Assembly (NCBI RefSeq): GCF_900176365.1
Contig: NZ_FWXY01000002.1
Span: forward strand, 1 to 64,000
Length of the DNA: 64,000 bases
Source: Desulfocicer vacuolatum DSM 3385
GTDB lineage: Bacteria > Desulfobacterota > Desulfobacteria > Desulfobacterales > Desulfobacteraceae
Reading direction: 5' to 3'
The translations under genes were made by a program, and so were the position numbers. How positions within the stretch are numbered: the stretch's first letter is position 1; every line of letters begins with the position of its first letter. The notes beneath the pieces were generated by a model. It ran no database searches and was not told where the DNA came from. It worked only from the letters and a program-made list of their open reading frames with translations. This document shows, one piece after another, positions 1 to 64,000 of the stretch.

Positions 1-91
1 TCCTGCAAGCAGGAACTTTCTCGTTCGACTTGCATGTGTTAAGCACGCCGCCAGCGTTCATTCTGAGCCAGAATCAAACTCTCCAGTTATA
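1..91 (-). rRNA. rrs: 16S ribosomal RNA, 5' end only
   Basis: The reverse complement carries the near-universal 16S start: AGAGTTTGATTCTGGCTCAG followed directly by the conserved GAACGCTGGCGGCGTGCTTA and the start of the V1 stem. Only about the first 90 nt lie in the window; the rest runs off position 1. The mature 5' end is estimated from E. coli alignment and could be off by several bases. A promoter and boxA leader lie just upstream. Confidence 0.97.
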
Positions 92-163
92 ATTCCTTTA
101 AAATGTTTTTTCATGTGCTTGGCTGCACTTAAAACATCTTTTTACTCAATTCATTCACTAACC

Positions 164-178
164 AGTTTTCAAAGATCA
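164..178 (-). promoter_or_regulatory. rrn boxA antitermination signal
   Basis: The minus strand reads TGATCTTTGAAAACT about 75 nt before the 16S 5' end. It matches the boxA element (TGYTCTTTRAAAA type) that recruits NusB/NusE so that polymerase reads through Rho-sensitive rRNA. Its place in the leader between promoter and 16S is as expected. Confidence 0.75.
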
Positions 179-228
179 ATTTCTTAATTTTTTCAAAAAG
201 CCGCCAAAGCGACTCACAAAACCCGATC

Positions 229-257
229 TTTATACGCCTCACAAAAAACATTGTCAA
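229..257 (-). promoter_or_regulatory. sigma70 promoter of the rRNA operon
   Basis: On the minus strand a perfect -35 TTGACA (252-257) and a -10 TATAAA (229-234) are separated by exactly 17 nt. Transcription should begin near 222, giving a leader of about 130 nt that contains boxA. A GC-rich stretch follows the -10, typical of a stringently controlled discriminator, although ppGpp control is inference. Confidence 0.85.
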
Positions 258-297
258 GCTTTTTTTTGGACCGTTCGAAATTAATTAATTTGGCCAC

Positions 298-338
298 AAA
301 AAAACCTGCAAGGAACCGTCGGGCGTGTTCCCTGTAGG
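298..338 (-). terminator. Rho-independent terminator downstream of tyrS region
   Basis: The minus strand has two complementary arms (CCTACAGGGAAC and GTTCCTTGCAGG, one mismatch, one wobble) around a 10-nt loop, followed by seven T. It lies about 40 bp before the rrn promoter, so it should insulate the rRNA operon from upstream minus-strand transcription. Confidence 0.8.
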
Positions 339-500
339 TGAGAACGATTTATATAGAAAGCATCCAAGCTTGTCAACTGATATTTTTATTTTTTTTATAT
401 GTAAAAGTGGGTGCCGGGTTCTATGTATTAGGTTCCGGGTGCTCACAGCAACTACTTTTTCATTATTCGTTGTGGCTGGTGTTTACAGCCATGTATGTTT

Positions 501-592
501 TATATGAAATACTCTGCAAATCAGGGGCGTATTTCAAGCTTTGTTGTGGGCGAAACGGGATCAGAATACGGTCCGCCCGTGGCGGTTATATA
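501..592 (+). repeat. R5 repeat, long copy
   Basis: About 90 bp resembling 20649-20747: a TATATGAAATACTC start, then AATCAGGGGCGTAT, then GTTGTGGGC and a closing CGGTCCGCCC. The last part can fold because GGGC(A)GACC and GGTCCGCCC are complementary in the better copies. It is one of at least six copies in gaps of the core region and has no coding signal. Confidence 0.6.
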
Positions 593-612
593 CAATGCAG
601 CCGCCAAAGCAA

Positions 613-711
613 CCTCAGCAGAGCCGTCCCCCCGATGGGCAATCGGTACCGGACAATTGGGCTGTCTACAGTTCCGGTCCGGGACCATTGCCCGTCGGGG
701 GGGGCGGCGGC
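613..711 (-). repeat. R4 palindromic repeat, copy 1
   Basis: An approximately 99-bp imperfect palindrome. The minus strand starts with a C-rich GCCGCCGCC arm and ends with the complementary G-rich arm and CTCTGCTGAGG. The two arms of about 40 nt could form a long hairpin around CTGTAGACAG. Clearly homologous copies lie at 23811-23899 and 43668-43762. Confidence 0.75.
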
Positions 712-877
712 AGAATACCATTTGGCATGCTTCATTTTCCAGTTTACACTTTTCAAAAAAATATACCCATTTCCCGGGAAAAATTGATCGAAAAGTGTAA
801 ACTACTATTGAGGTTGGTGAAGGATGCCTACCATTTTCTATATTCGTTGTGGGCAGAACAAGATTTGCCCGTGGCAG

Positions 878-2158
878 TTATTTTAAAATAAGTTTATGGT
901 ATTTCTTTTTACCGGCCCGCAGCAGAATCTCTCCATCTGTGGCATGGGAGGTTAAAATCAGTTGATCAAAGGCAGCAATGCGTTCATCATTGAGGTATCC
1001 ACCACCCTGATTCAGTAGACGTCGGGCATCACTTTTAGATTTACACAGCCCCACTTCCGCAAAGATATCCACCGCAGCAATCCCCTTGTCCAGGGCAGCC
1101 CTGTCATAGGCAGTGCCGGGAACCGCATCTGCACCGCCCTTGGCACTTCTGGGAATGGTGGAAGAAGAAAAACAGGTGTCAGGGATTTCCGGGGCACCAA
1201 ACATGGCGCAAGCGGCCTCATAGGACGCCTTTGCCGCATCCATGCCATGGGCAATAACTGTGGCTTCCCAGGCAAGGACCGCCTTGGCACTGTTTAGCAT
1301 GGCCCCTTCCATTTTTTTGACCTGTTCTATCTCTTCCATGGGCAAAAAGGTAAAAAGGGCCATAAATCGTGCCACATCGGCATCATCACAGTTCACCCAG
1401 AACTGATAATATTCATAGGGAGGGGTTCTTTCAGGATCCAGCCATACAGCTCCCTTATGGGTTTTCCCCATTTTTATGCCACTGCTGGTGGTAATCAATG
1501 GAAAGGTTATGCCAAAGGCTTTTTTCTGTTGAGTTCTGCGCACAAGATCAATACCTGCCACAATATTTCCCCATTGATCGCTTCCCCCCATCTGCAAAAG
1601 ACAGTCGTACCGTTGGGACAATTCCATGAAATCATAAGCCTGGAGCAGCATATAATTAAACTCAATAAAGGTCAGCCCCTCATCGGAATTAATGCGCATT
1701 TTATAACTTTCCGCCTTGATCATGCGGTTGACACTGAAATGGCGGCCAATATCCCTTAGAAAAGGAATATATTCAAGTCCCTTTAGCCACTCACCGTTGT
1801 CCAGAAGCAGGGCCTTATCTTCATTAAAATCAATGAAGCGGGCCAGCTGTTTTCGGATACCGGCCCGATTCACATCAACCTCTTTCTGGGTGATCACCTT
1901 ACGCATTTCTGTTTTACCACTGGGATCACCAATGAGACCGGTCCCGCCCCCCACAAGCCCTATGGGACGGTGGCCGTTGCGCTGCATATGGGCCAATGCC
2001 ATGATACAGACCAGGCTGCCCACATGAAGGCTTGAAGCTGTGGGATCAAACCCGATATAACAGGTGGCTCTTCCCCCGTCCAGATAGGCGCTCAATTCCT
2101 CATCATGGGTCACCGCCTCTACAAAACCACGCTCCTTTAATATTTCAAGAACCCCCAT
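878..2158 (-). CDS. tyrS: tyrosyl-tRNA synthetase
   Basis: Charges tRNA-Tyr with tyrosine in the cytoplasm. A class I fold is visible: the HIGH-type motif HVGS at residues 45-48, the GSDQWGN substrate loop near 200, and the KMSKS-type motif as KMGKT at 229-233. The C-terminus carries an S4-like RNA-binding domain (KSKSDARRLLNQGGGYLNDE). I start at the ATG at 2158 (426 aa, family-like length) because MGVLEILKERG is the usual N-terminus and AGGAG lies upstream; an in-frame start at 2200 would add 14 unlikely residues. It follows rny on the same strand. Identification is secure; the exact start is less so. Confidence 0.95.
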   Translation of the reverse strand: MGVLEILKERGFVEAVTHDEELSAYLDGGRATCYIGFDPTASSLHVGSLVCIMALAHMQRNGHRPIGLVGGGTGLIGDPSGKTEMRKVITQKEVDVNRAGIRKQLARFIDFNEDKALLLDNGEWLKGLEYIPFLRDIGRHFSVNRMIKAESYKMRINSDEGLTFIEFNYMLLQAYDFMELSQRYDCLLQMGGSDQWGNIVAGIDLVRRTQQKKAFGITFPLITTSSGIKMGKTHKGAVWLDPERTPPYEYYQFWVNCDDADVARFMALFTFLPMEEIEQVKKMEGAMLNSAKAVLAWEATVIAHGMDAAKASYEAACAMFGAPEIPDTCFSSSTIPRSAKGGADAVPGTAYDRAALDKGIAAVDIFAEVGLCKSKSDARRLLNQGGGYLNDERIAAFDQLILTSHATDGEILLRAGKKKYHKLILK

Positions 2159-2257
2159 TTTCTGTATCACTCTCCTTTTTCCATATTCGTTGTGTTCCAC
2201 CGGCCACGCCCGTTATAAGGCACCCGCCATACAGGGGCGTTTCTATTTTTACTACGA

Positions 2258-3823
2258 TTATTTGTTGGTATATTCCACAGCCCGTGTTTCCCGGATCACC
2301 ACCACCTTTATCTGGCCCGGAAAGGTAAGATTTTCCTCTATTTTGGATGCAATATCCCGACTTAACAACACAGCATCGGTATCAGATATTTTTTTACTTT
2401 CCACCACCACACGAATCTCCCGTCCGGCCTGGATGGCATAGGTGTTGGAAACGCCATCAAAGGAATTGGCCAGTCCTTCAAGCTCTTCAAGACGTTTGAT
2501 ATAATTTTCCAGGGTCTCTTTCCGGGCTCCGGGCCGGGCACCTGAAAGGGCATCTGCCGCCTGCACCAGAAAATCATACACAGTGGCGGGCATTTGATCT
2601 TCATGGTGGGCTGCAATGGCATTAATCACTTCGTTGGACTCTCCGTGTTTTTTGGCAAGTTTGGCACCGATCAGGGCATGGGGACCATCCACCTCATGGT
2701 CCACGGCCTTTCCAATGTCGTGCAGCAGTCCCATTCTTTTGGCAAGCTTCACATTCAACCCCAATTCCGCTGCCATGATGCCAGCCAGAAAAGCCACTTC
2801 CACGGAGTGCTGCAGTACATTTTGAGCATAACTGGTTCTGAATTTAAGTTTTCCAATCACCCGGATCAACTCGGAATTAATGCCATGGACCCCCAGATCA
2901 AAGGCAGCCTGCTCTCCGGCTTCCTTGATGGTGACATCCACCTCATCGGTGACCCTCTGCACCACATCTTCAATGCGGGCCGGATGAATTCTGCCGTCGG
3001 AAATCAAACGGGTGAGCGCAATTCTTGCCACTTCCCTTCTAACGGGATTGAAACCGGACAAAATAACAGCTTCAGGGGTATCATCAATGATCAGATCAAT
3101 ACCGGTGGCAGCTTCCAATGCCCGGATATTACGCCCCTCGCGTCCAATGATACGTCCCTTCATTTCATCCCCGGGCAACTGCACCACAGACACAGTGCGC
3201 TCTGCAATAAAATCTCCGGCATAGCGCTGTATGGCTGTGGAAATAATTTTCTTGGCCTCTTTGTCCGCTTTTTCCATGGCTTCGCTGGAAATACGCTTTA
3301 CCAGCTTTGCCCCATCATGCCGGGCTTCGTTTTCCATGCTTTTGAGCAATATATCCTTGGCCTCTTCAGAGGTAAGGCTGGCCACTTTTTCCAGCTCTTT
3401 CCGGGCATCAGAAAGCAATTTATTGTAGTCGGATTCCTTTTCATCCAGGGATTTAAGCTGTTGTTGAATCTTTTTTTCCGTTCGCTTGAGCTCAACTTCC
3501 AGGATTTCAAACTGCTCCTTACGCTTGTCCAGTCGTTCGCTCTGGTTTAATACACGACGCTCTTCTGTTTTCAGCTCAGCCCTGGCCTGGTCGGTTTCGG
3601 CATCAAAGGCCCCCTTCATCTCAAGCAGACGACTTTTTGCCTCCAACTGAGCCTCTTTAATCAGGTTACCGGCTTTTTTCCGGGCATCGTCAATCAATGC
3701 CATCTGCTCTTTTTCAACCTCTTCGATTCGGCTTTCAAGTTTTTTCTGGGTTAACCAGTAGGCCAGCCCGAAACCCGAGGCAGTTGAGATCAGCAGTGAA
3801 AAAAACAACACAGTATATTCCAT
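2258..3823 (-). CDS. rny: ribonuclease Y
   Basis: Membrane-anchored endoribonuclease that starts mRNA decay. All expected parts are present in 521 aa: an N-terminal membrane helix (about residues 4-24), a long charged coiled coil (about 28-200), a KH RNA-binding domain with the GREG loop at 227-230, and an HD phosphohydrolase domain with catalytic H368-D369 in LLHDIGKA. The length is normal for the family. The start has a good GAAGGGAG site 7 nt upstream. It lies between the probable 6S RNA gene and tyrS, all on the minus strand. Confidence 0.96.
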
Positions 3824-3860
3824 TAATGACTCCCTTCAATATTTGGTATCAGATAATTAT

Positions 3861-3908
3861 TATAACCGCCACGGGCGGACCTCATTGTGACTTCAGTCTG
3901 CCCATAAC
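3861..3908 (-). repeat. R5 repeat copy
   Basis: Carries the R5 signature ATAACCGCCACGGGCGGACC followed by GTCTGCCCATAAC, so on the minus strand it starts with the GGGCAGAC arm and ends with the GGTCCGCCCGTGGCGGTTAT arm. It sits just upstream of rny and could fold into a hairpin in the rny leader. Confidence 0.6.
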
Positions 3909-4243
3909 AAATCTTCAAAATCCGTTGGGTCTGCCGGAATTTTCGAGCAAAAGCATAACACCCAGCATCCAGCTATTACATGACAACAAAACCACAGGAT
4001 GCAGCAATTATAAATTCCCGGGACGTATTCCATTTTTCCGGTTGAATGCTTCACCGGCATGACAACAAGAATGAATGGATCAAACATCACAAGATAGCCT
4101 ATTTAACACGTAATGCAAGAAATATTATTTTGGAGGGGGACAAAAAAAGGAGGGGATAAGAGTAAAGCGGTGATGACGGCAAAAAAACCACCGGATAAGC
4201 GCCACGGCAGAGCTTATTTTGATTCAGCTCTACCCACAGCAAG

Positions 4244-4268
4244 AAAAAAACCATGGCGTCTGCCGTGG
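4244..4268 (-). terminator. terminator of the 6S-like RNA (bidirectional)
   Basis: The minus strand reads CCACGGC-AGAC-GCCATGG followed by seven T. The stem is 7 bp with one mismatch and the loop is four bases. The plus strand also ends in a T-run, so it may work in both directions. It ends the small RNA gene upstream and separates it from rny. Confidence 0.75.
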
Positions 4269-4310
4269 TGTTTTTTCCCGGAAGGGGAAATCAGAAATAA
4301 AATCAGATAC

Positions 4311-4441
4311 AGCCCCCACAGCATACCGTGTTGCCCATGTCTTTGAACCAGTAGTTCAAAAGGTCGGGCGCCCATATAATTAGCACCTTCAGGCTTTTCC
4401 ATGCAATGTGGAACTTGCACACCGGCACCAGGGTGGGCTCC
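4311..4441 (-). ncRNA. ssrS: probable 6S RNA (core)
   Basis: 6S RNA binds the sigma70 holoenzyme as a promoter mimic and is often encoded next to zapA, as here. The minus strand starts GGGAGCCC and closes with GGGGGCT; inside this stem, CCGGTGT pairs with ACACGG. The 3' side of the inner region holds the hairpin TTTGAACTACTGGTTCAAAG, close to the small CCTTGAACC...GGTTCAAGG hairpin of E. coli 6S. A promoter-like TTGCTT/TATA pair precedes it and a strong terminator follows at 4244. The 131-nt core is shorter than the usual 180 nt, so the true ends may extend toward the terminator. Another structured RNA is possible. Confidence 0.55.
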
Positions 4442-4445
4442 CTTG

Positions 4446-4476
4446 TATATAGCGTTAGGCAAAGCACTCTAAGCAA
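4446..4476 (-). promoter_or_regulatory. candidate promoter of the 6S-like RNA
   Basis: On the minus strand TTGCTT (4471-4476) is followed 17 to 19 nt later by the overlapping -10 candidates GCTATA, CTATAT and TATATA. The expected start lies at the GGGAGCCC that begins the RNA stem. The spacing is slightly ambiguous. Confidence 0.4.
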
Positions 4477-4536
4477 TCACAAGTAGCGCAGGGGTGTTTC
4501 TGTTTTTATTTATGTGCAGGATAATCCTGTGTGGTA

Positions 4537-4887
4537 TCACCCTGCATTTGAAGCAAATGCATTTAATTTATTCAGCAGCGCAGTGGATTTATGGTCAACA
4601 CATTCATGGAATTCCAATAATTCAGATTCCGATGCAGCAAGGTCATTTGCCATATTCATACCGGCCAAAAGCAGTACAACCAAGGAATTTTGCACTGAAA
4701 CAGAACCTTCCATCCCCTGTTCCGCCCGGGCAACATACTGCTTTAATTTTTCAACAACCTTTCCGGGGTCATCAAGGGCATCATCTGCCCGGAACTGAAA
4801 TTGTCTGCCAAACAGGTCTATACTGACAATTTCTTCTGATGTTACATCTTTATTAATATCCGGAACTCCATTTTCCACTGGGTTCAT
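4537..4887 (-). CDS. zapA: cell division protein ZapA
   Basis: Small FtsZ-associated protein that bundles Z-ring filaments. At 116 aa it has the ZapA layout: an N-terminal beta part containing VSIDLFGRQFQFRAD (about residues 21-35), a helix with the KLKQYVARAEQG region, and a long C-terminal helix likely to form the coiled coil. The first 18 residues are a non-conserved extension. It is 6 bp downstream of zapB in one transcription unit, followed by the 6S-like RNA gene, the classical zapA-ssrS neighbourhood. Confidence 0.85.
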   Translation of the reverse strand: MNPVENGVPDINKDVTSEEIVSIDLFGRQFQFRADDALDDPGKVVEKLKQYVARAEQGMEGSVSVQNSLVVLLLAGMNMANDLAASESELLEFHECVDHKSTALLNKLNAFASNAG

Positions 4888-4893
4888 TCTGTT

Positions 4894-5142
4894 TTAAGAC
4901 GTCTCTGAAAAGGTGTTCAGTTTAGTCAAAAGACCATCAATCTTTGATTGAACAGCCGCCTCTTTTTTTGCAAAGTGCTCTTCAGACAAATCCTTTTCAG
5001 CAATCTGACCTTCAAGGGTCTTTACCTTGCCCAGCAATTCCTCATTTTCCTGTTGAAGTGTCTGACAAAGCTCTATTAAAAAATCGACTTTCTCGTCAAT
5101 ATCTTTAAACTTATCTTCTAACAACTCATGCTCGTTTTCCAT
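4894..5142 (-). CDS. zapB: ZapB-like cell division coiled-coil protein
   Basis: An 82-aa protein that is nearly all charged heptad-rich helix (LLEDKFKDIDEKVDFLIELC onward), the size and composition of ZapB, the coiled-coil factor that links ZapA to other division proteins. It directly precedes zapA, which supports the assignment. Coiled-coil proteins are easy to misname, so the family call rests mainly on size and synteny. Confidence 0.7.
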   Translation of the reverse strand: MENEHELLEDKFKDIDEKVDFLIELCQTLQQENEELLGKVKTLEGQIAEKDLSEEHFAKKEAAVQSKIDGLLTKLNTFSETS

Positions 5143-5169
5143 TCCCTGAACCTCACAATATTTAGCTTA

Positions 5170-5199
5170 ACTATAGTTCATAATATTTAACAAAGTCAA
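5170..5199 (-). promoter_or_regulatory. sigma70 promoter for zapB-zapA
   Basis: The minus strand shows TTGACT (5194-5199), an 18-nt spacer and TATAGT (5170-5175), about 25 nt before the zapB start codon. It overlaps the last codons of the upstream GlmU-like gene. Confidence 0.6.
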
Positions 5200-5960
5200 G
5201 ACAATTCATTCGGCTTTTCAGCCATACAGCAAGCCACCCTATGGAGATCTGCCGGGGTATTGACGCCCATGACCTCAACGGCACTGTGTCCAGAAAGAGA
5301 GCCTGCCTTTCCACCCCGTGACACAGCAATTTTCACAATATCTGTCAAGTAATACTCCTGCTGGGCATTGTCACAATCAATTCCTTCAATAGCATCTATC
5401 AAAAATTCTTTATTTATGCAATAGATGCCTGAATTGATCCGCGTATTTTTTCGCTCAGCATCGGTTGCATCCACCTCTTCCCGAATACATGTGAGCTGGT
5501 TGTTTTTATCCAGTATCACCCGACCGTACCCCGTGGGATTCTCAAGGTGTACGGAAAGCACAGACACATCATTTTGTTCACGCCGATGAAATTCAATGAG
5601 ACCGGCAAGGGTCCGGGGCTGGATCATGGGCACATCCCCACATAAAACAAGCACATGTGCCACTTTTCGGGGCAGTACGGGCAATGCGGACTTAACGGCA
5701 TCACCGGTACCCAGAAGGGCTTCCTGGCGGGCAAACAAAACATCAAAATCCCGGGAGACTGACTTTTGAACAAGGGCGGCAGCATGTCCCACCACCACCA
5801 CCACCTGCCTGCCCAGCAATGACACCGCACAGGAGAGCACCGAATAAATCATGCTTTGCCCGTTAATTTCATGAAGTACCTTTGGCAAATCCGATTTCAT
5901 GCGACTTCCCTTACCGGCTGCCAGCACAATGGCTCCCACATCACTGTAATTATTTTTCAT
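5196..5960 (-). CDS. GlmU-like nucleotidyltransferase (uridylyltransferase domain only)
   Basis: A 254-aa NTP-transferase: the signature LAAGKGSRMKSDLPKVLHEI lies near the N-terminus (about residues 12-31), CGDVP forms the metal/nucleotide loop near 110, and GTGDA and GYGRVI follow. It resembles the N-terminal half of GlmU, which makes UDP-GlcNAc from GlcNAc-1-P and UTP. The hexapeptide acetyltransferase half of normal GlmU (about 450 aa) is absent. It may rely on a separate acetyltransferase or have a different sugar-phosphate substrate. The ATG at 5960 is preferred over an upstream TTG. It lies just after the atp operon terminator. Confidence 0.8.
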   Translation of the reverse strand: MKNNYSDVGAIVLAAGKGSRMKSDLPKVLHEINGQSMIYSVLSCAVSLLGRQVVVVVGHAAALVQKSVSRDFDVLFARQEALLGTGDAVKSALPVLPRKVAHVLVLCGDVPMIQPRTLAGLIEFHRREQNDVSVLSVHLENPTGYGRVILDKNNQLTCIREEVDATDAERKNTRINSGIYCINKEFLIDAIEGIDCDNAQQEYYLTDIVKIAVSRGGKAGSLSGHSAVEVMGVNTPADLHRVACCMAEKPNELS

Positions 5961-5991
5961 ATTCAACCCCGAGTTTTAAAGACAGACGCTC

Positions 5992-6029
5992 AAAAAAAGG
6001 GGGTGCCCCAAACCACACAGAGCACCCCT
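5992..6029 (-). terminator. terminator of the ATP synthase operon
   Basis: On the minus strand AGGGGTGC pairs with GCACCCCCT around a loop of about 14 nt, followed by a run of T. It sits about 50 bp after the atpC stop codon and marks the operon end. Confidence 0.85.
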
Positions 6030-6077
6030 TTATTCGATCATATATGTCTTAACAGACTATGTCATGCAATCACATCA

Positions 6078-6482
6078 TCACATGGATGCAATATCCAGTC
6101 GATGCAAGGCCCGCCTTAAAGCGGCTTCGGCCCGGACAAGGTCAATGTCATCGGAAGCGGCAGAAATTCGCTTTTCAGCTCTATCCTTTGCCTGCCTGGC
6201 CCGATCCACATCAATGTCTCCCCTGCGTTCAGCTGATTCAGCAAGCAGGGTCACCTTGTTGGGCAGTGCTTCGGCAAATCCACCGTTGACAAAAAGATAA
6301 CGTTCTTTGCCTGATGCGTCTTTGTACCGAAGTGTGCCAACCTTCAAGGAGGTCAGAAAGGTGGTGTGGCCACGAAGCACGCCAAATTCACCTTCCGTAC
6401 CCGGAGCAACCACAATCTGAGCTTCTTCGCTGACCACCGCCTTTTGGGGGGTGACCACTTCCAGAAATATATTCTCAGCCAT
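6078..6482 (-). CDS. atpC: ATP synthase F1 subunit epsilon
   Basis: Rotor subunit of the F1 sector that binds gamma and can restrain ATP hydrolysis. At 134 aa it shows the usual beta-sandwich N-terminus (PQKAVVSEEAQIVVAPGTEGEFGVLRGH, residues about 11-38) and a C-terminal two-helix part with RARQAKDRAEKRI. Last gene of the operon, 15 bp after atpD. Confidence 0.95.
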   Translation of the reverse strand: MAENIFLEVVTPQKAVVSEEAQIVVAPGTEGEFGVLRGHTTFLTSLKVGTLRYKDASGKERYLFVNGGFAEALPNKVTLLAESAERRGDIDVDRARQAKDRAEKRISAASDDIDLVRAEAALRRALHRLDIASM

Positions 6483-6497
6483 TTTATCCCCCTTGAG

Positions 6498-7928
<1,431 letters not shown>

Positions 7929-7961
7929 TTAAAGCTGTTTGCTTTTTTATATTTGGTATGA

Positions 7962-8858
7962 TTATCCGTTGAGCGCTTCAGCACCGCCGACAATGTCCAT
8001 GAGATCTGCTGTAATACCTGCCTGACGTGTCTTATTAAAGATGGTCTGCAGTTCATCAATCATGTCTTCGCATGCCTTGGTTGCGTTCTCCATGGCCCTC
8101 ATCCGGGAGGCATGCTCACTGGTTGAGGTCTGAAGCAGCGCATCATATATCTGAATAAAGATATTCTTGGGCAGCATCTCCCCCAGCAATTCATCGGAAG
8201 AGGGCTCGCAGATATGTTCTGCCAGATAGACACCGTCATCCGTTGCTGCACTTCCGTCTGTTTCCTCAACTTCTATGGGAGGGATGGGAAGGATCTGCTT
8301 TACCACCGGCTCCTGACGGGCCAGGGATTTAAACTCAGAACATACCAGATATACTTCATCAACAGCTTCTTCAAGAAAATTATTAATCAGTTTCTGTCCA
8401 GAAGTTGATGCCACACTGAAATCAAATTGTCCGCCCACAACATCGAGATATTCATCCTCAATGGTCATGCCGGATTTCCGGGCCCAGTCACGGCCCCTTT
8501 TGCCAAAACAAGTAAAAGACACTTCTTTATCCTGAAGGGACTCTTTGATAAACTTGTCTGCTTTTTCAATGAGATTTCCATTAAAACCACCGCAAAGGCC
8601 CCTGTCTGAAGTGCACAGGATGATGTTCACCTTTTTGGCTTCTTCCCTTGGAACAAGAAGGGGGCTGGCATCTTCACCGGCCTTACCTGCAATGCTCCCC
8701 AGTACTTCGGAAAATTTGGACGCATAGGGCTTAAAGGCCTCCATACTCTCCTGGGCACCGCGAAGTCGGGAAGTGGCGACCATTTTCATGGCAGAGGTGA
8801 TCTGCTTGGTCTTTTTTACACTGCCTATCTTTGTTTGGACTTCCTTTAACGTTGCCAT
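7962..8858 (-). CDS. atpG: ATP synthase F1 subunit gamma
   Basis: Central stalk of F1 (298 aa). The N-terminal helix contains KIGSVKKTKQITSAMKMVA, the middle has LCTSDRGLCGGFN, and the C-terminal helix has ASRMRAMENATKACEDMIDEL. All are family hallmarks. It follows atpA by about 70 bp and precedes atpD. Confidence 0.97.
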   Translation of the reverse strand: MATLKEVQTKIGSVKKTKQITSAMKMVATSRLRGAQESMEAFKPYASKFSEVLGSIAGKAGEDASPLLVPREEAKKVNIILCTSDRGLCGGFNGNLIEKADKFIKESLQDKEVSFTCFGKRGRDWARKSGMTIEDEYLDVVGGQFDFSVASTSGQKLINNFLEEAVDEVYLVCSEFKSLARQEPVVKQILPIPPIEVEETDGSAATDDGVYLAEHICEPSSDELLGEMLPKNIFIQIYDALLQTSTSEHASRMRAMENATKACEDMIDELQTIFNKTRQAGITADLMDIVGGAEALNG

Positions 8859-8926
8859 AATATTTCCCTTTTACACCTGTTTATAAATGATATTCATTTT
8901 ACACATGAAAAATATTAAGGATGCTG

Positions 8927-10441
8927 TTATACCGCAGCCTTAAATTCTTCATCATAGGCGTCAAGGGCTTTTTTCAGCTTGGCTTCAATGTCGCTGGTGA
9001 TGGCCTGTTGTTCCACAAGGTCTGTGAAAATCTCGGGAAATCTGTTTTCAATAAAGGGATAAAGACCGGCTTCGTACTTATCCACGGCTTCCCTTGGATA
9101 TTTATCAATGTATCCTTTGGTACCGGCAAACAGAATCACCACCTGTTTTTCCATGGGAAGGGGATTGAACTGGGGTTGTTTCAACAGTTCAACCAGACGT
9201 TCTCCACGGGTGAGCTGACGCTGGGTGGCGGCATCAAGGTCACTGCCAAAGGCGGCAAAGGCTTCCAGTTCACGGTACTGGGCAAGATCCAGACGCAGGG
9301 TACCGGCCACCTGTTTCATGGCTTTACATTGGGCAGCACCACCCACGCGGGATACAGAAAGACCAACGTCAATGGCAGGACGAACACCGGAGAAGAAAAG
9401 GCCTTTGTCAAGATAGATCTGACCGTCGGTGATGGAAATAACGTTGGTGGGAATAAAGGCAGATACGTCACCTTCCTGGGTCTCAATGATAGGAAGGGCC
9501 GTGAGAGAACCGGCGCCCAGATCATCAGACATCTTAGCAGACCGTTCCAGCAGACGGGAATGGTTGTAGAAAATATCGCCGGGGAACGCCTCACGTCCCG
9601 GAGGACGTCTCAGGAGCAGAGACACCTGACGATAGGCGGCAGCCTGTTTGGAAAGGTCATCATAGATAATCAGAGAATGCTCACCCTTGTCACGGAAATA
9701 CTCGCCCATGGCGCATCCGGCATAGGGAGCCAGATACTGCATGGCAGCAGACTCAGAAGCAGAGGCCACAACAACGGTGGTGTATTCCATGGCACCATGC
9801 TCTTCCAGGGCTGCAACCACCTGGGCCACGGTGGATTTTTTCTGTCCACAGGCCACATAGATGCATTTCATGTCTGTGTTTTTCTGGGCAATGATGGCAT
9901 CAACGGCAATGGCTGTTTTACCGATCTGACGGTCACCGATGATCAGCTCACGCTGGCCACGTCCCACAGGGGTCATGCCGTCAACGGCTTTACTTCCGGT
10001 GTAGCAGGGTTCATGCACAGATTTACGGGCAATAACACCGGGAGCCACAAGTTCCATGTTCATGGTGATGCTGGAATCAATGGGACCTTTACCGTCAATG
10101 GGTTCACCTGTGGTGGAAACAACACGACCCAGAACCGCTTCACCAACGGGAACAGATGCAATGCGGTCGGTGCGTTTTACAACGTCGCCTTCCTTGATTT
10201 TTTTATCTTCACCCAGGATGGCAACACCCACGTTGTCTTCCTCAAGGTTCAGTGCCAGACCCAGAACGCCGCCGGGGAACTCCACAAGCTCCATGGCTTT
10301 TACTTTTTCCAGGCCATATACACGGGCAATACCGTCACCCACTGACAGCACCACCCCGGTCTCGCTGAGCTCAACCTCTTTGTCGAAATCTTTAATCTGC
10401 TCTTTTATAATCTGGCTTATTTCTTCAGCTCTTATTTTCAT
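8927..10441 (-). CDS. atpA: ATP synthase F1 subunit alpha
   Basis: Non-catalytic nucleotide-binding subunit of F1 (504 aa, normal). The P-loop GDRQIGKTA, the Walker B strand [11 protein letters not shown] and the [12 protein letters not shown] motif are present. Its ATG shares one base with the atpH stop codon, so the two are translationally coupled. The plus strand carries a long open shadow frame over this gene, which is not a gene. Confidence 0.98.
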
Positions 10442-10992
10442 TAGACTCTCTCACCCCTTTTTAATGATTCTCTCATATTGAACAGTTGAGTTTTAACGCT
10501 GCCATCCAGCACAAGATCGCCTATTTTGGTCACAATTCCGCCAATGAGCTCGGCATCCTGCTCAACATCCAGAATAATCTCTTTGCCGATTCGTTTTGCA
10601 AGGCCCTGTTTAATTTTCTCTGTGGCCTCGGCGGACAACTCTGTGGCCGATACCAGGGTGGCATGAACCACGCCGTTCAGTTCGTCTGCCAGTTTCTTAT
10701 AAAACTCACTGATATCCCGCAGAAAAACGATGCGCCGTTTATCAAACAACAACACCAGGAAAGATTTCATCACCTGGGAAAAAGAGGTCTTTTCCAGGAT
10801 GGAAATCAATACGGTTCTCCTGTCGTTCTTGTCAAACAAGGGATTACTTACAGCTTTTTCAAGTTCAACATTGGTGTCAAAGAGTTCCACAATCTCATCC
10901 AGCTCTTTGCGATACTGATCTGCATTGCCGTCCTCTTCGCCGATAAGCATCAATGCTTTGGCATAGCGCCGTGAAATAGATAGATTTTTCAT
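10441..10992 (-). CDS. atpH: ATP synthase F1 subunit delta (OSCP)
   Basis: Peripheral-stalk subunit linking b/b' to the top of F1 (183 aa). It begins [15 protein letters not shown], as usual for delta, and ends with the conserved [21 protein letters not shown] region. The start overlaps the atpF stop by one base (TAATG). Confidence 0.95.
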
Positions 10993-11594
10993 TATGCCAC
11001 CACCTTGTCCAGATACTCATCAACCAGACGATCCTGATCCTCGGAGTTAATTAACTCTTTTACCAGGGTTTCTGCCTGTTCAAGGGCCTTTTCAGCAATT
11101 TCCTGCTGCAGGCTTAACTTTGCAGCCTTGAACTCCTGCTCAATGTTTCTCTTTGCAGATTCTTCAAGTTTGGCAGCCTGGGCTTCGGCCTCGGCAAGAA
11201 TCCGTTGTTTTGCCACCTCGCCCTGTTTGACATAGGTTTCAACGATTCTCTGGGTTTCCTGGTCAAGCGTTGCCATCTTTTCGGCATATTCGGCAAGACT
11301 TTTTTCCGCAGCAGCTTTTTTCTGTTCAAGCTCGGCAAGCTCGTCTTTGATTGCCGTTACCCGGGAAGAAAAAAACTCAGCAACAGGTTTGCGGGCAATG
11401 AAAAACAGTGCAATCATGAGAACCGCAAAGTTCATCACCTTGTAGGTGTCAGTAACCACCCAGCCTTTGGGGGCTGCCGCACCATGATCTCCACCGCTTG
11501 AGGCCATGGCAATTCCGGCAAAAACAAAAAGGAAGGTCCATGCTGCAGGAATGATGGTCTTGGAATGTTTCCTCATAAACCGTACAATCTTCAT
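10992..11594 (-). CDS. atpF: ATP synthase Fo subunit b
   Basis: Peripheral-stalk subunit (200 aa from the ATG at 11594). A hydrophobic N-terminal stretch near residues 10-28 resembles a signal-like segment, then a membrane helix (KVMNFAVLMIALFFIARKP, about 50-70) and a long charged coiled coil reach to the end. An upstream GTG at 11600 is possible, but the ATG overlaps the b' stop as ATGA and has GGAGG upstream. The double hydrophobic N-terminus is common in deltaproteobacterial b subunits. Confidence 0.9.
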   Translation of the reverse strand: MKIVRFMRKHSKTIIPAAWTFLFVFAGIAMASSGGDHGAAAPKGWVVTDTYKVMNFAVLMIALFFIARKPVAEFFSSRVTAIKDELAELEQKKAAAEKSLAEYAEKMATLDQETQRIVETYVKQGEVAKQRILAEAEAQAAKLEESAKRNIEQEFKAAKLSLQQEIAEKALEQAETLVKELINSEDQDRLVDEYLDKVVA

Positions 11595-12019
11595 CAGCAC
11601 GCCCTCCCCAGTATTTTTTCACCAATCGCCTTGGCAAAAGTATCAATCTCCTGTTCAAGAGCAGATTGAGCCTTCCGGGTCTCAGTAACAACCTGACTAC
11701 GAATTTCAGCAAGGTTGGCCTGAGCTTTTTTGTTGATCCTTTCAATGATCTCTTTTTCTTCCTGGGATGCTTCTTCGACAAAGGCGTCTTTTTGTTTCAG
11801 ACCCTCTGCCCTTGCACCCTTCAACCCTTCCGCATACTCTTTGTCCTTAAGGACCGCTTCGGATGAAAGACTTTCAACGCCCTGTTGAAGTCCATCAACC
11901 TTGGCCTTTCGATCCAGCAGAATTTTGCGAACAGGCTTGAACAGTACCCGATTGAGCACGTACAAGAGAAAAAGGAAATTGATGATCTGAATAAACAATG
12001 ACCCATCAACACTAACCAT
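11594..12019 (-). CDS. atpF2: ATP synthase Fo subunit b'
   Basis: Second, shorter stalk subunit (141 aa) with one membrane helix (SLFIQIINFLFLLYVLNRVL, residues 6-25) followed by a coiled coil. A b' plus b pair replaces the b homodimer in many bacteria. It is the first gene of this operon; the a and c subunit genes (atpB, atpE) are not here and are presumably encoded elsewhere, as usual in this group. Confidence 0.9.
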   Translation of the reverse strand: MVSVDGSLFIQIINFLFLLYVLNRVLFKPVRKILLDRKAKVDGLQQGVESLSSEAVLKDKEYAEGLKGARAEGLKQKDAFVEEASQEEKEIIERINKKAQANLAEIRSQVVTETRKAQSALEQEIDTFAKAIGEKILGRAC

Positions 12020-12126
12020 ACATTTCCCTCCGCCAGTTAATAATTAAAAAAAATACACTAACCTATATTCCACACAGTTGCCCGGTGCCGTCACCGGCAA
12101 CTTTAAATACAAAGAGAATCGAAATT

Positions 12127-12155
12127 TGAGTACCACCAAGATGGTTTTTTGTCAA
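12127..12155 (-). promoter_or_regulatory. candidate promoter of the ATP synthase operon
   Basis: The minus strand has a perfect TTGACA (12150-12155), a 17-nt spacer and a weak -10 TACTCA (12127-12132), about 110 nt before atpF2. Between them and the gene is a stable hairpin, TTGCCGGTG-ACG-GCACCGGGCAA (about 12074-12102), which may fold in the leader. Confidence 0.35.
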
Positions 12156-12188
12156 CATCCAAATAATTCTACCCTTGACAGCTCCGGG

Positions 12189-13295
12189 TCACCCGGAAAG
12201 AAATCGCCGCATGCTGATATTCATCAACAGGCCGATGCCCACCATATTGGTGATCACCGAAGAGCCGCCGTAACTGATCAAGGGAAGGGGAACACCCACC
12301 ACCGGCATCAGGCCCATGACCATACCGATGTTGATGAATATCTGCCAGAAAATCATAATGGTAATACCAAAGGCAAGAATGGAACCAAACATATCCCGGC
12401 AGCCGTAGGCGATGTTAAATCCCCACAGCAAAAAGAGGAAATAGAGGATGAGCAAGACGCAGCACCCCACAAACCCCCACTCTTCGGCCAGCACCGAAAG
12501 AATAAAGTCTGTGTGCTGTTCCGGCAAAAAGGACAAGGCATTCTGGGTCCCCTTTAAAAACCCCTTGCCGTACATCATGCCGGAACCAATGGCAATCTTG
12601 GATTGAATAATATGATACCCGGCCCCCAGGGGATCACGATCGGGATTAAGAAAAGTTAAGATCCGGGCTTTTTGATATTCCTTTAAAACAAAAAACCACA
12701 AAAGGGGGGCGGCCCCCGCTGCCAGAGCGGCACAGGAAAAAAATACTTTTTTCTGCACATGAACAAAAAGCGTCATGGAGGCGGCAATGAATAAGATCAG
12801 CATGGCCGTGCCCAGATCGGGCTGCTTAAGGATAAAAAGAAAGGGCAGAACCAATAATCCCACAGGTTTTAAAAGCCCGTGAAATCCAAGGCCCTCTTCT
12901 GTGACACAGGTGGAATACACCGATGCCAGCACAATGATCATGGACAACTTCATCAATTCCGAGGGCTGCACAGTAAAAGGCCCCAGGGCAAGCCAGCGGG
13001 TGGAGCCCCCGGCATTTCGTCCAAAGATAAGCACCGCTGCCAGCAGGGCCACACAGATGAAATAGATCAGAAGACTGGCCTTGTCTATGAACTTATAGTG
13101 GACCAGAAACGAGGAAAACATGATAAAGAACCCTGCCCCCATCCATATCATCTGTTTTTTAAAAATCACTGCCATTCCCTGGACTTCAGCAGCGTTGACC
13201 GCACTGTACAACACCCCCAGCCCCAGGCCGCAGATGGAAAGGGTCAACAAAAAAAGGCCCCAGTCAAAACATTCTAAAAGTCTTCGATCAAACAT
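12189..13295 (-). CDS. rodA: rod-shape glycan polymerase RodA (SEDS family)
   Basis: Integral membrane peptidoglycan glycosyltransferase that works with PBP2 in side-wall growth. It has about ten predicted helices and the SEDS signatures RWLALGPFTVQPSELMKLSM (around residue 110), KQPDLGTAM and the C-terminal GVPLPLISYGGSS. At 368 aa it has the usual length. The ATG at 13295 has GGAG 7 nt upstream and is preferred over the GTG one codon earlier. Last gene of the mre operon. Confidence 0.95.
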   Translation of the reverse strand: MFDRRLLECFDWGLFLLTLSICGLGLGVLYSAVNAAEVQGMAVIFKKQMIWMGAGFFIMFSSFLVHYKFIDKASLLIYFICVALLAAVLIFGRNAGGSTRWLALGPFTVQPSELMKLSMIIVLASVYSTCVTEEGLGFHGLLKPVGLLVLPFLFILKQPDLGTAMLILFIAASMTLFVHVQKKVFFSCAALAAGAAPLLWFFVLKEYQKARILTFLNPDRDPLGAGYHIIQSKIAIGSGMMYGKGFLKGTQNALSFLPEQHTDFILSVLAEEWGFVGCCVLLILYFLFLLWGFNIAYGCRDMFGSILAFGITIMIFWQIFINIGMVMGLMPVVGVPLPLISYGGSSVITNMVGIGLLMNISMRRFLSG

Positions 13296-13333
13296 CACAC
13301 ATCTCCAGGAAAAATGGGATCACACCGGCCCCA

Positions 13334-15181
13334 TTACTCTTGTTTATCAAAGTAACCAATGCGATCCAGCCATGTCTTCACCACCTGGCTGGCCACAGGG
13401 GCCGCAGCAGTGGAACCGTGCTCACCGTGCTCAATGAGCACAGACACCGCAATGACGGGATTTTCTGCCGGGGCATAGCACACAAACCATGCATGGTCCC
13501 GCAGCAGATAATCCAGGGGTTCATCCTTGCTGCGCTCCCGGTCTTTTTTTTTCATGCTGAACACCTGGGCTGTACCGGTTTTTCCTGCCATGGTGATCCC
13601 GTCTATTTTCACGGCCCTGGCGGTGCCCCGCTTTCCATGGATCACCCGTCTTAATCCTTCCCGCACAATGCGAAGGGTCTCCTTTCCTGCGGGCAGTCCC
13701 CCGGTGATTTCCGGTGGCTGCGGCACCGGGGTTTCCCCCTGGCGGAGCTGAACAGCATGCAATATTCTGGGGCGGTACAGGGTGCCTTCATTTCCCACTG
13801 CGGCAATGAGCACCGCCATCTGAAGGGGGGTCACCAGGTTAAACCCCTGCCCAATGGCAATGGACAGGGTTTCCCCCCCCTGCCAGGAGACACCAAAACG
13901 CCTCCGCTTCCAGGCAGCCGTGGGAATCAATCCGGGGCGTTCCTTTCTCAACTCAATGCCCGTGGGTTTGCCCAGCCCACATCCCCTGGCATACTGGGCC
14001 AGGGTATCCACCCCCACATCTTCCCCCACCCGGTAATAAAATACATCACACGATTTTTCCAGGGAACCAAAGATATCCACATCGCCGTGGCCCCATTTTT
14101 TCCAGCATCGATAAATTCTATTGCCATACCTGTGGCGACCCGAACAGAACCGGGAGGTGTGGGTGCTCACCACGCCTTCTTCCAGCCCGGCAATGGCGGA
14201 AACAATCTTGTAGGTGGAGGCCGGTGGATATTCACCCTGTATGGCCTTATTGGTCATGGGACGTCCGGGGTTTTCTTGAAGTGCCCGCCATTTCTTATGG
14301 GAGATACCGCCTATGAAATCATTCTGGTTATAGGCAGGGCTGCTGGCCATGCACAACACATCGCCGGTGGCAGGATCAAGGGCCACCACAGCCCCGGACC
14401 GCCCCTGAATCAGCGCCTCTGCAGCCTGCTGAAGCTCAAGATCAATGGTCAAAAAAATATTTTGCCCCGGCACCGGGTCCACGGTGTTCAGCACCCGCAC
14501 CAGTCGACCTGTGGCATCCACCTCCACCTGTCGCCCCCCCCGTTTTCCGTGGAGCAGTGATTCAAACTCTTTTTCCACCCCGTCCCGGCCAATGGAATCC
14601 CCGCTTCTCACATCGGGAAAATTCCCTTTTTTAAGCTCTTGCGCATTAATTTCACCCAGATAGCCCAGAACATGGGCCGCACATTTTTCATGGATATAAT
14701 TTCGCCGGGGCTCCACATCAATGATCACCCCGGGCAAATCAAATCCATGGGCTTTTACCACGGCAAGCTGGTTTCTGGAGATATTTCGCTTTAACAAAAT
14801 GGGCTTGAATTTTGTCCGCCGGGATTTGCTGTCAATTTTCTCCCGGAGCTCTTCAACAGGCACCGCCATTAACCGGGCAAGGCGGGAAAGGGTTTGGTCC
14901 ACCGGAACGGCATCCTTCAGGACAATTTTAAGGTCAAAGGAGGGACGATTATCCACCAAAAGGGCTCCGTTTCTGTCATAAATCAAGCCCCGGGGAGCTG
15001 GAATGCTTTGCAGTCGAATACAGTTATTGGCCGACAAATGATGATACCATTCCCCCTTGATCACCTGGAGATAAACAAAGCGGGCAAGAAGAATGGAAAA
15101 GGCCACAGCCACACACAGGGTGCCGCCCATCAACCGTTTTTTAAGCCATTCCCTTCCCGGTGGTTTCACATATTGAGACAC
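13334..15181 (-). CDS. mrdA: penicillin-binding protein 2 (elongasome transpeptidase)
   Basis: Class B PBP (615 aa) that crosslinks peptidoglycan during rod elongation with RodA. It has one N-terminal membrane helix (about residues 15-36), a dimerisation domain, then transpeptidase motifs in order: SxxK as STYK in PPASTYKIVSAI, SxN-type SCD in EKSCDVFYYRVG, and KTGT in MAGKTGTAQV. The start is a GTG two bases after the mreD stop, so translation is probably coupled. Confidence 0.95.
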   Translation of the reverse strand: MSQYVKPPGREWLKKRLMGGTLCVAVAFSILLARFVYLQVIKGEWYHHLSANNCIRLQSIPAPRGLIYDRNGALLVDNRPSFDLKIVLKDAVPVDQTLSRLARLMAVPVEELREKIDSKSRRTKFKPILLKRNISRNQLAVVKAHGFDLPGVIIDVEPRRNYIHEKCAAHVLGYLGEINAQELKKGNFPDVRSGDSIGRDGVEKEFESLLHGKRGGRQVEVDATGRLVRVLNTVDPVPGQNIFLTIDLELQQAAEALIQGRSGAVVALDPATGDVLCMASSPAYNQNDFIGGISHKKWRALQENPGRPMTNKAIQGEYPPASTYKIVSAIAGLEEGVVSTHTSRFCSGRHRYGNRIYRCWKKWGHGDVDIFGSLEKSCDVFYYRVGEDVGVDTLAQYARGCGLGKPTGIELRKERPGLIPTAAWKRRRFGVSWQGGETLSIAIGQGFNLVTPLQMAVLIAAVGNEGTLYRPRILHAVQLRQGETPVPQPPEITGGLPAGKETLRIVREGLRRVIHGKRGTARAVKIDGITMAGKTGTAQVFSMKKKDRERSKDEPLDYLLRDHAWFVCYAPAENPVIAVSVLIEHGEHGSTAAAPVASQVVKTWLDRIGYFDKQE

Positions 15182-15183
15182 CC

Positions 15184-15711
15184 CTACCCCCTGATTCCCA
15201 TTTTTCTTCCTGTCACACGCTGGATTTTTTTATCCCAGCCTTTTTTACATTTATTAACCACCACCAACAACAGGGGAATCATAAAAAAACCAACCACGAT
15301 CTGTTTACCCATGAACACAATATCTGCGGTGGAAAAAAACCAGCCGTCCTGTTTCACCAGAAGGGTAAAAATCAAGAACCCATGCTCCATGGCAACGGCC
15401 CCGGCACTGATCACCGGGATAAAAATAAAATTCCCCGCATGAATCACATGCCTGAGCATGAATACAAAAAGATAAATCCACACATATGAAGAGATATAAA
15501 AACCGGAAGGAACACCGGACAGGCAATCCATGGTCCAGCCCAGGGCCACCACATAAAGAATAAAAATACCATGGGAGGTGAACAGGCTGACATAAAGAAC
15601 ATTAACAATGAGAAGGTCAAAACAGCAGTTTAAAAAAGCAATTTCAGGGACCAGGGTGGTTTGAACAATCACCAGGAAAAGGGAGAGAAACAGATAAAAA
15701 AGTGCATTCAT
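15184..15711 (-). CDS. mreD: rod-shape-determining protein MreD
   Basis: A hydrophobic 175-aa protein with five to six predicted helices and the MreD-like segment DCLSGVPSGFYISSYVWIYL. It is part of the elongasome membrane complex. Its ATG overlaps the mreC stop as ATGA. The call depends partly on its place between mreC and mrdA, since MreD sequence is poorly conserved. Confidence 0.9.
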   Translation of the reverse strand: MNALFYLFLSLFLVIVQTTLVPEIAFLNCCFDLLIVNVLYVSLFTSHGIFILYVVALGWTMDCLSGVPSGFYISSYVWIYLFVFMLRHVIHAGNFIFIPVISAGAVAMEHGFLIFTLLVKQDGWFFSTADIVFMGKQIVVGFFMIPLLLVVVNKCKKGWDKKIQRVTGRKMGIRG

Positions 15712-16544
15712 GGGCGAACATCTTCTGTGGGTCCGGTTTGCTTTACAAACACCAGCACCTCTTCCAGGGTATTGAAATCCACACTGGTTTTCACCCGGAC
15801 ATGCTGGAACAGATCAGAATTTTCTTTTTTCACATCCACCACTTTTCCAATGCTAACCCCCTTGGGAAAAATTTGATCCAGGCCGGAGGCCACAATGTCA
15901 TCCCCAACGGTGACGGTCTCTTTTCTCAGGGCATAGTCAAAAAAACAGGTTTCTGTGTTATCTCCCTGGACAATTCCCCGGGCCCGGGTACTTTGCACCA
16001 AAGCATCCACTGAACTGTTGCGATCGGTGATGAGAAGGACCCGGCTGTATCGTCCGGCCACAGCCACCACCTGCCCCACAATGCCCTGGGCCGCCACCAC
16101 AGGAAGCCCCTTGCACAGCCCGTCCTGGTTTCCCTTGTCTATCATCATGGTGCTGAACCACGGGGAGGGGTCCCGGGCAATCACCTTGGCCGCCACCATG
16201 ATTTGTGCTTCAGCTTGTTTAAAGTAAATAAATTTTCTCAACCGCTGGTTTTCCAGGGCAAGCTCCCGGCATCGGTTCTGATCCGCCGTGGCCAGGGCCA
16301 GGGCTTTTTTTAACATTTTATTTTCCCTGGCTGCGGACACCGATGCAAAATACACGGCCCACACATCCTGCACCGCGTCTGTTGTGCGGGTCACCGCCAT
16401 TTGAAAGGGTGCCACCAGGGCAATGGTGAGGCGCTCAAGACGGCTCACCGGCACACCGCCTTTACTGCCCACGGCCAGATACACAAGGTTGGCCAGGACA
16501 ACAAAAACAGCAAGAATCAAAAAGACAAATCGTTTTGAAAACAT
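15708..16544 (-). CDS. mreC: rod-shape-determining protein MreC
   Basis: Periplasmic scaffold of the elongasome. It has one N-terminal membrane helix, a coiled coil (about residues 60-95) and the beta-rich MreC core with KGLPVVAAQGIVGQVV and LITDRNSSVDA. I start at the ATG at 16544, 5 nt after the mreB stop (278 aa). The longer open frame to 16607 would overlap mreB by 59 nt and adds 21 residues without family similarity. Confidence 0.93.
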   Translation of the reverse strand: MFSKRFVFLILAVFVVLANLVYLAVGSKGGVPVSRLERLTIALVAPFQMAVTRTTDAVQDVWAVYFASVSAARENKMLKKALALATADQNRCRELALENQRLRKFIYFKQAEAQIMVAAKVIARDPSPWFSTMMIDKGNQDGLCKGLPVVAAQGIVGQVVAVAGRYSRVLLITDRNSSVDALVQSTRARGIVQGDNTETCFFDYALRKETVTVGDDIVASGLDQIFPKGVSIGKVVDVKKENSDLFQHVRVKTSVDFNTLEEVLVFVKQTGPTEDVRP

Positions 16545-16548
16545 GGCA

Positions 16549-17825
<1,277 letters not shown>

Positions 17826-18995
17826 TTATTTAACCGTTTCCATAACCGCATCGTGGAGTCGGGGACGAAATTGTCTTATTTTAATATTGTTCCGGCAGGG
17901 GTGGACCCGGTTGGTGAGCAGCACCACAATAACGGAGGAGTCAGGCTCCATCCAGAAGGAGGTGCCGGTGAAGCCCAGATGACCCAGGGCCCCGGGGGAA
18001 AAGCCGGTACCGGCCGAGGACCCCCTGGGAGACGGGGTGTCAAATCCGGCCACCCGCTCTGCATGGGATTCTTTTTTTACAAATTCCCTGAGAACCCTTC
18101 CGGGGATGGGGGAAAATGGATGTTGGGTTCTGGGTTTTGGGTTCTGGGTGCTGGGTGCCGGATTTTGGATTCTGGGTACTGGGTGCCGGGTTTTGGGTGT
18201 CGGGAGGTGTGGGATGGATGTATCTTTAAGGGCCGCCAGGATGTAAACCAGCAGCTTTCCCACGGCCCGGGCCGTGCCAAAAAGCCCGGCATGACCCTCA
18301 ACCCCTCCCACGGCCCAGGCATTGTCATCATGGACTTCGCCTGTGAGTATGCGGCCCCGCCAGGGACATTTTTCTGTGGCGGCAAACCGTTGCTCCGGCC
18401 CCGGAGAAACATCACTCTCCCCCAGGGGCCTGAAAAACAGATCCAGCCCCAGGGGGTCAAAAAAAGTATCTTTCACGAACCGATCCAGGTGCAACCCGGT
18501 GATGGACTCCACAACCCATGACAATACCATGTACCCAAGATCGCTGTATACCTGTCCGGCTCCGGGGGGATGAATCAGCGGCTCTGCCATGATTTGCTGT
18601 CGCAGGGCCTGCCTGCGATGGGTCCGGGGCATTTTTACAAGTGATAAATAAAAGGGACGATGGGCCGGAAAGCCGGCGGTGTGGCGAAGCAATTGATCAA
18701 TGGTGATCACTTTTTTATGGTCATCTTTGCCGCAATCCACCAGGGAACCCAGGGGGCGGTCCGGAAAAAGACAGCCCCTGTCCACAAGGGTGGCCACGGC
18801 AAGGGCCGTGGCAAGGGGTTTGGTCAAGGAGGCCAGGTCAAAAAAAGTATCCAGTGTCACAGGATCATGGGTAAAAAGGCTCTGTTGGCCATAGGCCCTG
18901 TGGAAAAGCAGTTCTTCCCCCCGGGAAACCAGAAGCACGCCTCCGGGAAACACACCCTCCCGGACACCGGCCCTCATAAGCGCATCAATGGCCAT
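17826..18995 (-). CDS. serine hydrolase of the beta-lactamase/PBP4* family
   Basis: A 389-aa class C beta-lactamase-like protein. The nucleophile motif SxxK is SLTK at 56-59, the YxN-type motif is YSD at 150-152, and GVEGHAGLFGTA (231-242) is the third conserved box. Substrate unknown; relatives act on cell-wall peptides or esters. No clear signal peptide. Residues about 263-297 are a Pro/Thr/Gln/Asn-rich linker (PTPKTRHPVPRIQNPAP onward) encoded by a degenerate heptamer array (18118-18220), absent from relatives and looped out between the core and the C-terminal strands. It is just downstream of ldcA, suggesting a wall-recycling role. Confidence 0.8.
   Translation of the reverse strand: MAIDALMRAGVREGVFPGGVLLVSRGEELLFHRAYGQQSLFTHDPVTLDTFFDLASLTKPLATALAVATLVDRGCLFPDRPLGSLVDCGKDDHKKVITIDQLLRHTAGFPAHRPFYLSLVKMPRTHRRQALRQQIMAEPLIHPPGAGQVYSDLGYMVLSWVVESITGLHLDRFVKDTFFDPLGLDLFFRPLGESDVSPGPEQRFAATEKCPWRGRILTGEVHDDNAWAVGGVEGHAGLFGTARAVGKLLVYILAALKDTSIPHLPTPKTRHPVPRIQNPAPSTQNPKPRTQHPFSPIPGRVLREFVKKESHAERVAGFDTPSPRGSSAGTGFSPGALGHLGFTGTSFWMEPDSSVIVVLLTNRVHPCRNNIKIRQFRPRLHDAVMETVK
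18118..18220 (-). repeat. degenerate heptamer array within a gene
   Basis: About 14 tandem units of a TTCTGGG/GTGCTGGG-like heptamer on the plus strand (CCCAGAA on the coding strand). Because seven is not a multiple of three, the three reading phases cycle, giving the low-complexity linker in the serine hydrolase. Similar short arrays lie at about 409-460 and 28368-28392. Confidence 0.8.
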
Positions 18996-19892
18996 CTATC
19001 CCCTCCCTGCCCAGGAAAGACAGTGTTTATCCGCATCCATTAAAACAGGCACCCCCATGGGCAGGGACAAATTCACAGCATGGTGCCCCGAGGGCATTCC
19101 GGCAAGCAGGGGCAGGTGCCCCAGATGTTCATGGCAGATTTCATGGACAATCTTTTCATCCCCGCAGTTTTGAAACTGCCCCAGCACCACCCCTTTTACC
19201 CCCCGAAAAAACCCGGCCAGGGCCATCTGTGTCAACATGCGGTCAACTTTGTATGGGGGTTCATTGATCTCTTCCAGAAAAAGAATTGTTGCGGCCAAAT
19301 CCGGTTGAAACGGTGTACCGCACAAATGGCACAGGGTGGCAAGATTGCCTCCGTAAAAAAACCCTTGGGCACTCCCCGGGGTCAAGGTAATACCATTTTT
19401 CAGCGCAACGGGGAAAAGCCCATGCCAGGGGGTGGTTAACACCCCAAAAAGGGATTGCCGGGTGGCAGGTGCAGCCGTGGCAAGGGAGGTGACCACCGGA
19501 CCGTGGATCACCGGGAAATTCACCCGTTGCCCCAGGGTGACAAGGGCGGCGGTGACATCACTGAATCCCACCAGGGGCCTGGAACATTCCCGGAGCTTGT
19601 CAAAATCCAGAAAGGGCAATACCCTCATGGCCCCGAACCCTCCCCGGGCGCACATGATTGCCTTTATCCCCTTTCTGGACACCAGGCCATGGAAAATATC
19701 TGCCCGGTGTTCATCGTCACCGGCAAGATATCGTTTTGAGGCAAAAAGTTCCTGGGGCACATGCACCTTGAACCCCATCTGTTCCAGCACCTTTACCCCC
19801 CGGGCAAAAATATCGGGATCAAAGCTCCCTGAAAGGGCACAAACACCAATGGTATCCCCCGGCAACAGAGTAAAAGGCGATGAAATGCTCAT
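18996..19892 (-). CDS. ldcA: LD-carboxypeptidase (muramoyltetrapeptide carboxypeptidase)
   Basis: Peptidase family S66, which removes the terminal D-alanine from recycled cell-wall tetrapeptides. Family motifs: GDTIGVCALSG near the N-terminus, MCARGGFGAMR, the nucleophile serine in LVGFSDVTAAL, and the glutamate/histidine segment FLEEINEPPYKVDRML. About 298 aa from the ATG at 19892; a TTG at 19916 overlapping rsmE is an alternative start. Adjacent to a beta-lactamase-like hydrolase. Confidence 0.88.
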   Translation of the reverse strand: MSISSPFTLLPGDTIGVCALSGSFDPDIFARGVKVLEQMGFKVHVPQELFASKRYLAGDDEHRADIFHGLVSRKGIKAIMCARGGFGAMRVLPFLDFDKLRECSRPLVGFSDVTAALVTLGQRVNFPVIHGPVVTSLATAAPATRQSLFGVLTTPWHGLFPVALKNGITLTPGSAQGFFYGGNLATLCHLCGTPFQPDLAATILFLEEINEPPYKVDRMLTQMALAGFFRGVKGVVLGQFQNCGDEKIVHEICHEHLGHLPLLAGMPSGHHAVNLSLPMGVPVLMDADKHCLSWAGRG

Positions 19893-19912
19893 TTTAAAAC
19901 GGGATTCCTTTT

Positions 19913-20620
19913 TCAATAAAGACGGGAAATGATATAGGGCACCGCAGTTTCAAGGCGCAAGATACGCTCCCCAAGACTCACTGTTTTAAAGCCGATGTCC
20001 AAAAAAGTGGCAACCTCCCGTTCAATGAATCCCCCTTCGGGCCCCATGGCAAGTACGCAGGGCTTGGAAACAGAGCGGGGGCACACATCCCAGGGACCGG
20101 GATGGGCTGTGAAGGCCATCTTTCCCTGGATAATTTCCGGTAACTCCCGGGTAACAAAGGGTTTAAACAACCGCCGAAGATGCACCTTGGGCATGACGGT
20201 GTCCCGGGACTGCTCCAACCCCAGGACCAACTCATTTTCCAGGCGGTCCGGCTCCAGCAGGGCACTGGACCAGAAGGATTTTTCCACCCGCCAGGTGTTG
20301 ATAAGATAAATCTCCTTCACCCCCAGGGAGGCCACAGTCTGCAAAATCCGCCGGAGCATCTTGGGCCGGGGCAGTGCCAGCACCAGGGTCAGGGGCAAAG
20401 GGGCCGGAGAAGGCGTGTCCAGGATCACAGCCATATCCACATAACCAGGGGCTGTTTCCAGAACCCTTGCACTTCCCATATCTCCATTGATCATCCCCAC
20501 GGTGAGCATATCCCCCACCCCGGCCCGGTGAACCTTTTTTATGTGGGTCATGCGACGGCCCCCAAGGCGCACCACTCCCGGCTCGATATAATCTTCTTTA
20601 AATAATAAAATAAGGTTCAT
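19913..20620 (-). CDS. rsmE: 16S rRNA m3U1498 methyltransferase
   Basis: SPOUT-class methyltransferase that modifies U1498 of 16S rRNA. At 235 aa it has the N-terminal PUA-like part (RLGGRRMTHIKKVHRAGVGD), then the knot with VLALPRPKMLRRILQTVASLGV and the SAM-binding loop LAMGPEGGFIEREV, followed by SLGERILRLETAV. Normal length. Confidence 0.93.
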   Translation of the reverse strand: MNLILLFKEDYIEPGVVRLGGRRMTHIKKVHRAGVGDMLTVGMINGDMGSARVLETAPGYVDMAVILDTPSPAPLPLTLVLALPRPKMLRRILQTVASLGVKEIYLINTWRVEKSFWSSALLEPDRLENELVLGLEQSRDTVMPKVHLRRLFKPFVTRELPEIIQGKMAFTAHPGPWDVCPRSVSKPCVLAMGPEGGFIEREVATFLDIGFKTVSLGERILRLETAVPYIISRLY

Positions 20621-20648
20621 AAATGGGGGAGAGATCCAGGATGCCCGT

Positions 20649-20747
20649 TATATGAAATACTCCGTGAATCAGGGGCGTATGTAAGCTTTGTTGTGGGCAG
20701 ACCGAGATCACAATACGGTCCACCCTTGGCCGTTATTTTAAAATAAC
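20649..20747 (+). repeat. R5 repeat, long copy
   Basis: Best-preserved long copy: TATATGAAATACTCCGTGAA, then AATCAGGGGCGTATG, GTTGTGGGCAGACC and GGTCCACCCTTGGCCGTTAT. GGGCAGACC and GGTCCACCC can pair. It fills the gap between serA and rsmE. Confidence 0.7.
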
Positions 20748-20787
20748 ATGTCAGGAAGCCGGGCATGCGCCCACCTTAAGGGCCTGC

Positions 20788-22368
20788 TTAAAGTTCAAAA
20801 TTGATGATGGAGTGCACCTTGTCAAGGGCGCTTAACTCCTGGCACACATTTTCCGGAACCGGTGTATCTGTGCGGATAAAAATGATATTGCGATCCCCGT
20901 CATCCTCTCGACCCACCATCATCCGGGCAATGTTAATGTCATGTTCCCCAAGGCAGGTACCAATGCTGCCGATGGCCCCCGGCACATCCTTGTTGTGAAT
21001 CAAGGAGAGATAACCTTCCGGGATCACCTCCAGGCGAAACTTGTTGATGCGGATGATTCTGGCATCATCTTTACCAAAAATGGTTCCGGAAATCAAATTG
21101 GTATCATTTTCGTACACCACCCGGATGCGGATCAAATTAATGTAATGGGCACTTTCCTGGCTGGCAATCTCGGAAATTTTAATACCCATATCCCCGGCAA
21201 TGGCATTGGCATTCACAGAGTTAACCTCATCCGGCACCATGGGAGAAAGAATTCCCTTCACCGCTGCCAGGGTCACCGGCTTAAGATCCAGATCCAGAAA
21301 ATTACCGGCATATTCAACGGAAATTTCCTTGATGGGACCCTTGGCCATGGTGGCATGCATGGCACCGATCTTTTCGGACAGGTAGAGATAGGGCTGTAGT
21401 TTTTTCAGCAGCTCACCGGTGACAGAGGGCACATTAACGGCATTGATGACAGTGTTGTGCTTAAGATAGGCAATGATTTGATTGGCAACCGCCACAGCCA
21501 CGTTGGTCTGGGCCTCCTGGGTGGAAGCACCCAGATGGGGAGTGGCAATGACCTGGTCCAGTTCCAGCAACGGGTTATCCACCGGCGGTTCCACCTCAAA
21601 CACATCAAGGGCAGCCCCGGCCACTTTGCCGGACATGATGGCATCATAGAGATCCTGCTCCTGGATGATACCGCCCCGGGCACAGTTGATCACCATGACA
21701 CCGTCCTTCATCATGGCAAAGGTCTCTTTATTGAGAAGATGGGTGGTGCTTTCAATTTTGGGCACATGGATGGTGATGTAGTCAGAGCGTTTGTAAAGCT
21801 CTTCCAGGGAAACACTTTCAAACCCTTGCTTTTCAATGTGCTCTGCTGTCACCGCAGGATCATAGATAATCACCTGCATCTTCAATCCCTGGGCAAGGCT
21901 TGCCACGATGGAACCGATATTACCAAATCCGATGACGCCAAGCACCTTATTGAACAGCTCCCGACCCTGGAGATTTTTCTTTTCCCACAATGACCCCTTA
22001 AGGGTGGATGTTCCCCGGGGGATATTCCGGGTCAGGGCCATCATCATGGCAATGCTGTGCTCGGCGGTGGTGACGGTGTTGCCTCCGGGGGTATTCATCA
22101 CGGCAACGCCGTGTTTGGTGGCGCTGGGGATGTCCACATTGTCAAGGCCGATGCCTGCCCGGCCCACCACCTTTAAATTGGTGGCAGCGCCCAGGATTTC
22201 ATCGGTTACCTTGGTGGCACTTCGAATCACAAGGCCGTCATACTCTCCGATTATGGCTTTGAGTTCATCCGGGGCAAGACCGGTTTTTACATCCAGCTCA
22301 ATGCCCTCTTCATTCCTGAAAATATCAAGTCCAGCTTCCCCCAGTTTATCACTTACAAGAACCTTCAT
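20788..22368 (-). CDS. serA: D-3-phosphoglycerate dehydrogenase
   Basis: First committed step of serine synthesis: 3-phosphoglycerate to 3-phosphohydroxypyruvate with NAD. About 526 aa, the long form: catalytic and NAD domains (GRAGIGLDNVDIPSA, LGVIGFGNIGSIVA, INCARGGIIQE, TPHLGASTQEAQ), an intervening domain, and a C-terminal ACT domain (GAIGSIGTCLGEHDINIARM) that may sense serine. The ATG at 22368 with AAGGAA upstream is chosen over the first in-frame start at 22422. It lies just downstream of serC. Confidence 0.96.
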   Translation of the reverse strand: MKVLVSDKLGEAGLDIFRNEEGIELDVKTGLAPDELKAIIGEYDGLVIRSATKVTDEILGAATNLKVVGRAGIGLDNVDIPSATKHGVAVMNTPGGNTVTTAEHSIAMMMALTRNIPRGTSTLKGSLWEKKNLQGRELFNKVLGVIGFGNIGSIVASLAQGLKMQVIIYDPAVTAEHIEKQGFESVSLEELYKRSDYITIHVPKIESTTHLLNKETFAMMKDGVMVINCARGGIIQEQDLYDAIMSGKVAGAALDVFEVEPPVDNPLLELDQVIATPHLGASTQEAQTNVAVAVANQIIAYLKHNTVINAVNVPSVTGELLKKLQPYLYLSEKIGAMHATMAKGPIKEISVEYAGNFLDLDLKPVTLAAVKGILSPMVPDEVNSVNANAIAGDMGIKISEIASQESAHYINLIRIRVVYENDTNLISGTIFGKDDARIIRINKFRLEVIPEGYLSLIHNKDVPGAIGSIGTCLGEHDINIARMMVGREDDGDRNIIFIRTDTPVPENVCQELSALDKVHSIINFEL

Positions 22369-22431
22369 CTCAATGGTTTCCTTTTCACATGAAAGTGCAG
22401 GCAAACCTGCGCATGCTTTCATGGTTCGTTA

Positions 22432-22476
22432 AGGGCAGACCGAGGTCAAAATGCGATCCGCCCGTGGCGGTTATAT
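22432..22476 (+). repeat. R5 repeat, short copy
   Basis: Carries GGGCAGACCGAGGTC and GATCCGCCCGTGGCGGTTAT in the serC-serA gap. Only the second half of the long R5 form is present. Confidence 0.6.
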
Positions 22477-22521
22477 GCGTGATGGCGTTCCCACCGTTTT
22501 TAAGGTGGAGAGCCTCATGAT

Positions 22522-23607
22522 TTATTGTTTTTTCTTAAAAGCAGTCATGAAATCGATCAAGGCCTCCACAGCAGCCATGGTGGTGGCGTTGTAGATGGAT
22601 GCCCGGCATCCGCCCACGGAGCGATGACCCTTAAGCCCCCCCAGTCCCTTTTGGGTGGCTGCCGCAATGAACTCTTTTTCCAAATCTTCGGTGGGCAGAC
22701 GGAAGGTGACATTCATCAAAGAACGGCTGCCCTTTTCTGCCGTGGCCCGGTAAAAATCACTGCCATCCATGAATTCATAGAGCATGGCCCCTTTCTTTTC
22801 GTTGTGGGCCTGCATTTTTTCCAGTCCGCCCATCTCCTGTTCCAACCACTTAAGCACCAGCTGGATGGTGTATACCCCAAAACAGGGCGGGGTGTTGTAC
22901 ATGGAATTTTTAGATACAAAGGTGTCATATTTCAGCATGGAGGGCAGATCTTTCTCTGCTGTGGCCAGAAGGTCATCCCGGACAATGACCATGCAGGTAC
23001 CGGACGGCCCCATGTTTTTCTGGGCACCGGCATAGATCATGCCGAATTTATCCATGGGAAGGGGACGGCTTAAAATATCCGAAGACATGTCCGCCACAAT
23101 GGGCACGCCGTTGGTGTCGGGAAAGCTTTCCCACTGGGTTCCCTTGATGGTATTATTGGAGGTGATGTGAACATAGGCGGCATCGGCATTAAAGGAGATG
23201 TCATTGGGAATGTAGGAAAAATTCTTATCCTCGGAGGAGGCAACCACATTGTGGGCCTTGTTAAGTATGGCAGCTTCCTTGATGGCTTTGGTGGACCAGG
23301 TACCGGTGTTCACATAGTCGGCAGATTTACCCTCCCCCAGAAAATTCATGGGGATCATGGCAAACTGGAGACTGGCGCCGCCCTGGAGAAAGAGCACATG
23401 ATAGCGCTCATCCAGACCCAGCAGGCGTTTGGTGCGGTCAACAGCATCGTTGATGACATCATCAAACCATGGGGAGCGATGGCTCACCTCGGTGATGGAC
23501 ATGCCGCTTCCCTTGAAGTTAAGAAAAGAGGCCTGGATTTCCTGGAGCACCGGCAGGGGCAGGGCTGCAGGCCCTGCATTAAAGTTAAAAATTCGTTCTT
23601 CGGTCAT
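22522..23607 (-). CDS. serC: phosphoserine aminotransferase
   Basis: PLP enzyme of the second step of serine synthesis. It is 361 aa, the normal size: FNFNAGPAALPLPVLQ N-terminus, GGASLQFAMIPMN, and the PLP lysine in YAGAQKNMGPSGTCMV. The C-terminus has GLKGHRSVGGCRASIYNA. Transcribed just before serA, so the two pathway genes form a unit interrupted only by an R5 copy. Confidence 0.96.
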   Translation of the reverse strand: MTEERIFNFNAGPAALPLPVLQEIQASFLNFKGSGMSITEVSHRSPWFDDVINDAVDRTKRLLGLDERYHVLFLQGGASLQFAMIPMNFLGEGKSADYVNTGTWSTKAIKEAAILNKAHNVVASSEDKNFSYIPNDISFNADAAYVHITSNNTIKGTQWESFPDTNGVPIVADMSSDILSRPLPMDKFGMIYAGAQKNMGPSGTCMVIVRDDLLATAEKDLPSMLKYDTFVSKNSMYNTPPCFGVYTIQLVLKWLEQEMGGLEKMQAHNEKKGAMLYEFMDGSDFYRATAEKGSRSLMNVTFRLPTEDLEKEFIAAATQKGLGGLKGHRSVGGCRASIYNATTMAAVEALIDFMTAFKKKQ

Positions 23608-23739
23608 GACACAATTCTCCTTAGGTTTTTCATGGGTTATAAGTCCTCCGATTGCGTTGCTGTGGCTTTGGTTAACCCATGGAAATAATTAAAACCAGAT
23701 CCCAAAAATTAATTTTATGGGAACCAATTATTTTAAATG

Positions 23740-23791
23740 GTTATAACTGCCGTGGGCAGACCTTATTCTAACCTCGGTCTGCCCACAACGA
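23740..23791 (+). repeat. R5 repeat copy next to R4
   Basis: GTTATAACTGCCGTGGGCAG followed by CGGTCTGCCCACAACG: the two halves are complementary and form a hairpin. It lies about 20 bp before an R4 palindrome. Confidence 0.6.
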
Positions 23792-23810
23792 ATATTGAAA
23801 ACGGTAATAT

Positions 23811-23899
23811 GCCGCCCCCCGACGGGCAATGGGCCCGGCCGGAACTGTAGACAGCTCAATGGGCCGGTTTCCATTGCCCGTCGGGGGGCTCTGCTGAGG
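23811..23899 (+). repeat. R4 palindromic repeat, copy 2
   Basis: GCCGCCCCCCGACGGGCAAT on the left and ATTGCCCGTCGGGGGG on the right pair almost perfectly around GGAACTGTAGACAGCTC. It ends in CTCTGCTGAGG like the other two copies. It sits between serC and prfC, downstream of prfC. Confidence 0.8.
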
Positions 23900-23947
23900 A
23901 TACTTGAACACTACCTTTTCATATCAAAAAACTTCAAGACCCTTGAA

Positions 23948-25540
23948 TTAGTTATATTCACGTGTTTTATGAAACTGTATATCAGGCCACGCTTCCATGG
24001 CAAACCCCAGCTGATACTCGCTGGTGGTTAAAAAGGCCACCCACCCTTCTGAATCCACGGCAATGCTGCCGGCATTTTGATTAATAAACTTTTTCTTCAT
24101 CTCTTCATTGTCACAGGTGATCCACCGGGCCACGGAAAGATCCACCGGCTCAGATCCGGCGTCCACCCCATATTCCGCCTTTAAACGGGCCATGGTGACA
24201 TCAAACTGCAGCACCCCCACCGCCCCCATGATATAATCGTTGTTAATGCGGGGCCGGAACACCTGGATGGTTCCCTCTTCTGCCAGCTGGGTGAGCCCCT
24301 TTTGCAATGCCTTGGTTTTCATGGGATTTTTTAAAATCACCCGCCGAAAGTGTTCCGGTGCAAAGCTTGGAATGCCCGTGAATTTAAGCTCCTCTTTTTC
24401 AGTGAAGGTATCCCCGATCTTGATGGTCCCATGGTTATGAATGCCAATGATATCACCGGGAAAGGCTTCATCCACATTGCTGCGCTCCTGGGCCATGAAT
24501 ATGGTGGCATTGGAAATGATCACATCCTTTCCTATGCGGTGGTGACGCACCTTCATACCCCTTTTAAATTTACCTGAACAGATCCTGAAAAAGGCAATGC
24601 GATCCCTGTGGGCCGGGTCCATGTTGGCCTGTATTTTAAAAGTAAATCCGGAGAATCCCGGTTCTTCGGGTTTTACCTCCCGGGTAAGGGTCTGTCTTAC
24701 CCCGGGTGGCGGGGCCATTTGAACAAAGGAGTCAAGCATCTCCCGGACCCCGAAATTGTTAATGGCACTGCCAAAAAAAACAGGGGTCTGGGACCCCTTG
24801 AGATAGTAATCCATGTCAAAGGGATCTGCAGCCCCCTGGATCAGGTCCACATCGTCCCTTAATTCCCGGGCCTGCTCCCCCAGCTCCCGGTCCAGGATGG
24901 GATCATCCAGGTTATCGATCACCACTCCGTCCCCGTCCCGGGGGGAGTAACCCGGAGAGAAAAGCCCCAATTGTTTTGTATCAAGGTGATACACGCCCCG
25001 GAACCTTTTTCCCATGCCAATGGGCCAGGTGATGGGGGTGCATTCAATCTGGAGTTTTTCTTCAATGTCGGCAAAGAGATCCAGAGGCTCCATGCCCTCT
25101 CTGTCCAGTTTATTAATAAAGGTAATGATGGGGGTGTTGCGCATGCGGCACACCTCCATTAATTTCCGGGTCTGGGGTTCCACCCCCCTGGCACTGTCAA
25201 TGATCATCACGGCGCAGTCCACGGCCGTGAGCACCCGGTAGGTATCTTCGGAAAAATCCTTGTGACCCGGGGTGTCCAGAAGGTTGATCTCAAATCCTTT
25301 ATAATTGAACTTCATCACCGAGGAGGAGACACTGATTCCCCTTTCCTGCTCAATGGAGAGAAAATCACTGGTGGCCTTGCGCTCTGTTTTTCTGGACTTC
25401 ACAGCCCCTGCCTGCTGGATGGCCCCCCCAAAAAGCAGCAACTTTTCCGTGAGGGTGGTTTTTCCGGCATCGGGATGGCTGATAATGGCAAAGGTGCGGC
25501 GTTTTGCCGTCTCCTTTGCCGTGTGTGGATCTGTTTTCAT
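23948..25540 (-). CDS. prfC: peptide chain release factor 3
   Basis: Translational GTPase that removes RF1/RF2 from the ribosome. About 530 aa. G motifs: [13 protein letters not shown] (G1), [14 protein letters not shown] (G3), and FINKLDREG (G4), followed by RF3-specific domains II and III ([17 protein letters not shown]). ATG at 25540 with GAGGA 4 nt upstream; the first in-frame start, 33 nt earlier, is less likely. Confidence 0.95.
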
Positions 25541-25573
25541 GGATTCCTCAAAAATGTTGTATTGTAGAACCAA

Positions 25574-25606
25574 GCCCGTTTATATAGTCCATAAGCGGGC
25601 TTTTTT
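25574..25606 (+). terminator. hairpin with U-run in prfC leader, antisense orientation
   Basis: GCCCGTTTAT pairs with ATAAGCGGGC around TAGTCC and is followed by six T on the plus strand. No plus-strand gene lies upstream, so it would end only an antisense or stray transcript. In the prfC leader it would be just a hairpin. Confidence 0.45.
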
Positions 25607-25753
25607 CAATAAATTAATTCTTTTAATTTCCAGGCCGCCACGGAATTCATCAAACCTGCAACCCTTTGGCTTATAAGGATATAATTCATAATTTTGGTGA
25701 TTATAAAAGTTTTTCCATCCAAAAATTGATGTTTTGCGCAATTAATATCCCGT

Positions 25754-26629
25754 TTAATCACGACCTGTCATGGCCACCAGGGTGGCTCCGATGATAATAA
25801 CGCCCCCCAATGCGGTGCGCCATCCGGGAATTTCCCCCAGAAAAATCATTGCCATTAAAATGCCGTACAAGGGTTCCAGGGCTGTGATCACCCCGGCGGT
25901 GCGGGTTTTAATGTGCACCAGGGCCTTTATAAACAGCGAATGGGCAAGGGCCGTGCACACCCCACCCAAAAGCATGAGCAGCATCAGCTCCCCGGGGGTG
26001 GGAAAGGAGATGCCCGGCACAAACCACACGGTCCAGGGCAGCAGAAACAATGCCGCAAAAAAATTTTGATAAAAAGAAACAGCAATGGGCGACACTGATA
26101 TTACATTTTTTCGATTCACCAGCCCCAGAAGGGCAAAGGTGAACCCCGATGCCACCCCCCACATGGCCCCTTGCACAGGCTCCCGGGAAAAATCAAAACT
26201 TGGGATCACAAGGACCAGCCCCACAAACACCACAAGGGATATCACACAATTTTTAAATGCCAGGGTCTCCTTGAAAAAAAAGGGCTCCATAAAGGTGACA
26301 AAAAGGGGAAAGGTGGAAAAGGTTAAAAGCCCGATGGCCACGGTGGAAATCTGAATGGAGATAAAAAAGGTGCACCAGTGAAGGGCCAACAGCGCCCCCT
26401 GGGCCAGAAACATGACCATGGGCACGGTATTATCCCGGCGGATTCGGAGAAAAAAAGGCAATAAAAAAAGGGATGCAAACACTGTTCTGCCAAACACAAT
26501 GAGCACCGGACTGCACAGGAGAAACTTCCCAAACAGTCCGGAAAACCCAAACAGAAAAACAGCCAGGTGCACATCCCGGAGCCCCGGCTTCACCATGGGG
26601 GCCAGGGCTGATTTTATGGAAAAGGACAC
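25754..26629 (-). CDS. EamA/DMT-family transporter
   Basis: A 291-aa membrane protein with about ten helices in two repeated EamA halves (GLFGKFLLCSPVLIVFGRTV in the first, AALFLLPWTVWFVPGISFPT in the second). Members export amino acids or metabolites; the substrate cannot be read from sequence. It lies 8 bp downstream of ettA and may be cotranscribed. Confidence 0.8.
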   Translation of the reverse strand: MSFSIKSALAPMVKPGLRDVHLAVFLFGFSGLFGKFLLCSPVLIVFGRTVFASLFLLPFFLRIRRDNTVPMVMFLAQGALLALHWCTFFISIQISTVAIGLLTFSTFPLFVTFMEPFFFKETLAFKNCVISLVVFVGLVLVIPSFDFSREPVQGAMWGVASGFTFALLGLVNRKNVISVSPIAVSFYQNFFAALFLLPWTVWFVPGISFPTPGELMLLMLLGGVCTALAHSLFIKALVHIKTRTAGVITALEPLYGILMAMIFLGEIPGWRTALGGVIIIGATLVAMTGRD

Positions 26630-26637
26630 CGGATGTC

Positions 26638-28320
26638 CTACCGGGTGAGCTGGCGGTATTTAATTCTCTGGGGCTGATCCCCTTTTATACCCAGCCGTTT
26701 TTTTCTATCTTTGTCATAATCGGAATAACTCCCCTCAAAAAACACGGTCTGACTGTCCCCTTCAAAGGCCAGTATATGGGTGGCGATTCTGTCCAGAAAC
26801 CATCTGTCATGGCTGATGACAATGGCGCAGCCTGCAAAATTTTCCAGGGCCTCTTCCAGGGCTCTCATGGTGTTGACATCCAGATCATTGGTGGGCTCAT
26901 CCAAAAGCAAAAGGTTGGCCTCTTCTTTTAGCATCCTGGCCAGGTGTACCCGGTTGCGCTCGCCTCCGGACAGTACCCCCACTTTTTTCTGCTGATCGGA
27001 ACCTGAAAAATTAAATTTGGACACATAGGCCCTGGAGTTGATTTCCCGCCCCCCCAGAAGCAGGGTGTCATTGCCCCCGGAAATCACCTCCCAGATGGTT
27101 TTATCCGGATCAAGGACATTGCGTTCCTGGTCCACATAGGCGGGTTTCACAGTTTCTCCCAGCTCCATGGTACCGCTGTCCGGTGATATCTTGGCGGTGA
27201 TCATGTTAAACAGGGTGGACTTTCCCGCCCCATTGGGTCCCACCACCCCCACAATACCCCCCGGCGGGATGATAAATTCCATATTTTCCACCAGAAGTTT
27301 CTCCCCAAAGGCCTTGGAAATACCCTTTGCCACCACCACCTTGTCCCCCAGACGGGGTCCCGGGGGAATAAAAATCTCAAGATCCCGTTCCCGGTCCTTG
27401 GTGTCCTGCTTTAACAATTGATCATAGGAACTCAGGCGGGCCTTGGATTTGGAACGCTTGCCCTTGGGGGACATCTTGATCCATTCCAGCTCCCGTTCCA
27501 GGGTTTTTTGGCGTTTGCTCTCCTGCTTTTCCTCGTTTTTCAGACGATTGCCCTTTTGCTCCAGCCAGGAGGAGTAGTTCCCCTTCCAGGGAATACCCTC
27601 CCCCCGATCCAGCTCCAGAATCCATCCGGCCACATTATCAAGGAAATAACGATCATGGGTGACGGCAATGACGGTGCCGGGGTATTGACCCAGATGGTGC
27701 TCCAGCCAGGCCACGGATTCGGCATCCAAATGGTTGGTGGGCTCATCCAGAAGAAGAATATCGGGCTGCTTGAGCAACATGCGACAAAGGGCCACCCGGC
27801 GCTTCTCACCACCGGAGATCACATTGACCGGCATATCCTCCGGAGGACAGCGAAGGGCATCCATGGCCATTTTAAGACGGGCATCCAGATCCCAGGCATC
27901 CAGGTGATCCAGCTGATCCTGGAGTTCCCCCTGGCGCTGGATGAGTTTATCCATCTCATCATCGGACATGGGTTCGGCAAACTTCTCACTGATGGCCTCG
28001 TATTCGTTCATGAGATCCACGGTGTCCTGGACCCCCTGCTCCACAATTTGGCGCACTGTGGCATCTTCGTCCAAAAGGGGCTCCTGCTCCAGATACCCCA
28101 CGGAAAAACCCTTGGAAAGGATGGTCTCGCCATTGTATTCTGTGTCAATGCCTGCCATGATTTTCAAAAGAGAACTCTTACCCGACCCGTTAAGACCCAG
28201 AACCCCGATCTTGGCCCCGTAAAAATAGGACAGGCTGATATCTTTCAGCACCGGTTTTTTATCATAAAATTTACTCACTCTGATCATGGAGTAAATGACT
28301 TTTTTTGTATCTTCCGACAT
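26638..28320 (-). CDS. ettA: ABC-F translation factor EttA
   Basis: Cytosolic ATPase that binds the ribosomal E site and gates the first peptide bond according to ATP/ADP level. 560 aa, no membrane segments. Two ABC domains: Walker A GLNGSGKSS and signature ISGGEKRRVAL, then GPNGAGKSTL and LSGGERNRVHLA. A long charged linker (LEQKGNRLKNEEKQESKRQK onward) separates them. The length and the GAKIGVLGLNG start are EttA-like. Confidence 0.93.
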   Translation of the reverse strand: MSEDTKKVIYSMIRVSKFYDKKPVLKDISLSYFYGAKIGVLGLNGSGKSSLLKIMAGIDTEYNGETILSKGFSVGYLEQEPLLDEDATVRQIVEQGVQDTVDLMNEYEAISEKFAEPMSDDEMDKLIQRQGELQDQLDHLDAWDLDARLKMAMDALRCPPEDMPVNVISGGEKRRVALCRMLLKQPDILLLDEPTNHLDAESVAWLEHHLGQYPGTVIAVTHDRYFLDNVAGWILELDRGEGIPWKGNYSSWLEQKGNRLKNEEKQESKRQKTLERELEWIKMSPKGKRSKSKARLSSYDQLLKQDTKDRERDLEIFIPPGPRLGDKVVVAKGISKAFGEKLLVENMEFIIPPGGIVGVVGPNGAGKSTLFNMITAKISPDSGTMELGETVKPAYVDQERNVLDPDKTIWEVISGGNDTLLLGGREINSRAYVSKFNFSGSDQQKKVGVLSGGERNRVHLARMLKEEANLLLLDEPTNDLDVNTMRALEEALENFAGCAIVISHDRWFLDRIATHILAFEGDSQTVFFEGSYSDYDKDRKKRLGIKGDQPQRIKYRQLTR

Positions 28321-28391
28321 AACGTTAAACTCCTATATTAATCTATATTTTTCTTATATACAAAGTAGGTGCTGGGTGCTGGGTACCCAGT

Positions 28392-30497
28392 CTAATAAAT
28401 AACAGGCTCCCGAAAAATCATGTCAATGGCCTCCCTGCTGTTTTCTGCAATGCGGGGAAAGGTGTCACTGACCCCGAAAAGCTGTCGCAAATTTTCTCCG
28501 GTTCTTAAAACCAACCGGGCAAGATCCCCTTCGGCAAACACCGATTCTTCCACCACCTGGTCCCAGGGAACCCCCATGGCCCAGGAAAACACGGGAAGGG
28601 CCGGCTGAAGATAGAGATTGGGGGCGGAAAACCCACCCTCCAGCAACCGTTCTGCAAAGGGGGAGAGCTTTTCCCTCAGCTTTGCAAATTCCCTGGTTAA
28701 GCGTTTGGGAACACGACGGCTTGAGGCAAGATCATCATCAAACACCTTTTCGTTGACAAAGGCTGCCATCACTGCGGCCAGCATCACCGGATCTTGATCC
28801 GGCAACAATCCCTGGCGCAGACACTGGGCCACCATCAAAGGTTGATCCATGCGCAGCTGGGAGGTCCACTCCCCGTCTTCGGTGAGGGTGCCTTTTTCTG
28901 TGACAAAGCCCTCCTCCTTTAGAAAGGCCAGATGGGCCAGAAAATCCTGCCACAAAAATTTCAAATCATAGCCATACTCTTTTCTGGCCCGGCGACCCTG
29001 TTTCCCCAGGGAGATCTGATAGGAGGCAAAGGATTTTTCCAAAAGCTCGTGGATCTGGGGGGGGGTGTGGGACAACAACAGGTTGAGCACCATGGAAAAA
29101 TCTATTTTTATCTGGCTGCTCACATCCATGGGGGGAGCTGTCACCATCTTTGCAACATGTTTAAGGTCCATGAACTTACCGGGCAGAACAATGGCAAACC
29201 CGATATTGTCCATGCCCCGCCGTCCGGCCCTGCCGGTCATCTGCTGGAACTCACTGGCGGTCAGGGGAAGAAAGGATGCCCCGTTGAATCGATCGGAATT
29301 TAAAATGCACACACTCCTTGCGGGAAAATTCACCCCGGCGGCAACGGTGGAGGTGGCAAACATGGCATCCAACAGCCCTTCGGACATAAGAGTTTCCACC
29401 ACCACCTTCCAGGCGGGCAACTGACCGCTGTGATGGGAACCCACCCCGAATTTTTCCATGTGCATGCGCTGTTCATGGTCGCAAAGATGGGGATTATCCC
29501 CAATGAGTTCATCAATTCTCCTGGCAAGAAGGGCCTTTCGTTTGGGATCCTGGCGGAGCACCTTTCCATTGCAAAGCCCAATGGCACCGTCACAGTCTGC
29601 CCGGGATTTTAAAAAGAAAATGGCGGGCAACAGATCATGGGCCCTTAGCACCTTTAAGATTTCACCAAACAGGGGCAGACGCCCGGGCCTTGATATGGCT
29701 GGAAACTGCCCGGCTTTGATGTACTCCATGACATTTCTGTGCACCATGTTTTTGGCCCGGGACCCTTTTTTCTTTAACAGGGGGTGCAAGGTGCCCGACG
29801 GATGAAAAAACAGCGGAAATAACGGCACCGGGCGTTTGGTTTCCTGGATCACCCGGCACTGTTTTCCCCGCATGGATTCAAGCCAGCCTGCAATGTGATC
29901 TGCATTGCCGATGGTGGCGGACAACAACAGCAAAGAGACCCGCTGGGGCATATAAATAAGGGTCTCTTCCCACACCACCCCCCGTTCGGCATCCCCCAGA
30001 TAGTGGGCCTCGTCCAGGATCACCAGGCTGCAGGAAATATCCTCCCCTGTGTGCATGGCATCATAGAGTTGATTTCTTAATATTTCTGTGGTGCCGATGA
30101 TGATATCGGCATCCCCGTTCTCTTTTTTATCGCCGGTGAGTATTCCCACCTTATCCCGGCCAAAGGCATCTATAAACTGGGCATAGATGGTGTTGGTCAA
30201 CGCTTTAAGGGGCGTTGCATACCACACCCGCTCTCCTTTTTCCAGGACCGCCCGGGCAGCGCTCTGGGCAATCCAGGTTTTTCCGGCCCCGGTGGGGGCT
30301 GTGACCAGACAATCCCATTGGGCAATGGCATTTACTGCTTCTTCCTGAAAGGGGTCCGGGGTAAAGGGGCGGCTCGGGGGTACACCGATTTTTTTAAATA
30401 CCGGTTTAAGTGAGCTGTCTGCCCCGGGCTTCATGGGGCCAAAGCCGCCTCTATTATTTTTTCGTTTTTTTCCACGATGATATCTTTTTTTTTCCAT
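28392..30497 (-). CDS. Ski2-like DEAD/DEAH-box helicase
   Basis: Superfamily 2 helicase of about 701 aa. N-terminal basic RG-rich tail (KKRYHRGKKRKNNRGG), Walker A TAPTGAGKTWIAQ, DEAH Walker B (LVILDEAHYLG), SATIG motif III, the ATSTVAAGVNFPAR segment and motif VI QMTGRAGRRGMDN. The C-terminal half resembles the helical tail of Mtr4/HelY-like helicases. A role in RNA processing or decay is inferred. Start at 30497 is a guess; upstream in-frame starts exist and none has a clear ribosome-binding site. Confidence 0.85.
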   Translation of the reverse strand: MEKKRYHRGKKRKNNRGGFGPMKPGADSSLKPVFKKIGVPPSRPFTPDPFQEEAVNAIAQWDCLVTAPTGAGKTWIAQSAARAVLEKGERVWYATPLKALTNTIYAQFIDAFGRDKVGILTGDKKENGDADIIIGTTEILRNQLYDAMHTGEDISCSLVILDEAHYLGDAERGVVWEETLIYMPQRVSLLLLSATIGNADHIAGWLESMRGKQCRVIQETKRPVPLFPLFFHPSGTLHPLLKKKGSRAKNMVHRNVMEYIKAGQFPAISRPGRLPLFGEILKVLRAHDLLPAIFFLKSRADCDGAIGLCNGKVLRQDPKRKALLARRIDELIGDNPHLCDHEQRMHMEKFGVGSHHSGQLPAWKVVVETLMSEGLLDAMFATSTVAAGVNFPARSVCILNSDRFNGASFLPLTASEFQQMTGRAGRRGMDNIGFAIVLPGKFMDLKHVAKMVTAPPMDVSSQIKIDFSMVLNLLLSHTPPQIHELLEKSFASYQISLGKQGRRARKEYGYDLKFLWQDFLAHLAFLKEEGFVTEKGTLTEDGEWTSQLRMDQPLMVAQCLRQGLLPDQDPVMLAAVMAAFVNEKVFDDDLASSRRVPKRLTREFAKLREKLSPFAERLLEGGFSAPNLYLQPALPVFSWAMGVPWDQVVEESVFAEGDLARLVLRTGENLRQLFGVSDTFPRIAENSREAIDMIFREPVIY

Positions 30498-31166
30498 GGA
30501 CAGGATAAAACCACAATTCATCCAAGTATGCAAGATTCCAGCATGTTTTTTTTAACCCCACAGGGCTGCTTCCAAGCAGATAAAAAGCTTTTTTAAAACT
30601 ACACACCAACACTGGGATTTAATCCCGGCCCTTACCTTGGCGGCGTCTCATAAAATAAATCATCCTCATCATTGCATTTAACTTTTTTTTAGGCTATAGG
30701 GTTTCCCGGTGTGGGCATCTGAGGCTGTTTTACATTATGCTCTTACAGCTCAAATGCTCTGCCACGGTTAATGTACTACGAGGAAATTTTTACAATATTC
30801 GGCCACCATGAATCTGGGTCAGAAATCGTGGGCCGGGCTTATTTTATCTGGTGGCCGGGGTGTTTACCCGGCACCACGCTTTTGGCATACGCTTCCATAC
30901 CGGGATTGACATGGACAAAAGCACAAAAATCAAGCCCCCCACCGCTGCACTTTTCTGCACCCTTGCGGGATGCTGCCCATATTGCGATGAATCCCTCCAA
31001 CTTCTGTTTTATTCGATGATGCGTTTTCCACACAGAACCAACGGTTCCGGGCATTATTTTTTTAAACGTACCATTGAATTTCACTCAACGGTTTAACCAC
31101 CTCTAACTGACTGTTCTCCACAGCGGCAGATTGCCTCTGGGGGGAATTTTCAAAAAAGGAATTGTC
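30498..31166. other. divergent gap between helicase and transporter
   Basis: About 670 bp with no gene that I can support. It is AT/GC mixed, with T-rich stretches. Promoters for the minus-strand helicase and the plus-strand transporter must lie here. TTGACA at 30907-30912 has no good -10 at 17 nt. No known riboswitch pattern was recognised. Confidence 0.5.
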
Positions 31167-32471
31167 ATGGAAGGTGCAACACTACCCATCATTGTGTTTC
31201 TAATTGTTTATGCCCTGATAACCTTTGAACTGGTTAACAAGGCAGTATCTGCGCTTCTGGGCGTCATGGTTCTCTTGATCATGCACGTTGTGGATGAGCA
31301 CCATGCGGCAGCCCTCATTGATTTTGAAACCATCATGTTGTTATTGGGCATGATGTCCATTGTTGCCGTGCTCAGAAAATCAGGGTTCTTTTCCATCCTT
31401 TCTGTAAGAATTGCAGAGATGACCAAAGGAAACCCGCTGAAAATTTTAATCCTGTTCTCCGTTGTAACAGCAGTGCTTTCTGCATTTCTGGACAATGTCA
31501 CCACGGTGCTCATCATCATTCCCATCATCATTGAGCTCACCCGGGGCATGGGACTGGACCCCAAAATATATGTCATCAGCCAGGCGGTGATTTCCAATGT
31601 GGGCGGCACGGCAACACTCATTGGTGATCCGCCGAACATCATCATTGGCTCCAAGGTGGGATTGACCTTTAATCAGTTCATCGGCAACCTTATCATCCCT
31701 GTGATAATTTCCTTTTTTGCCACCCTGCTTTTCATGTGGTTCACCAACCGGGATAAATTTAAACCCATTGACAATAACCTTGCCAAGCTTTTTTCTGTTC
31801 AGCTTTTGCTGGAAAAAATCAAGGTGGAATTTCTCAACACCCGCATTGATCAAAAACTTCTGGTCAAAGGATTGAGCTGTCTTATCATTGCCATTTTACT
31901 CTTTGTCACCCAGACAGTGACAAAGATGTCCCCGGGTGTTGTGGCGGTTTTCATGGCCATGGTATTGTTCACCATCTCCGGTGTGGATGTGGAACACATG
32001 CTTGAAGAGGTGGAGTGGAGCACATTGCTGTTCTTTGCCGGTCTTTTCATCCTGGTGGGTGTTCTGGAACACAAGGGCGTCATTGAATGGGTGGCCCACA
32101 AGGTATTTTTACGCATTGGCGACAATCCATATATCATGGTGTTAACCGTATTGTGGGTGTCCGGCATTGTATCGGGTTTTCTGGATAACATTCCCTTTAC
32201 CATCACCATGATCCCCATTGTTCACCTCATGCTGGAAGTGAACCCCATTCCCAACAACATTCTGTGGTGGGCACTGGCCCTGGGGGCGTGCTTTGGCGGC
32301 AACCTCACCATGATCGGGGCCTCGGCAAACATTGTTTCCGTGGGCATGGCCAAACAGGCAGGTGTGCACATAAGCTTTCTTGAGTTCATGAAGGACAGTG
32401 CGGCCATCACCATCATCACATTGATGATTGCCTCTGCATTTCTCACCCTCTATCTATGGATATCCCTATGA
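31167..32471 (+). CDS. ArsB/NhaD-type ion transporter
   Basis: A 434-aa membrane protein of the ion transporter superfamily (NhaD, ArsB, SLC13-like). About 11 helices. The conserved re-entrant segments are LSAFLDNVTTVLIIIPI and VSGFLDNIPFTITMIPIV, each with the DN pair, and NVGGTATLIGDPPNIIIGS plus GGNLTMIGASANIVSVG. It probably exchanges Na+ for H+, but arsenite or anion transport cannot be excluded. The ATG at 31167 follows AAAAAAGGA. Its stop overlaps the next gene as ATGA. Confidence 0.85.
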   Translation: MEGATLPIIVFLIVYALITFELVNKAVSALLGVMVLLIMHVVDEHHAAALIDFETIMLLLGMMSIVAVLRKSGFFSILSVRIAEMTKGNPLKILILFSVVTAVLSAFLDNVTTVLIIIPIIIELTRGMGLDPKIYVISQAVISNVGGTATLIGDPPNIIIGSKVGLTFNQFIGNLIIPVIISFFATLLFMWFTNRDKFKPIDNNLAKLFSVQLLLEKIKVEFLNTRIDQKLLVKGLSCLIIAILLFVTQTVTKMSPGVVAVFMAMVLFTISGVDVEHMLEEVEWSTLLFFAGLFILVGVLEHKGVIEWVAHKVFLRIGDNPYIMVLTVLWVSGIVSGFLDNIPFTITMIPIVHLMLEVNPIPNNILWWALALGACFGGNLTMIGASANIVSVGMAKQAGVHISFLEFMKDSAAITIITLMIASAFLTLYLWISL

Positions 32472-33352
32472 ATGATAAAAATAGACAAAACATGTACAAA
32501 CTGCTCAGAGAACTTGGCGATGTACAGGGTATTGCCCGGATGACAGTGCTGTCCTTGAACAGCTTCATTGAATCCATCCGCCAGCTGCAATGTACAAAGC
32601 AAGAACTGCAACCCCTTTATTTTGAACTGGCCGAGGCCCTGAAGAGCTCCCAGCCCAAAATCATTCCCCTGATACATCTGCTGGAACAGTTTGAGGAGGA
32701 AATGGAAGCGGTTATGACACCGGAAAAGAGTCTGGAAGAGATCCGGGAAACCGCCATTAAAAGCCTTGAAGATAAAATCCGGCAGTTCCAGGACAATGCG
32801 GCCAAGGTAACGGAAAACGGCTTGAAATTCATCAATAACCACGATGTGGTCATTGTCCATTCTGCCAGTTCCGTGGTGACCGATATCCTTGTCCAGGCCA
32901 AGGAAAAATGGAACAAACGTTTTGAGGTGGTGATTCTGGAGCACAACCGGGACAGAACCCGCCAGATCATCCAGGCCCTGCGGGACAACGACATTGACCA
33001 CATTGTCACCCCGGCCTATGACCTGAGCCATCACATTGACCGGGCCACCAAAATGTTTGTGGGGGCCTTGACCATCACTTCGGATCGAAAAATTGTGGCA
33101 CCATCGGGTACGGCGGGCACTGTGAGTCTGTGCCACTTAAACGGCATCCCCGTGCATCTGTTTGCCAATACCCTGCACTACTCCCACCGGACCTCAACAG
33201 ATCAGTATATCTATGAGGCAGAGGAAGACACCCACAGTGCAAACATGGATTTTTCCATCACCAGCCACTCCCATGACCTTGTGAGCCTGGACCTTATCAA
33301 TCACATTGTCACTGAAAACGGTGAAACCTCAAAGGATGCCACTGCCGGCTGA
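32468..33352 (+). CDS. eIF2B alpha/beta/delta-like protein
   Basis: About 294 aa, with the eIF2B/MtnA fold: N-terminal helical part (ELGDVQGIARMTVLSLNSFI), then the Rossmann-like half with VVIVHSASSVVTDILVQA and KMFVGALTITSDRKIVAPSGTAGTVSLC. Bacterial members include methylthioribose-1-phosphate isomerase and ribose-1,5-bisphosphate isomerase, but this one matches neither well by eye. It is translationally coupled (ATGA) to the ion transporter, an unexpected partner. Function unknown. Confidence 0.75.
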   Translation: MNDKNRQNMYKLLRELGDVQGIARMTVLSLNSFIESIRQLQCTKQELQPLYFELAEALKSSQPKIIPLIHLLEQFEEEMEAVMTPEKSLEEIRETAIKSLEDKIRQFQDNAAKVTENGLKFINNHDVVIVHSASSVVTDILVQAKEKWNKRFEVVILEHNRDRTRQIIQALRDNDIDHIVTPAYDLSHHIDRATKMFVGALTITSDRKIVAPSGTAGTVSLCHLNGIPVHLFANTLHYSHRTSTDQYIYEAEEDTHSANMDFSITSHSHDLVSLDLINHIVTENGETSKDATAG

Positions 33353-33380
33353 TACCGGTGAAGGTCACACCAATGATCAA

Positions 33381-33419
33381 AATACCCGCGCCGCAATTTT
33401 GTGGCACGGGTATTTTTTT
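33381..33419 (+). terminator. terminator after the transporter/eIF2B-like unit
   Basis: AATACCCGCGCC pairs with GGCACGGGTATT around GCAATTTTGT, followed by a T-run. It ends the two-gene unit before the U32 gene. Confidence 0.9.
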
Positions 33420-33504
33420 AAATAAAATCATTGATTATTAAAGTCAAAACAGGTAAACTCCAGGTTTTTCACATGAACCTTAAACAAACGGCAAAGGGCA
33501 TAAA

Positions 33505-35487
33505 ATGAGCAAAAAGAACAAACCCCTGATTCTGGCCCCTGCCGGAGATGAAAACACCTTTTTGGCGGCCGTTGCCGCCGGTGCTGATGCGGTTTACTGC
33601 GGCCTTAAAATTTTTTCCGCCCGCATGGAAGCCGGCAATTTCAGCATGGAAGCCCTTTCCCGCTTAAATGCCCTGGCCAGAACCAAAGGTGTCAAGGTCC
33701 ATGTGGCCTTTAACTCCCTTGTGAAACATGCAGAAGAAGACAAGGTGCGGCGCCTGCTAACCAAGCTCAATAAATATGTGCACCCCCATGCCCTGATCAT
33801 CCAGGACCCGGGGGTGGCGGCCATGGCTAAACAGATCGGTTTCAAAGGAGAGTTGCACCTGTCCACCCTGGCCAACTGCACCTTTCCCGGGGGACTTGAA
33901 GCGGCAAAAAAAATGGGTATTTCCAAGGTGGTGCTGCCAAGGGAGCTCAGCATTGATGAAATCAAGACCATGGCAAAAAACACCCCTGAAGATCTGGACC
34001 TTGAAACATTCATCCATGGGGCCCTGTGCTACGGGGTGTCAGGAAGATGCTATTGGAGCAGCTGGTTCGGGGGACGCAGCAGCCTCAGGGGACGCTGTGT
34101 ACAACCCTGTCGACGCATGTACCGCCAGGGAAATAACCGCCAGCGCTATTTTTCCTGTTTTGACCTTTCCGCAGATGTGCTGGTCAAGGTGTTAAAAGAG
34201 ATTCCCCGGGTGACCACCTGGAAAATTGAAGGCAGGAAAAAAAGTCCCCATTATGTGTTTTACACGGTGAAAGCATATAAAATGCTCCGGGACCACGGCC
34301 ATGATCCCCAAAAGAAAAAAATTGCCCTCTCCTTTCTTGAGTATGCCATGGGAAGACCTGCCACCCATTACAATCTGTTGTCCCAGCGACCCCAAAGCCC
34401 GTTGCAAAAAGACACAGAAACCGGGTCCGGTCTGTTCATCGGCCGGGTGAAAAAAGGGGAAAACATCCATTTTATCACAAGAGAGCCCCTGTTACAGGGG
34501 GATCTGCTGCGCATTGGATATGAGGATGACCGGGGACATTTTATCCAACGCGTCACCCGTTCCATGCCCAAAAAAGGCAAACTGGTGCTGAAACCGGGCA
34601 AAGGGATCAAGCCCGGCAAAGGCACACCGGTGTTCATTGTGGATCGCCGGGAACCCGAAGTCAATGCGCTGATCCGGGATCTATCCACCACCCTGGAAAA
34701 ATTCAGCTCCCCGGACATATCCCCCATGATCGGGGATGCCGGGGAAAAATCCACCCCCCAACGCAAAAAAAATCAGCCCCCGCCGGACCGGCCCCGGGAA
34801 ATTTTCCTTTTTCGCTCCCCACCCAAGGGGCGGACCCAGGGAACCCCTGCCCGGTGGCTCACCCTCCAGGCTGTGAAAAATGAAACCGGTAAAAAACTCA
34901 AACAGACCTGGTGGTTTCTTCCTCCGGTGCTCTGGCCCGAAGAGGAAACAGAGCTGAAACAGGCCATTGAGATTGCACAGCAACGCCATGCCCGGCATTT
35001 TGTATTAAACATCCCGTGGCAGATTGCCCTTTTTGATACCCCGGCCAAACTCAATGTCTGGGCCGGTCCCTTTTGCAATATTGCCAATGGCTCCCACCTG
35101 GCATGGCTGGAAAAAATGGGCTTTTCCGGTGCCGTTGTCAGCCCGGAACTGACCCGGGAAGATTTTTTGTGCCTGCCGGCTGTGACATCCCTTTCCCTGG
35201 GGGTGGTCATTGAAGGCAACTGGCCCCTTGCCATATCGCGGATTATTTCCCCGGATATTTCCCCGGATTCACCGTTTTTAAGCCCCATGGGGGAGTCATC
35301 ATGGATTTCCCGCCGGGAAAATAACCATTGGGTTTTTCCCGGCTGGCGATTAAATTTAACCCCGGTGAAAGAGACATTATACCAGGCAGGATACCGCCAT
35401 TTTTTCACCATGGAAGAGCCTGTAAACAAAGAAATTTCATTAAAGAAACGGCAGGGATTGTGGAACTGGGACCTCACACTTCTGTGA
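33505..35487 (+). CDS. peptidase U32 family protein
   Basis: 660 aa. The N-terminal third is the U32 barrel (LAPAGDENTFLAAVAAGADAVY) with the conserved cysteine region GALCYGVSGRC...LRGRCVQPCRR, which in characterised relatives (RlhA, TrhP, UbiU/V) binds a 4Fe-4S cluster used for RNA or quinone hydroxylation. The central part has a basic, proline-rich linker (about residues 410-445). The C-terminal region is U32-like and specific to the longer members. A 23S rRNA or tRNA hydroxylation role is plausible but not shown. Confidence 0.8.
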   Translation: MSKKNKPLILAPAGDENTFLAAVAAGADAVYCGLKIFSARMEAGNFSMEALSRLNALARTKGVKVHVAFNSLVKHAEEDKVRRLLTKLNKYVHPHALIIQDPGVAAMAKQIGFKGELHLSTLANCTFPGGLEAAKKMGISKVVLPRELSIDEIKTMAKNTPEDLDLETFIHGALCYGVSGRCYWSSWFGGRSSLRGRCVQPCRRMYRQGNNRQRYFSCFDLSADVLVKVLKEIPRVTTWKIEGRKKSPHYVFYTVKAYKMLRDHGHDPQKKKIALSFLEYAMGRPATHYNLLSQRPQSPLQKDTETGSGLFIGRVKKGENIHFITREPLLQGDLLRIGYEDDRGHFIQRVTRSMPKKGKLVLKPGKGIKPGKGTPVFIVDRREPEVNALIRDLSTTLEKFSSPDISPMIGDAGEKSTPQRKKNQPPPDRPREIFLFRSPPKGRTQGTPARWLTLQAVKNETGKKLKQTWWFLPPVLWPEEETELKQAIEIAQQRHARHFVLNIPWQIALFDTPAKLNVWAGPFCNIANGSHLAWLEKMGFSGAVVSPELTREDFLCLPAVTSLSLGVVIEGNWPLAISRIISPDISPDSPFLSPMGESSWISRRENNHWVFPGWRLNLTPVKETLYQAGYRHFFTMEEPVNKEISLKKRQGLWNWDLTLL

Positions 35488-35506
35488 TGATTTTTTAAAA
35501 AAATGG

Positions 35507-35535
35507 TTGACCTTTCGGTAATTTTTACATATGCA
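35507..35535 (+). promoter_or_regulatory. sigma70 promoter of the mrp operon
   Basis: TTGACC (35507-35512), 17-nt spacer, TATGCA (35530-35535), about 85 nt before the first mrp gene. Confidence 0.55.
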
Positions 35536-35620
35536 TAGAGCATCATTTTTTCTATGTTGATAAGTAAGTAATTCCGCTTCAGTAATCCGGTGCCATAACC
35601 CCATTAAATGGAGCTTTACT

Positions 35621-36121
35621 TTGAAAAAAACACGACGCAAATCAATTGTTTTTACGAATTTTCTCATCTTGTTCTTCTTCTGGATGATTTTTTCCGGAAA
35701 ATTCGATGCCTTTCACCTCACCCTGGGGGTTCTTTCCTGTAGCCTTGTGGCGTGGATGGCCGCTGATTTTCTCATCACGGCCCCCAGCTTTGCCACCATT
35801 GCAAAACAATGGATTGGGTTTTCCAAGTATATTCCATGGCTTCTATGGCAAATCGTCCTTGCCAATATCCATGTACTCCGCCTGGTCTTAAGCCGTGATA
35901 TGAACAGTCGAATCAATCCCCAGATCATCAAATTCAGAAGTACCATCAAGTCTCAAATGGGGCTGGTCACCTTTGCCAACTCCATCACACTGACCCCCGG
36001 TACCATCACCGTCGCCGCCACCACATACGGCGATATGGCGATACACGCCATTGACAATGAATCCGCAGCCCCGCTTCCCGGCGACATGGAGAAACGGATT
36101 GCAAAAATTTTTGGTGAATAA
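35621..36121 (+). CDS. mrpE: Mrp antiporter subunit E
   Basis: A 166-aa MnhE family membrane protein with two or three N-terminal helices (FLILFFFWMIFSGKF; LGVLSCSLVAWMA) and the conserved SLTLTPGTITV-type segment, here NSITLTPGTITVAATTYGD. It starts with TTG, with TGGAG 6 nt upstream. First gene of the Mrp operon; its stop overlaps the mrpF start. Confidence 0.9.
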   Translation: MKKTRRKSIVFTNFLILFFFWMIFSGKFDAFHLTLGVLSCSLVAWMAADFLITAPSFATIAKQWIGFSKYIPWLLWQIVLANIHVLRLVLSRDMNSRINPQIIKFRSTIKSQMGLVTFANSITLTPGTITVAATTYGDMAIHAIDNESAAPLPGDMEKRIAKIFGE

Positions 36122-36402
36122 TGGACAATTTTATTCTTTTTTCAGCCATGGTACTCACCATATTAATGGTGGTACCGCTTTACCGGGCCGTCATGGGCCC
36201 CACCATCCTGGACCGATTCATGGGTGTCAATGCCATTGGCAGCAAAACCACGGTTCTTTTGATCATGATAGGCTTTATCTTTAACCGGGTGGATATGTTC
36301 ATTGACATCGCCCTTGCCTATGCATTGCTCAATTTTATCGCCGTTATTGCTTCTTCACGATATTTTCACAAAAGAAAAGGTTTAGGCGAGGAGATGAAAT
36401 GA
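36121..36402 (+). CDS. mrpF: Mrp antiporter subunit F
   Basis: 93 aa, three helices, with the MnhF signature YRAVMGPTILDRFMGVNAIG and the acidic DIALAYALLNFIAVI in the last helix. Starts one base into the mrpE stop codon and overlaps mrpG by 4 bp. Confidence 0.92.
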   Translation: MDNFILFSAMVLTILMVVPLYRAVMGPTILDRFMGVNAIGSKTTVLLIMIGFIFNRVDMFIDIALAYALLNFIAVIASSRYFHKRKGLGEEMK

Positions 36403-36716
36403 TAATCTGGATATCTGCTTTGTTGATTATTATCGGTTTTGTCTTTTTTTTAGGTGGTTCCCTGGGAATGATCCGCCTGCCCGATTTTTACTCCAGGCTC
36501 CATGCCGCAGGCATGCTGGATACCATGGGCGTTTTTCTTTCCATGGCAGGTCTTGCCCTGTACGTGGTCCACGATTTTACCCTGGGAAATTTCCTATCTG
36601 CCCTTAAAATCATTCTCATTGTGGTGTTTGTATTCATCACAAGCCCCACAGCCACCCACGCCATTGTGGACGCAGGGGTTCGTGCCGGCCTGAAACCCTG
36701 GACCAAAAAAAATTAA
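36399..36716 (+). CDS. mrpG: Mrp antiporter subunit G
   Basis: 105 aa, three helices. MnhG hallmark: GSLGMIRLPDFYSRLHAAGMLDTMGV followed by PTATHAIVDAG near the end. The start overlaps mrpF as ATGA. Confidence 0.93.
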   Translation: MIIWISALLIIIGFVFFLGGSLGMIRLPDFYSRLHAAGMLDTMGVFLSMAGLALYVVHDFTLGNFLSALKIILIVVFVFITSPTATHAIVDAGVRAGLKPWTKKN

Positions 36717-36735
36717 ACCGCATAGGTGATATCCC

Positions 36736-36981
36736 ATGATCTGGCAAGTTGAATTGATTATTCTTATACTGATTATCATATGCGCCTTTGCAGCCATCAA
36801 AGTAAGGGACCTGTTAAGTGCGGCCCTGCTTCTGGGGGCTTACAGTTTTCTCATGTGCCTTGCGTGGGCCGTGATGGGGGCTGTGGATGTGGCCTTTACC
36901 GAAGCCACAGTGGGCGCCGGCGTCAGCACGGTTTTTTGTGTTGCTGCGGTATTTCACACAACAAGGAGGACCAAAGATTGA
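36736..36981 (+). CDS. Mrp/Mbh subunit, DUF4040 (MbhD-like)
   Basis: 81 aa, three helices. Contains KVRDLLSAALLLGAYSFLMC and DVAFTEATVGAGVSTV, the signature of the small MbhD/DUF4040 subunit, which in MrpA is the C-terminal piece of the large protein. Its stop overlaps the TTG start of the next gene. Confidence 0.88.
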   Translation: MIWQVELIILILIIICAFAAIKVRDLLSAALLLGAYSFLMCLAWAVMGAVDVAFTEATVGAGVSTVFCVAAVFHTTRRTKD

Positions 36982-37802
36982 AAATTCTTGGGAAACTGAC
37001 CATACTGCTTTGCGGGGTGCTTCTCATGGTTTTCGCCATGGAATTCCCCAACTGGGGGGACCCGGAATCCCCGGCATCCACCCATTTATCCCCCTATTTC
37101 ATCCAGCACACCATGGAAGATACAGCCGTACCCAATATCGTCACTTCGGTCCTGGCAGACTACAGGGGCTACGACACCATGTTTGAAACCACGGTGATTT
37201 TAACGGCGGGGCTGGCCTGTTTTCTTTTGTTGCGCATTGAAAGGAAAAAGATACCCCATCGATATTATCGCCATGAGCCCACCGGGGTGACTCTTCGCAT
37301 GGAAGGGGAAAAATATCCAAAAAATTCCGCTGTATTCCAACGCATGGACGCCAACTGGGTTCCCTATGACTTTGTCATCAGCCGCACCTGCCGCCTGATC
37401 ATCCCTTTTATCCAGATTTTTGCCCTCTATGTTGTGGCCCATGGCCATCACAGCCCCGGGGGCGGATTCCAGGGGGGGGTCATCATGGGAGCGTCGGTGA
37501 TTCTGTTTGCCATTTCCCATAACTTAAGAACCTCCATTAAAAATTTCAGCGAAAAAACAGCAGCCCTTTTCAGTGTCACCGGGGTCTTTATCTATGCCGG
37601 TACCGGCGCCTTGTGTCTGCTGTTTGGCGAGGTTTTTTTAAACTACAGCGCCCTTGCACCCATTCTGGGCGGTGATCGTGTAATGGCCCGGTCCCATGGT
37701 ATTCTGGTGGTGGAAATCGGTGTTGCCGTTGCAGTGACTGCGGTGATGATATGGATCTATTACAACCTGTCTTCCGCCGGAAAACAGGATGAGGGACTCT
37801 GA
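36978..37802 (+). CDS. mrpB: Mrp subunit B (MbhE-MbhF-like fusion)
   Basis: 274 aa from a TTG at 36978, which has a perfect AAGGAGG 9 nt upstream; longer in-frame extension to 36780 overlaps the previous gene and is rejected. The N-terminal part (VFAMEFPNWGDPESPASTHL) resembles MbhE, the C-terminal part is MnhB: IIPFIQIFALYVVAHGHHSPGGGFQGGVIMGAS. Two N-terminal helices, then about four in the B domain. In other Mrp systems these are separate or part of MrpA. Confidence 0.87.
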   Translation: MKILGKLTILLCGVLLMVFAMEFPNWGDPESPASTHLSPYFIQHTMEDTAVPNIVTSVLADYRGYDTMFETTVILTAGLACFLLLRIERKKIPHRYYRHEPTGVTLRMEGEKYPKNSAVFQRMDANWVPYDFVISRTCRLIIPFIQIFALYVVAHGHHSPGGGFQGGVIMGASVILFAISHNLRTSIKNFSEKTAALFSVTGVFIYAGTGALCLLFGEVFLNYSALAPILGGDRVMARSHGILVVEIGVAVAVTAVMIWIYYNLSSAGKQDEGL

Positions 37803-37804
37803 TT

Positions 37805-38293
37805 ATGGAATCAATATTTTCGCTTGTCCTTGCCAAGGCAAATTATGCAGCCTACATCATCCTCATGATGATAGGGCTTTATGCCATGATTGCCAAAAAT
37901 AATCTCATCAAGAAAATCGTTGGAATGAGTATCTTCCAGACCGCTGTGATCCTGTTTTATGTGTCCATTGGGTGTAAAAAAGGCGCCACCATTCCCATAC
38001 TGCGCCACCATGGTCATCCGGAACCTGTGGGCCACGCTGCGGAGAACGCAGGCGCCCACGCCATGGATGCGGCCCACGGTGCAGAAAAAGTTGTGGCCCA
38101 TGCCGTGGATGCGGCCCACAATGCGGTCCATGTTGCAGACTATATCAATCCCCTTCCCCATGTGCTCATGCTCACGGCCATTGTGGTGGGTGTTGCCACC
38201 CTTGGTGTGGCCCTGGCCCTGGCCATACGGGTTTACAACACCTATGGCACCCTGGAGGAAGATGAAATTAACCAACAGCTGAGGAGCGGATAA
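37805..38293 (+). CDS. mrpC: Mrp antiporter subunit C with Ala/His-rich insert
   Basis: NuoK-like subunit with three helices (ANYAAYIILMMIGLYAMIA; MSIFQTAVILFYVSIG; ALTAIVVGVAT-type LMLTAIVVGVATLGVALALA). 162 aa versus about 110-115 usual. The excess is residues about 68-111, an Ala/His-rich stretch with the repeated motif MDAAHGAEKVVAHAVDAAHN between helices 2 and 3. This loop is normally short. It could bind metal or be a neutral expansion. Confidence 0.88.
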   Translation: MESIFSLVLAKANYAAYIILMMIGLYAMIAKNNLIKKIVGMSIFQTAVILFYVSIGCKKGATIPILRHHGHPEPVGHAAENAGAHAMDAAHGAEKVVAHAVDAAHNAVHVADYINPLPHVLMLTAIVVGVATLGVALALAIRVYNTYGTLEEDEINQQLRSG

Positions 38294-38298
38294 AACCC

Positions 38299-39828
38299 AT
38301 GACCCGTCATCTGCCTGCGTTAATCATTGTGATCCCCCTTTTGTCGGCCCTTGTCACCTCCGGTTCCGGTTGGTTCAACCAGAAAGCCCCGTTTCGCATT
38401 GCCGTTTCAGCGCTGTTATTATCATTGCTTTGTGCTGTTCTGATGTTGATACAGGTGGTCACCACCGGTATTGCCATGGAGTACAGAATGGCCGGCTGGG
38501 CCGGTCCCATGGGCATTGTGTATGTCATTGATCACTTAAGTGCCATTGTGCTTGTGGTGATCACTTCGGTGTCCTGCCTTAATCTTGTGGCCCAGAGAAA
38601 AAACATCCATGCGGAGTTCAAGGACAAACAAGGTGCCTTTAATGCCCTTTATGTATTGTTCACCGCAGGGCTCATCGGCATGACCGCCACCGGGGACGCT
38701 TTTAACCTTTATGTACTTCTGGAAATTGTCTCCCTGTCCGGTTATGCCCTCATCGGCCTTGGCAACACCCGGGCACCCCTTGCCACCTTGAACTATCTGT
38801 TCCTTGGCACCATTGGAGCCACCTTTTATCTGCTGGGTGTGGGGTACCTTTACATTGCCACCGGTACCTTGAACATGGCGGAACTGACCACCATGATTCC
38901 AAAGCTCATGGACTCCGGGGTGATTTTATTTGCCTTTATCATCTGTGTCACCGGGCTTTTTGTTAAAATGGCCCTTTTCCCTGTGCACGGCTGGCTTCCC
39001 GATGCCTATTCCCAGGCAACACCGGCGGCGGCAGGGCTCATTGCGCCGTTGACCACCAAGGTCACGGTGTATATTCTGATCCGCATCTGCATGACGGTGT
39101 TCACACCGGAGTACACCTTTGACCATCTGGATATCAGCGGGTTTATTGTGCTTGTGGCCGTTGTCACCATTGTGTTTGGTTCCTTATCAGCCCTGGCCCA
39201 GAAAAACGTTAAAAAGATGCTCACCTATATTATCATTGCCGAGGTGGGATACATGGTGGGTGGATTTTTTCTTGGAAATCGTCTGGGAATATCCGGAGCC
39301 ATTCTCCACATCATCAATGATGCGGCCATGACCCTGGCCCTTTTTCTTGCTGCGGGCATATTTATCTGGAAAACCGGTGGAGAATCCCGCAGTGATCTCA
39401 AGGGACTGTTTGCCAAAATGCCCTTTACCATGGCAGGATTTGTGCTGGCGGCCCTGTCCGTTGTGGGGGTCCCCCCCACCTGCGGTTTTTTCAGCAAATG
39501 GTACCTGATTTCCGGCGGGGTCCAGGCAGGCAACTATCTGTTTGTGGCGGCCCTGATCTTCAGCTCCCTTGTCAATGCGGTTCTGTTTTTCCGGCTGTTT
39601 GAAATTGCCTATTTTGAACCCTTTGGCGAAGACGAAGACCATGCACATGGCCATGGAAACAGCCACGGAAGTCACCACCATGTGGGGGCCCTTGCCATTA
39701 AGGAGGCCCCCTTGGACATGCTGGTGCCGTTTCTGGCGGCCTGCATGGCCCTTATTGTGCTGGGGCTCTATTCAGGAACAATAATTACCAATATCATTCA
39801 ATTTGCCATACCGACAGGGGTGATCTAA
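38299..39828 (+). CDS. mrpD: Mrp antiporter subunit D (proton-pumping family)
   Basis: 509-aa NuoL/M/N homologue with about 14 helices. The key glutamate of TM5 is in LYVLLEIVSLSGYAL, the TM7 lysine in FVKMALFPVHGWLPDAY and the TM8 lysine in LIAPLTTKVTVYILI. Between the last helices is a His-rich loop (DEDHAHGHGNSHGSHHH). It probably forms one cation/proton channel of the complex. Confidence 0.93.
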   Translation: MTRHLPALIIVIPLLSALVTSGSGWFNQKAPFRIAVSALLLSLLCAVLMLIQVVTTGIAMEYRMAGWAGPMGIVYVIDHLSAIVLVVITSVSCLNLVAQRKNIHAEFKDKQGAFNALYVLFTAGLIGMTATGDAFNLYVLLEIVSLSGYALIGLGNTRAPLATLNYLFLGTIGATFYLLGVGYLYIATGTLNMAELTTMIPKLMDSGVILFAFIICVTGLFVKMALFPVHGWLPDAYSQATPAAAGLIAPLTTKVTVYILIRICMTVFTPEYTFDHLDISGFIVLVAVVTIVFGSLSALAQKNVKKMLTYIIIAEVGYMVGGFFLGNRLGISGAILHIINDAAMTLALFLAAGIFIWKTGGESRSDLKGLFAKMPFTMAGFVLAALSVVGVPPTCGFFSKWYLISGGVQAGNYLFVAALIFSSLVNAVLFFRLFEIAYFEPFGEDEDHAHGHGNSHGSHHHVGALAIKEAPLDMLVPFLAACMALIVLGLYSGTIITNIIQFAIPTGVI

Positions 39829-39829
39829 T

Positions 39830-41314
39830 ATGCCAATGGAAACCGTCTTCTCTGTAAAGCCCTTTCTGGCCGTTCTTGTTTCTCTGATTGCCATACCCGG
39901 TATTATCTCAAGCCGATCACAGAATATCAGGGAATCATGGACCTTTGCTGCGGCAGGCATCAAGCTTGTCCTGGTATTATCAATGCTTCCTTTGGTACTT
40001 AACAAAGGGGTGGTGGAATACACGGTGTTCCAGGTGTTTCCCAATCTTGGAATCACCTTTCGGGTGGATGCCTTTGGCATGCTCTTTGCTCTGGTGGCAT
40101 CTTCTCTGTGGATCGTCACGTCCATCTACTCCATCGGGTACATGAGAAGTCTTGATGAACACAGCCAGACGCGGTATTTCTGCTTCTTTGCCGTGGCATT
40201 GTCCGCCACCATCGGGGTTGCCTTTTCCGCCAACCTTTTAACCATGTATCTTTTTTACGAAATGCTCTCCCTTGCCACCTACCCCCTTGTCACCCATCAC
40301 CAGGACAAAGAGGCCAGAAGCTCGGGTAGAAAATATCTGTTTTACATCCTTGGCGGCTCCATCGGGTTTGCCCTGCCTGCCATGCTCATCACCTACCACT
40401 TCACCGGAACCCTGGATTTCACCGGTCATGGAGTGATGGCGGGCCATGTGACATCGGGCACGGCCCTGGTGCTTAGCCTTATGTTTCTCTTTGGATTTGC
40501 CAAGGTGGGTATCATGCCCATGCACTCCTGGCTGCCGGCGGCCATGGTGGCCCCCACTCCGGTGAGTGCCCTTCTCCATGCCGTTGCCGTGGTCAAGGTG
40601 GGTGCCTTCAGTGTGGTGCGGGTGTTCACAGGCATTGTGGGCACCGGGGTGCTGGCCGATTATAATATCAGCCTTGTTGTGTGTGTCATTGCCTCTTTCA
40701 CCGTTATTGTGGCCTCCATGATTGCCCTTTCCCAGGATGAACTTAAAAGGCGGCTGGCCTTTTCCACCATTGGCCAGCTTTCTTACATTGTTCTGGGTGT
40801 GGCCCTTTTATCAAAATCGGGCATGACCGGCGGCATGCTCCACATTGCCATGCATGCCTTTGGCAAAATCACTTTGTTTTTCTGTGCCGGGGCCATTTTC
40901 TGTGCCACGGGCATCAAGTACATCAGCAAAATGAAGGGCATAGGCAGACGCATGCCCATCACCATGACCGCCTTTTTGATAGGCTCCTTAAGTGTGGTGG
41001 GGCTTCCCCCCTGCGGCGGATTCATCAGCAAGTGGTATCTGGTGCTTGGCACCATTGAAGCGGGTCACATCGCCTTTTTGTTTGTGCTCTTGTCCAGCTC
41101 TTTTTTAAATGCCGCCTATTTTTTCCCGGTGTTTTACAACGCCTTTTTCTGCAGCCCGGAGGAGATGCTGTTTGAAGATAAAGTAAATGAGGCCCCATTG
41201 TGGTGTGTGGTGCCCCTGGTTATCACGGCGGGTATTTCCGTTGTTCTGTTTTTCTATCCCCAGCCCTTTCTCAACCTTGCCAAACTTGCTGTCCAAAATG
41301 TACTGGGAGGATAA
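39830..41314 (+). CDS. second NuoL/M/N-like antiporter subunit
   Basis: 494 aa, about 14 helices. TM5 glutamate in MYLFYEMLSLATYPL, KVGIMPMHSWLPAAM, and lysine in LHAVAVVKVGAFSVVRVF. Different in sequence from the preceding mrpD, so a paralogue rather than a recent duplicate. It starts one base after the mrpD stop codon. It overlaps functionally with MrpD or MrpA; which ion each carries is unknown. Confidence 0.9.
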   Translation: MPMETVFSVKPFLAVLVSLIAIPGIISSRSQNIRESWTFAAAGIKLVLVLSMLPLVLNKGVVEYTVFQVFPNLGITFRVDAFGMLFALVASSLWIVTSIYSIGYMRSLDEHSQTRYFCFFAVALSATIGVAFSANLLTMYLFYEMLSLATYPLVTHHQDKEARSSGRKYLFYILGGSIGFALPAMLITYHFTGTLDFTGHGVMAGHVTSGTALVLSLMFLFGFAKVGIMPMHSWLPAAMVAPTPVSALLHAVAVVKVGAFSVVRVFTGIVGTGVLADYNISLVVCVIASFTVIVASMIALSQDELKRRLAFSTIGQLSYIVLGVALLSKSGMTGGMLHIAMHAFGKITLFFCAGAIFCATGIKYISKMKGIGRRMPITMTAFLIGSLSVVGLPPCGGFISKWYLVLGTIEAGHIAFLFVLLSSSFLNAAYFFPVFYNAFFCSPEEMLFEDKVNEAPLWCVVPLVITAGISVVLFFYPQPFLNLAKLAVQNVLGG

Positions 41315-41317
41315 ATA

Positions 41318-41452
41318 ATGGAAGAAAAAAAAAGACACAAAGAAAAAATGGAACTCAAACACGATGCCGTGCCGGGATATAAACCTGTATTTCTGGTGGT
41401 TTTCACCTTAAGTGTCCTCTACCTTGGCATGGTGTTCCTAAGCTCATTTTAA
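41318..41452 (+). CDS. 44-aa single-helix membrane protein
   Basis: A small gene reading MEEKKRHKEKMELKHDAVPG followed by a hydrophobic helix (KPVFLVVFTLSVLYLGMVFL). GGGAGG lies 7 nt before the ATG and it starts 3 nt after the previous stop. A charged cytoplasmic tail plus one C-terminal helix suggests a small accessory subunit of the antiporter complex. No family recognised. Confidence 0.7.
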   Translation: MEEKKRHKEKMELKHDAVPGYKPVFLVVFTLSVLYLGMVFLSSF

Positions 41453-41549
41453 AAATCTGTGGGGTCAGCCCTGGGTCTTTGTCGTCTTGTGTTGTTAGTA
41501 TGGATAACACCGGTGGGGCCGGGGCCCGATATTTAAGGATTCATTGATC

Positions 41550-41798
41550 ATGAAAAATGAAAAAAAGCATATGTTTGACAATCCCAAAAATGTGAAAAGG
41601 CTCCTGGCCATTTTTTTCACCTCTGTGGTGATTCTCTTTATCCTGGATTTTTTTGTTCATAAACATGCCCACTTTCCCTGGGAAAACTGGCCGGTTTTTT
41701 ATGCCATTTTCGGATTTGTGGCCTGTGTTTTGCTGGTGCTGGTGTCACGGTTTATCCTGCGGCCCCTGGTGAAACGAAAGGAGGATTATTATGAATAA
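41550..41798 (+). CDS. small two-helix membrane protein of the mrp operon
   Basis: About 82 aa from the ATG at 41550 (AAGGA upstream). Basic N-terminus, two helices (LLAIFFTSVVILFILDFFV and VFYAIFGFVACVLLVLVSRF) and a charged end. No recognised domain. It overlaps the next gene by 8 bp and carries that gene's GGAGG site, so it is part of the operon. Confidence 0.75.
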   Translation: MKNEKKHMFDNPKNVKRLLAIFFTSVVILFILDFFVHKHAHFPWENWPVFYAIFGFVACVLLVLVSRFILRPLVKRKEDYYE

Positions 41799-43602
41799 CG
41801 TCTGTATCCCCCCGGCATTCATATTCATCATCGGTGCATTTCTCATTCCCTTTCTCAGTGGAAAGGCGCGCTCCGTCTATGTGGTGATTTTGCCTGTGCT
41901 GGGGTTTATCAACCTGCTTTCCATTCCCATGGGCACCTTGATGACTGTGCCGTTTCTGGATTACACCCTTACAATTGTGCGCATAGACCGCTTAAGCCTT
42001 GCCTTTGGCTATATTTTTCACATCGTCTCCTTTATCACCATTATTTACATCCTGCATGTGAAAAAGAACCTTGAATATGTGGCAGGGTTTGTCTATGCCG
42101 GGGCTGCCCTTGGCACCATATTTGCCGGGGATCTGTTCTCGTTTTTTGTTTTCTGGGAAACCCTCACCGTGGGCTCTGTGATGCTCATCTGGGCCAGGGG
42201 CACCAAGGCCTCTGCTGCTGCCGGGTTTAGATATTTACTGGTCCATGTCACCGGCGGGTTGAGTTTGCTGGCCGGTATTGTGATGATGGTGATGAAAACA
42301 GGTTCCATTAAATTTGGATTTATTGGACTCACCGATGCAGCGTCCTGGTTTATCTTCATGGGTATCGGGGTCAACTGCGCCTGGCCGTTTCTTCACACCT
42401 GGCTCACCGATGCCTATCCCGAAGCCACCATCGGCGGCACAGTGTTTTTAAGTGCCTTTACCACCAAAACCGCTGTTTATGCCCTGGCAAGGGCCTTTCC
42501 CGGCACAGAGCTTCTCATCTGGATCGGGGTGGGCATGGCCGCCTTTCCCATCTTTTTTGCTGTGATTGAAAATGATCTTCGCCGGGTACTGGCATACAGT
42601 CTGGTAAACCAGGTGGGATTCATGGTGGTGGGCATCGGCATTGGATCGGAGCTTGCCATTAACGGGGCTGTGGCCCATGCTTTTAATGATATTTTATTTA
42701 AGGGCCTTCTTTTCATGTCCATGGGGGCTGTGATGTACCGCACCGGAAAAATCAATGCCACGGACCTTGGGGGACTTTATAAATGCATGCCCTGGACCGC
42801 TGCCTTTTGTATTGTGGGGGCCGCCTCCATATCGGCTTTTCCCCTTTTCAGCGGGTTTGTCAGTAAATCCATGGTGATGTCTGCGGCCGGTAACCACCAC
42901 ATGATTGCTGTGTGGCTGGTGCTGCTTTTTGCATCTGCCGGTGTGTTTCACCATGCCGGTATCAAGATTCCGTTTTTTGCCTTTTTCGGCCATGATGCCG
43001 GGCATAAGGTCAAGGAAGCGCCCACGCACATGCTCATTGCCATGGGTCTTGCAGCGTTTTTATGCATCTTTAACGGCACCTTTTATAAACCGCTTTACAG
43101 CATTTTACCCTATGCGGCCACTTATGAGCCCTATACATTGTCCCACATTGTCACCCAGACAGAGCTGTTGTTTTACTCTGCCCTGGCCTTTACTCTGTTG
43201 TTACTGTCCGGGATTTATCCGGCGGAAATGCGGGCCATCAACATAGATTTTGACTGGTTTTACAGAAAACCCCTCAAGGGGCTTGAGGCTGTCTGTGCCA
43301 GGATTTTCAACGGTATCAACACAGTTTGTGACCTTATTTTTGTGAAAACATTAACCGTTAAAATCAATGAATTTGCCACCAATGCCACAGTGAAGCTGAC
43401 CGGTGCGGTTTTATATCCCATATTGCGCGCCAATGGCGGTAAGCCCATTGGCAGCGGCAAGGATCAAAACGGGGCATCCCCGGATGTGGCCAATGCATCA
43501 GGTCCGGATGTGGAAAAGGCCTTTAACACCGGTACATCTCCCATTGGCATTTTTGCCGCCTGTGCGGGCTTGATGATTGTGGTGTTTTACTTTTTTGTAT
43601 AA
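41791..43602 (+). CDS. third NuoL/M/N-like antiporter subunit
   Basis: 603 aa, about 14 helices plus a long C-terminal tail. TM5 glutamate in FFVFWETLTVGSVML, TM7-like NCAWPFLHTWLTDAYPEA and lysine in FLSAFTTKTAVYALA. Near the end an amphipathic segment (ICDLIFVKTLTVKINEF-like, about residues 505-540) and a last helix recall NuoL-type proteins. It may play the MrpA-like role, since no full MrpA is encoded here. Confidence 0.88.
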   Translation: MNNVCIPPAFIFIIGAFLIPFLSGKARSVYVVILPVLGFINLLSIPMGTLMTVPFLDYTLTIVRIDRLSLAFGYIFHIVSFITIIYILHVKKNLEYVAGFVYAGAALGTIFAGDLFSFFVFWETLTVGSVMLIWARGTKASAAAGFRYLLVHVTGGLSLLAGIVMMVMKTGSIKFGFIGLTDAASWFIFMGIGVNCAWPFLHTWLTDAYPEATIGGTVFLSAFTTKTAVYALARAFPGTELLIWIGVGMAAFPIFFAVIENDLRRVLAYSLVNQVGFMVVGIGIGSELAINGAVAHAFNDILFKGLLFMSMGAVMYRTGKINATDLGGLYKCMPWTAAFCIVGAASISAFPLFSGFVSKSMVMSAAGNHHMIAVWLVLLFASAGVFHHAGIKIPFFAFFGHDAGHKVKEAPTHMLIAMGLAAFLCIFNGTFYKPLYSILPYAATYEPYTLSHIVTQTELLFYSALAFTLLLLSGIYPAEMRAINIDFDWFYRKPLKGLEAVCARIFNGINTVCDLIFVKTLTVKINEFATNATVKLTGAVLYPILRANGGKPIGSGKDQNGASPDVANASGPDVEKAFNTGTSPIGIFAACAGLMIVVFYFFV

Positions 43603-43667
43603 CCCACATGTCCTGCCGGACACAACAAATATAGGGTCGTAGACGCGGAGCCAAATGGTATTATACC

Positions 43668-43762
43668 GCCGCCCCCCCGATGGGCAATGGTCCCGGACCG
43701 GAACTGTAGACAGCTCAATTGTCCGGTTCCTATTCCCCATCGGGGGGGCGGCTCTGCTGAGG
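43668..43762 (+). repeat. R4 palindromic repeat, copy 3
   Basis: GCCGCCCCCCCGATGGGCAA left arm and CCCCATCGGGGGGGCGGC right arm around GGAACTGTAGACAGCTC; ends CTCTGCTGAGG. It is preceded by GCCAAATGGTATTATA, which also borders copy 1. Downstream, 43851-43925 on the minus strand loosely resembles the long R5 form. The rest of the gap before 43954 has no gene. Confidence 0.8.
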
Positions 43763-43953
43763 TAAACTTAAAGGCTACTGCACACTCAAAGCTAATGTTT
43801 AGGATTGAGCATGACCCAGCGAATTACAATTATGGAATATTTGAAAGATAGATGGCTGTGAATACCAGCCACAACAAAGTTTGAAACTCCCATGATTACA
43901 GAATTTTGAACGGAATTTCATATAAAAAAATATCATAACAATGTGGAGAGCAT

Positions 43954-44448
43954 ATGATAACCAAGGCTGAACTCAGAAAAGACCAATTCCTGGAATCTCT
44001 CACAGATGAAATGCTTGAAAAATTTGTACCCGTCACCGAAGAATGGAGGGTTGAAGCCGGTGAAATCATCTTTAATGAAGGAGATCCGGCTGATAATTTT
44101 TTCATGGTAAAATCAGGAAAAATTCTGCTGGAGCAGAAAATATCCGAGGACATCATTGCAACGGTGGGTACGGTGGACCCGGGGGAATCCTTTGGCTTGT
44201 CCGTTCTATTATATGCACCCCGACGGGTGATGACGGCCATCTGCAGTGAAAGTGCCATTGTGTATGCCATACACAAAGACGTCCTGCTGGACCTCATGGA
44301 CAATGACCACTCCATGGGATACTTCATCATGAAACAGGCTGCCCGGGTTCTGAACACCCGCGTGATCCTCAGAACCGAACAGTTTCTGAGATCCATGCAC
44401 AGCCACCCCGACATCCACGAACTGGAAACGGATGACACCAAGGTCTGA
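43954..44448 (+). CDS. cyclic-nucleotide-binding domain protein
   Basis: 164 aa. A single cNMP-binding beta-roll (residues about 20-140): VEAGEIIFNEGDPADNFFMVKSGKI and PGESFGLSVLLYAPRRVMTAI, the second being the phosphate-binding cassette. No helix-turn-helix follows, so it is not a Crp-type DNA-binding regulator but a stand-alone sensor or partner of another protein. Last gene before the island. Confidence 0.8.
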   Translation: MITKAELRKDQFLESLTDEMLEKFVPVTEEWRVEAGEIIFNEGDPADNFFMVKSGKILLEQKISEDIIATVGTVDPGESFGLSVLLYAPRRVMTAICSESAIVYAIHKDVLLDLMDNDHSMGYFIMKQAARVLNTRVILRTEQFLRSMHSHPDIHELETDDTKV

Positions 44449-44520
44449 TTTATTTATCCTTCTTAAAAACGGAAAACTTGAAAAACAGCTTTTTGACCCC
44501 TTACGGGGTAAACCCAAATG

Positions 44521-45541
44521 GGGGTCAGGCTTCGCTTATTGCGGTTATTCGTTTTTTGATACATTCTATTTTTTCATGCATTGACCGATTTTTTGTAAGA
44601 CGGGTACGTACATCCTTCACCAATCTGCTCATTGATGGCATATTCCGGTTAAAATAGTGCGCAAAATCTGACAACAAAAAATCAAAACAATCCATACCGA
44701 TCAGTGCAATGACGGCTCTTGCTTCTGCCGGATGCCTTGCACGACTGGCACTTGTCAGTTCCATCGGTGAAACTTGATATACCTTTGCCACAACATCCAC
44801 TATCTGCTCAATGGTAATCTTCGTTGAAATCTTTTCCTTATTTTGTTTCAGTGCTCCTTTAATAAAATCTTCACTGCCGAGTATTCGACCCTGCCCGGTG
44901 CCATGGCGAAGCTGCTCCAGAAGCTCTTTTTCTGTGGTTTGTCCCATAAAATGCAAATAGGCAGCCTGTGCAGCAATTTCTGTTTTGCCAAATTGTCCCA
45001 GCCCCTTATCAACGGTTAACCAACCGGGTGATTTCACACGCCCGGTGTATGCAGCATGGCTGCTCAACGGGTAATCAATTGGATCGCTCACCAGATTCGA
45101 TCGCACCGGATTAAGGTGAATATATCGGATCAACTCCGTGAAATAAGCATCTTTGTCCACAAGAATGGCTTTATACCGCCCCTGGAAAAGATGCCCCACC
45201 CGGTCATACCGCTTATTGAACCAGTATGTATAACGCTGGGAGATATTTTGCATCAATTTTGAAAGTGGTTTATCTGTAACCTGCAATGCCATGTGAACAT
45301 GATTTTTCATCCAGCAGTACGCATGCAATATGAGCGAATGTTGCTCCAGCCCCTGGGCCAGAATATCTTCAAAATACCGATATTCTTCGTCACCATGAAA
45401 AATAGGCTGCTTTGCGTTTCCCCTGATCATCACATGATAAATTGCGCCTGGGTAGTGTATCCGAGGTTTTCTTGCCATAACTATTTCCATACCATGAATA
45501 TGTCCACAATACAATAACCACAATAAACGAAGCCTGACCCC
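44521..45541 (-). mobile_element. RAYT unit A1 with inverted REP-A ends (1,021 bp)
   Basis: Bounded on the left by GGGGTCAGGCTTCGCTTATT plus GCGGTTATT (44521-44549) and on the right by its near-perfect inverted copy (45513-45541, ending CGAAGCCTGACCCC). The only gene inside is a REP-associated tyrosine transposase on the minus strand. A second unit at 59505-60525 has the same ends and exactly the same length. No target-site duplication is obvious. Confidence 0.8.
44525..45478 (-). CDS. REP-associated tyrosine transposase (RAYT) A1
   Basis: 317 aa, a single-domain Y1 HUH transposase: N-terminal RKPRIHYPGAIYHVMIRGN, the HUH motif in KNHVHMAL, the catalytic tyrosine in IRYIHLNPVRSN, and a C-terminal helical extension. 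RAYTs are thought to bind and nick REP hairpins as single strands. I start at MARKPRIHY (45478), matching the paralogue at 59509. The last codons and the stop (AISEA, TGA) are encoded by the REP-A end itself. Confidence 0.9.
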   Translation of the reverse strand: MARKPRIHYPGAIYHVMIRGNAKQPIFHGDEEYRYFEDILAQGLEQHSLILHAYCWMKNHVHMALQVTDKPLSKLMQNISQRYTYWFNKRYDRVGHLFQGRYKAILVDKDAYFTELIRYIHLNPVRSNLVSDPIDYPLSSHAAYTGRVKSPGWLTVDKGLGQFGKTEIAAQAAYLHFMGQTTEKELLEQLRHGTGQGRILGSEDFIKGALKQNKEKISTKITIEQIVDVVAKVYQVSPMELTSASRARHPAEARAVIALIGMDCFDFLLSDFAHYFNRNMPSMSRLVKDVRTRLTKNRSMHEKIECIKKRITAISEA

Positions 45542-45542
45542 A

Positions 45543-46835
45543 TTAGAGGCGCCAGAAGTTTATGCCGGTTTTGTTGACGGCATCCATGTCCAGCATGGAC
45601 TTTACGTCTATGAGGCAGCCTTTATTATTCAGGCAGGCGGTGAAGTCTGATACGGATAATTCTCTGTACTGTTGGTGGGGCACGGCAATGATCAAGGCAC
45701 CCAGATCGGTCATTTTTTCCCAGGGCTGTAGCTCCACACCATAGTAGTTAAGGGCTTCCGCCCCATCGGCCATGGCATCATGCACCAGCACCTCAGCACC
45801 ATAATCTTTTAGTTCATCAATGATATCAATAACCCGGGTATTTCGTAAATCCGGGCAATCCTCCTTAAAGGTCAGGCCCAACACCCCCACCCGGGCGTTC
45901 TTGATATTCTGGCTGGAATTAATCATCATTTTCACGGTTTTTTCCACCACAAACCGGCCCATGTTGTCATTGATGCGCCTGCCTGCCAGGATCACTTCGG
46001 GATGATACCCCTCGGATTCTGCCTTGAATGTCAGATAATAAGGGTCTACCCCAATGCAATGGCCCCCCACCAGACCCGGTGAAAACTTCAGAAAATTCCA
46101 CTTGGACCCTGCCGCCTCCAGCACATGTTTGGTATCAATGCCCAATCGGTCAAAAATCAGGGCCAACTCGTTCATCAGGGCAATGTTCAAATCCCGCTGG
46201 GTGTTTTCAATCACCTTGGCGGCCTCGGCTTCTTTAATGGTAACCGTGCGATGCACCCCAGCGGTGACAATGGATTCATACAATGCCGCCACCCGTTCCA
46301 GGGTGGGTTCATCATCCCCGGATACCACCTTGGTGATCTTTGTTAACGTGTGCTCTTTGTCACCGGGGTTGATGCGCTCGGGGGAATACCCCACATGGAA
46401 ATCTTCCTTCCATTTGAGTCCCGACTCCTGCTCCAGAATGGGCACACACAAATCCTCGGTCACCCCGGGATACACCGTGGACTCAAAAATCACCAGCGCC
46501 CCTTTTTTCATGTGTTTTCCAACGGTTCTGGAGGCCCCTTCCACGGGCCTTAAATCCGGACGTCTGGCGCGATCAATGGGGGTAGGCACGGCCACCACAA
46601 TGTAATCGGCATCGGACAGCATGGCAGGATCGCAGGTGGCTGTAAACCGAACTGCCCGGGCAAACTCCTCCCGAGACACCTCACCGGTGGGATCTTCCAT
46701 AATTCGGCAATTTTCAATGATACTCTCTTTGAGGTCAAACCCAACCGTATCAAATTTTTCACCAAAATGAATTGCCAGGGGAAGCCCAACATAACCAAGC
46801 CCAACAACAGCTATCTTAGATTGATCATTCATCAA
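45543..46835 (-). CDS. UDP-N-acetylhexosamine dehydrogenase (WbpA/TviB-like), copy 1
   Basis: 430-aa nucleotide-sugar 6-dehydrogenase. N-terminal NAD fold with VVGLGYVGLPLA (residues 10-21), catalytic cysteine C260 in GLVGGHCIGVDPYY, lysine K207 in EAAKVIENTQ, and the C-terminal UDP-binding domain with LGLTFKEDCPDLRNTRV. It likely makes a UDP-HexNAc uronic acid for O-antigen or capsule. A second copy at 51950 is about 93% identical. The stop codon is 1 nt before REP-A. Confidence 0.93.
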   Translation of the reverse strand: MMNDQSKIAVVGLGYVGLPLAIHFGEKFDTVGFDLKESIIENCRIMEDPTGEVSREEFARAVRFTATCDPAMLSDADYIVVAVPTPIDRARRPDLRPVEGASRTVGKHMKKGALVIFESTVYPGVTEDLCVPILEQESGLKWKEDFHVGYSPERINPGDKEHTLTKITKVVSGDDEPTLERVAALYESIVTAGVHRTVTIKEAEAAKVIENTQRDLNIALMNELALIFDRLGIDTKHVLEAAGSKWNFLKFSPGLVGGHCIGVDPYYLTFKAESEGYHPEVILAGRRINDNMGRFVVEKTVKMMINSSQNIKNARVGVLGLTFKEDCPDLRNTRVIDIIDELKDYGAEVLVHDAMADGAEALNYYGVELQPWEKMTDLGALIIAVPHQQYRELSVSDFTACLNNKGCLIDVKSMLDMDAVNKTGINFWRL

Positions 46836-46856
46836 TTTTACCTTTTTAAATAAAAT

Positions 46857-46942
46857 GGGGGTCAGGCTTCGCTTATTAGCGTTATTGTAAAACTGCCGAT
46901 ACTTTTCCCCCTAAATAACCACAATAAGCCAAGCCGGACCCC
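46857..46942. repeat. paired REP-A (BIME-like) upstream of dehydrogenase 1
   Basis: GGGGTCAGGCTTCGCTTATT at the left and an inverted AATAACCACAATAAGCCAAG...GGACCCC at the right, 86 bp in all, enclosing GCCGATACTTTTCC. The inner CGC-TTATTA-GCG forms a mini-hairpin. It is followed at once by a REP-B element. Confidence 0.8.
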
Positions 46943-46952
46943 AAATCAGATT

Positions 46953-47059
46953 GCTTAAATGCCCCTTTTGGGCATCAAAAAGTGCACGCTAAGGCCGTTT
47001 TGACTCATATTCAATCAAACATTTCATATAAAAACAAAAACTTAACGGGGTCAGACCCG
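46953..47059. repeat. REP-B element 1
   Basis: About 107 bp: starts GCTTAAATGCCCC with a TGCCCCTTTTGGGCA hairpin, has AAAAAGTGCACGCTAAG in the middle and ends ACTTAACGGGGTCAGACCCG. The last ten bases supply the stop codon of the adjacent polymerase gene. Confidence 0.8.
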
Positions 47060-48457
47060 CTTAAAGACCATGGCGGTTAAGACTGTGAATAGGACGATAT
47101 TGGCGGGGATGTGAAGATTGAAGTCGGAAAAACTGTGGATTAGAATGGCTACCATGGACGCCATACAGCCCAGGGTGATGCCCATGGTCTGGCGGCTTCG
47201 GCCATTTAGTTTTCGAAAGCCCTCCCGGAAAAAGAGAAACAGCAGCCACAGCACCAGCGGGATAAAAAAGATGCCGGTGTCGGCCATGAACTGCAGATAA
47301 TCCTGGTGGGCATACAGCGGCAGCACGGCCATGCCCGGGGCTTGATAGGCGGGAAACGCCTCGGCATAGGTGCCAGGCCCTGTGCCGGTGTAAAGATTGT
47401 CTTTAATCAGGGTTTCCGTCCCGTCCCAAAAGGTAATCCGGCCGATAAGATTATCATCTAATTCCACCTTTGTCAGGGTTGTAATCCTCTGCACCACCGG
47501 CGTACTGGCAAGAATAATTGCCCCCACCACAACCACGGACACGGCAATACCCGCAATGAGCCTTTTTTGCTGAAACCCCTTTTTCAGTAGCAGCACCACC
47601 ATCATGAAAACCAGGGCCCCCACGGTGGCGGTCCATCCCCCCCGGGAAAGTGTCAATGCCTGGGCCACAATTAAAAACAACACCAGGCAGATCATACCGG
47701 TGCGCACTTCAATACTCCGGGATCGGGTGAGAAACAGCCCCAGCAACACCGGAATAGACATCTCCAGAAAACCGGCCATATGATTACGATTCACATATAC
47801 GCCTGACAGGGAAAGCCCCCTGCCCCCCTTTCCCAGCTCTTCGGAGTAATCCCACCAGGGAAACACCAGCAGATCAAAACGCTTCAGCATGCCAATAATG
47901 GACAAAAACAAAGCCATGCCCACAATAACCCCCACCAGAATACGCTGCTCCTTTCTGGTTCGCACCACATCACAGGCAATGTAAAACAAGGCCAGATAGG
48001 TCACCAGCATGATCATGCCTTCCATGGCAAGGCTACCCTGGCGGGAAAAAAAGGTGGCCCACGCCCCCAGCAAGGTGCAGGGAACCACCACCAACCAACC
48101 TATCTGCTTTGCCGAAAGCCCTAAACCTGCCCCTCTCCCGGAAGATTTAGTTATTCTTGAACCGGACGAGCCCATGGAACGACTGACCTTTTCCGAATCT
48201 ATCCGCCCTTTTGAACGCCTTTTTGTTACCCCTGGGCCCTGGATTTCCGCTGTCGGGACAGCCTCTGATGGATCCCTGGATAACAACTTCCCCAGAAAAA
48301 CAAACAATCCCCCGGTCAAAACCAGCATCTGAATCACAGTCTCTGCCCACAAGTGCACAGCCCCCCTGAACATGGGCGTCAACACCACCAGTGAGCATAC
48401 CACCAAAAACCCGGAATTTTTAAATACTGTTTTAAATACTGAATGAACATCGTCCAT
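47051..48457 (-). CDS. O-antigen ligase/polymerase-like membrane protein
   Basis: About 468 aa, ten to twelve helices, with the O-antigen ligase domain region LTLSRGGWTATVGALVFMMV and the large periplasmic loop containing GTGPGTYAEAFPAYQAPG, then HQDYLQFMADTGIF. A hydrophilic, Ser/Arg/Lys-rich stretch lies at about residues 67-115. Wzy-type polymerase or WaaL-type ligase cannot be told apart by eye. ATG at 48457 with GAGGA 7 nt upstream. The TGA stop lies within the REP-B end, in GGGTCTGACCCC. Confidence 0.82.
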   Translation of the reverse strand: MDDVHSVFKTVFKNSGFLVVCSLVVLTPMFRGAVHLWAETVIQMLVLTGGLFVFLGKLLSRDPSEAVPTAEIQGPGVTKRRSKGRIDSEKVSRSMGSSGSRITKSSGRGAGLGLSAKQIGWLVVVPCTLLGAWATFFSRQGSLAMEGMIMLVTYLALFYIACDVVRTRKEQRILVGVIVGMALFLSIIGMLKRFDLLVFPWWDYSEELGKGGRGLSLSGVYVNRNHMAGFLEMSIPVLLGLFLTRSRSIEVRTGMICLVLFLIVAQALTLSRGGWTATVGALVFMMVVLLLKKGFQQKRLIAGIAVSVVVVGAIILASTPVVQRITTLTKVELDDNLIGRITFWDGTETLIKDNLYTGTGPGTYAEAFPAYQAPGMAVLPLYAHQDYLQFMADTGIFFIPLVLWLLFLFFREGFRKLNGRSRQTMGITLGCMASMVAILIHSFSDFNLHIPANIVLFTVLTAMVFKRV

Positions 48458-48493
48458 TATAATATCCTCACGCAATGAGGGGGTCACAATGAG

Positions 48494-48575
48494 GGGGTCA
48501 GGCTTCGCTTATTAGCGTTATTGCACAACCGCCGATACTTTACACTCAATAACCACAATAAGCGAAGCCTGACTC
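48494..48575. repeat. paired REP-A (BIME-like) overlapping toxin 3' end
   Basis: 82 bp, left GGGGTCAGGCTTCGCTTATT, right AATAAGCGAAGCCTGACTC, inverted, around CCGCCGATACTTTACAC. The right half encodes the last eight residues of the Txe-like toxin. Confidence 0.85.
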
Positions 48576-48833
48576 ATAATGCGTCCACATCCTGAGCACA
48601 TGTACAATCCGGGCTGTTTTATCAATATCATAAACCAGCCGATGTTGAATATTGATACGTCGGGAGTAAAAGCCATTGAGGTTACCAACCAATTTTTCAT
48701 AAGCTGGCGGTGACTGAAGGGGATTTTCTGAAAGTAGGAGAAGCAATCTTTCCGTCTGGGGTTTAAGTCCTGCGGATTTGATTTTTTTTGAATCTTTAAC
48801 GGCTTTTTTTGATAAGATAACCTTCCAGCTCAC
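48546..48833 (-). CDS. Txe/YoeB-family mRNA interferase toxin
   Basis: 95 aa. Small RelE-fold ribosome-dependent RNase: WKVILSKKAVKDSKKI, NPLQSPPAYEKLVGNLNGFY, SRRINIQHRLVYDI, and the WTHY end in place of YHY. It starts with GTG, overlapping the antitoxin stop (GTGA). The final residues SGFAYCGY are read from a REP-A element that has joined the gene, so the C-terminus is longer than usual. Activity is uncertain. Confidence 0.88.
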   Translation of the reverse strand: MSWKVILSKKAVKDSKKIKSAGLKPQTERLLLLLSENPLQSPPAYEKLVGNLNGFYSRRINIQHRLVYDIDKTARIVHVLRMWTHYESGFAYCGY

Positions 48834-49081
48834 CAGTCCAGGTCCTCAAGGGCGGTACCCTCATCCAAAGATTCTGCCGCCGCATCGTGAATACTTTCAA
48901 CAAGACCGGCAAACTGATTCAGGTACAAAGTTTCCTCAATTGCTTTCCAATCCGATTCACTGAGAACTACAAAATTCTGTCCATTGCGACGATTGATCCT
49001 CAAAGGTTTATGATTTTCAATGGTCATATCCACATAATATTTCAGTTTCTTTCGAAACTCATTTGCTGTTGTCTCTTTCAT
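48830..49081 (-). CDS. Phd/YefM-family antitoxin
   Basis: About 83 aa from the ATG at 49081 (GGGAG upstream). METTANEFRKK-type N-terminus (KETTANEFRKKLKYYVDMTI), then RINRRNGQNFVVLSESDWKAIEETLYL, which is the Phd/YefM fold. It should neutralise the toxin encoded directly downstream and repress the operon. Confidence 0.9.
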   Translation of the reverse strand: MKETTANEFRKKLKYYVDMTIENHKPLRINRRNGQNFVVLSESDWKAIEETLYLNQFAGLVESIHDAAAESLDEGTALEDLDW

Positions 49082-49236
49082 TTCATTTCTCCCCGTTTCC
49101 AGATGATTCTCACACAACAGTACCGTATTGAAGTACTGCTGTCAAATATAACGCCCTGTCGGGAAAGCTCCCAAAGGGCTTTCTAAAATTACGCAACAGA
49201 TCTCAGGGCAGATAAAAGCCGTATACTTTACCCCCC

Positions 49237-49265
49237 AATAACCACAATAAACGAAGCCTGACCCC
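49237..49265 (-). repeat. solo REP-A
   Basis: 29 bp AATAACCACAATAAACGAAG plus CCTGACCCC, preceded by GTATACTTTACCCCCC as in the R3-associated copies. It lies between the Phd/Txe and AbiEi loci. Confidence 0.85.
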
Positions 49266-49300
49266 ACGTTTCACCGAAGCGGATATGTTTTGGCGAGATG

Positions 49301-49919
49301 TCATATATTTGCCTCCAAATAAGGGAGCACAATTTTATTCACGCGGCAAATCCTGGCGTACTCCAGAATTTTTTTATGATCGAATTTCATTCTGCTTTTA
49401 TAGAGTTTCAGAGCCTCAAGCACGACATCCATTCCAATTTTGTTCCGAAACTTAAAGCAGTCTGCCAGTGTTTTTTCCGGACTGTAAACCTTGACGGTAA
49501 CGCCGTCAATTTGATGACTCTCAACGCCGGCCTGAAACGACCCTGCAGAAAATTTATGAAATTGCATTGGTGGATAGTGGATCACAGGAGGTTTGCTATC
49601 CTGTGGTATTGCGACAGAAACTTCGTGGGGAATTTGTGTTGTAATTTCATGGAAGGACAGTGCATATAAGGCAGATGACCGAAATGGGAATTCTGGTGGC
49701 AACAATAACAAGATCGGGGCTTGAAACGGTTTCAATCTCCGCCAGTCGGTAAATCCCTCTGGAAATCTGCTCGAGATCTCCCATATCCCGCAGCTGATAA
49801 AGCGTTCTGGGATGTATTCCGGCCTGAATCGCCTCGGACGTTTTAATCATCCCTCCGCCTTCACGAATGATCAGCCTGGCCTTTTCACAGGCGTTGCTCT
49901 TATTTTTCTTTTTGATCAT
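49301..49919 (-). pseudogene. AbiEi-type antitoxin, frameshifted
   Basis: Two overlapping frames make up one protein of the type IV AbiEi antitoxin/transcriptional regulator family. The first (from 49919) gives the winged-helix part: MIKTSEAIQAGIHPRTLYQLRD, ISRGIYRLAE, and LVIVATRIPISVICLI. The family then normally runs on as ALSFHEITTQIPHEV, which is found in another frame from about 49685 downward. The break lies near 49670-49690, and the rest (VKVYSPEKTLADCFKFRNKI) is intact. No AbiEii toxin gene is next to it. Probably dead, unless this is a sequencing error. Confidence 0.8.
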
Positions 49920-50087
49920 GGATAATAAGTTCCCTATATATTTACAAGTAGGGTAAATACTATCCTTTTCAACAAAAAAAGCAAGTTAAACTACAGGAGT
50001 GTGGGGTCAGGCCCAACTCACAGTTGAACTTATAACAACAACAAATCATAAAAATTTAAAAAAACACCTATAAAAAAGAGGATCAAC

Positions 50088-50231
50088 ATGTTAACAGCAG
50101 AACAGGTAATAAACGAAATCTACCTCTTTACAAGGCCGAAGGTCGGCAGAGCATATTCATTGGATCTATCAGCGCTGTACTTTACCCCCCCAACAACGCC
50201 CATAAGCCAAGCCCACTATGCCCTTGCTTAA
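50088..50231 (+). pseudogene. gene 5' fragment ended by repeats
   Basis: An ATG with GAGGATCAAC upstream opens a frame starting MLTAEQVINEIYLFTRPKVG; after about 30 residues it runs into a REP-A-like/REP-B repeat and stops. The start resembles the N-terminus of small antitoxin-like proteins, but no family can be assigned. It looks like a gene cut by repeat insertion. Confidence 0.35.
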
Positions 50232-50333
50232 AAGCCCCTTTTGGGCATCAAAAAGTGCACTCTAAGGCCGTTTTTGGCCATACTTTAGACAACATTACAC
50301 ATAAAAACAAATACTTAACGGGGTCAGACCCGG
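50225..50333. repeat. REP-B element 2
   Basis: 109 bp: GCTTAAAAGCCCCTTTTGGG, AAAAAGTGCACTCTAAGGCC, end ACTTAACGGGGTCAGACCCG. Preceded by a degenerate REP-A' (CATAAGCCAAGCCC). Confidence 0.8.
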
Positions 50334-50342
50334 CCTATAGAC

Positions 50343-50423
50343 GTTGCTCTCAAAGGCATCATTTACATATTGCTGTTCAAGAGTGCCCAAGTGTGGAGGA
50401 GATAAGAATATTCGATCTTTCAT
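50343..50423 (-). pseudogene. 5' fragment of a DegT-type aminotransferase
   Basis: Minus-strand ATG at 50423 encodes MKDRIFLSPPHLGTLEQQYV and the next seven residues, then breaks off. It is the same as the first 27 codons of the gene at 60529-61710 with very few changes, and the similarity continues upstream: 50343-50525 matches 61630-61812 over 183 bp. A duplicated or left-behind piece. Confidence 0.85.
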
Positions 50424-50528
50424 GGGTTTATGGGTTATCTTTTCCATTTTTTGTACGCTTCACGATATTTGAGTTTGATCAATTTTCATAGTCCTGGCTG
50501 GGCCACCTAAAATAAAAAACCTGATTGA

Positions 50529-50565
50529 CAATATGCATAACAATATGCATAACAATATGCATAAT
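50529..50565. promoter_or_regulatory. three tandem 12-bp iterons before the BrnA-like gene
   Basis: CAATATGCATAA occurs three times in a row, each containing the palindrome ATGCAT, immediately before the start codon. Such repeats fit the operator of an autoregulated antitoxin. Operator function is inference. Confidence 0.5.
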
Positions 50566-50571
50566 ATCAAA

Positions 50572-50877
50572 ATGAACAAAAACTCTATTTCAGAAACCTT
50601 TATGGACGATGAATACCCCGAAGTTACCCAGGCAGATTTTGACAAGGCTGTTTTCCGCAGGGCTTTGAAGCCTTTGAAGAAAAAACAGCGGATCACCATC
50701 ATGCTTGACGCCGACCTCGTCAAGTACTTCAAAGCCAAAGCCGGTAAAAGAGGCTATCAAACGCTGATCAATGACACCTTGAGACGCGTAATCTCAACGC
50801 CGTCACACTCCGCGCCTGATATGGAAACAATGCTGAGACAAATCATCAGGGAGGAGTTATCCGCAGCCAGGGAATAA
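50572..50877 (+). CDS. BrnA-like antitoxin, no toxin partner
   Basis: About 101 aa from ATG 50572 (an in-frame ATG at 50533 lies inside the iterons). The C-terminal half QRITIMLDADLVKYFKAKAG plus GYQTLINDTLRRVI is the ribbon-helix-helix-like part of BrnA, which pairs with the BrnT toxin. brnT normally lies just upstream; here that place is taken by the aminotransferase fragment. Hence an orphan antitoxin. Confidence 0.78.
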   Translation: MNKNSISETFMDDEYPEVTQADFDKAVFRRALKPLKKKQRITIMLDADLVKYFKAKAGKRGYQTLINDTLRRVISTPSHSAPDMETMLRQIIREELSAARE

Positions 50878-50932
50878 CGGTACCCGATGGTTGCACCCAT
50901 TAATCATCAAGGCAAGCTCTCAACCTGAACGT

Positions 50933-50985
50933 CACGGTGGCGCAGCCGCCGTGAAAGAAAGGACTATGCTTTGCCCCCTTGCGCT
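50933..50985. repeat. R3 fragment
   Basis: CACGGTGGCGCAGCCGCCGT, a hairpin segment of R3, followed by GAAAGAAAGGACTATGCTTT. Only the 3' portion of R3 remains; it leads into a degenerate REP-A' and REP-B element 3. Confidence 0.7.
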
Positions 50986-51062
50986 TAGGGACAAATTTTT
51001 AAATCTGTCCCCGCCCCCCCCCAAAAACACCAATAAGCCAAGCCTAACCCCAATAGGCCCTT

Positions 51063-51170
51063 GCTTAAAAGCCACTTTTTGACCTCAAAAAGTACACGCT
51101 AAGATCATTTTTGCCCATTTTCAAGGCAATATTCTTTATAAAAACAAAAACTTAGCGGGATCAGACCCGG
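51063..51170. repeat. REP-B element 3
   Basis: 108 bp, GCTTAAAAGCCACTTTTTGA start, ACTTAGCGGGATCAGACCCG end. Preceded by CAATAAGCCAAGCCTAACCC (degenerate REP-A'). Confidence 0.75.
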
Positions 51171-51218
51171 CCATAGAACCCGGCCATAGGTAGCCACCAT
51201 TTATTATCCATAGGAAGT

Positions 51219-51266
51219 GACCTGTTAAAGGCAATCGAAAAACAAACAGGAGTAAAGCTAAAATGA
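51219..51266 (+). pseudogene. tail of a HicA-like toxin
   Basis: A frame encoding DLLKAIEKQTGVKLK ends in TGA that overlaps the next ATG (ATGA). The end resembles the ending of the intact HicA at 62370 (HIKKQLGVK). No start codon remains upstream: the gene's 5' part has been lost at the REP-B insertion. Confidence 0.45.
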
Positions 51267-51679
51267 AAATCGAATATCCGGTACAGATAACTGAAGAAGA
51301 AGACGGCATCTTCTTTGTTTCATTTCCCGACATCGAAGAGGCAATGACCCAGGGAGAAACTATGGAGGAAGCACTTTTTAACGCTTCTGAAGTTCTCACT
51401 CTCACCATGGAGTACCGCCTTGATGAAGAACAGGAAATTCCAGAACCTTCCAACATAACCGGTAAAAATATTTATTTAATTTCTCCCGACGTGAAGGTTC
51501 AGGCGGCTCTGCTTGTTCGCAGGGCGCGGAAGGGCAAATCATTGGCAGAGTTGGCCCGCGCCCTTGAAACTTCATGGCCTTCGGTCAAACGCCTTGAAAA
51601 TCCCCACAATTCGCCGACTTTGAAAATGATTGATAAGGCTGCTGCCCTTGGTAAAAAGCTTGTGTTAAGTTTTGAATAA
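51263..51679 (+). CDS. HicB-family antitoxin with HTH domain
   Basis: 138 aa. N-terminal HicB fold (YPVQITEEEDGIFFVSFPDI, then EAMTQGETMEEALFNASEVL) and a C-terminal helix-turn-helix (AALLVRRARKGKSLAELARALE). It should bind HicA and repress its own operon. Only a HicA tail lies upstream, so the toxin is probably gone. Confidence 0.88.
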   Translation: MKIEYPVQITEEEDGIFFVSFPDIEEAMTQGETMEEALFNASEVLTLTMEYRLDEEQEIPEPSNITGKNIYLISPDVKVQAALLVRRARKGKSLAELARALETSWPSVKRLENPHNSPTLKMIDKAAALGKKLVLSFE

Positions 51680-51754
51680 TTCCGGTGCCGGTCAACGTAC
51701 CCACGCTATCTTGTCAATGAGCAGAGCAATCAGATAATAAACAACATAGCCCAA

Positions 51755-51918
51755 AGGGCCAGGCCTGTAACAACTAAATAATCTCGGTACTGAACGGCGT
51801 GGGCTGTCCAGCCCAGGACCCTGTTCAGGCGCGGAGCGCCGGGACAAGGTGCTGACGCAGTCAGCACTGCGATTCACGGTGGCGCAGCCGCCGTACAAAA
51901 GGAGATACTTTACCCCCC
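51755..51918. repeat. R3 composite repeat, copy 1
   Basis: About 165 bp of stacked hairpins: GGGCTGTCCAGCCC, GGCGCGGAGCGCC, GGTGCTGACGCAGTCAGCAC, and ACGGTGGCGCAGCCGCCGT. It leads into TACTTTACCCCCC and a degenerate REP-A next to the dehydrogenase 2 stop codon. Near-identical copies lie at 61817 and 62683. Confidence 0.85.
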
Positions 51919-51949
51919 AGGGACGACAACAACGCAGGCCTGACCCCAA

Positions 51950-53242
51950 TTACAGGCGCCAGAAGTTTATGCCGGTTTTGTTTACGGCATTGACGTCGAG
52001 CATGGACTTTACGTCTATCAGGCAGCCCTTTTTATTGAGGCAGGCGGTGAAGTCTGAAACAGGCATCTCTCTATACTTGCGGTGGGGTACGGCAATGATC
52101 AAGGCACCAAGATCGGTCATCTTTTCCCAGGGCTGCAGATCCACACCATAGTAATTATGGGCCTCGGCGGCATCGGCCATGGGATCATGGACCAGCACAT
52201 CAGCACCATAATCCTTTAATTCAGAGACAATATCAATTACCCTTGTATTACGCAGATCCGGGCAATCCTCCTTAAATGTCAGGCCCAAAACCCCCACCCG
52301 GGCGTTCTTGATATTCTGGCTTGCATTAATCATCATCTTCACCGTTTTTTCCACCGCAAACCGGCCCATGTTGTCATTGATGCGTCTGCCTGCCAGAATA
52401 ACCTCGGGATGATACCCCTCGGATTCCGCCTTGAATGTCAGATAATAGGGATCAACCCCAATACAATGCCCCCCCACAAGCCCCGGTGAGAACTTCAAAA
52501 AATTCCACTTGGAACCCGCCGCTTCCAGCACATTTTTGGTATCAATGCCCAGTCGATCAAAAATCAGGGCCAGCTCGTTCATCAGGGCGATATTGAGATC
52601 CCGCTGGGTGTTTTCAATCACCTTGGCTGCCTCGGCCTCCTTGATGGTAACCGTGCGATGCACACCGGCAGTGACAATGGATTCATACAATGCAGCCACC
52701 CGTTCCAGGGTGGGTTCATCATCCCCGGACACCACCTTGATGATCTTGGTCAGGGTATGCTCTTTGTCACCGGGGTTGATGCGCTCGGGGGAATAGCCCA
52801 CATGGAAATCTTCCTTCCACTTGAACCCAGACTCCTGCTCCAGAATGGGCACACAAAGATCCTCTGTCACCCCGGGATACACCGTGGACTCAAAAATCAC
52901 CAGAGCCCCTTTTTTCATGTTTTTCCCAACGATTCTGGATGCCCCTTCCACCGGCCCCAGATCAGGACGTCTTGCGCGGTCAATGGGGGTGGGCACGGCC
53001 ACCACAATGTAATCGGCGTCGGAAAGCATGGCAGGATTACAGGTTGCCGTAAACCGAACGGCCCGTTGAAACTCCTCTTGACTCACCTCGCCGGTGGGAT
53101 CTTTCATCTCCCCACAATTTTTGACAATGCTCTCCTTGAGATCAAATCCCACAGTATCAAATTTTTCACCAAAATGAATTGCCAGGGGCAGCCCGACATA
53201 ACCGAGCCCGACAACAGCTATCTTAGATTGATTATTCATCAA
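51950..53242 (-). CDS. UDP-N-acetylhexosamine dehydrogenase, copy 2
   Basis: 430 aa, about 31 differences from copy 1 at 45543 (about 93% identity). The NAD motif, C260, K207 and FKEDCPDLRNTRV motif are unchanged, so it is probably active. Differences cluster at residues 40-60 and 335-400. A gene duplication within the island or acquisition of a close homologue; both copies end 1-2 nt before GGGGTCAGG. Confidence 0.93.
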   Translation of the reverse strand: MMNNQSKIAVVGLGYVGLPLAIHFGEKFDTVGFDLKESIVKNCGEMKDPTGEVSQEEFQRAVRFTATCNPAMLSDADYIVVAVPTPIDRARRPDLGPVEGASRIVGKNMKKGALVIFESTVYPGVTEDLCVPILEQESGFKWKEDFHVGYSPERINPGDKEHTLTKIIKVVSGDDEPTLERVAALYESIVTAGVHRTVTIKEAEAAKVIENTQRDLNIALMNELALIFDRLGIDTKNVLEAAGSKWNFLKFSPGLVGGHCIGVDPYYLTFKAESEGYHPEVILAGRRINDNMGRFAVEKTVKMMINASQNIKNARVGVLGLTFKEDCPDLRNTRVIDIVSELKDYGADVLVHDPMADAAEAHNYYGVDLQPWEKMTDLGALIIAVPHRKYREMPVSDFTACLNKKGCLIDVKSMLDVNAVNKTGINFWRL

Positions 53243-53283
53243 TTTTACCTTTTTAAATCAAAATTCAATTGGGGTCAGATTTG

Positions 53284-53391
53284 GCTTAAACGCCCCTTTT
53301 TGGCATCGAAAAGTATGCGCTAAGCCCTTTTTTGCCCATATTTTAGATAACATTATGCATAAAAACAACAACTTATCGGGGTCAGACCCGG
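53284..53391. repeat. REP-B element 4
   Basis: 108 bp, GCTTAAACGCCCCTTTTTGG start, ACTTATCGGGGTCAGACCCG end. A further partial copy of its last part (AAAACTTAACGGGGTC) follows at 53402-53420. Confidence 0.8.
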
Positions 53392-53494
53392 CTATAGGGA
53401 AAAACAAAAACTTAACGGGGTCCAGAAACCATTATCCCGACTAAAAAGACTAAAAACCTTTACAGGTGTTATCAAATTTGATAACTTTCAACTT

Positions 53495-53821
53495 ATGAAT
53501 TGGAGAATAAAATTTTATAATGATAAGGTCAAAAAACAAACATTAGAACTCCCCGCCGGTATTGTTGCCAATTTGATCCGAACATTTGAGCTTATTGAAG
53601 AGTTCGGGCCGGATTTGGGCAGGCCGCACACCGCGCCGCTGGGGAAAGGGCTGTTTGAGATAAGAGCAAAAGGACGTGAAGGTATCGCAAGGTCGTTTTT
53701 TTGCGCCATTGAAGAAAAGCAGATCGTCGTCTTGCACTCAATAATCAAAAAAAGTATGAAGCCGCCCAAAAAAGATATGAGCCTTGTCGTTAAAAGAATG
53801 AAGGAGGTTAAAAATGGATGA
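53495..53821 (+). CDS. higB: HigB-like RelE/ParE toxin (Gp49 family)
   Basis: 108 aa. FYNDKVKKQTLELPAGIVAN, LIEEFGPDLGRPHTAPLGKG, LFEIRAKGREGIARSFFCA and VVLHSIIKKSMKPPKKDM, the phage Gp49/HigB RelE-like pattern. Likely a ribosome-dependent mRNA endonuclease. Toxin-first order and 8-bp overlap with the antitoxin gene are typical of higBA. Confidence 0.9.
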   Translation: MNWRIKFYNDKVKKQTLELPAGIVANLIRTFELIEEFGPDLGRPHTAPLGKGLFEIRAKGREGIARSFFCAIEEKQIVVLHSIIKKSMKPPKKDMSLVVKRMKEVKNG

Positions 53822-54104
53822 TCTCAGTTTTGAAAATTTTAAAGATGAAGCATTGAAAAATACAGCAGTAAAAAAAGAATATGACGCCCTTGGACCGGTG
53901 TTTGAACTACGACGCAAATTAATTAAGCTAAGAACAGCCAAAGGTGTAACCCAGGAACAACTTGCCCGGATAATGGGAACCAACAAAAGCAATATCTCCA
54001 GGCTGGAATCCGGTGAGAATATTTCCTATCCCACATTTAAAACAATCTCAAAATATGCAGCTGCCCTGGGCTACAAGGTTGATATTGAATTCAGGCCTGT
54101 TTGA
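53814..54104 (+). CDS. higA: HigA-like XRE antitoxin
   Basis: 96 aa. Helix-turn-helix at about residues 38-85: LIKLRTAKGVTQEQLARIMG, NKSNISRLESG, then YPTFKTISKYAAALG. Partner of the toxin just upstream. An exact 100-bp copy of its 3' end (54015-54114) is found at 57200-57299. Confidence 0.92.
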   Translation: MDDLSFENFKDEALKNTAVKKEYDALGPVFELRRKLIKLRTAKGVTQEQLARIMGTNKSNISRLESGENISYPTFKTISKYAAALGYKVDIEFRPV

Positions 54105-54172
54105 GAAACCAATCATATTAGTGTAGTGCTTTTAGTGCGGGTCTGACCCCGATAAGTATCTATAATTGATAA

Positions 54173-55054
54173 TTATTCTTCCCAAACAACAGCATTTTCA
54201 CCTCTTAAAACCCAGTTTTCGGGGGCAAAAACAGCATTGTAAGAACTTTGGTCTTCATAAATTGCATAATCTTCCCGGGAAGTTTCAACAGGGGGAGGCA
54301 CAACTCCATCCAGGTCGGGGATAAAATCAGCCCTGTCCCGACATCGAATCTGCCCATATCGTTTCACTGGAAATGAGGGTGCCTTCACCCTTTGAATTTT
54401 GTGGTTTCTTCCAAATTTTTCACCATTGCTTTCAATATATCTGCGACTCCCCACAGCCAGGCTACCGGTCCATATGCTTTCTCGCTTCAAACTGCCATAA
54501 TTCAAGGTATATCCCACCAAGTCTTTGTAATAACTTTTAAATTCATCTTGATCAAAAATACCGGAACAGGAATAAAGCGCATCGTGATCAATCAATCGAT
54601 ACCGCTCCGGGGGATCTAAAATTTCATTATACCCGCAGTATTCCCAGTCCTTGGGATGTTTCACCCTGCCGGCGCGCACCATGTTCATCTCAATATAGGC
54701 CATGCACCGCAATAAATGAACACCGTTTTCAATGGCAGTTGTGTAAAATCGATCCTCCCAAAAAGCGCCTTTCCTGTTTTTCCGGGCATTGTACGCCTGC
54801 CCCGTGTTGCCGGACACCAGCTGCATACTCTTGGAAATTACGTCTCTGCCACTGTCCGCGGCCAGCAGATGGATATGATTGCACGTGACCGCATAGGTCA
54901 ACACCTTTAGTCCAAACCGTTTTTTGGCTTCAAAAAGCCAATTGCGCCAATTTTTTCTGTCCTTGTCAAACTTGAGGAGATGCTCTTTTTTATGACATCT
55001 GTGGGTGATATGCCATAAAAATCCTGGAATATGTAGTCTTTTTCTACGTGGCAT
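54173..55054 (-). CDS. REP-associated tyrosine transposase (RAYT) B
   Basis: About 293 aa, Y1 HUH transposase of a different lineage from the A copies: PRRKRLHIPGFLWHITHRCH, HUH motif in TCNHIHLLA, a Phe/Trp-rich region GAFWEDRFYTTAI, and catalytic tyrosine in CMAYIEMNMVRAG. The long C-terminal extension (RVKAPSFPVKRYGQIRCRDR onward) is unlike the A copies. ATG at 55054 with AAGG upstream. Its ends match REP-B, so it is the probable driver of that family. Confidence 0.88.
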   Translation of the reverse strand: MPRRKRLHIPGFLWHITHRCHKKEHLLKFDKDRKNWRNWLFEAKKRFGLKVLTYAVTCNHIHLLAADSGRDVISKSMQLVSGNTGQAYNARKNRKGAFWEDRFYTTAIENGVHLLRCMAYIEMNMVRAGRVKHPKDWEYCGYNEILDPPERYRLIDHDALYSCSGIFDQDEFKSYYKDLVGYTLNYGSLKRESIWTGSLAVGSRRYIESNGEKFGRNHKIQRVKAPSFPVKRYGQIRCRDRADFIPDLDGVVPPPVETSREDYAIYEDQSSYNAVFAPENWVLRGENAVVWEE

Positions 55055-55079
55055 TTTGGTCACCTTAAAATTTTAAAAA

Positions 55080-55185
55080 GCTTAAAAGCGCCTTTTTGGC
55101 ATCAAAAAGTATACTCTAAGTCCATTTTGAGCCATATTTTAGCAAACATTTTCTATAAAATCAAAAACTTATCGAGGTCAGACCC
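55080..55185. repeat. REP-B element 5 (right end of RAYT unit B)
   Basis: 106 bp, GCTTAAAAGCGCCTTTTTGG to CGAGGTCAGACCC. It separates the RAYT B gene from the hipT stop codon. Confidence 0.8.
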
Positions 55186-55193
55186 TCACAGCC

Positions 55194-56180
55194 TCACAGT
55201 ATTCCAAGCGCCTTTATTCTTTCAGAAATTATAACGCCTGCTTTTTCTTTCATCTTTTCAGGCATGACGCTGCATTTGATTAAATCAATCAAAAGGGTTC
55301 TTTTTTTTATCATAGTATTGATAAGGGTTGTAATCGGTTTTTCTCTCAGACCCAGCCTGCTGCCTAATATTTTGAAATCATGTCCGGTATAAAATCCATA
55401 TTTTTCATAGACTTTAGAGAATATCCCATTTTTTTCTTCTTCGAGAAGATCAATCGCCAGGAAATCAGAGCTGGAACCAGTGTCAAAGGCAGTTGTAAAA
55501 AGACAATCATAATTGGGTGTCATCCGATCATAATACAGCCCGGTATTCCCAGGAAATTTTTGTAAACTTATATTTTTCAAGTGCATGTCATCATTACCAA
55601 TGATGTATGCATGAACGACACGATGAAAAAAATCAAAGACAACAGAAGCTTTGCCATTGGTCATGGTATTGATGAGTTTACCGGCCGCTTCATAGCTGTG
55701 TGAATATTTGTCTTCACTTTTCATTCCAAAACCCTGAACAAGATCTTCCTGATGAATTTTATCATCATCTTTGCGGTCAAATCGTTTTGTAATATAGACA
55801 AGTTCGCCATCAGAAAATGAGATCAGACCACAAGCTGCTGTATCAATTCCAAGCAGTTTGCCGGTTAACATGGCACAATGTTCATTTTCTGAAGCATGGG
55901 GAAAAATTTCAGGGCTGGGTTTAAGAATATACTCACCATCAGTGGCGGTTATTTGCAGTTCTTTGTTTGAATCAATTTTAACGGACAGTTTCTGCTGAAC
56001 CCCGGAGATAGAAATGCCTTTGGATTTAATCGGACTTTGTCTGAAAAAATCTTTTCGTGTAAATGAAAGCACAGGATCAACCCTGAGGCTTTGAAATAAT
56101 TTTCTAAATTCAGAATCTAAATAACCCGGATATTTTGAATGTGTTTTGATCGGTTTAAGGCTGATTCTACAATATTCCAT
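55194..56180 (-). CDS. hipT: HipT-like serine/threonine kinase toxin
   Basis: 328 aa, HipA kinase core without the N-terminal subdomain, which is a separate gene here. The Gly-rich loop reads KSKGISISGVQQK with the SIS pair at S57 and S59, the same motif and positions as the autophosphorylated serines of E. coli HipT. Catalytic loop IIGNDDMHLKNISL and metal site PNYDCLF follow. The E. coli protein phosphorylates TrpS; the target here is inferred only. It overlaps hipS by 14 bp. Confidence 0.88.
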   Translation of the reverse strand: MEYCRISLKPIKTHSKYPGYLDSEFRKLFQSLRVDPVLSFTRKDFFRQSPIKSKGISISGVQQKLSVKIDSNKELQITATDGEYILKPSPEIFPHASENEHCAMLTGKLLGIDTAACGLISFSDGELVYITKRFDRKDDDKIHQEDLVQGFGMKSEDKYSHSYEAAGKLINTMTNGKASVVFDFFHRVVHAYIIGNDDMHLKNISLQKFPGNTGLYYDRMTPNYDCLFTTAFDTGSSSDFLAIDLLEEEKNGIFSKVYEKYGFYTGHDFKILGSRLGLREKPITTLINTMIKKRTLLIDLIKCSVMPEKMKEKAGVIISERIKALGIL

Positions 56181-56493
56181 TGCTGTTCCTTAAAATCATT
56201 ACCGCACCTGTCAAGTCTTTTCCATTCTCCAGAATCAGGCCGAATTTATCAGTTTTATTAATTTTTTGAGTCTTTGTCTGTACCTTTTTAAGCCACCCTT
56301 CAGCGGCCAGGTTATCAAAAAAAGAAAACAGCTGATCGCTCACAAAAGGATCTTCCTGCAATGGTAGATTAAAGCTTAAGGGCGTTCCTTCGGCAAGATA
56401 TGACCGATCATAGGTAAAGCTGTATCCTGCCCGGGTCTGTTTTAAAATCCCGGCCAGCTGTTTATTGAAAAAAACCTTAGCTATCCTATCCAT
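56167..56493 (-). CDS. hipS: HipS-like antitoxin (HipA N-subdomain 1)
   Basis: 108 aa, equal to the N-terminal subdomain of HipA: VFFNKQLAGILKQTRAGYSF, YLAEGTPLSFNLPLQ, LFSFFDNLAAEGWL. In HipBST this small protein, not HipB, neutralises the kinase. It overlaps hipB by 13 bp and hipT by 14 bp. Confidence 0.88.
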   Translation of the reverse strand: MDRIAKVFFNKQLAGILKQTRAGYSFTYDRSYLAEGTPLSFNLPLQEDPFVSDQLFSFFDNLAAEGWLKKVQTKTQKINKTDKFGLILENGKDLTGAVMILRNSNGIL

Positions 56494-56792
56494 AGATTAA
56501 GTCCCAGGGTTTTTACAATTTTCATCATAATATCCAAACGGATTGAGACCGAACCGGTTTCAACCTTATTGAGTGTACTGTATGATACACCACTTAATTG
56601 GCACAATGCCTTCCTGGTCAGCCCTTGAGACTTTCTCGCCGCTCTGACAACTTCACCTGTTTTTTCAATGCTGACGGCATCCTTCAACGTTTCGGATTGG
56701 TGAAGCCTGCCGGCAAGATGATTGTACTTCTCCTGAATAATTTTCAAGTGCTCATCAATGCTCATAAATCGCTTATCTTCAGGCATGTTCAT
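56481..56792 (-). CDS. hipB: HipB-like XRE regulator
   Basis: 103 aa. The C-terminal helix-turn-helix is VVRAARKSQGLTRKALCQLS, GVSYSTLNKVETGSVSI. The N-terminal 35 residues are an extension of helical type. It probably represses the hipBST operon through the palindrome at 56840. Confidence 0.88.
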   Translation of the reverse strand: MNMPEDKRFMSIDEHLKIIQEKYNHLAGRLHQSETLKDAVSIEKTGEVVRAARKSQGLTRKALCQLSGVSYSTLNKVETGSVSIRLDIMMKIVKTLGLNLWIG

Positions 56793-56839
56793 TTTTTAAC
56801 AACCAATCAAGTAAAATATTTTATAAAATTATGACTATC

Positions 56840-56865
56840 GCATACAAAATATCATAATAGTATGC
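56840..56865. promoter_or_regulatory. hipBST operator and promoter
   Basis: An inverted repeat GCATAC-N14-GTATGC lies about 50 bp before hipB. On the minus strand its TTGTAT half serves as a -35 box, with TATAAA 16 nt further on, so HipB binding would block RNA polymerase. The function is inferred. Confidence 0.6.
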
Positions 56866-57084
56866 ATTAATGCAATATTTTTTTAATTTTACAGATAATT
56901 GTATGTGGAATTGCGAATACAAGCGGCTCATATTAAAGGCCTGATTTTTTAAACAGACTTTGATTCATGTTTTTCACTCAGCAACGGAATCAGACATCGT
57001 AACGAAAACTCTGATACAAGCAAAACACACACCGACACTTTATTTTACCAGCAATAAGCCAAGCCTGATCACACGTAGTTTGAT

Positions 57085-57190
57085 GCTTAAAACCACTTTT
57101 TCAGCACCCAAAAGTACACTTTAAGACGATTTTGACCCCAAATTTAGAGCATATTTCTTATAAAATCAAAAAATTATCGGGGTCAGACCC
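57085..57190. repeat. REP-B element 6
   Basis: 106 bp, GCTTAAAACCACTTTTTCAG start, AAATTATCGGGGTCAGACCC end. Preceded by a REP-A' trace (GCAATAAGCCAAGCCTGATC). Confidence 0.75.
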
Positions 57191-57199
57191 CCATATTAC

Positions 57200-57299
57200 G
57201 AGAATATTTCCTATCCCACATTTAAAACAATCTCAAAATATGCAGCTGCCCTGGGCTACAAGGTTGATATTGAATTCAGGCCTGTTTGAGAAACCAATC
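57200..57299 (+). pseudogene. duplicated 3' end of higA (100 bp exact)
   Basis: Identical to 54015-54114, covering the last 29 codons of higA and 10 bp past the stop. It has no promoter or start. Together the two copies bracket RAYT unit B and hipBST as a direct repeat of 100 bp. Confidence 0.95.
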
Positions 57300-57313
57300 T
57301 CGGGGTCTGATCG

Positions 57314-57402
57314 AGGGCTGTCCAGGCGCGGAGCGCCGGGACAAGGTGCCGGACGAAAGTCCGCACCCCCCCCAATAACCACAATAAACGAAGCCTGACC
57401 CC
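57314..57402. repeat. R3 fragment joined to solo REP-A
   Basis: R3 pieces GGGCTGTCC and GGCGCGGAGCGCCGGGACAA (57314-57350) followed by the 29-bp REP-A at 57374-57402. The REP-A ends 5 nt from the stop codon of the dehydratase gene. Confidence 0.8.
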
Positions 57403-57407
57403 GTCGG

Positions 57408-59450
57408 TTAAAGGACGCAGGTGCTGTCCTGGACATCAAATTCAGGGACAATTTCCTGCATTTTTTCCCGGATGGCGCAGATGTCATGGGAGTCTGCTGC
57501 GGCATAGAGCTCGTTGAGGCGCTCCATGAGCCAGTTCTGGAAATTTTCCCGGGTGCCGTACCCGTTCCATGCGTCTTTGTCTTTGAGCACCAGGATCTTT
57601 TTGTGGGGCGTGGGCACAATGCCTTCGCCTTCAGTGATCAGCTCTTCATAGAGCTTTTCTCCCTGGCGCAGCCCTGTAAACTCAATCTCAATATCTTCAT
57701 CTGGCACCAGACCGCACAGCCGGATGAGATCCTTTGCCATGTCCGCAATCTTGATGCTCTGGCCCATCTCCAGGATAAAGGTCTCGCCCCCCTCACCCTG
57801 GGAACCGGCCTGGAGGATCAATTGGGCTGCCTCGGGAATGGTCATGAAATACCGGGTCACATCGGGATGGGTCACGGTGACGGGCCCTCCCCGCTCGATC
57901 TGTTCCCGGAACAGGGGAATCACAGATCCGGAAGAGCCCACCACATTACCGAAGCGTACGGCCATAAACTTTGTTTCCGGGGTATCAGGCCCAGCACTTT
58001 TTGAATCCGGCACCGGAGGGGCAGCTTTTTCATCCAGATCCGGTTTATCCTGATCTGATTTATCCTGATCCGGCACAGGAAAAAGAATCTGCTTAAACGT
58101 CTCGGCATTTAATCCCACATAAGAATGCACAATCAACTCACAAATCCGCTTGGAAGCCCCCATAATATTGGTGGGCCGCACGGCCTTGTCCGTGGAAACC
58201 AACACAAACCGTTCCACATTCCACGATAAGGCCATCTCCACCATCACCTGGTTGCCGTAGATATTGTTGCTCACCGCCTCCCATGGATTTTTCTCCAGCA
58301 TGGGCACATGCTTATAGGCTGCCGCATGGAAAATAACCTGGGGCCGATGGCGCTGCATCACCTTGTCCATGAGATTGGCATCCTGGATCTTTGCCAGCAC
58401 CGTTGAATAACGCTGATACTTGGCCCGGTGCTTCAATTCCATCTGCACATGGTACAAGGCAGCTTCACAGCTGTCCAGCAACACCAGCTGTCGGGGATTG
58501 AACCGGATAATCTGCCGACACAACTCGCTGCCGATACTGCCCCCGGCCCCGGTGACCATGACCACTTTTTCGTTGAGATACCCGCTGATGCTCTCTCGAT
58601 CCAGTTCCACCGGCTTTCTGCGCAAAAGATCCCTGTAACTCACATCCCGCAGCACCTTGACATTGACCTTACCGTTCACCAGCTCGCCCATGCCGGGCAG
58701 GGTTTTAAAGGGCAAATCACAGGATTTGCACTCATCCACAACGGCCCGCATCTGACGACCGGTGGAGGAGGGCATGGCAATGAGCACCTGACTAAACTTG
58801 TGCGTCTCTTTAAGGGCACAGATATCCTTTGCCCCGCCCAGCACAGACACCCCATGGATGGATCGGCCCTTTTTCTGGGGGTCATCATCCCCAAACCCCA
58901 CCACCCGATACCTGAGTCGGGGGTTTTCTGCAATCTCCCGGTAGAGCTTTTCTCCGGCACTGCCTGCCCCGTAAATCAACACCGGGGTTTTGTCTTTATT
59001 CATATTAAACAGGGGCAGCCCATTGCCGTCGCCCTTGTGCACCATGTATTCCTTGAAAATATAGCGGATAAACAACCGAAGCCCACCGGCAAAAAGAAGG
59101 GTCATCACGCCATCAATGAGAAACACGGCCCGGGAAAACCCCTGGAACCGATGGAGCAAAAGCCCCCCAGACAGCATCACCAGGGTGGATATGGCCACGG
59201 CCTTAGCCAATCGCCACAGATCTGCCAGCCCGGCATAGCGAAACATCCCTTTGTACATCTGCATGAACAAAAAGCTGAGGGACTTCACCGTCAGAACAAG
59301 GGGCAGGAGATGGACATACTGATCCCACATCCCCGGGGACATCACAAACTCAAACCGTATGAGATAGGCGCACAGCAACGACAGGGAAAAAAGAAGCAGG
59401 TCAATAAAAAAAATCACATAGAAATTAACATTCTTTAGTTGAACAAACAT
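57408..59450 (-). CDS. WbpM/CapD-like UDP-sugar 4,6-dehydratase
   Basis: 680-aa membrane-bound epimerase/dehydratase. Four N-terminal helices (about 8-130), a first Rossmann-like domain (VLIYGAGSAGEKLY, 157-170), and the SDR domain with VMVTGAGGSIGSELC (297-311), HAAAYKHVPMLEKNP and STDKAVRPTNIMGASKR. It converts UDP-GlcNAc to a 4-keto-6-deoxy sugar for O-antigen or capsule. An extra Asp/Lys/Pro-rich piece at about 457-493 (DQDKSDQDKPDLDEK) splits the SDR domain and comes from small tandem DNA repeats (about 57975-58080). Confidence 0.93.
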   Translation of the reverse strand: MFVQLKNVNFYVIFFIDLLLFSLSLLCAYLIRFEFVMSPGMWDQYVHLLPLVLTVKSLSFLFMQMYKGMFRYAGLADLWRLAKAVAISTLVMLSGGLLLHRFQGFSRAVFLIDGVMTLLFAGGLRLFIRYIFKEYMVHKGDGNGLPLFNMNKDKTPVLIYGAGSAGEKLYREIAENPRLRYRVVGFGDDDPQKKGRSIHGVSVLGGAKDICALKETHKFSQVLIAMPSSTGRQMRAVVDECKSCDLPFKTLPGMGELVNGKVNVKVLRDVSYRDLLRRKPVELDRESISGYLNEKVVMVTGAGGSIGSELCRQIIRFNPRQLVLLDSCEAALYHVQMELKHRAKYQRYSTVLAKIQDANLMDKVMQRHRPQVIFHAAAYKHVPMLEKNPWEAVSNNIYGNQVMVEMALSWNVERFVLVSTDKAVRPTNIMGASKRICELIVHSYVGLNAETFKQILFPVPDQDKSDQDKPDLDEKAAPPVPDSKSAGPDTPETKFMAVRFGNVVGSSGSVIPLFREQIERGGPVTVTHPDVTRYFMTIPEAAQLILQAGSQGEGGETFILEMGQSIKIADMAKDLIRLCGLVPDEDIEIEFTGLRQGEKLYEELITEGEGIVPTPHKKILVLKDKDAWNGYGTRENFQNWLMERLNELYAAADSHDICAIREKMQEIVPEFDVQDSTCVL

Positions 59451-59504
59451 GTGAATTCTCTCTTTTGAAGATTTGTTTTTTAAAATTAGTGGGGGTCATT
59501 AGTG

Positions 59505-60525
59505 GGGGTCAGGCTTCGCTTATTGCGGTTATTTGATCTTTGATATGCTCCACTCTTTCAAGCATTGACTGGTTTTTTGTAAGGCGAGTACGCACATCCT
59601 TGACCAGCCTGCTCATTGATGGCAGATTCCGGTTAAAATAGCGTGTAAAATCTGACAGCGAAAAATTACAATAATCCATACCGATCAATGCGATGATGGC
59701 TCTTGCTTCTGCCGGATGCCTTGCGCGACTGGCACTTGTCAGTTCCATAGGTGAAACTTGATATACCTTTGCCACGACATCCACTATCTGCTCAATTGTA
59801 ATCTCAGTTGAAACCTTTTCTTTGTTTTGTTTGAGTGCACCTTTAATAAAGTCTTCACTGCCGAGTATCCGTCCCTGCTTGGTGCCATGGCGGAGCTGCT
59901 CCAGAAGTTCTTCTTCTGTAGTTTGTCCCATAAAATGCAAATACGCAGCTTGTGCAGCCAATTCTGTTTTGCCAAATTGTCCCAGACCCTTATCAACGCT
60001 TAACCAGCAGGGTGATTTCACACGCCCGGTATATGCAGCATGGCTGCTCAACGGATAATCAACTGGATCACTTACCAGATTAGCTCGTACCGGGTTAAGA
60101 TGAATATAGCGGATCAGCTCTTTCAAATAAGCATCTTTGTCTACAAGAATGGCTTTGTACCGCCCCTGGAAAAGATGCCCGACCCGATCGTACCGCTTAT
60201 TGAACCAGTGTGTATAACGCTGGGAAATATTTTGCATCAGTTTTGAAAGTGGTTGGTCTGTGACCTGTAGTGCCATGTGAACATGATTTTCCATCCAGCA
60301 GTACGCATGCAGCATGAGCGAGTATTGCTCCAGCCCCTGGGCCAGAATATCTTCAAAATACCGATATTCTTCATCCCTATGAAAAATAGTCTGCTTTGCG
60401 TTACCCCTGATCATCACATGGTAAATTGCTCCAGGGTAATGTATGCGAGGTTTTCTTGCCATAATTATTCACATACCATGAATATATCTACAATACAATA
60501 ACCACAATAAGCGAAGCCTGACCCC
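59505..60525 (-). mobile_element. RAYT unit A2 with inverted REP-A ends (1,021 bp)
   Basis: Ends GGGGTCAGGCTTCGCTTATT (59505 on) and CGAAGCCTGACCCC (to 60525), inverted, exactly the same length as unit A1 at 44521. It lies between the dehydratase and aminotransferase genes. An extra GTGGGGGTCATTA in front of the left end looks like a partial duplication of the tip. Confidence 0.8.
59509..60462 (-). CDS. REP-associated tyrosine transposase (RAYT) A2
   Basis: 317 aa, about 90% identical to A1 (44525). HUH motif in ENHVHMALQ, catalytic tyrosine in LIRYIHLNPVRAN, same C-terminal AISEA from the REP-A end. Intact. Two intact, diverged copies point to maintained function rather than recent transposition. 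Confidence 0.9.
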   Translation of the reverse strand: MARKPRIHYPGAIYHVMIRGNAKQTIFHRDEEYRYFEDILAQGLEQYSLMLHAYCWMENHVHMALQVTDQPLSKLMQNISQRYTHWFNKRYDRVGHLFQGRYKAILVDKDAYLKELIRYIHLNPVRANLVSDPVDYPLSSHAAYTGRVKSPCWLSVDKGLGQFGKTELAAQAAYLHFMGQTTEEELLEQLRHGTKQGRILGSEDFIKGALKQNKEKVSTEITIEQIVDVVAKVYQVSPMELTSASRARHPAEARAIIALIGMDYCNFSLSDFTRYFNRNLPSMSRLVKDVRTRLTKNQSMLERVEHIKDQITAISEA

Positions 60526-60528
60526 AAA

Positions 60529-61710
60529 TCAGACCCCCAATATGATGTTTACCACGCGGTGGAGATCTTCTTCGGTCATGGCTGTGCCCGAGGGCAGGCA
60601 TAGGCCCCGGTTAAAGAAATCTTCGCTTACTGCGCCGCCAAGGACACGGCAGGGGTAGGTTTTCTGGAACACAGGCTGCAGGTGCATGGGCTTCCACACG
60701 GGACGGGATTCAATGTTTTCGGCCTCCAGGGCCAGACGTACGGCTTCACTGTCCGCACCAAACAGCTCCGGGGTGATGAGGATCACGGTGAGCCACCGGT
60801 TGGGAATCCCATAGGCTGCCTGGGGCATGAAGGTCAGGCCCGGCACATCCTTTAAAGCATTCTCATACCAGGCACAGATTTCCCGCTTGCGGCGCACCCG
60901 ATCATCCAGCACCTTAAGCTGCCCCCGGCCAATGCCGGCCAGGACATTGCTCATGCGATAGTTGAATCCGATCTCGGTGTGCTCATAATGGGGGAAAGGC
61001 GCCCTTGCCTGCTGGGACAGAAACCGTGCACGATCAATCAACGCCTTGTCATGGGAGGCCAACATGCCCCCGCCGGAGGTGGTCATGATCTTGTTGCCGT
61101 TAAAGGAGAAAACAGCGGCCCGGGCACCCACCCCGGCATGGCAGCCCCGGGTATTGTCAGCTGCACCCTGGTTGCTTTTATCTGCTCTCTTCTTACTTAG
61201 ATATCGGGCACCCATGGCCTCGGCGGCATCCATGACAACGGGCACCCCGTAAGCATCACAGATCTCAAAGATCCGGTCATAATCGCTGCACTGGCCATAG
61301 AGATCCGTTGGCACCACGGCTTTGGGCAATTTCCCTCGCTGGCTGGCAGATTCAAGGGCCTGGGCCAGCAATGCCGGGTCCATGTTCCATGAGGTGCGGT
61401 CACAATCCAGCAGTACCAGGGTTGCCCCCAGAAATATCACAGGGCTGATGCTGCCCACAAAGGTCAGGGTGGAACCGATGACTTCATCACCCGGGCCTAC
61501 GCCAAGCTCTTTTAATGCCAGATGCATGGCGGCTGTGCCGCTGGTGAGGGCTACGCAGTGTTCTATGCCGGTGTATTCAGCGAACTCTTTTTCAAAGGCG
61601 TTGATCTGGGGACCCAGGGGGGCTATGTAATTGCTCTCAAAGGCATCATTTACATATTGCTGTTCAAGAGTGCCCAAATGGGGAGGAGATAAAAATATTC
61701 GATTTTTCAT
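60529..61710 (-). CDS. DegT/DnrJ/EryC1-family sugar aminotransferase
   Basis: 393-aa PLP enzyme. MKNRIFLSPPHLG start, GTAAMHLAL, PTDLYGQCSDYD, and the PLP lysine K207 in FSFNGNKIMTTSGGGM. It transfers an amino group to a 4-keto sugar, the likely next step after the WbpM-like dehydratase (PglE-type). Residues about 172-192 (KRADKSNQGAADNTRG) are an insertion before the FSFNGNK motif. Its stop is 3 nt from REP-A. Confidence 0.93.
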   Translation of the reverse strand: MKNRIFLSPPHLGTLEQQYVNDAFESNYIAPLGPQINAFEKEFAEYTGIEHCVALTSGTAAMHLALKELGVGPGDEVIGSTLTFVGSISPVIFLGATLVLLDCDRTSWNMDPALLAQALESASQRGKLPKAVVPTDLYGQCSDYDRIFEICDAYGVPVVMDAAEAMGARYLSKKRADKSNQGAADNTRGCHAGVGARAAVFSFNGNKIMTTSGGGMLASHDKALIDRARFLSQQARAPFPHYEHTEIGFNYRMSNVLAGIGRGQLKVLDDRVRRKREICAWYENALKDVPGLTFMPQAAYGIPNRWLTVILITPELFGADSEAVRLALEAENIESRPVWKPMHLQPVFQKTYPCRVLGGAVSEDFFNRGLCLPSGTAMTEEDLHRVVNIILGV

Positions 61711-61816
61711 GGGTTTATGCGTTACCTTTTTTCATTTTTTGGACGCTTCACGATATTCAATTTGATCAATTTTCATAACTCTGGCTGGAACGCCTAAAAT
61801 AAAAAACCTGATCCAG

Positions 61817-62012
61817 AGGGCCAGGCCTGTAACAACTAATTAATCTCGGTACTGAACGGCGTGGGCTGTCCAGCCCAGCACCCTGTTCAGGCGCGGAGCG
61901 CCGGGAAAAGGTGCTGACACAGTAAGCACCGAGATTCACGGTGGCGCAGCCGCCGTGAAAGAAAGGTGTATACTTTACCCCCCAATAACCACAATAAACG
62001 AAGCCTGACCCC
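61817..62012. repeat. R3 composite repeat, copy 2, with REP-A
   Basis: Same hairpin order as copy 1 (GGGCTGTCCAGCCC, GGCGCGGAGCGCC, ACGGTGGCGCAGCCGCCGT), then TATACTTTACCCCCC and a 29-bp REP-A at 61984-62012. Confidence 0.85.
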
Positions 62013-62050
62013 CATGATGACCCCCATGACCCCCACAATACTGATGTTGA

Positions 62051-62079
62051 TTGACATTATATCCAGTTTATTTTAATAT
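62051..62079 (+). promoter_or_regulatory. sigma70 promoter of hicBA
   Basis: Perfect TTGACA (62051-62056), 17-nt spacer, TAATAT (62074-62079). Start of transcription expected near 62086, about 100 nt before hicB. Confidence 0.75.
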
Positions 62080-62149
62080 ATTTTTTATGAAATACAGGCG
62101 TAAAATACTACAGCTTCATGAAGTTTTGGGGTTGTATTTAGGTGGATAT

Positions 62150-62188
62150 ATGGCAAAAACAGACAAGATAAAAGAGGTTCAAAAATGA
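62150..62188 (+). CDS. possible 12-aa leader peptide before hicB
   Basis: ATG with AGGTGG upstream encodes MAKTDKIKEVQK and stops at a TGA overlapping the hicB start (ATGA). It could couple translation to hicB or be a relic. Short, so weak. Confidence 0.3.
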   Translation: MAKTDKIKEVQK

Positions 62189-62373
62189 GGAATCACACAT
62201 TGATATATTGGAAAGATGATGGCTGGTATGTAGGCAAGCTTTTAGAAAACCCTGAAATAATGACCCAGGGAGAAACGCTGGAAGAGCTTGAAGTCAATAT
62301 CAAAGATGCCTACATCATGATGTATGTTGATGATGTCCCCAGCGACTACCAGACCAAGGAAATTGCGCTGTGA
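62185..62373 (+). CDS. hicB: HicB-family antitoxin
   Basis: 62 aa, partial RNase H-like HicB fold only: LIYWKDDGWYVGKLLENPEI, MTQGETLEELEVNIKDAYIM. GAGG 7 nt before ATG. No DNA-binding domain. It precedes hicA, the reverse of the usual order, and overlaps it by GTGA. Confidence 0.85.
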   Translation: MRNHTLIYWKDDGWYVGKLLENPEIMTQGETLEELEVNIKDAYIMMYVDDVPSDYQTKEIAL

Positions 62374-62549
62374 AGCGTAAGGAGTTTATTAGGTATTTGA
62401 CCCGAAACGGATGTGTGCTTGTTCGGCATGGTTCCAGGCATGATGTGTATCAGAACCCAGTTAATGGAGAAAAACAACCGGTTCCAAGACATAAAGAAAT
62501 CAAGGACATTCTTGCCAATCATATTAAAAAGCAGCTTGGGGTGAAATAA
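62370..62549 (+). CDS. hicA: HicA-family mRNA interferase toxin
   Basis: 59 aa from a GTG overlapping the hicB stop: MKRKEFIRYLTRNGCVLVRH, GSRHDVYQNP, VPRHKEIKDI, HIKKQLGVK. The dsRBD-like fold with the catalytic histidine in GSRHDVY is typical of HicA. It is easily missed because of its size. Confidence 0.85.
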   Translation: MKRKEFIRYLTRNGCVLVRHGSRHDVYQNPVNGEKQPVPRHKEIKDILANHIKKQLGVK

Positions 62550-62682
62550 CGTGGGCCGGCTTGTTTGGATATGGCGGAGTTTTGGTTAATAAATAGACAT
62601 AATCTATTGAATTTATAGCAATTATTGAAGAGATACAAGACTGAACCTACTCGACACTGAATAATCCCGGCGATGATCTGAG

Positions 62683-62833
62683 TGGCGTATCCAGCCCAGC
62701 ACCCTGTTCAGGCGCGGAGCGCCGGGACAAGGTGCTGACGCAGTCAGCACCGAGATTCGCGGTGGCGCAGCCGCCGTGAAAGAAAGGGCTATACTTTACC
62801 CCCCAATAACCACAATAAACGAAGCCTGACCCC
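62683..62833. repeat. R3 composite repeat, copy 3, with REP-A
   Basis: R3 hairpins (CCAGCCCAGCACC, GGCGCGGAGCGCC, GGCGCAGCCGCC) then REP-A at 62805-62833. A REP-B end (ACTTAGCGGGGTCAGACCCT, 62861-62880) follows and meets the stop codon of the NeuD-like gene. Confidence 0.85.
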
Positions 62834-62879
62834 ACCACGACCTTTCCTATAAAATCAAAAACTTAGCGGGGTCAGACCC

Positions 62880-63935
62880 TCACAGGCTCACAGGGATGCC
62901 GACGACTACAGCATTCTTTGGCACATCTTTATTTACAAAGCTGAAGGCCCCCACCACAGCGTTTTCACCCACAGTTACCCCGGGCATGACCACGCTATGG
63001 CTGCCGATGCGAGCATTTTTACAAAGGGTCACCTGCCCCTGCTTGTCATCAATGGTGGACACAGAATAAATGGAGCAATGGGAGCCAATCTGAACAAAAT
63101 CCCCAATGATAACCCCATGTTTTGCATTGATATAAGAAAAAGCCCCAATGTCTGTCTTATAACCGAGTTGAAATTTCTCGGTATTTTGAACCACCCAATT
63201 GTATTTTGTTGGTTGGCCATCCACTATTTCCGGGTATTGCCACTGGCTGAAACGATCGCTGGAACTCTCAGATATCTCAGGATCGGGGTTTACCAAGTTC
63301 CCTTGCGGGCACCCCCCCCAAGTTCCAGAAGTGACTGATTTGGTCACGCAAGCCCCGGCACCAATAATCACATCATCACCAATGACCAAGGGGTTTTCTT
63401 TGGTGCCATTCAAAAATACCGCACCCGTTCCCACATATACTCTCTTGCCCAGATACACATATCCTGAAACATGAACACCCGGGGCCAAAGTTGCGTAGTC
63501 ATCCATGATCACATCGTGGCCAATGGTGCAGTCCAGATTGATCTGCACATGATTTCCCATTTTAATGTTGGTGGTCAGGATGCAACCCGAACAGATCACC
63601 GTGCCTTCACCCATTTCAACCCAGGGAGACATTTCCGTTCGGGGATGAATCAATGTCCCTATTGATAGCCCTTCTTGTCGGACCTTTTTAGTAATTTTTT
63701 CTCGTATCTGGGGAGACCCCACGGCAACAACAACCCAAGCATCAGGAAATTTATCCTTGGCTTCCCCAAGAGACATGACCGGGATTCCGTTCATTTCTTT
63801 ACCATGGTATTTGGGATCATCATCAACAACTGCAACCACTTCGCATTCATTGCAGCTCTGCGCCAGCCAGGCGATTTCCCGGCCAAAACCTCCGGCTCCA
63901 TACACCACAATTTTTCTGAATTGATTATCTGGCAT
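62880..63935 (-). CDS. NeuD/PglD-like sugar acyltransferase fused to a second hexapeptide domain
   Basis: 351 aa. N-terminal nucleotide-sugar-binding fold with VVYGAGGFGREIAWLAQ (10-26), then a left-handed beta-helix (about 95-205) ending in GGCPQGNLV, as in NeuD/PglD acetyltransferases (about 215 aa). A linker (DPEISESSSDRFSQW) leads into a second beta-helix (about 250-351: GAFSYINAKHGVIIGDFVQI, GSHSVVMPGVTVGENAVVG). Probably N- or O-acetylates the amino sugar made by the DegT enzyme. The fusion is unusual. A C8 run at 63311-63318 sits at the join but the frame is open. Confidence 0.83.
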   Translation of the reverse strand: MPDNQFRKIVVYGAGGFGREIAWLAQSCNECEVVAVVDDDPKYHGKEMNGIPVMSLGEAKDKFPDAWVVVAVGSPQIREKITKKVRQEGLSIGTLIHPRTEMSPWVEMGEGTVICSGCILTTNIKMGNHVQINLDCTIGHDVIMDDYATLAPGVHVSGYVYLGKRVYVGTGAVFLNGTKENPLVIGDDVIIGAGACVTKSVTSGTWGGCPQGNLVNPDPEISESSSDRFSQWQYPEIVDGQPTKYNWVVQNTEKFQLGYKTDIGAFSYINAKHGVIIGDFVQIGSHCSIYSVSTIDDKQGQVTLCKNARIGSHSVVMPGVTVGENAVVGAFSFVNKDVPKNAVVVGIPVSL

Positions 63936-64000
63936 TTTACCTCGCTTGACTAAATACGAATGGATCGTTTATTACTCACTGAGTGTTGCTCAGAACCCAT

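Follow-up and report, generated by a model that had tools for sequence, protein, structure and literature searches.

Polar arrays of a repeat matching the ends of a Y1 transposase unit coincide with duplication edges beside a surface-polysaccharide cluster

Integron cassette arrays are polar rows of small genes, many of them toxin-antitoxin modules. REP-like repeats, by comparison, are usually viewed as dispersed small parasites or as RNA elements. In RAYT/REP pairs and BIMEs, as described in the cited passages of Nunvar 2010 (PMC2817692) and Nunvar 2013 (PMC3686654), inverted palindromic repeats flank a transposase gene, repeat and gene diverge together, several pairs may be present per genome and repeats may occur without a cognate RAYT. 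REPs are described in the relevant part of PMC3733652 as mostly dispersed, with close pairs mostly inverted. TIRYT genes and TIRtrons, in the sections cited here (Di Nocera et al. 2013, PMC3733652; Quentin et al. 2018, PMC6006769), likewise comprise a Y1 transposase with terminal inverted repeats (TIRs) that may also be present at other sites of the genome; a strain in which two TIRYT genes have two TIR families is recorded there, as are self-complementary TIRs. The presence of two transposase/repeat pairs in one genome, which the sequence-only reading of the present locus had emphasised, is therefore already known from these accounts (PMC2817692, PMC3686654, PMC3733652). At the locus described below, the repeats of two families, each linked to a transposase, are arranged in polar arrays, and these coincide with duplication edges near a surface-polysaccharide cluster. 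The DNA analysed, referred to here as the window, is a stretch of 64,000 nucleotides comprising positions 1-64000 of contig 63 (C63) of a 5.04-Mb genome assembled in 80 contigs (G000). A small-subunit rRNA end lies at the contig edge (window 1-89), and a 6S RNA gene at 4309-4497.

RAYT B and the REP-B repeat

The RAYT B gene, the ends of its unit and the other copies of REP-B in the window are as follows.

54173..55063, minus strand: RAYT B, Y1/HUH transposase; open frame starting at GTG 55063 or ATG 55054, with the motif CNHIHLL
55079..55186, minus strand: upstream end of the RAYT B unit, a REP-B with its tip outward
54137..54245, plus strand: downstream end of the RAYT B unit, a REP-B with its tip outward, over the 3' end of the gene (nhmmer E 6.7e-14)
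46951..47060, minus strand: solo REP-B, its tip overlapping the stop codon (47051) of an O-antigen-ligase-like gene
50224..50333, minus strand: solo REP-B; a duplicated fragment with the 5' part of a DegT gene starts 13 nt outside the tip
51061..51170, minus strand: solo REP-B, from alignment and profile search
53283..53391, minus strand: solo REP-B
57083..57192, minus strand: solo REP-B; a 100-bp perfect copy of a HigA-like gene end starts 10 nt outside the tip
62842..62880, minus strand: partial REP-B, tip half
53400..53422, minus strand: short partial REP-B, tip-proximal part only

The catalytic tyrosine of RAYT B is presumably that of the stretch YIEMNMVRAG. The protein has a Y1_Tnp domain (Pfam PF01797, E 1.2e-9, 38.7 bits against a cut-off of 23) and, with a domain above the cut-off and the HUH motif CNHIHLL, it belongs to the Y1/HUH superfamily (TnpA_Y1). 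The sole PDB sequence match at E 0.01 was TnpArep 4er8 (E 0.0063), and no HTH domain was found with Pfam at E 0.001. With 26-27% identity to the transposases A1 and A2 over 137 aa, the gene at 54173 is indeed a separate and distant Y1 gene, as had been proposed from the sequence alone. The proposal that its unit ends in inverted B-type tips is also borne out: the unit lies between inverted GGGTCTGACC tips, reading GGGTCTGACCCCGATAAGT from 54139 and an inverted ACTTATCGAGGTCAGACCC ending at 55185, with a single mismatch (GAGG for GGGG).

Both ends of the unit are full-length REP-B elements, the downstream one having been found with a profile built from 12 elements (nhmmer). The last ~24 aa of RAYT B (54173-54245) are encoded inside this downstream element, and the repeat is thus constrained both as coding sequence and as end sequence. 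The same coding downstream end is present in the B orthologues of two other genera (G030 and G033), which are 72-73% identical to RAYT B over the matched part, and solo copies of this coding-type end lie at 964777 and 969425 in G033. The G030 orthologue has B tips at both ends, the downstream tip with a changed middle base (GGGGTCAGACCC), and that of G033 retains a B tip at its downstream end only, with REP-A upstream. Since orthologues of two other genera keep tips, the tips of the unit are not chance neighbours, which is the objection that the sequence-only reading had raised against itself.

The upstream ~108 bp of RAYT B recur in the window as five full and two partial copies, such that the six ~107-bp REP-B elements of the earlier reading correspond to five solo copies plus the upstream end of the unit itself, and the partial copies that it had reported are present at 62842-62880 and about 53400-53422. 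When the whole genome was searched at the DNA level with this upstream end, the unit, four solo copies and one partial copy were recovered, all in the window, together with three weak matches elsewhere; the fifth solo copy (51061-51170) was recovered by alignment and profile search. Beyond the window, the same contig has five divergent REP-B elements at 94-104 kb, in reversed orientation, and weaker ones at 64.7 and 121 kb, and a further divergent element is located on contig C49.

REP-B elements are ~110-115 nt long. The consensus of 35 elements from several genomes comprises a near-invariant tip, GGGTCTGACCC, a variable middle of ~50 nt and a conserved A/T-rich inverted repeat ending in TTTTAAG(N)ATTTTG, the ATTTTG at the inner end being weak when the flanks are read. 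A target-site consensus contains weak information only, located at -5..-1 and at the element's inner end. Of 80 elements, 13 have a GGGGTC-type tip in the same orientation no more than 40 nt from their inner end, several of them, in different genera, with the linker ATTTTGCCT, and A and B tips therefore travel as composites too.

The tip is palindromic and able to form a hairpin of 4-5 bp, and several tips adjoin start or stop codons, as might be expected if REP-B were mainly a transcribed RNA element, a terminator or mRNA stabiliser, kept for gene expression. However, RNAalifold returned nothing but the almost invariant tip hairpin, covariation of the distal inverted repeat was not above that of shuffles, and no Rfam match fell on REP-B at the gathering threshold in the window or in L021, the part of the contig that includes the 94-104 kb region, the sole matches being to 6S and small-subunit rRNA. 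Single-sequence DNA folds of four elements gave z values of -0.4 to -2.8. Moreover, the elements are not oriented alike with respect to transcription in the two arms of the G000 array. On RNAalifold, shuffles, folds and Rfam, a structured-RNA reading of REP-B is not supported, and a main role in gene expression is considered very improbable.

Tip types and their distribution

The A-type features of the window are listed first.

44521..45541, minus strand: A1 unit, inverted A tips enclosing a TIRYT-like Y1 transposase that matches Bac_DnaA_C
59505..60525, minus strand: A2 unit, 90% identical to A1
46858..46942, no strand assigned: two-ended REP-A adjoining the inner end of the REP-B at 46951

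The Bac_DnaA_C match of A2, at 32 bits, is just over the cut-off of 31.5, and that of A1, at 27.5, is under it. The sequence GGGGTCAG, as found in the A tips, has 22 occurrences in the window where 2.7 are expected, a count that none of 100 shuffles reached. Two further repeats have A-related tips. A repeat of ~180-215 bp that ends in a REP-A tip and contains palindromes of the CGGCGCGGAGCGCCGGG type is found at 51736-51950, 61798-62015 and 62656-62834 (83-90% identity). A two-ended element of ~97 bp (GGGGTCAGGCTTTTGTTATTG ... CAATAACGAAAGCCTGACCCC), its tip a variant of the A tip, is dispersed over at least 20 places on 12 contigs (e.g. L079, C62:56761-56857, and also L076 and L080-L084); the seven copies read are closely alike, and this element is genome-wide whereas REP-B is confined.

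Four Y1 genes exceed the Pfam cut-off in G000, namely A1, A2, B and a D copy on contig 32, and RAYT B and D are 53% identical over 221 aa. The D transposase (L023, about 6425-7425) is of a sister type to B and lies between inverted GGGTCGGGCCAC tips; a weak match to a D-like solo element is located at C63:120793-120901. In a tree of 16 proteins, 7 of the 13 inner branches of which have support under 80, A stands apart from B/D and the three B proteins group together with a support of 88/100. This branch, together with the TCTGACC tips found on B units (with the exception of the downstream tip of G030, TCAGACC), bears out the claim that B represents a transposase lineage of its own, with a repeat of its own. 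Among those B/D-type relatives whose flanks were read, a subset, GGGTCGGGCC or close variants accompany nine genes from six other genomes as well as the D copy of G000 itself; no such tip was seen in the flanks of a more distant Y1 gene of G032 (33% identity). The differences between B and B/D tips track the protein types, indicating that enzyme and tip diverge together.

In native orientation the tips read GGGGTCAGGCTTCGCTTATT for A, GGGGTCTGACCCCGCTAAGT for B and GGGGTCGGGCCACGCTAACC for D, and all three have GGGGTC.G.C..CGCT.A in common, which makes a common ancestor of the tips plausible. Support for the core that REP-A and REP-B were said to share is weak: the GGGGTCAG found in B is partly its own palindrome read from the other strand.

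Nine of 58 relatives and 39 of 389 members of the order have the pattern GGGTCTGACCCNGNYAA, and a control search with the reversed pattern matched one genome. Exact B tips are clustered: all seven in G033 fall within 42 kb of a 5.2-Mb genome, all nine in G030 within 83 kb, and 11 of the 12 in G000 are on contig 63. An intact B-type transposase was found in three of the 39 tip-bearing genomes (G000, G030 and G033) and fragments in two more (G359, 80%; G383, 56%), the remaining 34 having more distant relatives (42-62%) or none at E 1e-30; G318 and G366, with 21 and 23 tips, are among those with no match at that threshold. The sequence-only reading paired each repeat with its own transposase and took a wide occurrence of REP-B without a B-type RAYT to speak against this. 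Such an occurrence is part of what was found, no intact B transposase having been detected in most of the tip-bearing genomes. Strict pairing is nevertheless weakened rather than refuted, since many of the assemblies are fragmented into hundreds of contigs and REPs are known to outlast their RAYT, persistence after RAYT loss being described as common in the part of PMC3686654 cited here.

Polar arrays around a polysaccharide core

Neighbouring REP-B elements no more than 20 kb apart share the same orientation in 55 of 57 cases over all stretches compared, these stretches having been chosen for having tips and five RAYT-unit ends having been removed beforehand; the exceptions are 103842/121250 in G000 and 4495/6715 on contig C24 of G366. 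Outside G000, G030 and G033, exact-tip neighbours within 20 kb agreed in 36 of 36 cases among the matches listed, at most about ten per genome, as judged by eye.

A map of tips and genes in G000, G033 and G030 reveals a tip-free core with flanking tips on both sides directed at it, and core-facing tips on both sides are present in four genomes of three genera when G359 is included (G030 and G359 being of one genus, with loci that look orthologous on reversed contigs). Counting single A and B tips, 43 of 48 to the left of the core are '<' and 46 of 52 to the right are '>', each directed towards the core. The borders of the core were drawn after the map had been seen; 15 two-ended A pairs were left out of these counts, concordant tips in them still include transposase-unit ends, and one A tip of G033 that points the opposite way, at 980980, lies just beyond the border and is uncounted. 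Five of the 11 exceptions are the transposase units' own ends (44521, 59505, 54139, 3211282 and 3212271) and one, 48494, is part of a two-ended element with a degenerate partner, the other five being at 3121429, 118055, 121248, 3194733 and 3201784. In G359 the same flip is seen for six REP-B elements, three on either side, and for most A tips, with unpaired A-tip exceptions at 17562, 23693 and 97691.

Where scanned, the cores contain glycosyltransferase and sugar-nucleotide genes. A family could be assigned to 4/5 core genes in G033 (one F420-hydrogenase-like), 3/3 in G030 and 9/10 in G359 (one only FemAB-like). In the G000 core one of three scanned genes has a family, glycosyltransferase, and two have none at E 1e-8; the genes that flank this core in the window are of the glycosyltransferase/sugar-nucleotide kind.

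We infer, rather than observe, the cause of the polarity flip at the core. REP-B could belong to an ordinary RAYT/REP pair, its polarity merely reflecting the direction of replication through a lagging-strand preference, and the anatomy and co-divergence described above do fit RAYT/REP pairs. IS200/IS605 transposition is strand-specific in the cited section of PMC8266576, and GC skew changes sign near the core in G030 and G033. However, orientation flips within one locus, and the G000 core shows no sign change of GC skew. In G033 the sampled skew is positive in 7/9 stretches to the left of the locus and 8/8 to the right, out to about 0.4 Mb, so that the sign change at the locus is local, and the best DnaA match is 1.7 Mb from the locus in G033 and 0.8 Mb in G030. 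Replication direction is thus quite improbable as the basis of the pattern. A replication origin or terminus behind the flip was rejected, the sampled G033 skew being positive for the most part to the left and right of the locus, and the best DnaA match lying far off.

The genes between tips in G000 include HipA, a HigBA-like pair (Gp49 + HTH_3), BrnA, HicB-like + HicA, HEPN with a nucleotidyltransferase, and TacA with a GNAT enzyme, with toxin-antitoxin modules among them, and in addition DUF1353, lysozyme-like, Rpn/YhgA-like and beta-CASP genes; no family was found for two scanned frames. At 94-104 kb on the contig (L021 9800-20000), lysozyme-like, DUF1353 and beta-CASP blocks are repeated between B and A tips and are partly truncated. 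Ten genes were scanned in the right arm of G033, five of which belong to families also represented in the right arm of G000, in partly different order; one further gene is HepT-like and one, below the cut-off, ParE-like. The genes between tips, toxin-antitoxin modules included, are partly reshuffled between genera. Arrays of different species also share segments of 90-99% identity, for example 91% over 725 bp between G000 and G030, and 99% over 357 bp between G359 and G030 of the same genus.

Polar arrays of small genes with toxin-antitoxin modules would also be expected of integron cassettes, or of integrase-less cassette clusters in which REP-B takes the place of attC, and integron-type integrases over the family cut-off do occur elsewhere in G000, G033, G030 and G366. 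The two of G000 are located away from the arrays, at C62:50980-51918 and C47:438127-439059. Conversely, no integrase exceeds the cut-off on the array contig or locus, and none does so in G359 or G318; the two ends of a Y1 transposase unit are both homologues of REP-B; and the tip-side genes lie in different senses in the two arms of G000. An integron origin of the arrays therefore appears extremely improbable.

Duplicate edges, a proposed mechanism and known systems

Two pairs of duplicates in the window illustrate the relation between tips and the edges of copied DNA.

57200..57299, plus strand: 100-bp perfect copy of a HigA-like gene end, with a B tip on one side and a tip-like GGGGTCTGATC on the other
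54015..54114, plus strand: the other copy of this 100-bp perfect duplicate
45532..46855, minus strand: UDP-sugar dehydrogenase gene copy 1, 88% identical to copy 2; its edge at 46855 is 3 bp outside an A tip
51938..53262, minus strand: UDP-sugar dehydrogenase gene copy 2

Edges were scored for duplicated segments of at least 150 bp and 80% identity, within or between arrays, an edge being placed at a tip if it fell between 2 nt inside and 12 nt outside it. In the first three genomes, 22 of 146 duplicate ends were at tips against a mean of 1.9 for shifted tips (maximum 10; 0/1000 reached 22), and for nine more stretches, matched against one another and against the first set, 22 of 226 ends were at tips against a mean of 2.4 (maximum 11; 0/1000). 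In both sets, duplicate ends just outside tips are therefore about tenfold above the shifted-tip expectation, although duplicates share junctions and are not independent, the 22 ends touching 14 distinct tips in the first set, one of which belongs to the RAYT B unit of G030, and 13 in the second. Excluding the RAYT unit, the six distinct B-tip edges lie 7, 8, 9, 9, 9 and 9 nt out, and A-tip edges are scattered 0-10 nt out with no fixed cut. Two duplicates of the window fall outside the limits of the test: the 100-bp copy that starts 10 nt outside the B tip at 57190 is too short, and a 183-bp duplicate starts 13 nt outside the B tip at 50331, beyond the 12-nt limit.

Passive old transposon ends subject to homologous recombination constitute the main rival explanation: unequal crossing-over between direct repeats would duplicate or delete genes, and selection against deletion of the core would leave two arms that are mutually inverted. 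Polarity and tandem duplications are both expected on this account, several duplicates have a tip at the same place in both copies, and the arrays persist where no intact B transposase was detected. Against it, the tip is present in one copy only at 19/22 edges of the first set and 22/22 of the second, giving one-sided edges, and in G030 one gene edge falls on an A tip in the copy at 3155885 and on a B tip in that at 3157034, two tips with little in common beyond GGGGTC. Recent bare copies with sharp ends on both sides also occur, at 5085/4245 in G285 (99%) and at 962216/968631 in G033 (95%). Recombination between old ends probably contributes, but as the explanation of the whole it is unlikely.

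Sharp ends are a general property of the elements. Of 1392 element pairs, 1141 have at most 15 nt in common beyond the element on either side; in 103 more than 30 nt are shared on the inner side only and in 24 on the outer side only (at most 15 nt on the other side), four extend on both sides and 120 are in between, the pairs overlapping heavily and hence not being independent. No B-type transposase was found in G285 in a search at E 1e-30, and the bare copies of that genome point to an element that can be copied alone. At the level of sequence, these comparisons establish the anatomy of REP-B, its co-divergence with the enzyme, its sharp ends, clustering and polarity, and the enrichment of duplicate edges at tips.

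We think it reasonably probable that REP-B is a locally and directionally copied non-autonomous element, the tips of which act as breakpoints, with strand transfer by a Y1 enzyme. RAYT B would be a Y1/HUH (IS200/IS605-like) transposase bounded by two outward-facing REP-B elements, and the solo elements non-autonomous copies of the end of its unit. RAYT B or a relative would cut single-stranded DNA a few nucleotides outside the tip and then rejoin it, by which REP-B would spread locally and in a single orientation. The outer side of the tip would thereby become a breakpoint at which neighbouring genes may be joined, duplicated or lost, and B tips together with A-type (TIRYT) tips would build polar arrays of small accessory genes flanking the polysaccharide cluster. 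The edges 7-9 nt outside B tips bear only indirectly on cleavage and strand transfer at REP-B; that the transposase makes the breaks, and does so by a single-strand route, is what we infer.

A bolder proposal, which we regard as doubtful, is that A and B tips jointly form a directional gene-cassette system, an HUH counterpart of the integron, in which strand transfer at the outer side of tips adds, duplicates and removes accessory genes, many of which are toxin-antitoxin modules, and polar arrays face and bracket a swappable polysaccharide cluster as an evolvability locus of this family. If the enzyme does make the edges, there would be a second single-strand route, besides integrons, to arrays of small genes, with a bearing on the turnover of O-antigen-like loci; otherwise the arrays still document, as a natural record, gene shuffling guided by repeats. 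The one-way rows of repeats between small accessory genes, on either side of the surface-sugar genes, suggest a mark of gene-swap sites. Searches of open-licence PubMed Central found no description of such arrays.

Compared with described systems, RAYT B resembles a REPtron in that inverted copies of one repeat, which recurs at other places in the genome, lie on its two sides. REP-B nevertheless lacks the GT[AG]G head by a palindrome, the consensus of 35 elements starting with GGGTCTGACCC, and, rather than being mostly dispersed with close pairs mostly inverted, it is clustered with 55/57 neighbours in the same orientation, a loose comparison given that the dimers in the relevant part of PMC3733652 are 1-100 bp apart and REP-B neighbours up to 20 kb. 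Relative to RAYT/REP pairs and BIMEs, REP-B has no GTAG/GTGG head, is longer, is present in few copies at one locus and is uniformly oriented along the array. The GTAG-23 REPs of T. roseum are members of the GTAG family, and no polysaccharide locus is mentioned in the passage on them in PMC3733652.

In the wide sense of a Y1 gene with terminal inverted repeats other than GTAG REPs, B, A1 and A2 are all TIRYTs. A1 and A2, with GGGGTCAG tips, also have the GGGGWSAS-type tips and HTH-type C-terminus of subclass 2.1, and so fit TIRYT subclass 2.1 rather than a classical RAYT. RAYT B is a TIRYT in the wide sense only and falls outside subclass 2.1: its native tip is GGGGTCTG, no HTH was found with Pfam, and its ends of ~110 nt have a distal inverted repeat and recur in polar arrays. 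With integron cassette arrays the locus shares polar rows of small genes and toxin-antitoxin modules, but REP-B arrays have no integrase at the locus and their element derives from the end of a Y1 transposon. It is the polar array at a polysaccharide locus, together with the tip-precise duplication edges, that goes beyond the known kind.
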